DNA from: Pegea sp. RAD2-039
Taxonomy: Eukaryota; Chordata; Thaliacea; Salpida; Salpidae
Length of the DNA: 64,000 bases
NCBI GenBank assembly: GCA_034620365.1
Contig: JAQGEQ010000179.1
Location: 496,001-560,000 of the forward strand
Reading direction: 5' to 3'
Shown: positions 1 through 64,000 of the stretch, piece after piece
Layout: every line of letters begins with the position of its first letter
Numbering within the stretch: the first letter of the stretch is position 1
Notes under the pieces: generated by a model
What the model was told of the DNA's origin: nothing
What the model saw: the letters and a program-made list of their open reading frames with translations, nothing else
Database searches by the model: none
Program-made: the position numbers and the translations under genes

Positions 1-2167
1 CCATTAAATGGATGTAAATGGAAAAAGTAAGACATCTTACTCATCCAAAGGCGTTAAGTAGATGTCTTTTCTAATAAATCTAACTTGTTTCTTTTGACAA
101 GTTTTCAGATCTGCTAAATGCTTCTGTACTTTTTGCCTACTTACTACTTATAATGTTTTAGAAATGGCGAAATGATAGGCTTACCGAGCTCTAAACAGAT
201 GTTCTTCTGATTTTTTCTTCTTATGATTTTTCGAATAATTTTTTACTTAACATTTTTCACATTTTGAGTAAATTTTTATGACGAGTTAATTGCTAAATAT
301 CTTAACAGCAATTTTATTTTTAACATTTTTTTATTTTTTACGATTTGCTTCAAGGACATTTTCTTATATAAGTATTAATTAACTTATACAAGCACTCGTT
401 TAACGTTTTTATCGCAAAATCATTGTTTTCTGAATGTCAAGATTAATTAAAAAATTTACAACTTTGTCGAAAAGATGTTTGTGGAAAATAAATAGCCAAC
501 AAATAAAAAATTTCCAAGAAATAAAAAAACAAAATTTAACTAGAAACCGATTGATGAAATGCAGTTCTCAACTAATTTTGCAAATCATAACGTTAATGAA
601 TATAAGAAAAAAAAAATTCCACGAAAAATAGTTTCAAAAACTGCTCCTTATGTTTGTTCAGTAAAGGAACTATAAAGCAATTTATTGAACTTTTATTTCA
701 CATACTTAAAATAACTTATTTCAAGAAAGAAATTCAAATTATTCAATTTAATTATCTTAAGATAAAAGAAAGCTTGAAAACTTTATTAGAAATTCAATGC
801 ATCTTCCTATCAGGCCTGGTAACAATATCTTTTTACATTGAGTTTATCTTACGTATTAACTACATCTATTTAAACAATTTTTAGGTTAAAGTTAAACATC
901 TATTCTACTTCATAAAATGCGTGAAAAAGAAATTATTAAAGTGAAAATTTAAAGACACCAAAAACTGTACAGTTCAATAAATATATCTTACTGATAAAAC
1001 TTAGTTTACCATTAAACTTCTTTGTTAGAATTTAAATGATACGATTGTGTAAACCCCTTTATTCACTTTTTCGACAACAAAATGAAAGTTTTATTTTAAC
1101 AAAACTAAATATATTTTTTTTACTTTTAAGCTTTTGCGTCAATTAAAAATGATTTTTGAGACGAAATTTTTAAACAACCAAATGTTTGGAAAGTTTTATA
1201 CATAAACAATACACAAATATTTCGTTTTTATATAACCTAATTATTACAAGGTGAACAAATCTGTTTTCATCAAACAAGTTTTAAATATTTTGATAATAAC
1301 TTATCACTAACTAATACTAAGTTAAGCATTCAGATTTTCATCTTTACTTTTGATAATAACGAAGTTATGGGTTGGATTTTAATCAAAACTCTCATGAGAA
1401 CAGTTTAAGAATGTCAACTAGGCGACAAAGGTCAAGCCTGTTAGAAACTGTCGATACATTAACCATAATGCAGTATAAATAAGTAGCTAACAGATAACTG
1501 ACATCAAATAACTTTTGCCCTTTAAAGTGATAAGCCTATAACTATTCAATCATAAAGTTTCACCTTCTATATAATTCCTGTTTAATTAATTTGATGTTCG
1601 GCTATTCTGAAGGATTTATTTTTTATTCGCTTAGCTTCATCTATTAGTAATTAACCTTCGCCTTATGCGAAAGTAATAAAAAGCTTTTACTTGAATAAGT
1701 TGTGAAGTAGTGGCTTGACGTTCATCATTTTATACTCTATCATTAACTACCCATTAAATTTTTACATGTTTGGGATTCGTTATCTAAATTTTAAATATAA
1801 AAGCAACAACTTTTGTAAGTATTTTGATTGTCTAAACTAAGAACTTCAAAGCTATGAGTTGCAGATTTTGTTTCTGAAAGATTTGTAACGTTTCAAAGTA
1901 TAATTTCATAAATTAAATTCAACTATAAACTTTATAACTGCTTGATTCAAATATTTCAAAATAAAATCTATAGTTGACCCATACAAAAAATTTGAACAAA
2001 ATATGATTAAAAAGAAACTTATAGAAAATAGTTTCAAAGGTTTAAAAATTTCAAAAGTGACAATCTGCCATATTGAAATAAAATCGGGCCCAAGAAACCA
2101 CGACGCGGGAATTTAAACGCCAAGTGACCGCTAATTTTGTGTCGCGACGCCTTTTTGGTAAACTTAC
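1..2167. other. AT-rich stretch, no gene recognised
   Basis: No open frame with a recognisable domain on either strand. The short plus-strand frames at 434-631 and 654-884 are Lys/Ile/Phe/Leu-rich, as expected from translating AT-rich DNA. This stretch is probably the first intron of the minus-strand gene whose 5' exon ends at 2168. I looked for a following exon with a DNA-binding domain and saw none. Confidence 0.5.
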
Positions 2168-2813
2168 CTTCAGTTGGCGACAATTCAGGAGATTCAAAGC
2201 TTTTAACAGAACTAGGTGAACCATCGCGACATATTTGTAAGACTCCATCTGTATGACTCTTATCATAAACATTTGCATCATGACAATGCTTTGTAGTCAC
2301 TCCGGTTTCCGGTTGGCAATTTCCGCTTGCGCCCGTGACGTCATTTGGTCGTGACGTCAGCTTTTCAGTTTGCTTATAGTCGGGAATAGAAACAAGTGAG
2401 GTATTGTTGGAGGGAATAAACTCAGCTGTGTGGTGCTGGTTAGTGGACGCTGCCCCAAACCCACTTGTAAAAGAGCCAGTTATTCGGGTCAAATGGTCCA
2501 CGGCTGGACTAGAAGAAGAGGACAAGGGCATTGAAGGTGGGACAGAAGCTGTAGCATAATGACCCCCGATTGAGCTACCAAAGTAGCCATTAGTTGGTGG
2601 GGAACCAGACGAGGAGGGAAATCCATTTGCATATGCAGCTGGTGCGCTGTTACCATGGTGATAAGGGCTTCCAGTTGCTGGTTGGCTAGGATACATGTAC
2701 CCTGTTGCTAAAGAGCCTTGATTGGTATAATTGTGATAGGATGGTTGGTGATGATGTACGGTAGCCGCTGCTACTGCAGCAGGTGAAATAAAATTGTCGT
2801 TCCTGTAACTCAT
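2168..2813 (-). CDS. 5' coding exon of a putative transcription factor (partial)
   Basis: The frame opens at ATG 2813 (MSYRNDNF...) and stays open for 215 codons to a strong donor, GAAG|GTAAGT, at 2168, ending in phase 1. The frame continues past the donor, but without family features, so I place the exon end there. The exon is clearly GC-richer than its surroundings. The product is rich in Ser, Ala, His, Gly, Tyr and Pro, with an AAVAAA run, HHH runs, a Ser run and an SPELSPTE stretch, the low-complexity style of the N-terminal half of homeobox or similar developmental regulators. No DNA-binding domain lies in this exon; it should be in later exons at lower coordinates, probably outside the window. 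Two TGACGTCA palindromes (2336-2343, 2352-2359) lie inside the coding sequence. I do not recognise the gene; the transcription-factor call rests on composition and on the regulatory-looking flanks. Confidence 0.5.
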
Positions 2814-5800
2814 CACTTGCTAATTGTTTTGTTATAAGTGAGACAGTTTGGACTCTTGTCGTTTTGGTTTTAAATAAATTTGTAACAAGATCAATTAGCT
2901 TGCAATTAAATATACATTTCAGAGTAACTAATTAAGCAAAGTAAACAATATCTGAAAAAAGTATATAATTGAAAGTCATATTAAGCGAATAGCTTAGAAG
3001 CCATTTTTACATCTTGTCAACTTAGTTTGTAAAGCATTTTCCCGCTAAGGTTTATTTTGCGACATTAATAATTTTAAAAAAGGTAAATATTTGTCAAGAA
3101 TAAAGATTACCTACAGAAAGAACACAGATCAAAATGGAAAACAAAATAGAATTAATACTTAATCATCTAATAAATCAACCGTAACTTAAACTTTTATTTT
3201 AAATTTATTACTAGGTCAAATCAACTTTTTAAATGAGAACGTTCTATGATTTGATAAGTAGCTTTAACTTACAAGTATACTTTTTACTATTTTTTAAGAA
3301 ACCCTATTAGCCGTTCTTCCATTCAAATATAATAGAAGTAATACAAACATCTTTAAAACTTTCTTTACACATTCAGTATTGTATATAAGCTAAACGATAA
3401 ACTTATTAAGGGCTACTAACTATGAAAGAAACAAAAAACTCAGGTAGTATAAGATTAATCTGAATGAAAAGTACGGCTAGGTACTGATATAAGATCTTAA
3501 TCTTAAATCTTTTTCGCTTCTTGCATCTTGATCCCTAAACCATCCTTGGGATTTTGAACTAAAATCAAATTACCTAGGGGCTTAGTGACATATTAAGTAT
3601 GAAATTCTTGGGAACTAATCTATATTTTAACTTGTCTTTAAAAATGCAATGTTCTGATCTTTCACTGGGTTATATTTTGTCGTTGGTTTTTTCTTGCTTC
3701 GCCTTTTTCTCTTTTTTCTGTTATTTTTCCATTTACTTCTCTTTTTTATTTCCCTTTTCTCGTTTATCTTCACAATTTCACTTCAAAAATCATTCCAACT
3801 TTCACTATCGGAGCAACCTACCAAAAGTCTTTTTATTTTTTATGATTAAACTTTTCTGTTAAAGTTCTTTTTGGATATTTTCTTCCTTTTTTTCTAAATT
3901 ATTGTTTAACATCTCTGACTAGGATTTACTTGTTACAAAAATATTTTTAAATTTTAGAATTAAAAATACAGATAAAAACAATGAAATGAATAAATTCGTT
4001 TTAAAAATTCTAGCGACAAAATTAAAGTTGAATGTTGATAATAATTTGTATCATATTTTTATCAACTAAAAGATTCTAATAAAACGTTACACAAGAGCTA
4101 TGTAATCATTTAAATTAAGAATAAATTTAAATGACATTAATCACATTTAAAGTTCTAATAAATCTAATTCTGAAAAATAAATTAGAGCTGTAACTTTATC
4201 AGAGCTCTATTTTAATATTTAACAATTAAATATTAACCTACAAATTATAAAAACAAACCACAACTTTTTTTATCAAAGGGAGAAAATAAAGCAAAAAGAA
4301 ATCTAACTATCTGACACTAGCATTTAAATACTCATCAACCAGCTTTTGTTTCATCTAAACTTATCTTTGAGCTGTTTCAATGGTAATTTCACTTTGTTAG
4401 TGACTGTATTTTCGTTTTATTAACAAATTAAGCTAAGTTAACAGAACAACAAACTATTTGAAGCAGCAACCACTAACTAATCAGACTAACTAAGCAAACG
4501 GCAAACTAATAACAAAGTAATCAACTTTCAGCACTAATTAAGGTTTCTTGTTACTAGAAAGTTAAACTTTTAACAAATTATGCCAAACAATTTACTATAG
4601 TTGCCGTTGCTCATATCTTCGACCATTGCTACTATTGTACTCGTTGTACAATGAGCTTTACGTCCTAAACTTCTTTTTTTTCTTTCTCTCAAACCCCAAG
4701 CAGCTCCTATTCACCTCCAATCAACATGCCTCAGTTGAAGAATAACTCTTTGTCACTATCAAGTGACCAAATTCACTGTTGATCATGTCAACAAGCATGC
4801 AAGTTGTCCTTCAACTCTATGCTGTCATCTTGTGTTCATTTTGTAGATTTTTCGTGAGATTACGAAAAACAAAACAGTTTAGACGGAAAATAAGACACAA
4901 ATGAAATATTTCATATTTGAATGATACTAATTTTGTTTAAAGACTGTAGATGTTGATCTTCTATCTAATAAAATACGTGATATTGCTCTCAAAAAACATT
5001 TTTTTCACAAACTTCTCAACATCTTTGCGATGGTAGAGTTTGCTTTTACGGAATGTGCTCACAATTTACACACAGAGCCACATAAGCCAAGAGATTGGAA
5101 AATATAATCTTGTACCAATAGCACTAAAACTAGCTCAAATGAAAAACAAGGCCAAGAAAAATCTAAAGTTAAAAAAAGATTTTCAAAGTGATCAAACCAG
5201 TAAATGAAGATAGTTTTTCAATTTAGTAATATCAACATTTGTAAAAGGTTTCTTGTAACATTTTAAAATGAATTTAAATCTGAACTTCATTAGCAACGTT
5301 ACAAGAATGAAGGGATTTGTAAAGTACTTTCAAGCATATTAATGTATCAAACATAAATAAGTCAATGAACTGAATGAAAAAGATTTAAACTAAATCACTT
5401 TAAGCAAGTCAAATTTCGATTTTACTCAGCAATTTACTTTAGTTTATCTTTTCTCAAAGAACTTTCATACAAGAATGTTTTTAATGTATATAGAAATATT
5501 TACTACATTGGTTTAAAAGTTGAAATAATTTTCAAAATAAAAGTTCTTAATCAAATCATAAAATATTTTTAACTTCAACATATCAAATATAGATGATTAT
5601 AAACTAAGTCGAGAGCTTTGTTTTGTATGATTATTCAGGAGTAGAATTTAAGTAAGCAGTTAGTATTTTTTACAATTAGATTCTACCACAAATAAAATGT
5701 TTGAAGATCAGAGAATAATTGAAGATACACACAGTTGATCCTTAGGTATTTACTGCTGGAAAATTCTTTCTCTAAGCCCTAACTATTTTAACAACTTGCT

Positions 5801-6881
5801 TCTTAACTTAGTATTTTTTCTGGACTATCTACAATTCAATCTTATTTCGCATCTTATAAATATTCTTCAGTCAAAAGAGAGTAAAATTAGATGTAGAAAG
5901 TCAGAAGTTTAGTAGAACAACCAACAATCATATACGAATTCACAAGCAAGTTTAATGATATGTCTCAACTATTCAAACTTCGATTGTAAAGAAACTTTTA
6001 TTACTTCAATTCAGTGTTAGCTTGTATCAAGTAAAAAACGACGAAAAATAAATCAATCATTTCGACTTTTCAGTTTTGTTTAGAACGTGTTTACATCTAT
6101 CTGATTTTTTGATATATCTTATTACAAGCGGATAATCTTTTGATTACTAGATTTTTATTCAACGGGAACCTTTGAATCGAAATCCTTTACTGGCTTTGAA
6201 AATGATACAACATTTGATTGACTTAAAGTCTTATTGACTTTTTTAGATATTATCATCAAGACTTGCTTTTCTTTCTTTTTCATACGACACCAAATTTACA
6301 CGATTAAACAAGTCAAAAACTATAATCTAAAATTTCTACGATAAACTGACACGAGAAAACTTTAGTAAAAATAATTTAAAAAAAACTTTATTTCAAAAAT
6401 CTTAATTTCAAAAAGTATTTTGTAAAAATATTTTAAGATCGTATTCAGTATCTTGTTCATATACTTGATGTTAAAATCTCACAAATTAAATAATTTGCTT
6501 GGTTTCTAATTGAAAATCTTCAAATAGACGATTGAACTTAAAAGGTTAGTTTTCATACGCTATTGCTTACACAGTTACCAAAAAACTACATTAAAAACAT
6601 TTTATTACAAACGATTTTTTCATTATTTGATTAGGCTTGAATTGATGTCACACTTCAAGTTTGTAATTGAATCTAATCTAATTACAAATAGTTACATTGT
6701 AGAAATGTAGTCTTAACCAAATCCATTAATGTTTGAAACTATTCCAAAGCCTTACAAGTTTGATATAATCATCAAAACAACTAAATCAAAATTAAAAATA
6801 GAAACTGTAAGCAAGCATCATGAATACCGTCAGCGAAGATTTAAGTTAATTATGCGTCATCAATAAGTTGACGAGTAATGA

Positions 6882-6889
6882 TGACGTCA
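6882..6889. promoter_or_regulatory. Perfect CRE palindrome TGACGTCA
   Basis: An exact 8-base CREB/ATF-type palindrome in a small GC-richer patch that also holds TGCGTCATC at about 6853. It is one of five such sites between 2.3 and 17.1 kb. Function is inferred from the motif only. Confidence 0.35.
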
Positions 6890-7670
6890 CAAAGAAGTAC
6901 TCAAAACTGATAAGTTGACACCTATTGAAAACAAGTGACAAAAGAGGAGGATAGAAAATGAATTTCTTGTAAGCACTTCTGTTCATTACATCATAATCAC
7001 ATGACGCAAGTGATGCTACACGCACAAGGTATATTTCTCATTTTTTACCAAGAAGGATCATTTAAAAAGAAGAAGATCAAAGAAAGTGAAAGATAAAGAC
7101 TATTGCTAGATTGAAGCACGAATCAATAAAGTTCTGCTAATCATCAGAAGCTTCTTTCAGTTAGATCACTGCATAGATTTCAATTGGCTTGATTCGAAAT
7201 GAAAGAGTCGTTTTATATTTGCGTGGCTTTTACGGTTCAACCTGTCCAAGCGTTCAAATGCTTTGTAATTCCAAATTCAATTGTTCAAATGGGTGGTCTG
7301 GACTCTAGCCTAAGTGCCTGGATAGTGGGATCCATTTGGGGTAGTTGTGATCTTTAGTTTCTTGTATCTTCTGTGCAAATCTCTACTTACTGCGGAGGTT
7401 AAGGTCTCACACACCTATTTTCTTGCTCTAAGATTTACCTCCAATAGAAGATATTCGTTTCTGAAGAACTTGCAGAGATTTTTTGCTGCGTATTGTGAGT
7501 CTTAGTTCGTCGCTGGTGAAGAGGCTGAACTAATCCCGCGTTTGACATGCGCGATCTTTGGGATCTCGACGAGATTTCCAGAACAGAGGAAAGGATTGTT
7601 TTCGGATCTTGGCCGTCGACCAACGCAAAGAGAAAATGAAAACCGCAAAGATCGCGCAATTGCTGTGTCT

Positions 7671-7745
7671 CATACGTCATAGAGTCACGTGTAGACCGCT
7701 ATCTCGAAGAGTGACCAATAATTCGGTTGCCATAGAAACAGCGAG
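7671..7745. promoter_or_regulatory. Motif cluster: ACGTCAT, E-box, CCAAT box, RFX-type X-box
   Basis: Within about 70 bases lie TACGTCAT (7673-7680), the E-box CACGTG (7686-7691), a CCAAT box (7715-7719) and GTTGCCATAGAAAC (7726-7739). The last is close to the RFX X-box consensus GTTGCCATGGCAAC and keeps both half-sites. The cluster sits in a CpG-containing island (about 7400-7900) with no sustained coding frame; the overlapping 70-80 codon frames on both strands have no recognisable motif. It may be a distal promoter or enhancer for a flanking minus-strand gene, or the start of an unseen transcript. The motifs are seen; the role is inferred. Confidence 0.4.
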
Positions 7746-9434
7746 TTGGTTCGAGCCTAAGCAGCGATAATAAGATGAAAACCGACCATTCTCTACCCGC
7801 TGTCTAATAGATGTAACTCGTGTTTGTGCCAAAGAAGAAATTGATGATTGGAAGCAAGTAAGAGACTCGAAGCAGTAAAAGAAGAGATGAGTTGACGCAT
7901 GATCAAACAAAGTAATCCCGATGCTTTTATGTTAGGATCAGCATTTACGTTGTCGGCCTTCTGCTTGCTACAATCATTTTCTGCTGCTGTAATTCATGAA
8001 GAAATATTCGATGATGCTTGCTGCTTCCAAAAATGAAGATAGCCATTTTCACTATCATTGGTAAAAACCTATTATTCTACTCCATATTAACTTATGTGTT
8101 CTTGGCGGAGCAAATTTTCATGATGCTTGATCTTAGTGCTTCTATCTTGTTTTTAAATCTTTTAAATTGTTCAGATGCAGAGTTGACTTCTAGGTTAACA
8201 AAAATGTGTTTGTAATTTACTCTAATGTAAGATTAACTCCTTTTTTTGGATGTTGAAATTGAAGTTTATTTCAAGGTAAACTACGAACAAACTGTTCATC
8301 TTCTTTTAGCTGATCTCTAAATTACTTTATTGGCCTTAGAAACAAATTAAAAAGTTACTAGCTTATCTCTTAGGTGGACTAATGTTTTGCTTGGACACTA
8401 TAATAGACCTGTACCAGAGCTGATCTCGCCTAGAAATTAAATCATGCATAGCTGGGCATGAAGAATTTTGTTGAATGTGGCTGAGAAGTTGTTTCATATA
8501 AAAATGAAGCTTGCGATCAGAAAACTATGAGTGAAGATTGATTGTAAAATAAAATGCTGTTAAAATTTGAAAAATAAATTGGTCTATTTTGAACCAAAAT
8601 ATAAAAAAGTTTAAAGACATCATTGATTTGAAGACCAATAAACAATTTTTTGGTTATAACAAAATTTCTTACCAAATAATTAATAAAATTATTGCTTAGC
8701 TTTTATTCAATTTATTGATTTAAAATAATTATTCGCAAAGTTTCTTTTAAATAATCCCAATAGAAATTTATCAATGAAAAGTAAAACTGCATATGATAAG
8801 TGTAAAAAAGTTTGTATCAAGCTAAGTACTTAAATAACTTGCACTTAAACGACAGAAACCACAGACTGTTTAAGGGTTTACTGATGTCAAATAAAAAGCA
8901 TTTGACTAATTTTCATTTCATCAAAGTATTTCTAGATCATTTAATGCATCCACAATTACTGCTTCATAAGTATCAACACAATTCATACACAATGATTTTT
9001 ATAGTCAAACGCCTTTATTAAACGAACTTTTTGACTTGAGCAAACCGACTCATAAATATTTTAATCTATTTTAAGTTTCTGTACAAGCCTTTGGTTCATT
9101 TAGAGCCTAATTTATTTGCGAGCAATTTTTAGGATTTCTGGTTTTACAGCTCTATACGAAGTATTCTTCTTAAACATTGAGTGCATGGTTCAACATTTAA
9201 ATCGTTGAAATGCGTAACTTGAATAAAATAATCAAAATTGACCTATAAAAATGACAATTTGTGTTTTAAATAGATAAGAATTAAGCTTTTTACCATTCTT
9301 TCTTTCATTAAATTTAAAAAAAATATATATTTTTACATTTCATTAAAAATGTTCAAACTGGGAACTTTCCTTTCTGACAGTTTTATCCCGAACTAATGAA
9401 GCAACAACTAAATATAAAATCTGAAATCGACATG

Positions 9435-9442
9435 TGACGTCA
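9435..9442. promoter_or_regulatory. Perfect CRE palindrome TGACGTCA
   Basis: An exact palindrome in a GC-richer island at 9360-9970. The same island carries GATA-type motifs (GAGATAAGATC near 9498, with an inverted TTATCTT just after) and no coding frame of note. It is probably a regulatory element of the flanking transcription-factor-like genes. Confidence 0.35.
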
Positions 9443-9993
9443 TCACTTAGACTTAGATTGTCAAGTCCATTCTACTCAGACATGTTGGAAGCATAAGAGA
9501 TAAGATCTTTTATCTTGATCCCAAAGAGGGAAGAAAGACTTTGAGGCGACGTAGCTCAATGTGTGTTCCTCGTTTTGTTTTGTTCCCAACTTTTTCACTT
9601 CCACATCGGAAATCTTTACAAAAAACAACAACAACAATTTGATCAAACGCATGACTGCGACACAAAACAATGTTTCTAGCGTCCTATGACATCACTGCCG
9701 TCAAAAGATGTTTCACAAGAAGCGACCAGCTAATCCACTAAGCAAATAGATGAAAAGAAGGATTCCTCTCTTTCCACAGAACACAATAAGAGTGGAGATC
9801 ATTTGGTAAATTAATCCTTTTTCTTGTTAATAAACGACCCTCTTGTAGATTACATTGGAGACATATATGGTTGGGTTGCAAATGTCGTAACTATGATGTC
9901 ATCTTCTCGGTTGGATGAAAGAATATTGTAATCTTGTAAGGGTTCTCTTCGAATACTCTCTTCCAGCTTTTACGAGGTGCAGGGGATTTAGAT

Positions 9994-10011
9994 CACAATA
10001 ATATTATTGTG
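9994..10011. promoter_or_regulatory. 18-base perfect palindrome with inverted Sox-type cores
   Basis: CACAATAATATTATTGTG reads the same on both strands. It contains ACAAT and ATTGT, the Sox-family core in inverted orientation, six bases apart. It sits at the edge of the GC-richer island carrying the CRE at 9435. It could be a chance AT-rich palindrome. Confidence 0.2.
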
Positions 10012-11285
10012 GTGTACTAAGCAGGTTCCGGTTTTGTTTAAGTAACTGGTTTCTTCACTGAGAACGTTTGAATAAATTTATTCGTGATGTTTGCAATTGT
10101 TTATGGAATAAAAAACCTTTTCAAAAAGAACAAGAAAAATAATTTCCGTTGACATTTCAACTATTCAATCTTCTAAGAAACACTTTGCTTTCAATAAAAC
10201 AAGATGTAATATAGCAAAATTAAAATATTGAAGCATTTTGAAAACACTGCAGCAAATTTGATTTATATTCAGTCATAACAACAAAATATTTCGATTTGTT
10301 TAAAGTAGTGAGATTAACTAAAGGCGACCGTAGCCAATTCAATTTGATTTTTATGGTCAATTCTCAAAGACATTTATCATAATTTCAACTTGAACATCTA
10401 CAAAAACCACTTGTACGAAGTGATGAACATATGTTTTTTAAAGTCAATTGAACCATTTAAGATGTATGTTTACGCGTCTAGATATTACTCGCGTTACAAA
10501 ACAAGAACATTTCATGAATTTAGACATTCCAACAATCGAAGCCTAGCTTAGCATTGAATCACATCAGAGCTATTACTTTGATTTTATTACAAGCCACACT
10601 ATATGAGAAATACTTTAAAAAATGAATGAACAATGCCTAGCCCTGTATTTTGTCAGCTCACTTATTGGTTGATAATAGGAAGAATATTATATTATCCTTC
10701 CATTAGTTTCAGATATTTAAACTATTTTTTAAATGGTAATTTTTTCGCTTTTCATGAACAAAATAATTTAATAAAATAAAAGAAATGATTGAAATTTTCA
10801 TCTACTATTTTGTAACATTTTGTAAGTGGTATATAAATTACTTTAAATAGGTTTTTAGATGAGAAAATTGCTGATGAATTGATGATTTAGAGTTAAGATA
10901 TCTTTGAAGATGAAATAAAACCAAGATAAAGTTATAAATCCTTTCATAACCTTTCAAACATTATTGCTTTTAAATGCTTTATTTTCTGCAACTATATGCC
11001 TTAATAGGCTATGATATCATCTAAATTGTTGTTATAAACTTAAATTGTTGCATATTACTAAATTTTTAAAACAGCAAACAGTGTTGTAAATTTGTGTGCA
11101 CATCAAGCGAATAGTTTTAGCCAATCAAAACTTGTTTTTAGCTGATTTTGTAATTAAGTTCATTTAAAAGAATTGTGAATTTGATTAGCGTATACAGTTT
11201 TGAATTTTCCTGTTAAAGCTTTAAGTATCGTTCTATAGTTCCTGTTTGATAAACAGACAAATACATCTTTTAAAAAATTCCTTAC

Positions 11286-12928
11286 CTTGTAGTTGTTCCT
11301 TCTTGATAAACGAGTTAGACTGAAAAATTGAAGACGAAGACGTTGAGTTCTCAGCAGAAAAGTTCACAGATTGCGCCGAAGGCAAAAACTCATTTTGAAT
11401 CATTTGTTGTTGCTGTTGGTTAGATTCAATCCCTCTTAATCCTCTATTTGACTGCTGCTGCGTTGTTCCATCGAAATAAAACTCGCTATCGGTTTGAGAA
11501 ACCAACGGTGGTTCATTACATGATTGGCCTTCTGATGCTAGTTTATTTGGGTCGTATTGATTAATCTGAGTCTGGTCTACCGGCCTATTGTGTATAAATC
11601 CAACAGAATCAAAAGATTTATTATCATGCTGTGGGTTGATCTTTGCTCTGTTATTATTGACAAAACACCCATCACAATGGTTTGTTTGTTGCTTGTATGG
11701 TAGTATTTGATGCGCAGTGTTGGCATGGAAACCGCTTGTCATGACTTGACTAGCTATTCGTGGATATTGACCTGTAGTTGAGGCCAGCTGGCCGCCTGGA
11801 CTGCCATCAAAACTTTTTGGACTTAGTTGGTAGTTACAAGTTATCTGTGAATTTGGACTTTGTTGAAATGAACAAGATTGGACTTGAGCTTTATGAGTTT
11901 GATGAAAACTAGTTGGGCTTGTCCCATATTGGCCAACTCTCGGATTAGTTGGAAACTGTAGATGTAATTTTGCGGTATTTGTTGACCCAAAAGAGCTGTT
12001 ATTCGGCAGTTGAAATTCTGAAGTAGCTAAATGGTTATTTGAACTTAATGAACGGTTATAAAGCGAAGTGGAGTTTGCCTGGTAACCATTAGAAGATAAT
12101 TGAGGCCCGTTGGGGACATGTACTTGGTTCTGGTAATCAAGAGCATGCTGGTATTCATTTATTGGACCATGCTGACTGGTAACTTTAATTTTACTTTCAG
12201 CTTTATCGTCATACTGACCACTGCCACTGACCATTGAATCCTGTTGTTGACCATGCAGACCTGATAGTAAAGGGGACGATTGCATTGGAGAATAAGTTTC
12301 GTTTTCATCCGCTGTTGCGTTTCTAGAATGAACATCATTGCCGCAGCTTATCGACGAGTAGAAACTTTCATTTGAGTGTGCAAGTTTCCTGTAAAACAAA
12401 AAATGCATAACTTCTTTTAAAATCACAAGTTTTTAATATACAATATTATTACAAAAATCAATATAGCTACTTATTTAAATTACTGATAAATTATTATGAT
12501 AAATATTTTTCATTCAATAAAAAATAGAATTGTGGAACTAAAATGGTGTCAATATCAGTTTTTTTACACAACTATGACTTTTAAAATAATTGACTCATTT
12601 TTTAAACATGGGTTTACTTCTATTGATTTCTTTATGTCAAAATTGTGTTGTTCCGAAAGCTAATATTTATGTACTTTGAAATTTTGTTAAAACTAATATC
12701 GATGAAATTTCAGCAAATAATAAATAAACTTTAAAGATTTTTCATTTCAATTTTAATTTAAAAGTATGAGACAAAAGAGAGGCTGAAGACTTTATCCTTT
12801 CGATGAACAAATGAAAATCTCTTCAAATCTCTGAGATTAACTCACGTTAAACTAGAAGTTGTACTAGCTTGTAGTTGACTGCTGTTTGCATCTTGATTAG
12901 AGGAATATTTATCTTGTACAGCCATCAT
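11286..12928 (-). CDS. 5' exons of a Gln/Asn/Ser-rich nuclear protein (partial)
   Basis: Two exons join in frame. Exon 1 (12846-12928) encodes MMAVQDKYSSNQ... and ends AAC|GTGAGT in phase 2. Exon 2 (11286-12388) starts after TTTTACAG with the one base that completes a Thr codon, and stays open for 367 codons to CAAG|GTAAGG in phase 1. Together they give 395 residues, rich in Asn, Gln, Ser and Tyr, with short Gln runs, repeated S-P motifs (SPTSF, SPNSQ, SPKSF) and, just before the donor, FIKKEQLQ, a psi-K-x-E sumoylation-like site. This looks like the disordered activation region of a transcription factor or co-activator. No folded domain is visible; the rest of the gene lies at lower coordinates and was not found. 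The matching exon phases make a real gene likely; the family is not recognised. Confidence 0.7.
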
Positions 12929-14111
12929 TGTGATACAAATTATTATTATTATCGTGATATCTATTATCTATAAAATGATAATTCTAACATGCTTAAAAAT
13001 CTATACTTGATATCTATGATCTGTAAATAAGTATATTTAGTTTGAATTTGTATGTTATTTTAAGGTTCTTATAATCTTAAATCGAACAAAATATTTTTGC
13101 TTTCAAACAAATGCAACTTTTACTTTAAATAGTTACTAGATTGCGTAAGAAATTATTTTACTGTCACTTTTAACGACGTTTATTTATAAGATAAAAACAT
13201 CAAATATATTAAAGTAAAACTTTAAAAATAATTATAAAAATTGTTTGATTGAATTATCGTAAAAAACGTAACTCCATAAAACTCTAAGATAATAAAAGTA
13301 TGTAAGACATATCTAAATATGATACAGGTAAAAACAAATGCAAATATTTTCGTGAACTTTTTGCGGATATTTTTGTAAACGCATCGTTGATTCAAGTCTT
13401 TGAATAAATTTTCAGTAAAATATTTCGAAGACTGAAATTATTTTGTTGGCATAAAATATATAAGTACAAAATATTTTTAAAACATCCTTAAAAAATTGCT
13501 TGAATCCAAATGAAAACTGAAGATAGAAAATATAAGTTCATCTCATTAAAAGAAGAGAGAGGTAAATTGTAGACAACAATAATATAATAGTGGGCTTAAT
13601 GATTACAATTTTCTTATAAAAAAGTTCTTTTTCTCATTTAATTGGGCTTTGTCATTTATAAGTATACTCCTTGAATAGACTTTGCAGCTATACTTTTGTA
13701 TATTTTGGAAGCCATTTTTGTAATGTAAAAATAACATTTTAGTTTAAAATATACGGTACAACAATTACATGAAAAAAACTCTAAACAATATATTTGGCTT
13801 TGTACTTCTAGCCATTAATCATTTCAAATAAAAATTTTTGAAATCCATATTTATATTAGGACGAGTTATAAATCTTAACTGCGCAAGTTCAACGTAAATT
13901 TATCTTCTATAATAAAAAGTGTTGTCATAGCTTTTATCATTAACACAAAACTAATGATTTATTATTGTTAAAGCTGTAATAGAAAACCTCTCTTTGATAG
14001 AAAATAATTCTGGTGACAATAAGTCAGCCTAGTTTTTAACTTTTGTTCTTTCATTGATTTTGTTAGAAAGTAGAAATCTGATCCCTAAATTGATAAGAAA
14101 GTTTGCTTTAG

Positions 14112-14126
14112 CATTCCAATGGAATG
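14112..14126. promoter_or_regulatory. Inverted pair of TEAD-type CATTCCA motifs
   Basis: CATTCCA followed by one base and then TGGAATG: two M-CAT/TEAD consensus sequences in perfect inverted orientation, in a stretch otherwise poor in C and G. The motif is seen; its use as a binding site is inferred. Confidence 0.2.
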
Positions 14127-16479
14127 ATTAAACTTACAAAGAACAACTTTAGGAAATTCCTTGTTTATCTTATTATTTCATCAAAGATTTTTTATAATAA
14201 ATTTTTAATGTTTATTTTATAGGTACCTTAGAAGAAAAATATGATCTCTTTTTTAAATGTTCTAATCATAATTTCGTATAAAAGTATTTATAGAATTAAA
14301 ACCAAAACGTTGAAACAAAAAATTGATATCTTCAGTTTGCTACCTTTTTCTTAATCTCATATAATCATTTAGATAAAACCAAAACTTGTTACAATTCTTT
14401 TTTGTAAAAAAAAAGAAAGATTAACGGTTGCTGCAAGTTTAAATCTATAAATTTTATACAGTAAATAGTAAATTTAGAAACAAAAACTCTGTGATATTTT
14501 ATATAAGTTTATTCTCATTTTGAAGTATTTTCAAGAGAATAGATGAAGAGAGTTTGTTATTTACTTTTTGCTGATACTTAGAGTTAGGTTTTAAGAAACA
14601 TCTTCATAATCTGAACATCTCTTCTAACACTCAATCAGTAAATAATCTGATAATTTAATGATTCATTTTTGTTTAACAGTTAAGAAGTTTATAGCTGCAA
14701 AGGAATCCCGAACACTTGGTTGAAATAAATAAACAAAAAGCTAAGATTCCTTAGTTGTGCGAAAAAAGTGTTGCTGCTAGCAGCCTGCAATTAAGAACTT
14801 TCCAGTTACTTGAAAATAAAACATTTTTGCACAAAAGGTCTCTTACTCTTAAATGGTAAAGTATTAGAATTATATTTAGGATAGCCAAACCCACATAAGT
14901 TTGGCGTTCACTGGTTTGAAATAAAACTAGTTTTGCAAAATATTCTTGAAAATTTACCTATATGCTTGTAATACAAAATAAAAAAGCACTTTCATAAGTT
15001 GATGAAAATAAAAATAAATTAGTATTTAATAATTATATGATGATTTATTTTTGTCCTGCAAATATAATTACCAAAACTTACCCAATAAAAACTTGTAACT
15101 TTTGCTTACATTAAAAAAACAGAAAAAATAAATCCACTTTCTTACTAATATTGTTGGAAAATTGTATAATATTTTTTCAATTATAAGTGAAATAAATAAT
15201 ATAACCTTTCAACTAAATATAACTATACAAAATGCTTTTAGATAAGTTAAACCTTTTCTATAGTAAGTAAAAGTAATTTTTTATAACAACTTACTGATAA
15301 AATAAATAAAATTTATCTAACATTTATTTTAATTTTTTTTATTGTAAATGAATAAAACGATTTTATTTTAAAAGCTTAAAAGTGAAACCAAAAACCTGAA
15401 GAAACATTTCAATTACTACTTTTCTGACTGAACTGAAAGTTACACAACAGACTAGTCGTACAAAAAACTGCTGGTGTCAGCCAATACATCGTTTACTCCT
15501 TTTTTAATGTTTTGCAACTTTTTTTGTTAAAAAATACAAAATGGCCGAATTTTGATGTTACTGAAGGTACTAGTTATTATTGTCACACAAACTTATGATA
15601 TATTTTACAAATTTCGTCCAATATTATAAGTTGTCAAACTACTTTTCAGTTTATTTTATTATTACTTTTTGGCTTTCTGATAAATCTTATTTTTTCAGAA
15701 ATTAATTTTGGCACTAACAAAAAGTCTTGATACAAAACCTTTTAAAAATTTGACTTTCGTAAAACCTCAAAACTGCATTTTAGGTGTGGCTTAAAGTTTA
15801 AAGATCTTTTAAGCTTTTTTACTCAAAAATCATGACTAGGAGAGAAGAACTGGATACCTCGCTTATTTTTCCTTGTTCATTGAAATCTTAAAGATTTAAA
15901 TTGATAAAAAGTTATTTATTTCAAAAATAAAACTTTTATTTATTAAATTAATTAAATGACACGAAAAATAAATTTTAAATGTTGTTATGTTTGTTGAAAA
16001 AATAAAGTAAATCAATGAGCCTCTTACTTTTATCGTTACTACTTCATGAATTTGATATCCCTGAAAATATACGTCAATGATAAATGCTGACCTGCTAAAA
16101 AAACGTCACAGTGTAAATAATGATTCATTTTGTTGTAGACGATTAAAAATCAGCTTAGTTGTATCGATTGAAGGATTATAAGATTATATTGATAGAGTTT
16201 TTATCGGATTATCATAGAATATTATCAAAAAAATCCACAGGGTCAAATTTAAATCGCTAATTGATAAATTTTCTTAAAACATTTGCTATGAATAGAAAGT
16301 TTCCAAAAAATAAGTTTTTATTTTTCAGTTACTTAAAAAATAACAAAAATTTTCAGCATTTAGCCGATAGTGACACGGATAATATAAAATCCAATTATAA
16401 AAGCTAGCTCTAGCGCTCAATTGAAGTACGTCAAAATATTGAATGTAAGATACGAGTACCATATAGGTTTACATAAATG

Positions 16480-17540
16480 AAAATAACGTGACGTTCTTCT
16501 AATCTTCAGTGAGTCGCGAAAAACGTAAGAAGATGGTATAACAGAGAGTTAAAAGGGATCATCGTGATAGGGTTGGGTACAATCACGACAGGTAACTGCG
16601 TGGAGACAAGCAATAGAAGTTTTTCTTTTGTTTTCATCTCATTCACAATGTGCAGTTTAAGAAACCAGATTATACCACTTCAAGTCACTGGGCCTTTTTT
16701 GATTTAGAGCCAAAGTAGTCGCACAATAGAGTGTTGTATTGGAAGCGGTATTTCTTGATGTGTCGATTGTAAAAGCGAAAAGCGGAAAGTACCTGCGACA
16801 ATAAAGTGTCTCGAGGTTTTGTTTCTTTTCTTGTTGAAGTATTAGATGCCAAGTAATCTATCACAAGTAAATAAAAGCTCATATCTTATCGTCTTCAATT
16901 ATACCCAGCTCTCACGAATTATTTGTGATCTGTATAAATCTCAAAGATATCTTCTCTCAGAGATTTCCGACTCTGCATAAGAACTCTTTTGAGCTCTAAA
17001 TTTATTTAAAATAAAAATTTCCTTTTTGAAGTGTCTCTGACGTCATTCTCCTACCGACGTCGCAGCATTACAAAGTTTTGAGCTGAAGCAAAATGCAAAT
17101 TCAGTGAGTATCTACAACACCAGTGAGTACTTCAACTTGTTTATCGGGATCCAGGCGCTTGCGTGAGAGGGTAGTAGATAATTGTTACTACTTTAAAGGT
17201 TGTCATGCCGACGAAATTACAAGTAACAGGCTTCAGTGCTGGAAATATGACACTGGTAAGCTTCTAATCGAGAATGACTGTGATGTTAGCGGCAGTGATA
17301 AGGCCAATTTACGGCATCGCTCTTGGTGGGGTCGAATGATTTGGCGCCAAGGTGAAGTAGAAAGAGTAGATAAAAATATCTTTAAATCTGATTGCTACAC
17401 CACAAACTGCTGATCGGATGAGAGTGCTTCCGACATGATCTGGTGAAGTTTTAATGTTGTTCGTATAAAGCCTGAGTCTTGAGCTGGCTGAGAAAATATT
17501 TGGTTTTCTAATGATAGCGAACAACTGTGATGTTACTCTT
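16480..17540. promoter_or_regulatory. GC-richer putative promoter/enhancer island
   Basis: About 1 kb of higher GC flanked by very AT-rich DNA. It contains TGACGTCA (17038-17045), a second ACGT core a few bases on (CCGACGTCGC), the POU octamer ATGCAAAT (17093-17100) and several CpGs. On the minus strand a possible 5' leader ends in TCGCAG|GTACTT near 16795, a plausible donor for a noncoding first exon of the gene starting at 12928. Open frames at 17123-17413 (plus), 16685-16882 and 17309-17524 (minus) carry no recognisable domain. I lean to a regulatory region or first exon, not a protein gene. Confidence 0.4.
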
Positions 17541-20500
17541 AAAATTCTGATGGTAATCTTAATTTGTTGAGCTTCTTGCTTATTAGAATTTAAAATTTAA
17601 TTTAGTTTCTATTTTTAGTTTCGGCTATTTTTATAAAAAAATGTTGCAGTTTGTCAAAATATTAGTTTTAATACTCGAATCAACAAGTTATGCAAAGTTT
17701 TACTGGTTTTCAAACATCAAACTGGTGGTTGAAATAAATGTACAAAACTGTTTTTGCTGAGAAAATAAGTGTTATGTCCTTTGTGAGAGACATAAGTTCA
17801 AGGTAATAAGGGATTATCTTTTAAACTTAGAGATTTTGTATCTTTATCTCACATAACCTTGCCACTTTATGATCTTACTGCCTAGTTTCATCCGATTTTT
17901 TAGGATTAACTCACGGATTTTCACTTTTTGAAGGGAACTTAATAATCGAAGATAAAAGAAAACAGAAACAAAAAATCTTTCATGATTAGTTTTTAGCTTG
18001 TGGTAAGAATTTAAGCTTAAATCAGGGTTGTTACAAACTAGCAAGCTTTGTTTAAGACACATTTTACAAGTTTGCTGATTAATATGAAACATGAAAAAGA
18101 AAATTTTAAATATTTGTAAAGTTATTGAAGCATACAAAGTTGAATACTTTAAATGCCTACAAACTATATTGTAATCTTTTCACATAGTTTACAATTTATT
18201 TAGAATGTTTTTTTTGACTAATCATGTTTTTGTTGTAAAAGAATGAGATTTAACGTACACCATTTAAATAGTTTGTAAGTACTTAAAATAACTTATAATT
18301 ATTTTAATTGTTAAATTTATTTTATAGAATTTTCTAACGAGTTTTTGACGCTGAATATTTAGCAAAAATTTTTATAATTGTTTGAAAGTTGTTCGTGGTA
18401 ATAACTAAATTAACTAATTGTTCAAGAATATTTTGAAAAAGTATATTTTTAAGAATTAACTACTTTTTTTAAGCATTATGTTATCTATGTTATATAACTA
18501 TCTTCAAAGCATTTTTATAATGCAAAAAATTGTTATAAAAGTTATTTAATAATTTACCTATTAATCTAATGGTTCTGGTTTTCTGTAATTTCACAACAAT
18601 TTTTTGAATAAAATAGGTTTTTAGGATCGATGTATAGTTTGAATCTTTTAAAAGTCAAGTTTCAATATTTAGTTCTCATTTGTGAGTTTTTTTTTCTCTC
18701 GAGTAGTGATAATGTCCAGTGTCGACTAAATTTCGGGTCAATTATATTTTTTAGAGCTTTTAACTTTTGTATATAAATTTTATACTGTTAGAAATGATAA
18801 CAGCCTTAAATATGATTTTTTTTGAAAGCAAGTTTTGGATACATTTATGCTTAAAATTGATTACAAGTTGCTAGAGAACTATAATGTATTTATCGTCGAT
18901 TATAGTAAAATATTAACATTAAATTTTAATCGCGTATTATGTGGTATCTATTACTAGTTAAATTACTAGTTAGTAATTATAGCAATAAACTTGATAATAT
19001 AGAATATTTGAAGTAAATGTAATTGAAAATTTATATGCAACTGAAAAAAATAGTTGACAATCATTACTTTATATCTTGTTTAAAATTATTTGGAACACAT
19101 TTTATTTAAAGTAATGAAATATTGATTCGTAATAAATGTTATTATAATCAAGTTTTAGTTAAAAGCTGAGTCCTTATCTTTTTATTATTTCAATTAAAGA
19201 ATTTCTTTGCTTTCAAATAAGAAACTTTCATTATATTTCTTTATGATTTTTACAATTCAGTTTTAACCAACAAATTTAAAGGACTAAATTTATGTCAATG
19301 TAAAGACTCATTATTATAAACTCTAAAAGCATTTTCATTTATATAGTTGCCTTGAAATAACAAAAGCATTTGTTCACAACTGATTATTGTCTTACCTTAG
19401 TTTCTCTCTGAATAAAAGAAAAGCAAAAATCAAAGATACCAGCCCGATAATAACAATTATGCCTTCACAATAACGGCAGGTAACAATAGAAGAGATACTA
19501 AAGCACTCGTCTTATACTTGTCACTAAGCGCGCAAAAGACCCCCCACTAAGCAGACGTAAGATTTAAACTCACCCCCAAAATACAGTTTATAAAGTGTTT
19601 GCTGACAAATTACGATCTATTCAAAGTTTTGTTCATTTTTAGAAATTAACAAACTATTTTTTAAACTAATTAGAAACCAGTAAATTGTATTTTAAAGTCA
19701 GATTGTTGGTATAAAAAACGCTTACAATAAAATATCATATTAATTATAAAAATTGCTGCCAGTCAAGAATCACAAAAGTTGTTTATAACAAGCAATTAAG
19801 ACTAAGGTGTATATTCTGTATAATTGTAATATTTTTTTTCCATACATAGAAATTTTCTGATATAAAACAAATAATCTTTTTAAAGTAAATGCAGTGTATT
19901 CATTTAAAATATCGACAAGGACTACTTTATTCGTTTCATTGAAGATTGTTTATTCAATAAAAATATATTTGGAACACTGATTAGTTGTTATCAAAACTTT
20001 GTTATAAAAATGTAGCAAAATTCTCTGTCAATAAGTTGGTTATTCACAAACAAAACAGCTGATCAATTATTTCGAGGACGCAAAAATGATTATAATAAAA
20101 ATTAAAACTTTTAAGTCTACAGCAAAATATTTTAGTAATCAGTCTTATCTAATTTAAATAAATCTGAATCAGCTTAAAATTTTTAATAAAAACAAACTAG
20201 AAACTTTTCTTCAAGATTAGTTTTTGCTTGATGGTTATTTTAAGTATATAAATTATTTCTTTACTACTGATTAATCAAACCTCATGTTAACATGTAACTT
20301 AAGTATGTCAAAAAATCGAATATTTAATTTGATACATTAATTTGTTAAAGATTTATACTTGAGTATTTTTGTTGATTACTTTGGCAAGCATCATGTTCAA
20401 AACTCTTATTTTGAAGATTGTTACATTAAAATATCATAAAGTAAAAAATAAGCTGTTGAAATAAATGTTCAGAAAACTTAAAATTTACTCAACGACGAAA

Positions 20501-21137
20501 CTGAAATAATAATTAAACTAATTCGTTTACGCCTAGTTCTACATCATTTTTGTGAAGTCACTAGAAAATTAACTATATTCAAAGGATTATTAGCTTAACA
20601 TTTGAATTAATTTAAAGTAATGAATAACTTTTTTAATCCCTAAAAGTGATTTTAATTTGACACCATAATTTACCTGTCACTTCTTCTGTATCTCTAAAGT
20701 AAAAATAGAATTATAGAAAGTTTTCAGAATCAATAGTTTTGAAAAAGTTGAAATATTGAAGTATATGGTTGAGGTTTTGTGTGAAAGGGAATTTACATGC
20801 AATTAGCTTCACATCACTGCATGTGGCTGAAATGCGAACGAAATTTTGTCAAAATTATGAGGTTCTTCTGATTAAGTTAAAAAAGTAAAACATTTATTTT
20901 ATTAAAAATAAATCAAACAAGACTCTTTTTGAAATCTTTAAACCTATTGTTGTAGTTTTAAATTTTAGAAGTGATCAAATGAAAGAAATATGTTCTAATA
21001 TCTAAGTCTTCCATTTCTGAACTTCAAGACTTTTATTAGAAAAAAAACGAAAAATAAAAGCAGAATTAATTGATGAGCAGCAAAAAATGATTTCATTTTT
21101 CAAAATTAAATGAAAAGAAGATTGAGAGATATAAATA

Positions 21138-24100
21138 TCAGATCAGACCATTCTCTGTTTCCGTTTCCAATTGTTCTTCTTCTGAAATAATTAATAAATT
21201 TCAAATCAATATATCTCAAAAAACCGATTAAAAATCTGATGATCTCACTTTTATCTGATGATTGATCTTCTTTTGTTTGAGAATCAGGTGAGCTAATAGA
21301 AGTTTGACTAAAAACAGTAAATATTAGTTGTTAAATACTGAAATCAGAAAATTAATTTGTTGAAACGAAAAACAAAAGTCTTAGAATATAAAATAGACAA
21401 CTAACCAATCCTGCTTGAAAATAGAAGTAGATTTTTGAAGTGGCAATTTTCGTGTCCAAGGTCTCAGTAGCCTATTGGTAGAACCAACAAATAAGAATGA
21501 ATAAAATCCATAGGGTGAAAGAGAGACTAATCTGTAGAAATTAAACAGTTTCCATTTATAATTTAGCTGAAAACCAACTACATCTATAAAAAATAGTAAA
21601 AGCTTTTTTGTGTGTCTGACAATAAACTCAATTGAACTCACCTTGAAATGTTTAGTGAAGAATACAACTTTTCACAGTAATAATTATCCACTAAATAAAA
21701 AAACAAAACCTTTGATATGAGAGGTTTTTATGAATTAGATTAAAAATAAACAAACAATTACCTTCAGCAAGAAAAGGTTCATTCAGCAAACGATCGAAAA
21801 AAACTGTTGATTTTAAATACTAAAAAAGAAATTAAACAAAATTACAAACAAGTTTGGTTAGCTAAATGTCTGTTTTTAGGGTTAAAAATAATAATTATAA
21901 GTCATAGATTAAAAAAACAGACATTTGCTTGCAGTTGAGACAAATAATCTAGGAACCTTGTTTTTGTCGATAAGAGAAAACTCTGAAGCTCTCATAAATT
22001 TGAAATACGAACGGATTTGGTTGAGAACACTTTCTTCATCAGACTAAAATTCAACAAAATAAGTAGATATAAGAAATAAAGTTGATGTGATTACGTTCTC
22101 TAAACGATAAGGAAATTTTGTCAATAAAAATGGGGATAAGCCCAAAGCTAACTCCGGAAAGCAATCCGTAAGAGAAATAAGATCCCAGAAGAGATCATTG
22201 AGACTATGAGCTTCCTGGTTGTAATTAGTCATCAGTTGATAGATTTGATTTAATTTTTTGTGTAAGTTTCTTGAAGTAAATAAATAGTCTATTCTGCAGA
22301 AAAAGATATAAAGAAAGAAGATCAAATAAGCAACAATTAGATGATACCTGCCGATAAAAGAAGTTGAAAATGTTTTAATACATTTTTCTGTCGAGTTCCA
22401 ATTATACGGAACCAACTCAATTTCATCTTCCATCATTTTGAGAACATTTTGGTAAGTTTGAACGAAATCTGCTTTTCCAACTTGATCTTCATGGCTTAAA
22501 ACAAATCAGTCAAATAAAGAAGATCTTCACACCCAAACACTTACAGATGAGGATTACATTGAACTATTTTCTTGTATCTTCTTCTTCGTCTGCTTAAAGG
22601 AATATCAAAATGTTGATACAATTTAGAGTGAGAAGAAATTTTGAGATTGCTGTCATCCGATGGAACTTCACATATCGTTAGTGCCTATTACATATGGTTC
22701 AATTACGAATTGAATAAATCGTCCAATCAGAATACTACCTTTACAAGGACATCTTCATTTGGATTGTTTAGTAGTTTCTTCAAATGAAATGGTTAGAAAA
22801 TTTTTTGAATTTTTAACAAACGAACAAATTAAAAGTGAAATTCTAAGCGAATAATCTTGTTGAAGAAATCAAATAAACTGAAAAACTAACACAAAAAAGA
22901 AAACTGATGCTGACGAAAATAAACCTGACACTAAGCTTTCGGATTCGCCTGATAAAATGTAAAATTAGAAATTGAAACTATTAGAGTTGAAATGAAATAA
23001 ACAATTTCAAACAAACAGAATTTCACCTGTCGTGTTTCATCGACTCTCGCTACAATCGTGGTGTCTAGAAGAAGCAAATTAGTTGCAGCAGAAGAGTTAA
23101 TTAACAGGTTTCAACTTACTTGCGTTTGCGTGCTGACGAACAGGAGCACGACGAATTTTATCAACTCTAACATGACTCTGAATCTTTGCTAACCAATTAG
23201 GAACACTTCGACGTTTCATGAAAGTGACATCATCTTTGAAAGAGAGGTTTGGATTCAAAGTGATATCGGATTGACTCAAAGTCGGCAGTTGAGGGAGGAT
23301 GTTAAAATGATGAAATTGATAAATTGAATTCTCTTCATCAGGTGATATGTTACAACAGTAGTAGACGCGACGCATTAATTTCTTCGGACATCTAGCGGGC
23401 ATTAAATACTTCGAGATGAGCGCGTATTTGGGCCAGGCACTATTCCGAAGTTGGTGAAGACCAAAAATAAGAAGTCTGTTGAAGACCAAAGATTAAAATT
23501 AAATAAGATTTCGAGAAGATGACTGACGCGTCCTCATTTTTGGTCATCAAAGCGGCCTTTGAGAGTTTTTTAGGTCCTGGAGCATAATGGGGAAGAAGAG
23601 AGCTGAATTGGAAAATTGAAGATCTAGCCATTATTCTTCCGATATTATCAGGGATTGGTTGATTCACGATCGGATGCTTTTTATCTTTCGTTAATGAACT
23701 GAAAACATTTTTTTCTAATTTCACTAATTTCTGACATATTCAAAGAAAATTACTAGATGTCATTTGTAGATTGATTTACTTCTGGGATCTCCATTTCAGT
23801 AATACTGATCGCTTCATCGAGTCCTGGAGGATGGAAGAAGGACACGCAATCATCGTTCTTTTCGCACATATTTGTGTCTCCCAACATCTTCAGCTCCTGA
23901 TGATTCGATCACAATTCTAATCTTTGTTAAAACATTAGCAAGCTTTTGAACCTTCAAATAAACTGAAGACATTTCTTCTTCCTCTTTCAAATACTCGTGA
24001 TTCCGACAAAGAAGATTTGTCTGTGTGAGTAGCTGCACAAAAAAGTTGAAGCAACAAAAGTAGTAGTAAGTGGGAAGCTAGTACTAGCAGAATAAGCCGA

Positions 24101-26431
24101 TAAGAAAGAAGGCCCAGAAGAAACATGTGAAATAGAACGCCTGAGTTTATAAGACGTTCAGATATCTGAATGAAAAAACTTCAGGACAGTCCCTGAAGTG
24201 AATCCCTTGCGGGTGAACTATCAAAGTATATCGATAATGATAACCCTCATCAATAACCGGGAAAACACTAACAAATAGCTAAGATTTAAATATACGCAAG
24301 AAGAACCAGATGAATGAAAAGGCAGCCAAGATAACGACAACATCTTTTGGAAATTGAGTTTTTTTTTAGGATATTCTAGGATTTCCGGCTGCAATAATTG
24401 AAATTCTGAATTACCTGAATATGTTGAAGCATCTGGATCACCAACATATCTTGCTGTGTTCGTGTGAACGCGAAGCTCTTGATGGTTGATTTAAGAGTCG
24501 GGCGTTTCGATACTATCCCTTCAGGGATGATTTGTTGTGACATTAGAAGACGTCTTACAACTTTACCTTTCCCATCATTAACTAATAACTTTCCCAGTAC
24601 ACTAATAGAAGATTAAAATAATTATTTGCATAAGATTGATAAATGATGATCACCAGTCACGGTCGATTAATAAATCATCTGGAGACAGTTTGTAGGGCGA
24701 CTTATCAACCTGGTCATCATCTTCATTTTGATCAACTGATCTTTCTTCTGATTCTTTTTCATCTGCTGCTTCTTTTTTATTCTCGTCTGAAGATTTTTCG
24801 TTTTTATCTTCTTCTGTAGGTGATTCCCCTTTTTCATTCATCCTGATTTCATTCATCCTGATTTCATTCATATCTAGCATCAAGTCATCAAGCAACCCAT
24901 TCAGTTCACTATCCGAAATCTACAAAACGAGACAATTCACATCAATTCAAGAACTGATCAGACGGACCTACAGCTTGATTTTTTAACGTTTGTAAATCAT
25001 TCATAGTATCATAATCAGGATCTTTCAAAGGATCATCAGGATCTTTGTCAGTCTTGTATTTAAAATATTTCCGGTTTTTTGGTACTTCAAGAGCTTTATA
25101 AAGTAATTTCAATTAAACTTTTCTCTATAGAATAACTTTATCATCACATACAAGGATCTAATTTAATTTCAGCTAACCATTCTTCGTATTCTTCATCATC
25201 ATGTAAACACAATTTGTCAGCATCTAAAGTAGCTAAAGGTGCCTTCGACCTGATCACAAATATTAGTTACAGCAAAAACAAACTACAAACAAACCTTGTT
25301 CTTTGAGCTACTATATCTGAATCAAAACCTAAACAAATCAATATTTCTATTAATTTGTATCAATTTTTAAAAATCACTTAAACAAATTTACTTTGATCTT
25401 CAGGAAAAAATTCATCAATTAATAATTGATCTTCAAAGCCCGCTCCTTCAACCTACAAGAATATGATTAAAAGTTCAATTTTTGTAATTAGCAAAACTAA
25501 AACTGACTTTTGAGGTGCAGGATGAGTGTTCTTGAGAAGAATTTTGAGGAAGATAGTCATCATCTTCTTCTTCATCATCATCAAAAGGCAAATCTAAAAT
25601 TGTTTTTTTCTAAAATAAAAAAAGTTTATAAAAACTATGATAAAACACGTTCCAGGTCATCAAATGCTATAAATTAATTTAATGAAAGTTTCTCTCACTT
25701 TCGAGTCACTTTCAATCTTTTTATTCAACTTTTTTCCTTTTTGCTTAGTTTTATCCTATAAAGCAAATAAATAGAAATCATTACTAAATAGTTTAGAAGC
25801 AATCATAGTTTCAAGTCTTAAAAAATTAAACTGATACTTTTACATACTAATTTCAATTAAGAAATAATATACGAGAGCCTTAATAAAAACCTTTTGAATA
25901 ATTTTTTTTCCCACTTTTCTCAGACCATCATCATTAAGAATTAACTAAAAGCAAACTTTTCTTATAAAAATAATTATGATTCTAAATATGAAAATACCTT
26001 AACAACATTTAAAATATTTGATTTTTCAACTCCAAGCTTTAAAATTTTTTCTTGAAGATCAGAATCAACTGAATGAACTGAAGTTTTACCTTAAAATTCA
26101 TGATAAGAAAAGGTAAATTAAATAAGTATAGAAAGTATAATAAAATATTGGTTATATAAATAAATAACTAACTATGGGTATGATTGAAATTTTATTAAAG
26201 CATATAATAGTGAAGAATTGTTAAGAATATATCTCAATATTCAAGTAAAAAACTTGATGAAAAAAATGTTGTTTAAATATTTAGCTAATAATGTATCTAT
26301 GAATATTTTATTAAGCATATGCCTCTTGGAGATTTCCTAGGTAAATTTTCTTCCATTGGATTTGATGATGAAGGTATATTTTTTGGGGATCCAGAGTTTT
26401 GCTCCCTTTTATTCAGCTTTCTTCTTTTCAT
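21138..26431 (-). CDS. GON4L: GON4-like chromatin co-repressor (GON4L / udu family), 26 exons
   Basis: GON4L is a nuclear co-repressor reported to act with YY1, SIN3 and HDAC1 and needed for cell division and blood or gonad development. My model gives 972 residues, all splice phases consistent. Family features in order: basic start MKRRKLNKRE; a helix resembling the human LTAVNVRNILHEVI segment (KLGVEKSNILNVVK, about 55-68); acidic stretches; RTRSKAPL (about 169) then the DDEEYEEWL block; DPDYDTMNDL before an acidic region (about 240-331); MLQHIQLLTQTNLL (about 388); the Myb-like block LLIFGLHQL...LISKYLMPARCPKKLMRR (about 526-560); and late helical PAH-like exons. The C-terminus is acidic (ETETENGLI) and I see no C-terminal SANT domain. 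Key exon ends: 26323-26431, 25998-26089, 24654-24919, 23952-24032, 23754-23896, 23120-23475, 22095-22293, 21138-21181. Introns near 23.7 and 23.9 kb are about 55 bases. Exon 1 seems to use a GC donor. Confidence 0.9.
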
Positions 26432-29400
26432 TTACTACCAATTAAGTTTTACACAAATAATAAGACACTCTAATAAATTGGTAGTATTGTTATTTAAAGA
26501 AATTTTATATAATACAAATAAAGTTTTATTGCGTATATATTAAAATTAAAATAGTAAAACATACTATAGTGGTAATTTTGAAAAACAAACTTATTTTAGA
26601 TTTAATAAAAAAATATATATATATAACTATCATGATTAATAAATAGTTTATGATTGATGGAAAAAGTTGAAAACAGTTTTTTTAAATATTCAATAAAATA
26701 ATAAATAAATAAAATAGATAATAATCAAAATCAAATTAAAATACTTATTTTGGAGCTAAAAAATCAGCTAATAATATATAAAATAAATTTGAATTACTAG
26801 TAATGAATCTATAAATAGAATTATCTAATGTTTAAAGATAGCAGTTTTTAACAAAATTTAGTCAAAGTTAGCAATTCTGTAATTGAAGCTTTAAAAACTA
26901 TTACAAGTAATTTTTACAAACAATAGCGAATAAAGTTGTTAAAGTAAAAAATTATGATAAATTAATGTCTAATGGAATTTCAAACGAAAATGTAAACTAG
27001 CAAACGGGAAAAGACACATAAAACGTATTGTTTCTGTAAAACTGCAGCTAAAAAAATGTTGCACTAAAACAGCCAAGCAAGTATTTAAGCCCGGGAAATA
27101 AAATGGTTTAAAATGGACTTGATTTGTGTCAAAAATTTCTAATATTTTAAAATCGCTATACAATATAACAAGCACAAAAGTATAAGTATACATAAGTTAC
27201 ACAATCAAAAAATAGCTAACAAAAGAAATAAATTTAATGAAAACAAGAAAACCTTAATTTTAATCTACAAATCAAAAAATTTAGTTATTAGATCTATTGA
27301 GCGTTAATACTGATGACTGCTAAATGAGTACATCTTAGTCAGCAAATAAGACGCAAGTGCCATTATTTCAACCTGCAACTTCAATCAAACGTTTGGAAAA
27401 AAAGTTGCTGAGAAAAAGGGTTTTAATCGATTCCCTACAATCTGAAAGGCATTTAAGCATCAATTCAATTTTTAATCGAAACTTGAAGATTTGGACAATA
27501 ATATTGCTCGCTTGCTCTTGTGAAAAAGAGTTTTGGAATCTTCTACAAAAGTCTTTAGTTTATCTAAATAGAAAAAAGAGACTACCGAGACTTGAAGATA
27601 AAAAAAGAAGCGACTTATCCACCAAGAACTTTGTGCAATGCAGAATGTCTGGTGGAAAAAAGCTCGCTAAGAAAACTCAACTTTACTCAGATACGTGTTA
27701 CACCAAAACCTCTTCAGAAACCTTTAAGTGGAATATGTCCTATTGTTTAAGAGTAAGAGCACTTTGCGGAGTTTGATTGGTCTTATAGTGCTGAATGATA
27801 AAATTTCCATCTTATTAAGGTAGTTTGAAAATTTTCAGTCACTCGTCAGTGCTAACCATTCAGTCTGCGACTTTTCTCTTCTTTTTACAACAAAACAGCA
27901 GTTGATTTTGGGCTTTAATGAACATTCTTCAATTGAGGAGACTATTGAAATAAACTACCGGCTCAAATATGTTAAAACTGCTAATTTTAATGTAATAGCT
28001 CCAGAATTTTGGAAACATAGGGGTAAAAACTGCATAAGACCCTACATAAACTGCTGTTATTTTGCTGGGAAAGTGGAAAGTCGCCATGCAACGTTCGCGA
28101 TGCAGTGATCATCACCATTTACAAAAAAGTGAAACTGATATTTTCACCTTCTCGAACCATAGATGAATAACTTTTCTCTCAACCGTAGGCAAAATTCTTT
28201 CAAAAGTAAAACTAGTTTGTTAAATTTAGCATTTTAATCTGTAAAAAATTTCGACCAATATAGTTAGACCAAGAATATTTCTTAGATAAATAGTGGTGTT
28301 AGTGAACAACTGTTTAGAAGTCGCTCAACTGCGCACAGTAAAACATTTACACTGATTGCAGAGTATTTGTTATTAATATATGCTACCAAAAAAGCTTTGA
28401 ATTTGTGTTTATCAAAAATAAATGTGTTAAGATTACTGAAAGACGCTGTGCTTTCAGAAACGAAATTAATAAAAAAAGTAATTTATTTGTTACTGTATGA
28501 CACAAAGATTTTACTATTAAGATACCTTTAAATTTCTTATTCTAATCTTTTTTATTCTCAAGTTTGCACACTACTGAGCTGTGATAATTTCATTTTCTTA
28601 AGTGTTTTAATGGTTTTAAGCAAACATTCAAAGATAAAATAGTTCCAAAATAACAAATTAAAATTTGAAAGAAAAAAATTTGAAATTATTTTTATTATAC
28701 ACTGGGCTTAAAGTGTTAAAAAAATAGGTTTATAAAAAGCTGGGTTTTGTAAACTACTCACAAAGTTTTCAGCTTACAAATGTTTTATATTTCGATGTTT
28801 CAATTAAATTTCTGATGTTTTTAACTATTACCTAAAAATATGGTGAAAGCTTTTGCACTTGAAAAATTCGAACTTTTATATCGAACTAAAGTTTTCAATA
28901 ACAAATTTGATAGGCTGTCTGAAATGATCAAAACAACATTGAAACCACAATGTTTGTAATCTGAAGCAATTAATGAGCAAAATTTTGAAAAAATTCACGA
29001 GAAAAAAGCTCAAAAATTTATAAAAATATAAGTTGCAGTTTATTATTTTGCAAAATAACTTTCTTTTAAATTAATAATTCTGTAAAAAATGAACAATATT
29101 TAATATTAACAAATTTTAAATAAGATAGCAACTAGTTTATTTTAAATGATAAGTAAAATACGAATTAATTTTAAGATTCTAAATTTGTTCTTAATAAACT
29201 TTCTGGCATCAATTAAACTTTCTATACATTCATTTTAATAATTTGTACTAAACTTCAAATGAAGAAAATCTAACCAATAACACAACAGAACAAAACAAAA
29301 TGTCGCGCAGATGCAACAACCAAGTCAAACGAAGAGTTTACATCATACATAAGATTTGATAAACAGCTTTCATCAACAATTTCTTTTTGTAGTGATAAAG

Positions 29401-29876
29401 CAAAAGAGTTCTGAATCAAAATGTAACTGTGTAACTATTTGAATCAGCCGTTTAAAATTCCATTATAAAGAATTGGTGAAACTATAGAAACCAACAAATA
29501 AAAACAAATATAAGTTGAAAGCTCGAATATTTATCAATTAGCAAAATTTCATCAACACAACAATAAAAAATCGATTAAAATTGTAATTCTTTAAAGTAAC
29601 AAATATAAAATCCTCCATGTAAAATCAAGCAAGTAATCTAACTAACCCTTTCTTTCAATAAGTAGAAAACTCTTTTAGTGGTAAATTATAAAAACATCTT
29701 GAAACTAAATGTAAGTTGCTTGATGTTGAAAATTTAATCAAACATGATAAACATATTCAAGATGTAGTTACAAACATTTCTTATCAAAGTGAAATATACA
29801 GCTAAGTTATTTACTAAACCAACCAGATAACTTATTACAGAAGCAAAGTAGAAGTTAGTATCATGAAATTCTAATT
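26432..29876. other. Intergenic interval between GON4-like and RING1/RNF2 genes
   Basis: Mostly AT-rich with an (AT)n tract near 26610. A plus-strand open frame at 27357-27776 (about 139 codons, entered without an ATG) and another at 27902-28108 are unusually long for this composition but have no motif I recognise. The promoter of the GON4-like gene should lie just above 26431. Confidence 0.45.
27357..27776 (+). other. Unexplained open frame, unknown origin
   Basis: About 139 codons without a stop in DNA where a stop is expected roughly every 12 codons. The frame opens at GTG, not ATG; the first in-frame ATG is far inside. If real it is an internal exon or a decayed mobile-element fragment. 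The translation is Lys/Leu/Ser-rich, with a CRMSGGKKLAKK stretch and several Cys, and matches no family I know. A second open frame, 27902-28108, follows in the same direction. No splice-linked gene could be built. Confidence 0.2.
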
Positions 29877-32240
29877 TCAATTTGAATCCTTTTTTAAATA
29901 ATACATTTGCATTCGTTGTTCATTCTTCCATCTTCCTTCTTTTAAGGATTGAAGAGTTTCAGTGTAACCCAGCTCCTTAAAAGAAATTCATCTTTGTGAT
30001 GAACTCCTGCTTAGATCAAGATACTTACCTCAAACGAGTCATCAGCTTGGTTTTTGATGAACAAAGAGAATTGGGGATTAGGATCAACATGATTTATAGT
30101 TGAGGGTGTTTGCCCGTAAGCTGCTTCACTAGGTTTTTCCATAGAAATACGGATAGAAAGATATTGAGAGACATGGTGCATAGTAGCATGTGATGCAGTG
30201 TTGATTTTTCTGTCATCAATATATTGATTTGAAGAAATTGTCAACTTGTATCTGAGTATACCTGATCAGTTGCTCGCTTTTTGCACCTAGTTGACCAGGA
30301 TGAGGGCGTAATTCAATATCAACGCTTTGTTCCTGGTGACTGTCGTTTTCTGAATATAAAAGGTTTGATGAGTTTAAGTGCAATTAGCTAGATTCTTCAT
30401 CCTGATACCAACGAAGATCACATGATCTATACTAAAAGTATTATCAAAGAAAAGGCAGAGAATTAACAAGTTATTTCTAAAAACAAAAGATTTATAAAAA
30501 ATCCCGAAGATATTTTGCATTGAAGCCTTTGGAACGTCTAGCAAAATCATCTGAACTTTTAAAGTGAATGAAACCGTGAAAAATGAAGTTACCAGAACAA
30601 CGGGTTTCCTTAGTGGATGATTCAGCAGAATCAGCAGCAGGAGCTGGTCGTTTCCGATTGATATTGTTAGAACTTCCATTAACAAGTGTTGGTGGTGCTG
30701 CTGCTGTATTCAAAAACAAATATTTCAAAATGTCAAACTATTCAGAGAAGTTCTTTCATACAACCTTTCATATAGAAGCATTAGTCGATTTTGAATAAAT
30801 CAATAAAAATATAAAATCGATGAGGAGTATTCCGATAAAAATATTAGATAAAGAAGTTTTAATGGATAAAATCTTTGTTTATTGCGTCAAATAAAATTAA
30901 AATTTCCCAAAACGATTTTTATCTACTGATAAATATCTTAACTAAACGAAAAGACCTATCGATTTAGCAATGATTGTTAAATCTCAGGCAACCAATCTTT
31001 CGACTGTTTTTCAATATCTTAATGAAAATTTAATAACTTCTGCAAAAACCGAAGATGCATTGAGCTGAAAGTTGAGCTTTTATTGGACTTTTACCAGGCA
31101 TTAATTATTTAAATTGGCAAAAATGCTCACTCAAATAATGAGATGATAAATTGCTTAGCAAATAAGAGCTGATGTAATCACCTTCATCCTCTTTCGCTTC
31201 GGTAGCAACTTTAGAAGATCCATTACCAACTACTCCATTTTCTTCTTTGGAATTTCTAGGTGCTTGATTAGAAGCTCCTTCAGATGTTGCTTTACTTCCT
31301 CTACTTTCTGATTTTTTTGTTTTTTGATTTCTTTAAAAAACAATAACAAGTAACTAAATGAAGTAGGCGTGTGGTTACAGGTTATGGCAGATGAAATAGA
31401 CCTGCTAAGAGCTTGTGAGCGTAAACCTTCTTCAATACTTGCACTTAATGCAGCAGGATTATGATGTTTGGTAATTTTCTTCATCACTATCTCTTGAAAT
31501 GCATCATACTCATTTCTATCAGGGTAGATCTTACCAATTAAAGCATCAAAATTAGGATCATGGCGCAAGGATCTTCTTGAAACCAGTTTTTTACGGCATG
31601 TGGGACATTCTTTATTTCTTCATAAAAATTATAACTGGAATTATTTGATGCACATATTAAAGTAGCATTTTAAGTAGTTTTCGTTTCATTAGAAGTTTCA
31701 AATCATACCCGCTTCTTAGAGCTGTGGTGATACAATCATTACAAAATCGATGCAAACATTCTTTAGTAGTCATCGTGTTTCGGAGCATATCCAAACAAAT
31801 GGGACACATCAGTTCATTATGAAGACTTCGAGGTGATATCGCAATCTCAGTTTTATCTGTTATAACTTCCTAACAGATTAAAATAAATTAATGAAATATA
31901 ATAATAACAAATTAACAAAAATGTAACCATTTTTAAAAACTCAAAGAATAAAAATAAATGTTGTATTTAGTAGATAAAGTTTACAAGCTATAACTAAAGT
32001 AGATTTTAAAACTTATTAAAGATTAAAAACAATCAATTTTCAAATAGAACAATAATAAGAATAAAATCAAATTACACTTTTCTTAAAATATATTTTTATT
32101 TCCAGTTGACTATACCAATTATTTACTTAATTCTGTTAGTAGTATAAAATATCTTTTCAAATTACTTGTGGACTTCTTTGTATTTCATATGGCGTCAAAT
32201 CCCAAGATTTACAAGTAGTATTTGTAGCTTGTTGTGTCAT
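29877..32240 (-). CDS. RNF2: Polycomb E3 ligase RING1/RNF2, 8 exons
   Basis: Catalytic RING subunit of Polycomb repressive complex 1, which mono-ubiquitinates histone H2A in the nucleus. The model has 359 residues from exons 32166-32240, 31709-31869, 31402-31617, 31182-31330, 30593-30703, 30262-30349, 30029-30209 and 29877-29975. The N-terminus carries the family sequence [14 protein letters not shown]. The RING finger follows (MCPIC...CLHRFCNDC...CPTC, about residues 46-85, C3HC4 ligands complete), then [19 protein letters not shown] and [14 protein letters not shown] Ser/Lys/Gly-rich linker leads to the C-terminal RAWUL ubiquitin-like domain ([22 protein letters not shown], final [14 protein letters not shown]), which binds CBX or RYBP partners. 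One intron, 30210-30261, is only 52 bases. RING1 and RNF2 are vertebrate paralogues; an invertebrate usually has one gene, so the symbol means the co-orthologue. Confidence 0.97.
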
Positions 32241-35200
32241 CGCTATATACTTAAAGTATCATTGGCTGCAAAAGAAAATGATTATTATATAACAGCTGAC
32301 TAGCTTATCATTATAATTTATTCAATCTAAAATTTATATTAAACAGATTTTGGCATATAAAAAAAGCATATTTTTGAAATCATTAAAAAATAGTAGAAAA
32401 AGTTATGCTGGAATTTCTACTAAAATCACCAGATTTTTACAATAAAAGTTAATTAATAAGATATAAGTAATATAAGAAAAGTTAAAAAGAAAGAGTAAAA
32501 AAACAAGTTAGGTAGATTAAAATTGTGGAGTAACAAAATTGAAAGCTAAAAAATAATGTTGACAACATACAACTAAAAGATGAAACAGGGAAATATTAAA
32601 CAATATAGTATTTAAGTTTTAATATATATCAAAAAATTAATTCAAAATTTTCTACTTGTTTATACAATTGAAATTCATATTTCTAGTGTCTAAAAGTCAT
32701 TAGAATAGATTGATATTTTAGAACTAAAGATTAGTTCATAAATCAATTCCTTTTTATTAGTTTAAATAAGTTTGAGGTTTGTTAAATATATGAAATATTA
32801 TAAATAATAAAAAATTAAAGTACACGAATACAATTATATATAATTCAAATAATGTTTAAGCCAGTTGAAAAATTCATACAAAATCATTCTTTAGTAGAAA
32901 TATCATATTATTAAAACATATATTTAAACAAATGTAACAAAATATTATTTTGAGCAAAAACATGTTAATTCAGAAACTGTTGTTTCATTCTTAAAGTTCA
33001 AAAATGTATTCTTGTACCTTAGAAGATAACTTGTCATTAAAAAAGCTTTAAGATGAACACAAATTTGCATATAGTAAAAAAGTACCATGGAATGCTAATT
33101 GTTTAAAATGGTTAATTAAGTAAAATTAAATTAGTAAAATACAAACAAACAAATTTGTAAAAAAAAGTAGTTTGAATAAATTTAGTTTAAAAATATTAAT
33201 TTTAAAAAAATGTTAAAACCATTCATTCACTTATAAAATTACGATTATAAATACTTCTTAATAATTCTTAATATACTATTTTAAAACCAGCATTACTAAT
33301 ATTATAGGGAGTGAAGGATAAATTTCCGAAAAAAATTTTATTCATTATTCAGCATTAATAAAAGCGTTACACAAATTTATAAGCAAGTTTTATATAGTTT
33401 TTAGAAAATTGAACAAAACTGGAAAAAAAATCATGAAAAATACAATTCATACATGTGGATATGTCCTTATAACTACAAAAAATAAAAAGATAAAAATGAT
33501 AGTAGTCGTATAGCTTTAAGATACTTGATGTCTTTTCTTGCCTAAAAACAGATAAATTTCTATAATTAGATTTTGTATTTTTAAAGGTTCTAATGAAAAT
33601 AGTTTCTTTAAGTGAACAAAATTTATCATTTATCAGCATATACATTTCTTAGTAATTTTTTCATGTAAATCTTCTTTGCTTGTTTATTTTTCAAAACTTT
33701 CTGTTTACCAAATAGTGCATTTTTAATGCAGATTGATACCGAATGCTCAAACTAAAAAAAGGGGAGCCTTGTTTATGTGATAATATCAGATTATAATATA
33801 AAAAAGCAAAATATTATTTAAACTAAGAAAATAATACTGTCAGAACATCTAAACAATATAAATAATTAAGTTAGTCAAAGATATCTCACAACTTGTAATT
33901 TTTAATCTTTTTTAAAAAACTACCACAACTTATTACGTCTTGATAATGAAAATATTTACACCTTCATAACTTATTTATTTTTATTTATTACAATAAATGC
34001 GAAGGAGGGTGTCTGAAGAGAACACCTCTCGCTAACACACATTTTCACAAATAACATCTATTTAGTTAGAAATATAGAAAGAAAAGATGTAACACATGGC
34101 ATTTCGGTAGTCCTCAAAGCATATAACAGTGAAAATTACATAGAATTATAGTAATATTTAAAAAAAGGAAAAATTCACAGCTTAGAAATGACAATGTTGG
34201 CAATATTATAACGGTTCAACTTTTGCTTGAACAACGCGAGTGATTCTGGTATAACAATGTCTGATAGCAGTTGGTTCCATGTACTAATTGTACAGTATGA
34301 GAAACAATTTGCTCTGATTAATGTACCAGGTGATATGGGCTCAATATGATGTAATGTATGTCGTCTGAGTTGGTATAATTTGAGGGAAGGACTAATGGAA
34401 AAGAAATCATCAAACTAAATTAAATCGTGAATAATCTTAAAAATAAGAATTAAGTCGTATTTAATTCGTCGAATTTCCAAAGTATCTAAATTGAAGAATC
34501 TTAGACGATGTTTATAACTATCGTATGTAATTTAAGTTTCCTGCATACAAATCTTGTAGACGTCACCTGAACAGACTCAATTTTTTTGATATCACTAACT
34601 TGATATGGCATCTATGCACTAACATTGTATTCAACAATTGGATACTATATATTATTAATAATATATTGGAATAATATGTTTGGTAATAAATGTAAAGCCT
34701 TTATGTGAAGATTATTTTATATTTCTAAAGCAAATTGTTAATAAAACGTTAGATACTTTTTTGTAGGTAATCAAAAAACATTAATGTTACCTACATTATA
34801 GATATTTTATTTACCAGCTGCATAACGGTTTAGTTAAAACAAGCTTATAAATACTAATTCTGCTAAGTATAATTTAATCATTAGGATTAATTACCATAAC
34901 TAATTAAAAGATTCGGGTTCTCAGCTTTTAAAGTACCTATTAGTTTCCAAATTAAACGATTTAACACCTCGTGTTATGAACTTGTGGATATCTAGTTATT
35001 GTCAGCAATTGTATGCTACTAGTTACCTACCCCCATCATAATTCTTTTAATCAATTGGTTTACCATTTCGTATTCATATAAGCATACGAAAAAACGATGT
35101 AGAAGCTGCTATATCATCAAAAAAATGTCCAATGAATACTTATCAAAAATTTACTAGGATAAAAGTATTTTTTCCAATTTTTGAAATACTTGACCAGGTC

Positions 35201-36059
35201 TGTGTCTCAAAATACCTAGATTAAATTATGCAGTTGTTGATAAAGTAATTTATAAGCTAGCAGAAACAAAGTTACAACTTCTCATGTAGTAACATCTATT
35301 CATTTTTTTGAAATATATTTAAGATACTAAAGTGAATAACTTTATGTATTTATTTGAAAATGGTTCATATTAAGGAAGCATAGAAAAAGTTCCTTTTTGA
35401 ATCTGAAATGTTTATCAATTAGATCAAATGCAGTTTGAAATTTGTTTGTAGCAAAGTTTATGGAAATGTTTTAAATGTTGACTCATGGAAAAATCAATCT
35501 GATAGAACATATAAGAAATCACATTATTTTTCACTTCTTACCCGTTTTGCCTAACAAGTGTTTAGCTAAATAGAAGCAAGTAAATATAAAAAGACACAAA
35601 TATTTGTAACATAACATCTTAAAAACACATTTACTGATCTAAGAGCATCATTAAATAGTAAAATGACCGGTTAAATATTGACACATTACTATTTTATTAG
35701 GTGAGTGCTGAAGTTTTTCATTATTTGAAGAATTCTTTAGCACTTTAAATAGTTTTGTAGTAAAACAAAGGGTAAAGCACATTTGTTAAGTGGCCACTTA
35801 TAGAATTAATTTGAATTCTATTAAAAACAACATAATTTTAAATAGTTGAAGCAAAAAAGTTTTGCCGAATTATTATAACCAAAAATAAAAACCGATTTTA
35901 ACGCAATATTTCATGTTTTTAAATTTATTACACACTAAGCAGCAACTTTTCTTATCAGAAATGTCTTCTGAGCTAGTTAGAAGTAAATTAGAAATTTTAA
36001 AATTATTTCATAATATTTAAACATAAGAACATTAATAGCATTTTCACTTTTAAATTCTG
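32241..36059. other. Intergenic interval with a LINE relic
   Basis: Very AT-rich. Apart from the LINE 3' end at about 33969-34665 I see no gene. The minus-strand frame at 33367-33645 is Phe/Tyr/Lys-rich without motifs and is judged noncoding. It should contain the RING1/RNF2 promoter, just above 32240. Confidence 0.5.
33969..34665 (-). mobile_element. Decayed LINE retrotransposon, 3' end of reverse-transcriptase ORF plus tail
   Basis: Read on the minus strand, 34175-34499 gives a nearly intact C-terminal segment of a non-LTR reverse-transcriptase protein: LEIRRIKYDLILIFKII, then a TAG stop, FSISPSLKLYQLRRHTL, ANCFSYCTISTWNQLLSD and SLALFKQKLNRYNI before a TGA. Just upstream, in another frame and with further stops, come VEYN and VSDIKKIESVQ, the block that precedes it in CR1/Jockey/L2-type elements. 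The 3' end carries TTATTGTAATAAATAAA and A-rich repeats (about 33969-34000), a typical tail. Stops and a frame change show it is inactive and 5'-truncated. The exact clade cannot be set from this piece. Confidence 0.85.
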
Positions 36060-39000
36060 TTAAACCTTTTTATCTGTTTTTCTAAGACTTCTTTTCCTTG
36101 TAAGCTTGATTTCATTTTCAACCTGTGGAGGATTTCTTAAGGGAGGTAAACTACGAGGTAGGCGATGGGCCACTTTGAAGCTTGTACTTAAAGCTGTCCC
36201 GTGGTCAAGAGTACTTCCAGTTTCAATTTCATAATTACTTTTACTTAATTGATCTTTAAGATCGTCATTTGAATGTTGTTGCATTGATGTTGTGAGAACT
36301 TGATTGTTTTTTTTATTTTCATCTCTTTTCAAGGTATCAGTATAGATATAAAAGTCGGAATCATAAAGATTTTCATCAGAACATCCTAACACTTGAATAG
36401 TTTTTTTCACATCTTCATTGATTGTAGCTTTACTTTGTTGGCTTTCTTTTCTTGCATAAATAATAGTTTCATCTTCATCATTTTCCATATCGCTCGGTTT
36501 TTCAGGTGATATAGAATATGGAGATGAAATTTCTGTTTCTTGAATTTCCCCGGTACAAGATAATTGTTTATTTTCTTTCTTGTAATTTTCTGTCTTAGAT
36601 GTTGGTTGGTTCACGATAGATGTCATAGTGAACAGTTGTTCTACATTTGGCGAAGCTTCAACGTCACTTGAATCTTTGATATTTGGATTAGACTCTCCGA
36701 TAGGTGATCTTCGGCCTTCCATTGACTCCACTCCTGTAAAGTTTGATAAAACTTTAACATTTCACCATACAGTTCTATATTAGTTTCAAATAAACGTTTA
36801 CAAAACTAAATGAGTGAGATAAACAAACTAGTTCATTTACCTGTTTATCCTCGTCATCTTAGTGATCTATTGAGTCTGTACTTTGTTATGAATCAAATTC
36901 TTAATTAATGATGAAGATGTTGACAGAAGCAATGAAAATTGATCAATTTTGACACACAAATAAAAATGACCGATAAAAGTATGTAAAACTTACTAACATT
37001 TCTACTTGGTGTAAAATACAATGAAAACAAGGCAATATTGAAATAAGTTCCTTTCTACAACTTTGAGAAATTTTTCATTGTTAGTAAAATAAATTGATGA
37101 TGATAAAATAAGCTCTAAATCTTGTAAGATTGTAAGAACAATAATACCCTATTTTTATATAGAAATGATGTATTTTTTATAATAATTTAAAAGCTAAAAT
37201 TCAACCTTTTAAAAAAGTTTTATCATAGCTTATATTGTTCACAGGAAGGATTTATTATTATAGAAAAAAGCTTTTTACTTTATACAAAAATACGTATGAA
37301 ATAATGTGAAAATAAAGCAATAAAAATAAGCGTAAAAAATATAAATTCATTAAAAAATACTGTATATAAGATATTACCAACAAAGGTAGAAGATGAACTA
37401 ATGATGATGTTTAAAAATGATTTGAAATCATTTTTTCAATCTAATTTCAATGAAGATGATGAGTCAGTTTGATCTTGTTCGAACGCAGCATTTTGCAGAG
37501 TGTCAAGCGTAGGAGTAACTTTACCTTTATCACCGCTTAAATATCCTTTCTTTTTAAGCCATACCAACAAGAGAGAAAAGACAGCTCCTAATAGCGCTAG
37601 AAGTGAGGCAATTACAGAAGTGAGATCCATTTTTTCACTTTCATCACTGTCTATAGTAAATTGTTTTTAAATAAATAAAGAAACAAATGAATTAAGTTAT
37701 ATCTTTAGAGTAACATAAAATCTAAATTGCTTGATTTACAGTAATCATGAGAAAGAATTTAAAAAGAAAAAATATGGTATACAATTTTGAGATAACTTAC
37801 CTTCAATGTTTGTGAAAACATTTGATGCATTGAAAACTTCTGATGTATTTGTAACTGACATGTTTTTAGTATCATCACTAATTGGTGACTGTGTAGAGTT
37901 TAATGTTCGAGAAATAGTAAGCTCCGTGGTGCTTTTTGATTTTAGTAAAACATCGAAATCTGTTGAATGCGTTGACCCCAATGTATTTGTTATTTCTGAT
38001 GTATTTGGTTCTTGTGTTGTTGTTTCTGATGTATTTGGTTCTTGTGTTGTTGTTTCTGATGTATTTGGTTTTTGTGTTGTTGTTTCTGATGTATTTGGTT
38101 CTTGTGTTGTTGTTTCTGATGTATTTGGTTCTTGTGTTGTTGTTTCTGATGTATTTGGTTTTTGTGTTGTTGTTTCTGGTGCAACAGGTGAAACGATTGT
38201 AGTTTCTGGAGTATTTGTACTGTTTGTTGTTGCTACTGGTGTTTTTGTTGGTGTAATTGGTTCTTCTGTTATTGTTGATTCTTGTGTTGTTGTAGTTTGT
38301 ATTTCTGTTTGTGCTTGTGTTGTTGCTATTATTGGTGTTTGTGTTGTTGCTTCTATGATAGTTGTGTCTTCCTTTGCAGTTGTAGCCAATGCAGTTGTTG
38401 TTGTTGGTTCCAAAGCTGAAAGTAAATTTTGTAAGATATGAATTGACTGCTCTTTAAATTTAGTTTTTACATATTTCACAAGTAGGCCCGGTGTACTTGG
38501 GATGACAGACACAAGTAAAATGTCCCAGATGATCCTCACAAACTCCATAGTTTTTACAAGGACTCGATTCACACTCATCAATTTCTGATTTTAAAACACG
38601 ACAAAATAGCAAGTAGAAATTAAATTGATTGAATCATCAAATTAACAAATTTTAATTAGGGTTATTAAATTATTTTCATCAAATCATGATTATGTTTTGA
38701 GAAAAAAGACAATTTTTAATTTTTCTTTGTTTTAATGATGATAATCTACTCGATCATATTTAAAGAACAAAATTTACTAACAATATACCGGATGGTGAGT
38801 TTGAGTTAAAAATTAGAATAAAAAACTAACCAATACTACAATCCCAACCAGTATAACCATCTGGACAGATACATTCAAATGAATTTATTCGATCGATGCA
38901 AACAGCATCATTTTTACAAGGTTCCACTTTGCATTCATCAATATCTATTCAAAAGAGAAATAAGAAACTGTTTTATGTGAATGAACTCTTCAAGGTAGAG

Positions 39001-41276
39001 TTTATGTTGGCATACAGTACACAAAACTGAGTATACTAATGTTCAATTCGTTCCTATTTGTAAAACTTTATAAGGTAGCATAGAATTTGCTTTTATTATT
39101 TTGATTATAAAAATCATAATTTAAACTTTAACTTAAAGAGTCCTATTGTTTATAAGAAATGATCAAATCTGATCGCTTCAGAATTGACTATAAATACACT
39201 AGAAGTACCAATAGCGCAAGTTTCCCCCACATATCCAGGTACACAATCGCAAGACCACTCGTTTGCTCCATCTAAACAAGTTCCTCCGTTCAAACATGGA
39301 TTTGAAGTACAATCATCTAGATCTGTAGTCAAAAGATTTTATTTTGAACATTGTAAAAATTGCTGATAACGCAAAATATTTTTTGTTTCTCAAATAGAAT
39401 ATCTCTTATCCAAGTAACGGCACAATGAGATAAATTAGAAAATATTTCTTCTAAGATTTAAATTCATTCTTACTGATTTCACAAAAGTCTCCTTCAAATC
39501 CGTCTTCACAAAAACAGATAAATAATCCTTCTTCTACGTCAACGCATTCACCTCCATTTTGACAAGGCTTATCGGCACAAGAGTTGTATGCGTTTGCTAA
39601 GGTTTCAGCTTTTGTAGTAGTCGTTGGAGCAAGTGTTGTTGTCATGGATTCAGGCATCTCGTTACGCGTGACTATGTATTCAAATTAACAGTTTTACAAC
39701 AAGACGTCATCAAAAATGGTTCAAAGAAAATAAATGTAGGAGATTTTTTTAAACTTCAGTTTTTGGTGATAAGATCGCTTTGTATTGTTTGTAATGATTG
39801 AATTACCTTCGAAGCGCATCGAGAAGCCTGTATCTTCAACTGACTTATCGGAAAACATTTTAATTGTTGTCCTCCCTTTGGTTGTCAAGTATCCGTTATC
39901 ACCAACTTTATTCATTTTGTTTCCACAGAATCTTTACAAATCAGTTTTGACAAAAAATAAATAAATAGTTATAAAATAATAAATTAATAAAACTTATTAA
40001 ATAAGATTGTTATTAAAATTTCTAGATTTTATAATTTCAGAATCAATTTCTATTTTTAAATTTTAACTTTTAATTTCAAAAAATATTTTGATTCTGAATT
40101 TTTTATACTAAAATCATTCATGTAAAAATAACAGTTTTTGATAAAACAATGCGATAATAGTAATCTAACTGACTTTTCTGATCCCTCTGACCACGTGATC
40201 AAGACATGATCATATTCACAATCTTCACTTGGCTCAATTTTAAAATGATCAAATTTCATAGAAACTGTGTCCCAAGCTCTTGCCTGAAAAATTTGATAAT
40301 AAAATCTGAATAATAATAAATAATAAAATTTTGTTTAGATTTAATTTGATGTAATATTCACATTTTAATCAAAATTTAATTTGGTTTCACCTCAATTGTC
40401 CAGGTACAATCATAATTACTTGGATACTTTTCTGGGTACAATGCACTTCTTATCTGGCCAAACTCTCTTAGAACTGCTCCACATCTTTGAGCTAAGATTA
40501 CATCTGTATATAAAGATCAAGATGATTTGTTTGGCTGTGAGGTATATGATATAATAAATTTTGTTAGAGATGGTTGTTTGATTTATTTACAATTTTTCAA
40601 GCTTACTTTTTAGAGGTGTATAAATTTAAAGAAAAATAGGCAGTTATTTAATTGGATTAAGTTTTTAACTGTTTAAATGTAGTTAGATCAGAGTAATATT
40701 AAAGAATAAAACCAGTTTTTAACTGTTAAATAATTTGGTATTTTTGAGTAGTAGTAGTAAGCTTATGATCAACGTATAATCAAGAGGTTTGTTTATCAAG
40801 CTTCAGTTTAAGTTCTAAGTACAAAAACAGCCAATAAAAAACATTATTTAAATGGTCCATTTAAGTTAAAGAGTATTGGTATTAAACCTTAAAAAATTTC
40901 TAGGACTTGAACGTTATATCTAAAAAAATTATTAGATTTTAATATAATTACTTTCCAAATCATATCTTAGTGATTTTATTTCTTTGCGATTTGAAAATAT
41001 TACTTTGTAAAATTAATAATAAGAAAATAATGACAAAAATAAATTATCTTCTGAAAAACGATTAAAATAACATAAAAATAATAATAATAACTGTTGATAT
41101 TAGGACAAGCATGAAATTTATGAGTCGAAATACTATTTTAACCCTTTAAAACAATCGTTCTACTCCTAAAATTGTATTCTAGAAAAACTCAAACCTGAAA
41201 AAACTTCAATAAAAATAAATAGAATTTGAAGACTTTTAGCAAAATTGAAACGTTTAAGAGCAACCAATCTGACCAT
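36060..41276 (-). CDS. CUB-EGF-mucin single-pass membrane protein, two possible tails
   Basis: Domain order: signal peptide ([10 protein letters not shown]..., hydrophobic [11 protein letters not shown]); one CUB domain (about 34-143: [44 protein letters not shown]); a short Thr-rich linker; four EGF domains (about 165-322; the third and fourth begin DIDEC and EIDEC, calcium-binding type); a Thr/Ser-rich mucin stalk (about 323-528) with six 10-residue [10 protein letters not shown]-type repeats; a transmembrane helix ([19 protein letters not shown]); a cytoplasmic tail. Exons: 41195-41276, 40391-40503, 40174-40283, 39807-39931, 39474-39671, 39209-39322, 38831-38944, 38471-38584, 37801-38415, 37525-37650, 36060-36733. 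The EGF, mucin and membrane exons are phase 1, the shuffling phase. Splicing from AAAG|GTAAAG at 37525 to 36733 gives 794 residues, with a 220-residue Ser/acidic tail holding [11 protein letters not shown]. Reading through stops at 37436 (599 residues). It is likely a heavily O-glycosylated surface receptor or adhesion protein; ligand unknown. Confidence 0.88.
37436..37524 (-). CDS. Alternative short-tail ending of the CUB-EGF-mucin protein
   Basis: If the donor at 37525 is not used, the membrane exon runs on for 28 codons ([15 protein letters not shown]...SLKLD) to TGA at 37436-37438. This gives a cytoplasmic tail of about 45 residues in place of about 230. Both endings are open and in phase, so this is either alternative splicing or one real and one fortuitous ending. 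Nothing in the sequence decides which dominates. Confidence 0.5.
37991..38174 (-). repeat. 30-base coding tandem repeat (mucin repeat), six units
   Basis: Six near-perfect tandem 30-base units on the plus strand (tctgatgtatttggttcttg + tgttgttgtt), encoding [10 protein letters not shown] or [10 protein letters not shown] on the minus strand. The only base that differs between units, C or T in ggttCttgtg/ggttTttgtg, occurs in the order C,C,T,C,C,T, so the array is two copies of a 90-base higher-order unit. In protein order this reads K,E,E,K,E,E. Such coding minisatellites usually vary in copy number between individuals. Confidence 0.93.
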
Positions 41277-42121
41277 GATTATAAAAGTTCGGAATCAAAA
41301 TATGTATTCCAAACATCCACTACCGTACAATCGATATTTTAAGAGACTACTTCAATAAGTGCTAGTAATAAGTGACACACTTATTCATTGTGATCATCAT
41401 ATTGATAAATTACTTTGAATGTTTTATAAAATATTCGTCAATTTGGTTTGAAACTTATGTAATTTCCTAAAATGATAAAAACACTTTTTGAAACAGTTTG
41501 AATTTGAGAGCTACTTTATTTCAAGATTACCTCATTTTAGGACTATCTACTTATGTGCAATCTGCTAACTAAAAATCATTTTCTTTGGAATTTGATACAT
41601 CATTTTGTCCCTAGAAGTTTCTACAGAACTGCTAGTCAAGAAAAAACTATTTCATTTTAATAAATAAAACCATACCATTCAAATTTCAACTTTTCTTGAA
41701 TTGAATGGTAATTATTATTATGGCAATTGTCGGAATGATTGTTCGACAAAAATTGATCAGTTTTACCAACTTGGTTATTTTCTTTGTACATATTTTGCTT
41801 CCTAACAAATAAATTAATTTAAACTGTCTCGATCAAAATTTTGATTTTTCAAAATTAAATTTTATAATGATTAAAGATTTAATTTTATATATTTTCAGAT
41901 TTAAACCTCAGCAAAGTAATAAATATTATTCACAAACCTTTTTTTATCAATTTTTAACAACCTTACCTTTCAAAATTCAAAACCTTACCACATAGATTTA
42001 AACGCTGCATATGTATTGATTGCAACCAGCATCATAGATTGTAATTATTTCAACTGCAATAATAATTAGCATAAAAATAAGAAAAATTATTGCTTCTTCT
42101 TCAGTAAAACAATAAAAATAG

Positions 42122-42196
42122 GTTCATCTCCGTGTTAGAGCGTTTACCACACCCGCCTTACAGGCGGATGGTCCCAGGTTCAAGCCCGGACGAAAA
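42122..42196 (+). tRNA. Degenerate tRNA-Val(UAC)-like sequence (pseudogene or SINE head)
   Basis: A box-B-like GGTTCAAGC (42177-42185), a D-arm-like GTG...CAC, and an anticodon arm CCCGC-CTTACAG-GCGGA with anticodon UAC lie at proper spacing. The acceptor stem pairs in only about four of seven positions, the T-stem has two mismatches and the anticodon stem one, so a functional tRNA is unlikely. The following 280 bases are GC-richer and unlike the flanks, which fits a tRNA-derived SINE. No poly(A) or family body was recognised. Confidence 0.4.
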
Positions 42197-42480
42197 CTTA
42201 TTTGCGACAAGGAAAAGTTCATAATCAAAACTAGTAAACTTTTAGTAGACGCAAAAATCCAAATTTAAAGTCGGAGTGTCGTAGATAGTTTCTCTCAGTG
42301 TCATTCTGGCTGCTTCTGTGACGCCAGCTGGGCGCAGATACATCAGTCTTTCTATTCTGCTGCATATTTTGTTGGCGTGGAGACTTGAATCCTATTGCAC
42401 TGTATCTCCATAACTTCTGTCCTGGCTTACAGCATGGCCGCTCTCGACCGAAGCAGGCCATACAAAATAGGTTTAGAAAA
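42197..42480. repeat. GC-richer block, possible SINE body
   Basis: It directly follows the tRNA-like head and stands out from the AT-rich flanks (for example CTGTGACGCCAGCTGGGCGC near 42316 and TGGCCGCTCTCGACC near 42434). Overlapping frames on both strands have no domain. I see no second copy in the window, so repeat status is inferred from the head alone. Confidence 0.25.
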
Positions 42481-42935
42481 GTTTTAATTAATCTTGTGCT
42501 AAACATGTTTTATGATAATAATTCACTTTTAATGCTTTGTATATTTAGTACACAAGTCAGAAACTACGATATGAATTAATGATGTAAATTTTTATTATTC
42601 TTGTTCAAGAAATTTAATTAGTATTGAGAAATAATTTACAAATATTTTTAGATAGAAATGTTTTTGAAATGATCGGATAAATCGTAAGATGGACAATTAA
42701 TGAAATGCTTAATATATAATAGCTTACTGTACATTATCTGACTCATACCTAGCTTATCTAAATTATTCATCAAAATTATTATTTATCTATTCATTTATCT
42801 TACTTAACGCATGGCTTTAAATGACAATTTGAACAAGATAATAATTTTATAGCTCTTATAGCAAGTAGAAACAAAAGAATATGACTGCAGAAAAAAAACT
42901 CGAATGCCACCTTGTCATAATTGTATTTCAAATAC

Positions 42936-42971
42936 CACTTATTGTAATAAATAAATAAATAAATAATAAAG
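42936..42971 (+). repeat. LINE-type 3' tail TTATTGTAATAAATAAA(TAAA)n
   Basis: The sequence TTATTGTAATAAATAAA followed by TAAA repeats is shared with the tail of the LINE relic at 33969-34000, which lies in the opposite orientation. It probably marks the 3' end of a second, very short insertion of the same or a related element. Confidence 0.4.
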
Positions 42972-44730
42972 GGATTACTGCAAAGGTATATAGATTTATT
43001 TTTATTCAACTCTGCATAACTTTTTTGTTTGAAATTTTAATTTTTTCAGAAAATGTGGTTTGTTAGAAGAATAGATATACGGCTGTATATTACGAAAAAC
43101 TTACACTGCTATGTTTATATATAATCAAAAACACGTGATTCTACTGGTAACCGATTATAGATTTTTAGTTTATGCTACTAGAATAAGTTGAATATAAATG
43201 GTGAGCTTGGGCATCAGGATTATATTGTAAAGAATATAATGTATGTATCTTTATTTGTGGAAATAAGTATTTTCTTATAACACTCTTTTGTATTTATGGA
43301 TGTCGAATGTTGAAAACCAAGAGTTAAATTTATCATATGATATTAGGTAGTTTAAATAATTCAATTCATGTTGTTTACAGTTCAAGCTATTTAGTTTTTA
43401 AAATGCTACGAAATCCATCTAAATTTCTTGTACTATTTTCGATATTTTTGTTTATTTTTTATCATAATAATTCAATATCGTATACACTTAATTTAATTTA
43501 TGTTTTCAAATATGTATTTTTCAATTTAAAATTAATTAAAGGATATTAATAATGTCACTAATATAGTTAGGCAAAAGTTATTCTAAATTGTGTAGCACAA
43601 AAAATCTTTCAATTTTTGCTTTCCAATGTTTTGTTACTCAAGGTCATATTGAAAGTTTTTTTCCCTTTTAAAATATTTTTATTTTATCTCTTTGGTAGAA
43701 AAAGTTTTTTAAGTTTTTCTTAGTATACTATTTATTCAATATTTTATCATTTTAACCATTACGTCAAATTATTTGTGTTTTGTTTTTCTAAACTGATAAT
43801 CTACATATTTTTTTCAAAAAGGTTTTTTACAAACAAGTGAACTAAGTTTATTTTGTTATTTATAAATGTTTATTTTTTAAAATTTCAAATTTTTGTTAAA
43901 TTCTTGATAAAGTTTAAAAATATTTGTTTGAATTTTCAAAACAACCCATTTTACAGAAGTAACTCAAATTTTATACTTGAAAAAATATGATGTAATTACT
44001 TTATAACTACTAAAACTACTTTTATAATTTTTTCATAAATTTTTCTCTAGTTTCAATATTAATTTTTTTTCCTGATTTCTTAAATTGTTCTCCATTAAGC
44101 TCTCAACCTATTCTTGTCATATTTTTACAATATATCTTTTTTATGGTGGTAGAGTTAAACTTATAATTGTTTTTAAACTTATAGCTTATATAGTTTGCTT
44201 TTCTTGTAGACACTTTATCTTTTACTTTTTTTTAATTTAATCAATTTTTATAAAAATGATTTCATTTAGTAAATAATTTTTATTGTTTTCCTATTTAGAT
44301 TAAGAGTTATATTGTTTTTATAATATTAATTTTAATGACAAATTGTTTTAAGACTTCTAGAATTTTTTTTTTCTTAAAAAAATATAATTATTTATTTGAG
44401 GGATTATGTAATTTTTAGTTTCACAATTTTTAACATTTTTATTTTTTCTCAAGTAGATGATTAGTAATGAGAGTTTTTAAACAATGTTGAAAGTTTTATT
44501 TTCTCAATCATAAAGTTGTTTATAAGACTTTGATTTGTTTTCATTATACTTCAAAAAGATATTTTAACTTTTATATTTATAAAACATTTTTCTTTATCAG
44601 ATTTGAAAGAGTATAATAGTTTATTTAGTTTAACTAAGAGATTAGTAAATGTAACAAAGTATTTAATTTTTATTCTAAACTATCTTTTTTATTTTTATTA
44701 GATTATATTTTATCTGATAAAAGAATAAAA

Positions 44731-47700
44731 ATGGTTTTAGAAATGGTAGAAATGTCTGCTCCAACTTCTGAAAACTCTAGAGTAAGTTTGTGGTTTCTTT
44801 AATAAAACTTTTGTTCCTTATTTAATTTTCATAAAACCATGCAACACATATTAACTGTTATGTTAAGTGTCATTTTTTATATAGAAATTTTATAAAAGAT
44901 TAAAAAAGTAAAATATTTTTTAAATTTGTTGAGTTTTATATAAAGATAGATAAATTCTATTGTAGGAGCATTCTATAGAGTTTCCATATTGCTACAAAGG
45001 TGTTCTCTATAACTCAAAGTTGAAAGTTTATCAGCGAGGGTGTGCTTCTGCTAAACATGCACTTATAACAGTTCATGATGTTGGTTTAAATGGTGAGTTT
45101 CATCAAAGAACATTTCTGAATTTATACTTTTAATGACCTTTGTTATTGCTACTTGAAGAGCTATGAGTGATTTTGTTCAACAATTTTCAAACAATTTTTT
45201 TTATTTAAAGCTTTCTCGAACTTTGGAGCTTTACTAAATAGTGAATTTATGCAACCAATTATATCCAAGTATAATATATACCACGTGGTTCTTCCAGGAC
45301 AAGAGGATGCTGCAAAACCTTTGAGTGACAGGTAGGCTTAAAATAGCATTTGTATATTTCATATATTTTCAATGACTTTTAATTACTACAAGGTTGACAT
45401 GATGTAGAAAAATATAAACTCTTATTGATTTTGTGTTGTTATTCATTTTTAACTTTTTGGTTATCAAAATAATTGCTACTGTGAAGTAGTCTATCAAATA
45501 GACCTTTGAACAAATTGTCAGAAGTTGATTGAGTTGATAATTTATTATTTTCAGTTTTGTTTATCCTTCCATGGAGAACCTTTCAGATGCTATTCCAAAA
45601 GTACTTCAACAGTTCAAGTAAGATTTGATAAGCTACATCAACCACTAACCAAATAACTTGCTGCAGTAAATGACTCAAACTTGAATTTCTCAAAATATGT
45701 TTTTTAAACAATTGAAGTAGTATTTTTCTTAAAAGTGAAACACCTGATTATTAAGGCTTTTTTGACTTTAACCTTGTTTTGAAGCTTGAAAAGTGCTGTG
45801 TTTTTGGGTGATGGAGCAGGCTCGAACATATTGACAAGATTTGCTGTAAGACATTTTTCAAATTGATTTGCTTTTGTATAAATTTGATTCAACTAATAGT
45901 TTCATTAAATTTGTTATTAATTTTGTTGTTTGAATTTTTGTCATAATATTTCTATTCATTTCGAGTTCTATTAACTGTAGACTCGCTAACCAACATTATT
46001 TTATTTTATTTCGTCTACAGATGAAGAACCCTACTTTAGTTGATGGCTTGATTGTTGTTAATCCTATTATTTCTGTTGTTGGCAATTTTAATTGGATTGG
46101 TGAAAAGGTATTTAGTTTGAAGATATTTTGAATTTGATTTTATCTACATTAATATGTAATTGAGCTCATTATTTATTTCAACTTCTTATTTGTTTATTTT
46201 GTTTTTCTATCTATTCTATATATAAGTACAAATCTGAATTTACTGAAGCTTTTACTACGTATGTAATCTAATTTATCGTCAATACTAAATGATTATTCAG
46301 AGCTTTAAACAATAGATATTGTAACTAGATTTTTAAGTAGAACTTGTTATGATATTATTGATAAATATCAGACACTTCATCAACATCTTTCTTCAGATCA
46401 CCAACTTCAACACACCTTTTACTGATCAACTGATGAACTATCGTTTCTCTGAGGTAAGTGTTCACGTATTTAACCTTAACTCACACCATAATGGTTTTAA
46501 ACCAATGTAAAAATGTATCTTTGCTCAACTCCTGCTGGTATCGATGAAACCAACAATTCCTCCCTCATTCATAGCTTTCATAAGAAACAAGAATAACGAT
46601 AGATGTTTCATGAATAGATTTGTCATGCCCAAAAAACGTCAACTTTAAATCTATAGTTACTAAATTACTACTTCAAGCTAGAAACAAACAATTTGTCATT
46701 TAGTCATCAATTGAATCACAACTTCTCTAATCTACAAAACCTGATGGCTTCAAGAGATTTTCATCTTTAAATCCACAGATTGAAATGTCGTCTCGTCCTC
46801 ATCTTTTTGAAACTCATCGCCAACATCTCTTGAATGTTATGAACATCAACAACGTCCAAACCTTCTTTTCTGAGTTTGAGAGGTTAGTTTTTTTATATTT
46901 ATCATTTCACTGATCAAATCCTCCTCTAGACGAGATGATATTCCCATTCATCGATCTTATGATCCTCAAACTTGGGATCTGACCACTTTGAAATGCGATA
47001 CTTTGATTATGGTCGGCGATCTCTCACCTTTTGTTGATGAAGCTGTGGAGATGAATTCCCGATTAAATCCACAGAAAACCACCTTCTTAAAAGTTTGATT
47101 TTTTCTTTAATTATTCATTTTATCTACCTTTTTCTAACTTTCTTTGAACTTCGTTTTTCAATCAGTTTTTATGTGAATAACTTGATTCTTTTTGTATTAA
47201 TCTTATGGGAAATCCTGCTGACAAAATTTGATTTGTAATTTTGATAAGAAACCGTTGGCATATATTTGCTGATATTTTCTTGTTTAGAGAAAATGTTTTC
47301 GAGACACTTTGTTAAAATTTTAAACAATTCAATCATAGTCTCTATTCGAGAATTTTGTTGAAAACGAATTCTAAAAACTAACAAGTTGTTCGAAGCCATT
47401 AGCGAATCCATCTACTTTAAAAATCTTTCATTATTACCATCTCATGACCTTTGTGAAAAAATAGAAGTTACAATCGTCACAAACTTCTTTTTCTTCATTT
47501 ATGTTGCATGAAAGCTATTGGTTAAAAGCATCATTAATAATTAATGAATGTGAAGGTTAAGATGTAATTAATGTCATTAGAAATCATTTCAATTTCTTTT
47601 TAGATGGCTGATATTGGTGGAATGTTACTTGAAGAGGAACTGTTCAATGTTTCTGAAGCTATCTGCTTTTTTCTGCAAGGACTTGGTCACAGTACGTGGT

Positions 47701-48780
47701 TCACTACTTTATCATATTTACTAATTTTTTATAATAATTTTTCCCAAATATGCTTGCTAGAAACTTGATAAAGTCTTTGACTTGTAAACCTAATAAACTT
47801 AAAAAGTCAATTGGGTTGATAGAACTTTGACTCATAAAAACTTTTCAGTCAAAAACACTAAGGAAATTGATCTGTTTTTCAACTACATTCACTTGATTTA
47901 TTTTTTTATGAAAGTTTGTCTTATTTTCATTTCATGACTCAACATACGTAATAAGAAAAAAGTTTTTAAACTAAGGTTCTTTTTATTTCAGTTCCCAGTG
48001 TAATGATGAAGAGGTTAGCTCGTTCAAAAAATCAACTAGCTTCAGATTACATTGAAGAAGTCTCGGAGGTTTCTGCTCTTGGTAAGATATTCATGAAAAA
48101 TTTATTAATTTCACTTGTTTATTTGAAATGAAACCATCAAAATTGAATTAGGAGAAATATTTTGTTCTTATTACAACACTTAATTACAAATTGAGTCATC
48201 TTTCAATTAAAATTGCTTTTTGTGATATTTGTATCTAGCTAAGTTGTCTCATTCAATAGAACTTTTTCGGTATTATCCAAGTAAGTATTTAATAATTGAT
48301 GTTAAAGTTCCTGAATAAATATGAATTGACCCAAAAATAAAGTTTCAACGAGTTGTTTGTAAACATATACCCATCATCAGGTTTAAGTTCAGTTTGAAGC
48401 TGCAGGATAATTTGTAAGTAGAATGACAAGGGGAATGAATATCTTTATCAGCATATTATCATTAAACATTTATCTAGTAAATAGCTTTACTAATGTGGTG
48501 TTGATGATATTACGACGTTTGAAAGAAGGCGTCTTTGATTTGGTGTGACTAATTTGTATATAATTCTTTAACTCGGTGTTTCCAACAATTGATTTAAACA
48601 GCATCAATTTTCGAAATTGACTCAAAATTTTAGCTATTTGAAATATTTTTCTAATTTATTCTGCTAGGTTGGGATATGGCATCATCAAATGAAAAGGTTT
48701 TTAACAATCGTGATCAAGATGAAGTTATTGCTGTCCACTCAGGGGAACGCATACCTCTGATGCAAGAAAATTTGTGTTAG
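44731..48780 (+). CDS. NDRG: NDRG family protein (N-myc downstream-regulated), 13 exons
   Basis: NDRG proteins have an alpha/beta-hydrolase fold without catalytic activity and act in stress response, growth restraint and trafficking. The model has 386 residues (human NDRG1 has 394). Exons: 44731-44781, 44966-45092, 45211-45331, 45555-45617, 45785-45845, 46021-46107, 46227-46262, 46397-46453, 46779-46882, 46930-47092, 47604-47691, 47992-48081, 48668-48780. Family landmarks: EHSIEFPYCYKGVLYNSKLK, ALITVHDVGLN, NIYHVVLPGQEDAA, YPSMENLSDAIPKVL, KSAVFLGDGAGSNILTRFA, DGLIVVNP, HRQHLLNVMN, DTLIMVGDLSPFVDEAVEMN, KTTFLKMADIGGML, ICFFLQGLGHIPS. At the nucleophile elbow Ser is replaced (GDGAG), as expected for the non-enzymatic family. 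The C-terminal tail is short, without the human NDRG1 decapeptide repeats. AATAAA signals occur at 48941 and 49017. Which vertebrate paralogue it matches cannot be decided. Confidence 0.97.
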
Positions 48781-51700
48781 TTCACTTCTGAAGTTTCTAC
48801 AAACATCTTTATGTATCTGTACAAATATTTTGCATACTTTCAAATCCACATTAGGAATGACTGTGATATGTTAGTATATGCATGTCGAATGATGGAGTGA
48901 TAATAACTAATTTGTACTTTCTAACATCTTGTCATAAAATAATAAATTATTTTTGTATCGCTTATAACTAAAGATCATATTCTATAAGTTATCTCTTTCT
49001 GCTGTTGTCTATCTGCAATAAATGTGAATGCTTTTTCTTTGCTATATTCAAATAAAGTTTCAAATAAACTTTGTTGTAAGCTTTTTACAAGTCTTATACA
49101 TCTAGATATGTTGTATTCTGGTAAGGACATCAAAGATTTAGTCTTTCACTGAGCAACATGCAATTATCAGCTGTTTGTTGGTATCATCTATATAAAAATT
49201 TATTATTCATTTATTTTGTTGCATATGTTTCATAAATACATAAACTTTTCTTATCGTAAAATTTTTAACATTAGAGATAAACAAGACTTTAATAAATTCC
49301 ATACTGTAAAATATGGCCATAATATTAGAGAATTATTATTTTACAGCCTAGAGATTTAAGAGGTTGTTTACTATGCTTTTAAAATTACTTGAATATCAAT
49401 TTTGGCTTACAATTTCTAAACTTGTTATTAACACAATGTTGAAACCAATTTGTGAAATTGTTTGTCGACATTATTTTAAAGAAACAAAGAAAGTTTAGCT
49501 TATTTAGCATAAGGTAAAGAATAAGCCTTTAAACAATTTATATTGAAATTTTTATATCTATAAGAAAAAAATAGAACAAAATTGAAATTATTGATTACTT
49601 TCTTTGACTACTTATAAAAAAAATTGCATAAATGTGTATTTCATACTGATAAAAATAGAACTTTTAAAGACTAAATTTTTTTCAAAAACTAAGTTTGCAA
49701 TAAGGAAAGACTTGTTACATTAAATTTAAAAAAGTATGTTAAGAAGCCAGGCAAATAATTTTAATGTTGTGTAATTGAAAATGACAAAAAAGAAAACTCC
49801 AAACTTTTGAAAATGCGTTTTGGTGCAAAAACCTGCAATGTTTTTACTCTTTAAAATTAGAAATAAATCAAATTAGTAAATTGGTAATCACATGCAAACT
49901 ATTTGGGAAAATTTGCTTCTGTTGTTATAAAAGTATAAACATTTAACTACATTTTAACACCAATCTTAATGTCGAATCTTACTATCTAGATCTTCAAAAT
50001 GCTACAAAACGTACTCAGTTTTATTATTATTCGAAAATATGACAAAGATTTATTTTGATTTTGACAACCAGTAACCTTTCAGTTTTATTATAAATAAGAA
50101 TTTTTCACAATTGAAAACCAGAATATTTCTCAGCTTTAATAGTAAAAAACTATAATTAAAAATTTGAGACATAGCCTGAATATTGCAAACATTATCAATG
50201 AGTTACGAGAAAAAAAAATTGTTTAAGTAGTTATAAGAGTAAAACTGTTTTATTTGTTAGCAACTTCAATTGAAAAAGTTGAATATTTCTAAATTGAAAT
50301 ATAGCAAATGAAAAAGTTTTCACTTTAAACACCCGTTTAAAGAGCATAGAATAGTTTGATTACTATTTGTTAAAAACAAAGTCTTTTTTGTAAAATTATT
50401 TATCAAAAATGAAACCTTGATTTAAGTGATTCAACAAACGCAGTGAGTTTAAAAATTATTCAATGATTTAAAAATGTAGACAGAAAAGTCTATTTTATAA
50501 GAAACATGGTTTACTATGTCAGCATATATCAGTACAGAGTGCAGTCATATGCACTTATACATCTGATTCATCAGCTGAAATAGAACAATAGTTAGTTCAT
50601 ATAAAAGCTGAGTTAAAACCAAACACTTTTTATCTTTCTCTTAACGACTCATTAGGTTCAATAATATGGAGTTGTAACTGTGAAAAAAATTTAGTTGCGC
50701 AATAGTTGATCGAGTACCACATGGAAAGTTAAACTACTCATTCGTTGAATGTGTCATTAAACTAATTACCCCAATTTACGCAAATACAAAGGAATACAGA
50801 ATTTCTAGTTCAGAACCATAGCAATTATTACAATAAAATTACTCTTACTTACAATAAGTCACCTTGCATATTTAATATTTTCATTCAAATCTAACGACTA
50901 TCATTTAATACTAACTATTTATTTGAAGAGTTAAAACAAAAGTGTTACAAAAGTGAAATGGCCGTCATTTACTAGAGTTTAATTAGTTAAGATTTCTTCA
51001 GAAAGTTTTTTTTTTTTTCAAAAACTTATCATCAAAGTTTTATATAGAATATAAATTCATAAACTAATTAATATGTCTTAAATAAACCTGTTTTAAAAAC
51101 TATGTCAGGTAATTGACTTGTATCTTAGTATAAGTAAGTTTGGACTGTGAATTTTTTTCTAAAGTGTTTTCAAAAAAAAACTTTTTTCTTCGTAAAAACG
51201 TATTTCATTTATCGTACAAATTATCGAAACTTGGATAGCTAATTTGCGTATAATATGGTTTATTTATAGTTCAAAATATGATGAAAATGGCGCCAGTACA
51301 TTATGATTGCACGTTTGCTTAACATGTTGTCATTGATTGTGCTTGTTATTTTCAAAGCTATATATGCTAATGACACTAGTTTACTAAAGTACCCTTTTCT
51401 ATTCCATTTTGCATTGTTTGATAACTTTTTTATCAACTTTGATCTAAACTAAACAGCTATATATTTTAAGAATATAATACAGAATTTTGATAAAAATTTG
51501 TCTGAAATTTTCAATTTTTTCCAATACATTTAAGCTTGTAATTTAGCTTGCTATTTATAAATAGTGTATTGTAACTTATTAGTTAGATTTCGTTGATACG
51601 TAACTATTAAAGAATCATATATATCTTAATTAATAATATTGATAGATATCTTAAATTATTATTTAGTATTTATTTGTAGCTTGCTTTTGTTTCTAGATTA

Positions 51701-52853
51701 TGATCAAGATATTTTAAATAAATGTTTATTATATTTGTTAAGTGATTATCTTTAAAAAATAACTTAAACCTTATAAAAGTTGCTGTTAAAAATAAACACA
51801 TTTTAAAAATAAGCTTAGTTTCAACAAATGTTAATTATTAATTAGACTAGATTTTAGTTTTTATAATAAAGTTATATGAACAATTTTAGCAATATATTAA
51901 ATGTTTCGAATTTCTGGTTGATTCTATTTTTTTCCAAAAAAAACTTTGTTTAACTTTCTTTTTGTAAACATGTACTCTTAAATCTTTTTACAGCATTATT
52001 TATAAGTTTTTAATATTAGTTTTGATAACAATATTTTGTTTATTGTTAAAAAGGTTGTTTATTTATGTCTATATATATGTAATATTTTTTAGATCTATAT
52101 GTCTTTAAGTTTTTACTTTCATTTTGCTTCAGTTAAAAATTGTTCTTTAAAGTTTGTTATTTTTATGATATCAGTCTAATGTAAAATAATTAAATTTTGT
52201 TGTTCAAGAAAAATAGTTTAAATATCTATATTACTAACTGTTTTATGTTTATCAAGCTTCATACTGTTTAAAGAATGTTTTAATAATAGTGTTTAAATAG
52301 TTTTATGTTTTAGGAATTTTTATCATATTACAGATCATACTTTTATTGTTAATTTGTAAAATCTATTTAACATAACAAAAATTATATTAACTTATTTGTT
52401 ATATAAAAAATCAGATTTTGTACATATGTTTTCATTTTTGTTACTAAATACTTTTCTAAATTTCTTTTTTTTAATAGAATAAATATATATGTTATACTTT
52501 ATATATCTTATAGAATTATTTGAAAGTTTTTTTTATTTCATATATTTATGCTTTCTATAATTTTATTATAATTTTATTTTTGCCACAGATCTAGTAAAGA
52601 TTTGTAATATTTTTAAGTTTTATAATTTATTTCTAATTTAGATTTAGGTTAAGTTATAAATTTAGTTTTTTTTTCAAAAACTTTTAAAACTATAAATTTG
52701 TTTTTTGTGTAATATTGATTTAATAGTACTAAGTGATAATAAACATCTTAAATCTTTGTAGCTTTTGTTTAATCCTTTGAAATATTTAAAGGTTATTTTT
52801 TTAATTTCTGGAAAATTCATCAGGATTAGAATCTTTATTATTTAATATTTATT
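48781..52853. other. 4 kb AT-rich intergenic interval
   Basis: Between NDRG and SNX8, both on the plus strand. No coding frame, repeat or RNA gene recognised. The part above 51.4 kb is notably T-rich on the plus strand. The SNX8 promoter should be near its end. Confidence 0.5.
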
Positions 52854-55800
52854 ATGACTGACTTAAGAGGTATGTATGTTTATTTCATATTTATTATTAA
52901 TATAAAAATATATTAATTGTTATTATGGTAGATTTTTTCAAGAAAACTCATAAGTAATTATTATTTAATCTTATATAGGGTCTGTCCCACCTTATTATAG
53001 AGATGTATATGATGTTCTATGTCCTGATAATAGTGAAGCAATCTCACAAACAATTTTAACAAACTTATTGGTCAAGTCCAAATTAGAAAAGGCTACATTG
53101 AGTCAGGTAAATAGAACAAGTTTTTAAACCATTTAAAGTTTATTTCTAGTTATTTAAAATGTATACTATATTTTAATTCTTTGTTTTAATATATCTCTGT
53201 TTTATAACCCATCATTTTAGACTATTCTTACTTTATTAGATTTGGAGTCTTCTAGATATAAAAAATGGAACAATTAATCGCAGTAATTTGTACAAAGCTC
53301 TTGCATTAGTTGCTTTTGCTCAAAGTGGGAAATCAGTTAGTGACAAGCTTCTAGAGAATTTTTCTGGAGAAGGTTTTTAATAATGATTTTTTTATTTTAA
53401 TTTCATGAAGATTTCAAAGAAACTTTATTAAAAGAATCATTCAATGCTTTAAATATAAACATTTTTATGTGTGATTTAGAGTTAACATTCGTTTGAAGAT
53501 TTTTCTCTAATTTTCTTTGTTTACTTTTTTGTTATTTTTTTCAGCAATTAGTAAAATATCATTTCTCTTTTTACTCAAAAAATCTTTGTACAATTAGCTT
53601 CTAATTCTAGAAAATTTGCTTCATTTATTCAACAGCATGTTTAGTTTGAAGTTGTTTGCTTTAGTAATTGTTTAATTTAATTTATATACAGAGCTTCCAC
53701 GCCCGGATTTAGGAGATGTAGAATCCATGAAGAGCTTACTACGACAAGAACAATCATCACCCACTAAGTTAAATCATTCTTATCAAGAAATGTGCAACTT
53801 TGATTCCATACAAGTATCGTTGGTTCCAGAAAAGAAAGGAATTTTCTTGAAACATGTTGAATATGAAGTTTCTAGTCAGGTAAATTATCAGCAGCAACTT
53901 TTTACTTGATTATAATAATCAATTTAAATAACTTTATAAAATATCTCAAAATTGAAGCTTAAACATTTAATTTCATTCTTATAACAATATAAACTGCTAC
54001 AGGAAATTCTTAAGTCGACTAATTGTTTTGTAGAGACATAATTCAAACGTAAAACGTCGCTACAACGATTTTCTGGCCTTCTATGATATTTTACAACAGT
54101 TGTTTCCATACAGAATGATACCAAAACTTCCACCTAAAAAAGTGATGTTAAATTGTAAGTAATTGTGTTTGTGTATCTCAACAATTTATTGATTTTCAAT
54201 TTGATACTTTATCTTAAGTATTGATTATTTTGTTGTCAACTCAAGTAGCCATTATATTGGCTTTCATGTTGTAACTTATCAAAATCAATTTTCTGATCTT
54301 CTAATTGATACGATGAATATTTTCTATCAAAGTTTGCTTCTTTTCTAGTTTGAATTTACTATTTTTTCAACGAGTTTTTACAAAATCATTCGTATAGAAG
54401 ATATATTATTAAATCTATTTTTCCTGTCCTCATATCAAGGTAGTCGCCCGAGGCTTTGTCAGTATAATCATAAGAATTTACTTGAAGCTCGTAAAATGGT
54501 TTAATTTTGCATCTGACTTTTATTGGCAGCTGATAGAGATTTTATTGAAGCCAGAAGGAAATCTCTGCGTCGATTCCTCAAAATCTTAAGTCGTCATCCG
54601 GCGATCTATGACAGTCAAGTCTTACAATTCTTTCTCACACATAACGGAGTAAGTTTCTAACTTATAAGCTTCAGTAGAATTTGTTTAAATGAAATAATTA
54701 AAAAGTTCTATAAAAAGTACAAATTTAATTTTGTTTTTGAAAATTGTGTTCTGAAATGCAGCAAGGTAGGAAAGATTTCGTTAATTATTTTCTACTTTGT
54801 TTGAAAGGTTTGAATGAAAACATTTTATTGTAAATATTTACTAATAAATTCCACTGTTTATAACTGCAGTAATAAAACCTCTGTGCTGCTATTAATAAGC
54901 ATGCCAGTTTTTTCTTAAAATGTTTTTTTGCATGAATTATAAAATCTAACAAATTTCATTTCAAACTTATAAGTGTTGCCTTTCAAAAAATTAGTCTTTA
55001 TCGAAACCAAACTCTCCTCTGATTGGTTACTTACTTTATGCTTCAGTAAACACGTACTTGCTGTATACAGGAAGTCGTCAACAAAATTAAAGAGCAATTC
55101 CGTGGTGCACCAGATGAGTTTTTCACCAGTGATTTGGCTGCTAATGCAAAGGTTTCTTTGCTATTTATGTTTAAATAAAAAACTTTTTATTTTCCTAAAT
55201 TTCATTAATTATCAAACAATATTTTCACCCAGGATTTGGTCTCACCTGAAACTCAATCAAACTTTGCAGCTAGCAAAGAACAGATTAGGCAGCTGAGTAA
55301 TCATGTTCACAAGCTGCGCGACATCACCACAAGAGTTGCTGAAAGAAGTTCGGGAAACTCAAGTGATATGATGAATTTCGGAAAAGAATTAATGTAAGTA
55401 ACAACTTCAAAAACATTTCTTCAAATTACAAATCAAATTTGGTTTTTAAATAATCACTAAATAATTTTCAAATTCTTTTATTTTTAATATCGATGACATT
55501 TTTCTGTGATCGACTTTATCCTACATATTTGATAGAATTTATGAAATATAAAAAGAAGAACTTAAAGGTTATAAGTATCACTGGAATAATTGGTGTAAAC
55601 ATCATGCTTAGGTCCTCTCATATTTCTTGTGCTATACACCAGAAAGTGTTTTTCTTTCATGATAAAGTAAATAAAATGATCTATCAAAGAATTAACAAAT
55701 TTTGGGAATTAAATCAAGAAATAATTGAGTTTTTATTACTTGGTATAAAAGTCACATTTCCTCCAAATTTTTTTCCAACAATTGCATTCCATGGACCACC

Positions 55801-57710
55801 GTACTTATCATCTAATGTAGTCTTCACATATTCAGCTATTTCCTTATCCGTCTAATGCCATAAAATGTTAAAAGTTATTTATAACTTTTCAAATTTTATT
55901 CTAAAAGTGTTTTCAGCCATCAAATTATTCAAATACTTTACTTCACAAATTTTCAGTCCTACTTTAGCAAGATGGAGTATTTCTTTTTCCAATTTCTTCC
56001 CTATATCTTTAATTTCAATTTTTGTTTTACTTTTTCTCTACCAGCAAAAAAACAACTTTGTAAATATTTCACAAAAAGTTGAAAATCAATTTGACACTTA
56101 CCAACATATTTGCAAGTTGAATAGATTTTCAGCAAATTCTGTTGTAGCTGTTTATTTGCTTTTATTGTTTATGACGTAATATTAATAAATAAATTGTCAA
56201 ACTGAAATTTCATTCATAAAATTCATTTCTGGTCATTTAAATACAATTCAATTTGAAGCTTAATATTTGTTTTAATATTTATTGAAAAACTTACATTAAA
56301 GTCATCCTTTCCTGTTTCTTGATGTTTGATTCGTAAGCAATTTTGTTCTTGAAGTTTTTATAAAACTGAAATACGAATAAAATGTTCAATTAATTAATTT
56401 GTTGTTTCAACTTTGAAACATTTATTTTTATTTTAGAGCTATTGGCAACGATACTTCAGTTGCTTCTCAATGGGCAACAGGCGGTAACTGCATCATCAAT
56501 AATCTCAAAAAATCCTTTAGAAGTTTGTCTGTTGAGTTTTCTTCTATTTCGGAAAAGCATTCCTTACAAGTTAGTAACTTTGTATAAAATTTCTTATCTT
56601 TTATCTTATTATTATCTTATTAATAGAACAAACGTGAAGAGGAAGGAGTAGTTGATCAACTGAACGTGCTGCACGACCTGCTACAAGCTTACCAGGTTTC
56701 ATTTACAACTTACTGACATTTTCAGCTTTCAATTGATCAATTTGTCACATGACACCACTACATGCTACTACTAGCTTCAATCTTCTTATTTCAATTTAGG
56801 ATTTATGTGATCGTCATGAAAGAGGAGTTTTGAAGGAGCATCATTACGCTTTGAAGAAGTATGGAGCCATGAAAACTAAAAGGATGGCAGCTACCATCGC
56901 AAATATGGAACAGGTAGAAGATTTTGCCAACTTTAATAACTCTCAAATTCAAATTTTATTTTTTGTTTTTTAGCAAGGTGTTGATAAAATGGAATCAAAA
57001 ATACAAGCTGTGAGGGTTTCGTTCAAATATTTCTGATTTAGTTGTTAAATCTCTCTTGATAATTCCAGGCTTATCTTCAACTTATATAAACTTTTATTTT
57101 TTGGCTTGCTAGCAAGAAAATGAAATTGCGACTAGAGAATGTCGGAATTACTTCTCACTTCATTGTATTCATTTGGAAACTCAACTTGTGTATTTGAACA
57201 TGGAAATTTTAGCAGATGTACTCACCACCCTAGTTGCTACTCAGATGAAGGGGCATGATGAGGTAGAAAAACGTCACTGTTGCTAGTTTCAATTTGTTGT
57301 TATCGTTGTTGTTAGAATTTGTTTGTAAGTTTGATTGGTTGCTGAAAAAGGTTTTAGATGACTGAACTTTTGTTGAATGGTTGAAAATAAGTTGCTGAAA
57401 GTTTAAAGGAGAAAAATCGCTAATCGAAGTTATTTGAAGAATTTTTGTCTGCTTCATGATTTTTTGAATATTCAAAAGAGCTATAGATATATTCTTTTTA
57501 GCTTCAAATATGTCTTTTATCAAACTAAAGTTGAAGATGATGTAAATATCGAATAAAAAAATCTTTTGTAATTCTTCTTTCACAAAAGTTCACGAGATAT
57601 AAACCTAAGTCGAAATTTGTTATTTGCAGATGGCTATTCTATGGAAGGAACTTGCACCTAGGGTAACTGATCTTCTTCCAAAAGATTCAAAAAGCAACGG
57701 ATCTATTTAG
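52854..57710 (+). CDS. SNX8: Sorting nexin 8 (SNX8/Mvp1) with N-terminal EH domain, 14 exons
   Basis: SNX8/Mvp1 is an endosomal PX-BAR sorting nexin that binds phosphoinositides and forms recycling tubules. The model has 509 residues. Exons: 52854-52869, 52979-53106, 53240-53372, 53692-53879, 54034-54154, 54530-54648, 55071-55151, 55233-55393, 56437-56569, 56627-56695, 56800-56913, 56974-57009, 57113-57262, 57630-57710. Residues about 9-93 form an EH domain: YYRDVYDVLCPDNS, KATLSQIWSLLDIKNGTINR, LYKALALVAFAQSG. The PX domain (about 130-235) has VPEKKGIFLKHVEYEVSS, RRYNDFLAFYDIL, FPYRMIPKLPPKK, DRDFIEARRKSLRRF. The BAR region follows: NFGKELM, SFRSLSVEFSSIS, YKDLCDRHERGVL-type sequence (here YQDLCDRHERGVL), RNYFSLHCIHLETQLVYL. 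The exon 3 acceptor at 53239 keeps the EH frame; the earlier AG at 53220 does not. Intron 8 carries a dynein light chain gene on the other strand. Confidence 0.97.
55562..56107 (-). CDS. LC8-type dynein light chain nested in SNX8 intron 8
   Basis: Four minus-strand exons, 56102-56107, 55942-56037, 55740-55851 and 55562-55680, join in frame to 110 residues. Each intron has GT and AG ends (GTAAGT, GTAAAG, GTAATA donors; GGTAG, ATTAG, GATAG acceptors). Features of the LC8/DYNLL fold: helix KKLEKEILHLAKVGLKI, helix TDKEIAEYVKTTLDDKYGG, then PWNAIVGKKFGGNVTF and the strand HFIYFIMKEKHFLVYST, matching the family order helix, DKKY, W-x-x-IVG, FG, HFIYF. LC8 dimers bind dynein intermediate chains and many short-linear-motif partners. 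The C-terminus runs about 20 residues past the usual end. The start is least sure: the first exon encodes only Met-Leu, and an upstream minus-strand exon-like piece (56295-56365), with good splice sites, may be 5' leader. It is divergent from canonical LC8, so one of the family's paralogues. Confidence 0.85.
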
Positions 57711-58630
57711 CTAAATCTCGCCATATCCCAGTTGCATGATATTACTCTATAAGGCATAGTACATCACTTACAGTGAACAGTTTTCAGATAAACTTTATCA
57801 GTCTATCAATGTATTATGTGATAAAAAGACGAGAACTAGTGATCTAAATCAAGTTAATTGTGGAATTTGTTGTGATCATGTGTAAACTTATTTGAATAAC
57901 CTTTCTTAACCTAATCTATAAAATATTTCATTTTATTTTCTGCTAATGTCACAAAATACTATTTCTTTGATTTGTTTATTCGTTTGATCAATTTTATTTT
58001 TGACTTTGTGCAATTAATTTCTGTTATATTTATGATTTCTTTTCTCTGGCAGTTTTCCAATTGCTTTTCCTAAACTTTAAATATAATAAATTGTAGACTT
58101 TCTTTGCTTTCATTTTAACATCATGTTGTTTGAGGCGGCAGTGTTACTAAATCCGGATAAACCATTCAATTGACGCTCGATGGTTTTAGTTTTAATAATC
58201 AGATAAAATCATCACACATTTGCTCTTTCTATTTTCAATAAATGAAATTGATAATCGAAGAAAATAAACATTCAAGTTTTGAGAATGCTTGTATGAAAGC
58301 TCTTCGACTTGCTGTAGTTGTGATATGTAAACAACTTTAGTACATCAACATCTCAATTACTTTTATATAAACTTTATTTGAAAAATTTCTACATGACAGA
58401 AATTATTAATTGAATAAAACCTTCAATCTGATCTATTTTTAGATCGATGACTTTCTATTCAAGATAAAGATTAAAAATATAAAAAATATTATTTCAAATA
58501 GTACAAGATAAAAAAGAGCTGAAAATCTACAAAAACATCGACAACTAGAAAACAAATATTTATCTATCTACAACTAAACCCTTCTATGTTTATTACAAAA
58601 TATTTCCATGTTGAAACAAAAACTAAAATT
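57711..58630. other. Convergent 3' intergenic region
   Basis: About 0.9 kb between the stop codons of SNX8 (plus) and the multi-EGF protein (minus). AATAAA motifs at 58085-58090 and near 58239 fit plus-strand polyadenylation. No gene seen. Confidence 0.6.
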
Positions 58631-61600
58631 TCATTCGATAATTTCTCCTGTAGAAGCATGAAGATTCGAAAGATGGGGCTGGACATAATGAGAACGTCTT
58701 GATAAGTTGTAAGCATTTTGTGATGCTTTTCTAACTGAGGTTTTAATTGGGACATGAACAGATGGTCTGAAAGTAGATTTTGTGGTTATTCGGAACAATT
58801 TAACAGAAAATACCTTGGATTTTTAGAAATTGTTGGTTGATAGTTGTCGCCAATCATGTCATGTTGTTCATCTTCTCTATCATCAATTTTGCTAGCTGTA
58901 AAATCGATATTTCAAACTTGAAGAATCTGATAGTTGAATAAATAATTGATCTAAACGTTAAAGATTACTTTAAAGTTGGTTAGAAACTGAAATAAAAACA
59001 AAAATTTACCTGGATGGTTATAGTCAAAATCCGACTTTCTAGCAGACAGATTCTGTTTTAAGTCTATTGTTTCATTTCTTGGAATATCAAAACGCTGAAA
59101 TAAATTTAAACTAGAAACAATTTTTTAAAGAATAACATAAAAATGACTTGTCACTCAAATCAAAGTAGATGAACAGTTTGAAAATTGGTAAAATATTCCT
59201 AAACAAAATTTATTTAGCTACTTAAAGATCATTTTACAGACTTTGTATTTTCTTCATGCAGATAAGAAAATAGCTTTAAAAACATAATTTGATTTTCTTA
59301 GATTACTCAACTAAAAATGACTCAATTACAAACGATTTGAAAAAGGATGTACTTACAATTTTCCTTGGCAATCTGTTGTTTTGGTTTAAATTTCTGAAGC
59401 TTGCACCTTCTAAGAAAAAAATTTTGTAAAAGGCTTATACAAAAGATAACAACTTTTTAATAAAGCTCAAAACCTTAAGATAAAGTAAGATTATCACACA
59501 TTTAAAACATTAATGTTTAAAACCTGAATGTAAAAAGAACTATAAATTAAAATAGTTTTGTTAAAATTGTTATTTACATAAATATTGTAGGATTGTAAAA
59601 TATTCAAGAAAATAATAGGAAAGTTGTTAAATGACAAAGTAAGATAGAAAAAATATTACCAGGTCTAATAGAACTTCTTCTCTTTTTTTCTATCAAGGAA
59701 TGTTTAGATTCTCTTCTTTTATTGGTCGAGTTTCTGCAACAAACTGTGTGTGAAAAGCTTGCCATAAAGTTTTTACAATTTAACTGTTAATCTTTTAATC
59801 TCAACTCATAACTTGGTTTAATCTGCTTATAAAATAAAATATTTAGAATTACATTTACAAAAGCATTAGAATTAATTAAAAATCTTCGGTTAAGCGACCT
59901 ACCTATGAGATCTGTTCACATAAGATTCATTCTCCGGATAAAGATAATTCTTAGAAGGAGCTTCTACGAGATGAGACGGAAGCTGTTATGAATAAGATCA
60001 AGAAAGTTCAACAAATTCAACTGTATTAAAAAATAGAAACTATTTGATGCTACCAATGTAACAACAAACGCATATTTCTGTTAATATTTATTTACATCTG
60101 GTGTTAATTAAACGAGTTAACTAAATTCCAACATTTCTTGAAATTAAAGTTTGAACTAAAACCAAACCCCACTTTATTTATGTTTTGTTTACTATTTTCT
60201 GTAAAAGAAACAGTGTTCATATGTATAACATCACTCACTAATACTGTTAATTTAGTGATACTTTTGATGTTAAATTAGAGTAAGTGGTTTATATTAACAA
60301 TTCATTTTTCTTATGTCTATTGGCTCAAGATTTCTTTTTTTAATTCAATAAACTATTTTACTAAATCTTCTATGAAATAAATTTCAGAATTGTCAAAACA
60401 TATAATCTACGTTTGTATTTCTGAAAAAAATTTGAAAAACAGTTTAAAAAAAACTATTGATTTATAACCGAAATTAAGCTGTGGAAATTGTTTAAATCTC
60501 ATCAGAAGATTAATTTATAATTGAAATAACAAACCTCCCAAGAATGTTTATAAGCCTCATGTTGTTGAGGTACTAGCCATTGAGGTCGATAAGAACGGTC
60601 TGTTGTGTAAGTGTTTGATGGATTTGATAAAACTAACTCGACAACAGAAGCATTTTGTATTTTTTGTTTCATTTCACTATCAGAGACACTCCGTTTGATC
60701 AACGTTTTTGGGCTAACTTCTTCATTTTCATCTTCTAAGTTATATTCAGTTATCTCATCTGTTATGTTTTTCTTTTTGTCTTCAATCGCTGATGGTGGGT
60801 TATTGTTGGTGTTGTTGTTGCTTTCATCTCTGATCTGAAAAACGCCGAAATAAATTAGTTTTAAAAACAGTTCTTTAAATAGTTACATAAAATTGTAAAA
60901 TGAAAACATTTACTCAGAATTAAATCTTACTGATTTTTTTCCAAATATTTGATTCTCAGCTTGAGTTTTTCTTTTCAATCGTCGAATATAGAAAATCAAA
61001 AAACCAAAGACCAAAGTTGAAAACAAAAACAAAAAGAAAGAAGGAAGAAACGCCGCCAAAAAGCTGTTTCGTCTTGTGACGTCTGTGGTAGAACTATCTT
61101 CGCAAAATCTGCAAGATTTTAATTCTACTTTGATATATCTATTTGAAAAGTGAAATACAAAACTATCAAAAGTCAATTGTTTTATGCTGTTGAATAATCT
61201 GTTACATTTCAAAAAGTTATTTTATCAAAATAACTAATTAAAACTGTATATTTGATAAAATTTTAAAACAAATAAATATTGATAACTTACTGGCCAATAT
61301 ATCCAAACGGACAATCACAGATAAAGTGATTGTTTTGATCAACACATTTCCCACCATTTTGGCAATTAACATCAACACAATCATCTAAATTAACCTCACA
61401 AAACTCTCCTTCAAATCCTTCCATACATTTACAGCTAAACTCTTTCTAATAAACAATTAAAGGAATTAGTTTTAAAGTTTTGTGACTGTGACAATTAAAT
61501 TTGATAATGTGACAAAATTCAGTGTTTTTTTATCACTAAATGGCATTAAAGCACTTTTGCCAGTTGGTATGTAAGTATTTTTTTAAAGAGAATTTGTTAA

Positions 61601-64000
61601 AGAAACAAACTAAAGGAGTTTGAACATTTTTTGAAACAAATTTAATCTTTTATGAAATAAGAGCACATTCTTGTCAGCTCAACAAATTGCTGATGATCAT
61701 TGAAAGATGTTTTTATTTCTAATAACTTAATTTGCATAATTTTAACTAACACCATCATCAATACAGCTGCCTCCGTTTTTACAATAATTTGCATCACATC
61801 TGTTTTCACTTGACTGGCAACGAATACCTCCAAAGTTAGCAGCACAAGAGCAACTAAGAAAGTCATAAATAAATCTTTTATATCAAACTAAACCCAGCAA
61901 TTAAAAATAAAATCTTTAATTTAAAAAAAAAATTCTTCCTGTTATTAAAAAGTTATAAATGAAAAATAACCTAAAAGCATTGACTAAATCAATACAAGTA
62001 GCTCCATTGAAACAAGGATTTGAGACACATTCATCAACTTTCTCCTCACATAGGTTACCTGTGAGTAAAAATAAATGAAGATAGTTGTTTTTGAGTTGAA
62101 GAAGAGACCTGTGAAGCCAGCAACACAAGAACATTGAAATGAATTTCTTCCATCTATACATACAGCTCCATTCTGACAAGGGTTACTCAGACATTCATTA
62201 ACATTTATCTCACACCTAACTCCCGAAAAACCATTTGAACATTCACAAATGAAACTAAAAAGTCAAACTTTAGATAAGATAAACATTAAAAAAAACAATT
62301 TGGCAGAAGATTTCTTTTAATATATATTAAATAATTTTTGATGTTTAATAAAATATTTTATAATAATAAATTTGTGAAATATAATTTAACTTCATTAGCA
62401 AATTACATGATAAATATGTGCTCAAAACCTGTTTTCACCATCCACACATGTAGCTCCATTATAGCATGGTAGTAATGAGCATTCATTCAAGTTATTTTCA
62501 CATAGTCTGCCATAAAATCCTGGTGAACACCAACACTTAAATTCAGTAAAAAACTTTTCACAGGTAGCTCCGTTTTTACAAGGATTACTTGAACATTCAT
62601 CTTTATCTATCTAATAAGTAAAAACCAAAATTAATTTCAAATTAGTTATGATTTTTTTTGAATTACTAACCTCACAATTATTACCAGAAAAACCATTAGT
62701 GCAATGGCACTCGTAAGAGCCAATTTCTTCCAGACATGTGCCCCCGTTTTTACACGGATTGCTTGAATAGAAGAATTTTAGATGCTAACACTTATCAGTT
62801 ATTTTATATATGTTACTTAATTATTTGATAAACAAATTAATCTTTTGAAACTATTTTTGAAATTAGTTTCAAGTTGAAAAAAATGTTGTAATGTTTTTAA
62901 AATGTTATAAAACTATTCATTTGCATTCTATTCTTTTCGCTTCACTTCATCTAATCATATTGGCATAGCTTAGTTTTTGAATAGCTGAAATTACTACTAT
63001 GGTAGTTAGCTACCTAAAAACTTCCTATTTATTTTCTGAATCTTTTATATTTTTCTATTTTTGATCTACTATAAACATTCTTTGTATATTGAAAATAATT
63101 ATTTAAACAATTCAAACAAAAAATAAAAACATTTTATCAATGGGTCATTACCTTAAACACTCATTTATATCCTCTTCACAGTTGACACCATCAAATCCAT
63201 TTAAACATTTACACTCATAACTATTGATGAGGTTTTTACATTCACCACTATTCACACATGGATTTGAACTGCATTCATCAATATCTTCAGCACATGTATT
63301 GCCAGTGTAACCATCAACACACAAACAAGCGAATTCGCTAATTCCATCTCTAAAAAAAATTAAAATACTAAATTTAATTGGTTTATGAAAAGATGTGGTC
63401 GTTTAAGATGTTATGAAGAAATGTAAGAGTAAACTAGATCCAGTTCACAACAACAATTTAGCGATGAATTGTCTAAGACTTACACACAAGTGCCGCCGTT
63501 TTTACAAGCGTCATTTCGGCAATCATTTCTATTTCTTTCACAAGTTTCACCGATAAATCCTCTAATACAACGACATCTAAAAGAAAGTTTAAAAAATCTT
63601 ATTCTTTCAGGTGATAATAGGTTTTTATCAAAGTAGTTTCTACTAACTCAAATTTATTTATTCCTTTCTCCATACATGTACCCCCGTTTTGACAAGGAGA
63701 ACTAAAACACTCGTCTATATCGAATTCACAATTGAGACCTTCAGTTCCATCCCTTTTCAAAGGAAGTTTAGGTTTAATTTAGTTTCTACAACATCAAATA
63801 AATGAACTTTTATTTATTTTGCAAGTAAATGTCTGTTCCAACACGACTGATTTTGCATCTAAACTACTTACTTGCAGCTGCATGAGTATCCGTTTATCAA
63901 ATCACTGCAAACACCTTCATTCAAACAAGGGGAACTCGAACACTCATCAAAGTTTAACTCGCAATGTTTCCCAACAAAGCCAGGTTTACAATCACACCAA
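58631..64000 (-). CDS. Multi-EGF type I membrane protein, 3' part (5' end outside window)
   Basis: Eighteen exons are visible, 758 codons plus one base, all phases consistent, running off the window at 64000. After a partial repeat come eleven complete EGF domains, several of calcium-binding type ([41 protein letters not shown]). The last ([17 protein letters not shown]...GYIGQFCE) leads directly into one transmembrane helix ([26 protein letters not shown], exon 60931-61108) and the stop-transfer RRLKRK. The tail is about 290 residues, with NNNTNNNPP, many Ser and basic clusters ([19 protein letters not shown]) and the end TGEIIE. No ankyrin repeats, Lin-Notch repeats or laminin G domains are seen, so it is not Notch, and the tail does not end in the ERLI motif of Crumbs. 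A Notch ligand (Delta or Serrate type) or another EGF-array adhesion protein remains possible; a DSL domain would lie outside the window. Confidence 0.92.

Follow-up and report, generated by a model that had tools for sequence, protein, structure and literature searches.

A predicted intron-bearing LC8-type dynein light chain gene antisense within intron 8 of an SNX8-like gene in Pegea sp. RAD2-039

The largest intron of an SNX8-like gene of Pegea sp. RAD2-039 holds, on its opposite strand, a sequence resembling a small dynein light chain. The locus raises the questions of whether this sequence is a gene in its own right, what kind of protein it would encode and how it came to lie in the intron. 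The window, i.e., the whole stretch of DNA that was analysed, has a length of 64,000 nucleotides. On the evidence of the sequence, the nested LC8-like stretch is very probably a real gene. The reading to which we assign a high likelihood is that of a protein-coding, diverged LC8-type dynein light chain gene with a putative promoter of its own, oriented opposite to SNX8 and ending inside intron 8.

The host gene was modelled by hand, with 14 exons and 13 introns, and all 13 introns have GT-AG borders. The host features are the following:

52854..57710, plus strand: SNX8-like host gene, 14 coding exons, 509 aa; PX (3e-21), Snx8_BAR_dom (2.8e-11) and EH (1.8e-07) domains.
55394..56436, plus strand: SNX8 intron 8, GTAAGTAA...TTTTAG, phase 2, 1043 bp.

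The host product carries both the PX domain and the Snx8/Mvp1 BAR domain by which SNX8/Mvp1 sorting nexins are recognized. The Snx8_BAR match (residues 250-459) extends across the splice junction of intron 8, which follows codon 315, and the intron is therefore internal to one domain. With 1043 bp it is the largest intron of the host, the other 12 ranging from 57 to 422 bp. The predicted coding region of the nested gene (56107-55562) lies wholly within the intron, in agreement with the preliminary description, which had placed a dynein light chain gene antisense in intron 8 of SNX8.

Read directly on the minus strand, the nested gene runs exactly from ATG to stop at 56107-55562. Its spliced coding sequence of 333 nt corresponds to 110 codons plus the stop, distributed over four exons of 6, 96, 112 and 119 nt. 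The three introns, of 64, 90 and 59 bp, all have GT-AG borders and show phases 0, 0 and 1; the four-exon, intron-bearing minus-strand gene described previously was thus recovered. Its features are as follows:

56102..56107, minus strand: predicted coding exon 1 (Met-Leu), ATGTTG followed by GTAAGTGT; donor at percentile 85.2 of GT sites.
55942..56037, minus strand: coding exon 2 (residues 3-34), open frame with GT-AG borders; donor selected by a homology gain of 10.3 bits.
55740..55851, minus strand: coding exon 3 (LC8 helix 2 and strand core); taken alone, its stop-to-stop frame gives a Dynein_light match at 5.9e-11, and the exon was also detected in the six-frame search.
55562..55680, minus strand: coding exon 4 (stop and C-terminal tail); HFIYF strand matching LC8 in the spliced alignments.
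55477..55488, minus strand: candidate poly(A) signals ATTAAA/AATAAA (first bases 55488 and 55482), motif matches 74 and 80 nt past the stop.

The exon 4 frame, taken alone, gave no Pfam match at 0.01. The candidate poly(A) signals fall inside host intron 8 and are likely to be chance matches in AT-rich DNA.

A splice form of 103 residues, using a donor at 55962 for exon 2, was considered and set aside. It scored 67.5 bits against the Pfam profile versus 77.8 bits for the 110-residue form, a loss of 10.3 bits, and left a seven-residue gap in helix 1 when aligned to the yeast Dyn2 chain. The form of 110 residues is preferred as the predicted product; this choice is one of homology alone, because the rejected donor scored slightly higher than the chosen one in the splice-site weight matrix (5.5 versus 5.33).

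The family of the product was assessed by profile, structure and genome comparisons. The predicted protein matched the Pfam family Dynein_light (PF01221) with an E value of 8.2e-22 and 77.8 bits (cut-off 29.1), over profile positions 2-85 of 86, so that 84 of the 86 positions, and thus the whole domain, were covered. In a search of PDB sequences the 110-residue form aligned without gaps to the yeast Dyn2 chain (best E value 3.4e-15). The best alignment, with 7n9f_o, placed residues 4-89 on chain residues 6-91, without gaps. At an E value of 1e-6 or better, 34 distinct PDB sequences were obtained, each of them named dynein light chain or Dyn2. The protein resembles the LC8/DYNLL group (PF01221; yeast Dyn2; animal DYNLL1/2) in that 84 residues align gapless to the canonical LC8 of its own genome (z 23.2, 200 shuffles) and in the retention of Trp54, Gly59, Phe62, Gly63, Val66, Thr67, Phe73, Tyr75 and Phe76 (LC8 numbering, which is the nested residue number minus one). 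On the other hand, it differs from canonical LC8 in having only 26 of these 84 residues identical, in its own intron positions, in a tail of 20 residues past the usual LC8 end, and in the replacements Tyr65 to Asn, Tyr77 to Ile, His68 to Phe and His55 to Asn. Both the assignment to the LC8 family and the description as a divergent paralogue with an extended C-terminus, already proposed in the preliminary description, are borne out by these data.

LC8-type light chains are characterized by homodimers formed through beta-strand exchange and by binding to the dynein intermediate chain. His55 is important for the LC8 dimer. The peptide groove of LC8 is lined by Phe62, Tyr65, Phe73, Tyr75 and Tyr77, and His68 contacts the peptide, according to the part of PMC3078936 cited here. 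Three of these five groove aromatics are kept in the nested protein (Phe62, Phe73 and Tyr75), and the peptide-contacting histidine is lost. Binding of classic TQT peptides by the predicted protein is doubtful, and an LC8-like mode of working is not assured, because Tyr65, Tyr77 and His68 have been lost.

Other members of the family were searched for in the genome. A six-frame search with PF01221 gave five matches at four places: contigs C17, C39 and C20 (with two matches) and the nested gene. Read from their sequences, the C17 gene would be the canonical LC8, the C39 gene a DNAL4-like gene and the C20 gene a third paralogue. With the nested protein as query, the genome search recovered exons 2 to 4 of the nested gene itself together with the C17 and C39 genes; the C20 paralogue was absent from the matches even at an E value of 10. 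No second copy of the nested gene was found among the best candidates scored in the genome searches; a single copy is not proven by this, because only the best candidates were scored and the C20 gene was missed at E 10. A short C-terminal extension was observed in the C20 paralogue (L005 1453-1883).

In LC8 numbering, the introns of the nested gene lie after position 1, after position 33 and within codon 71. The coding region of the canonical LC8 gene is interrupted by a single intron, after codon 27. The part of the C20 paralogue that was read has an intron at LC8 position 44 and, by eye, another one upstream of the domain, and the DNAL4-like gene is intronless from ATG to stop. Among the positions read, none is common to the nested gene and the three paralogues, positions before the domain being poorly comparable.

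These intron positions bear on the origin of the nested gene, which is most likely an old LC8 duplicate that would have come to lie in the intron either by a DNA copy or by a retrocopy. The preliminary description had taken the presence of introns as an argument against a retrocopy; this argument was not established and is weak, because no position read is shared with the paralogues. The gene may derive from an LC8 mRNA that was retrocopied long ago into intron 8 of SNX8, its three introns being later gains; we regard this origin as tentative, and it is compatible with a working gene. It is favoured by the lack of any correspondence between the three nested introns and those of canonical LC8 or the C20 paralogue, and by the DNAL4-like gene, without an intron between ATG and stop; against it, three gains are many for such a small gene, and no clear insertion footprint was found. 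Among the direct repeats of 12-24 nt around the gene, one 12-nt pair (55520-55531 and 56101-56112; 11 of 12 positions alike) flanks most of the coding sequence. Pairs with 11 of 12 matches numbered 18 in the stretch versus a mean of 12.8 in 100 shuffles (range 2-40), and the pair is not evidence of an insertion because such pairs occur at chance level. An old DNA copy followed by intron turnover and an old retroposition followed by intron gain fit equally well.

Upstream of the ATG of exon 1 at 56107, in-frame TGA and TAA codons are present, and a first exon of two residues, as had been proposed, is likely as the simplest predicted start, although other readings of the sequence exist. One further stretch opens into exon 2:

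56295..56365, minus strand: possible alternative upstream exon (5' UTR or alternative N-terminus), 71 nt, preceded by ATTTCAG and followed by GTAAGTTT.

It is unlikely, but deserves consideration, that the two-residue exon 1 is not used and exons 2 to 4 are spliced to minus-strand exons (one or several) farther upstream, of which 56365-56295 may be one. The flanking ATTTCAG and GTAAGTTT agree with this arrangement, as does the finding that one of the three frames of the stretch is open into exon 2. However, a stop lies close to the beginning of this frame and is followed by no Met, so that another acceptor and a further exon would be needed; the two remaining frames meet stops in exon 2 or earlier, and the LC8 domain is already whole with the two-residue exon. 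The upstream stops support the two-residue first exon as proposed, and the open frame of 56365-56295 tells against taking it as settled.

The coding signal was compared with chance. Codon usage of the nested coding sequence scored +10.5 in frame versus -10.1 and -7.7 off frame, and a score as high was reached in 27 of 2000 shuffles; the training set comprised 1683 codons from the host gene and four long frames of the window, not all of them proven genes. Splice sites were scored with a small weight matrix trained on the 13 host introns only. By this matrix the three nested donors were placed at percentiles 81.5 to 91.7 of GT sites, the acceptor of intron 2 at 69.9 of AG sites and the two other acceptors at 99.7 and 99.5. 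Decay of an LC8 duplicate to a pseudogene still intact in appearance is very improbable: the divergence of the protein, the lost groove residues and the middling splice sites are in its favour, but the frame stays open in only 2 of 100,000 composition shuffles, the nine LC8 residues listed above are retained, and divergence as deep as 26 identities in 84 aligned residues, with no stop, frameshift or gap, is unlikely to arise without selection.

Simple ORF calling would miss the nested gene because its coding exons are short: the stop-to-stop frames containing exons 2, 3 and 4 have only 52, 45 and 48 codons. The claim that an ORF-based annotation would overlook the gene holds to this extent, and the long plus-strand frames over the locus, of 133 and 107 codons, had no Pfam match; it does not extend to a six-frame profile search, which still detected the gene at 43.1 bits, above the cut-off. 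The two plus-strand open stretches, 55454-55852 (133 codons) and 55856-56176 (107 codons), share one frame with a single stop between them and run antisense to the nested gene. An open length of 133 codons was attained in 3 of 2000 shuffles of intron 8, and these stretches are taken as the probable antisense shadow of the nested coding exons on a T-rich strand.

Under the preferred reading, that of a protein-coding diverged LC8-type gene, transcription would start from a putative promoter of its own, on the strand opposite to SNX8, and end within intron 8. The product would be expressed, fold as an LC8 dimer and serve in this form as a light chain or adaptor; owing to the altered groove and the tail, its partners may differ from those of canonical LC8. 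A functional link between the nested gene and SNX8 would not be needed. A more elaborate proposal, that of a lineage-specific LC8 paralogue with the dimer core, a re-specified groove and a new tail, long held antisense in SNX8 and affecting SNX8 expression or splicing, appears remote.

Nested genes make up 4.3-8.7% of the genes of seven vertebrates, most of them arise through young duplicates inserting into introns (section 3.1), and internal nested genes are typically intronless, as stated in the portion of PMC8467205 cited here. The predicted nested pair is ordinary in kind, nested intronic genes being common in animals. Like other opposite-strand intronic genes of animals, the gene is short and lies within the largest intron of a host with many exons; unlike the typical internal genes of that source, in the portion cited, it has three predicted introns. 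Among the literature matches listed, judged by titles and the beginnings of abstracts, no pair of a dynein light chain gene and an SNX8 intron was present. A search of viral_contigs for relatives of the nested gene gave 33 pattern stretches, none of which was confirmed. The genome itself yielded 71 homeodomain matches, versus matches in 0 of 14 control genomes, and this result and the domains of the host gene both indicate an animal. Searches for COX1 and for insect cuticle proteins yielded no match; the cuticle search was also negative in all controls, and neither result is informative on this point.

Other features were observed elsewhere in the window:

37748..38590, minus strand: 281-codon frame, rich in threonine and containing near-identical repeats; long frames are open on both strands.
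61919..63402, minus strand: exons with EGF-like repeats, recognized by eye, which suggest a Notch- or Crumbs-like gene.
34178..34414, minus strand: frame resembling, by eye, the C-terminal end of a non-LTR reverse transcriptase; at 0.01 it gave no match in Pfam.

In biological terms, the locus would add one further nested gene pair and one further diverged LC8 paralogue. More widely, comparison with related genomes may allow the nesting and the turnover of introns to be dated at this locus, and the predicted protein may serve to test the working of an LC8 dimer whose groove is changed.
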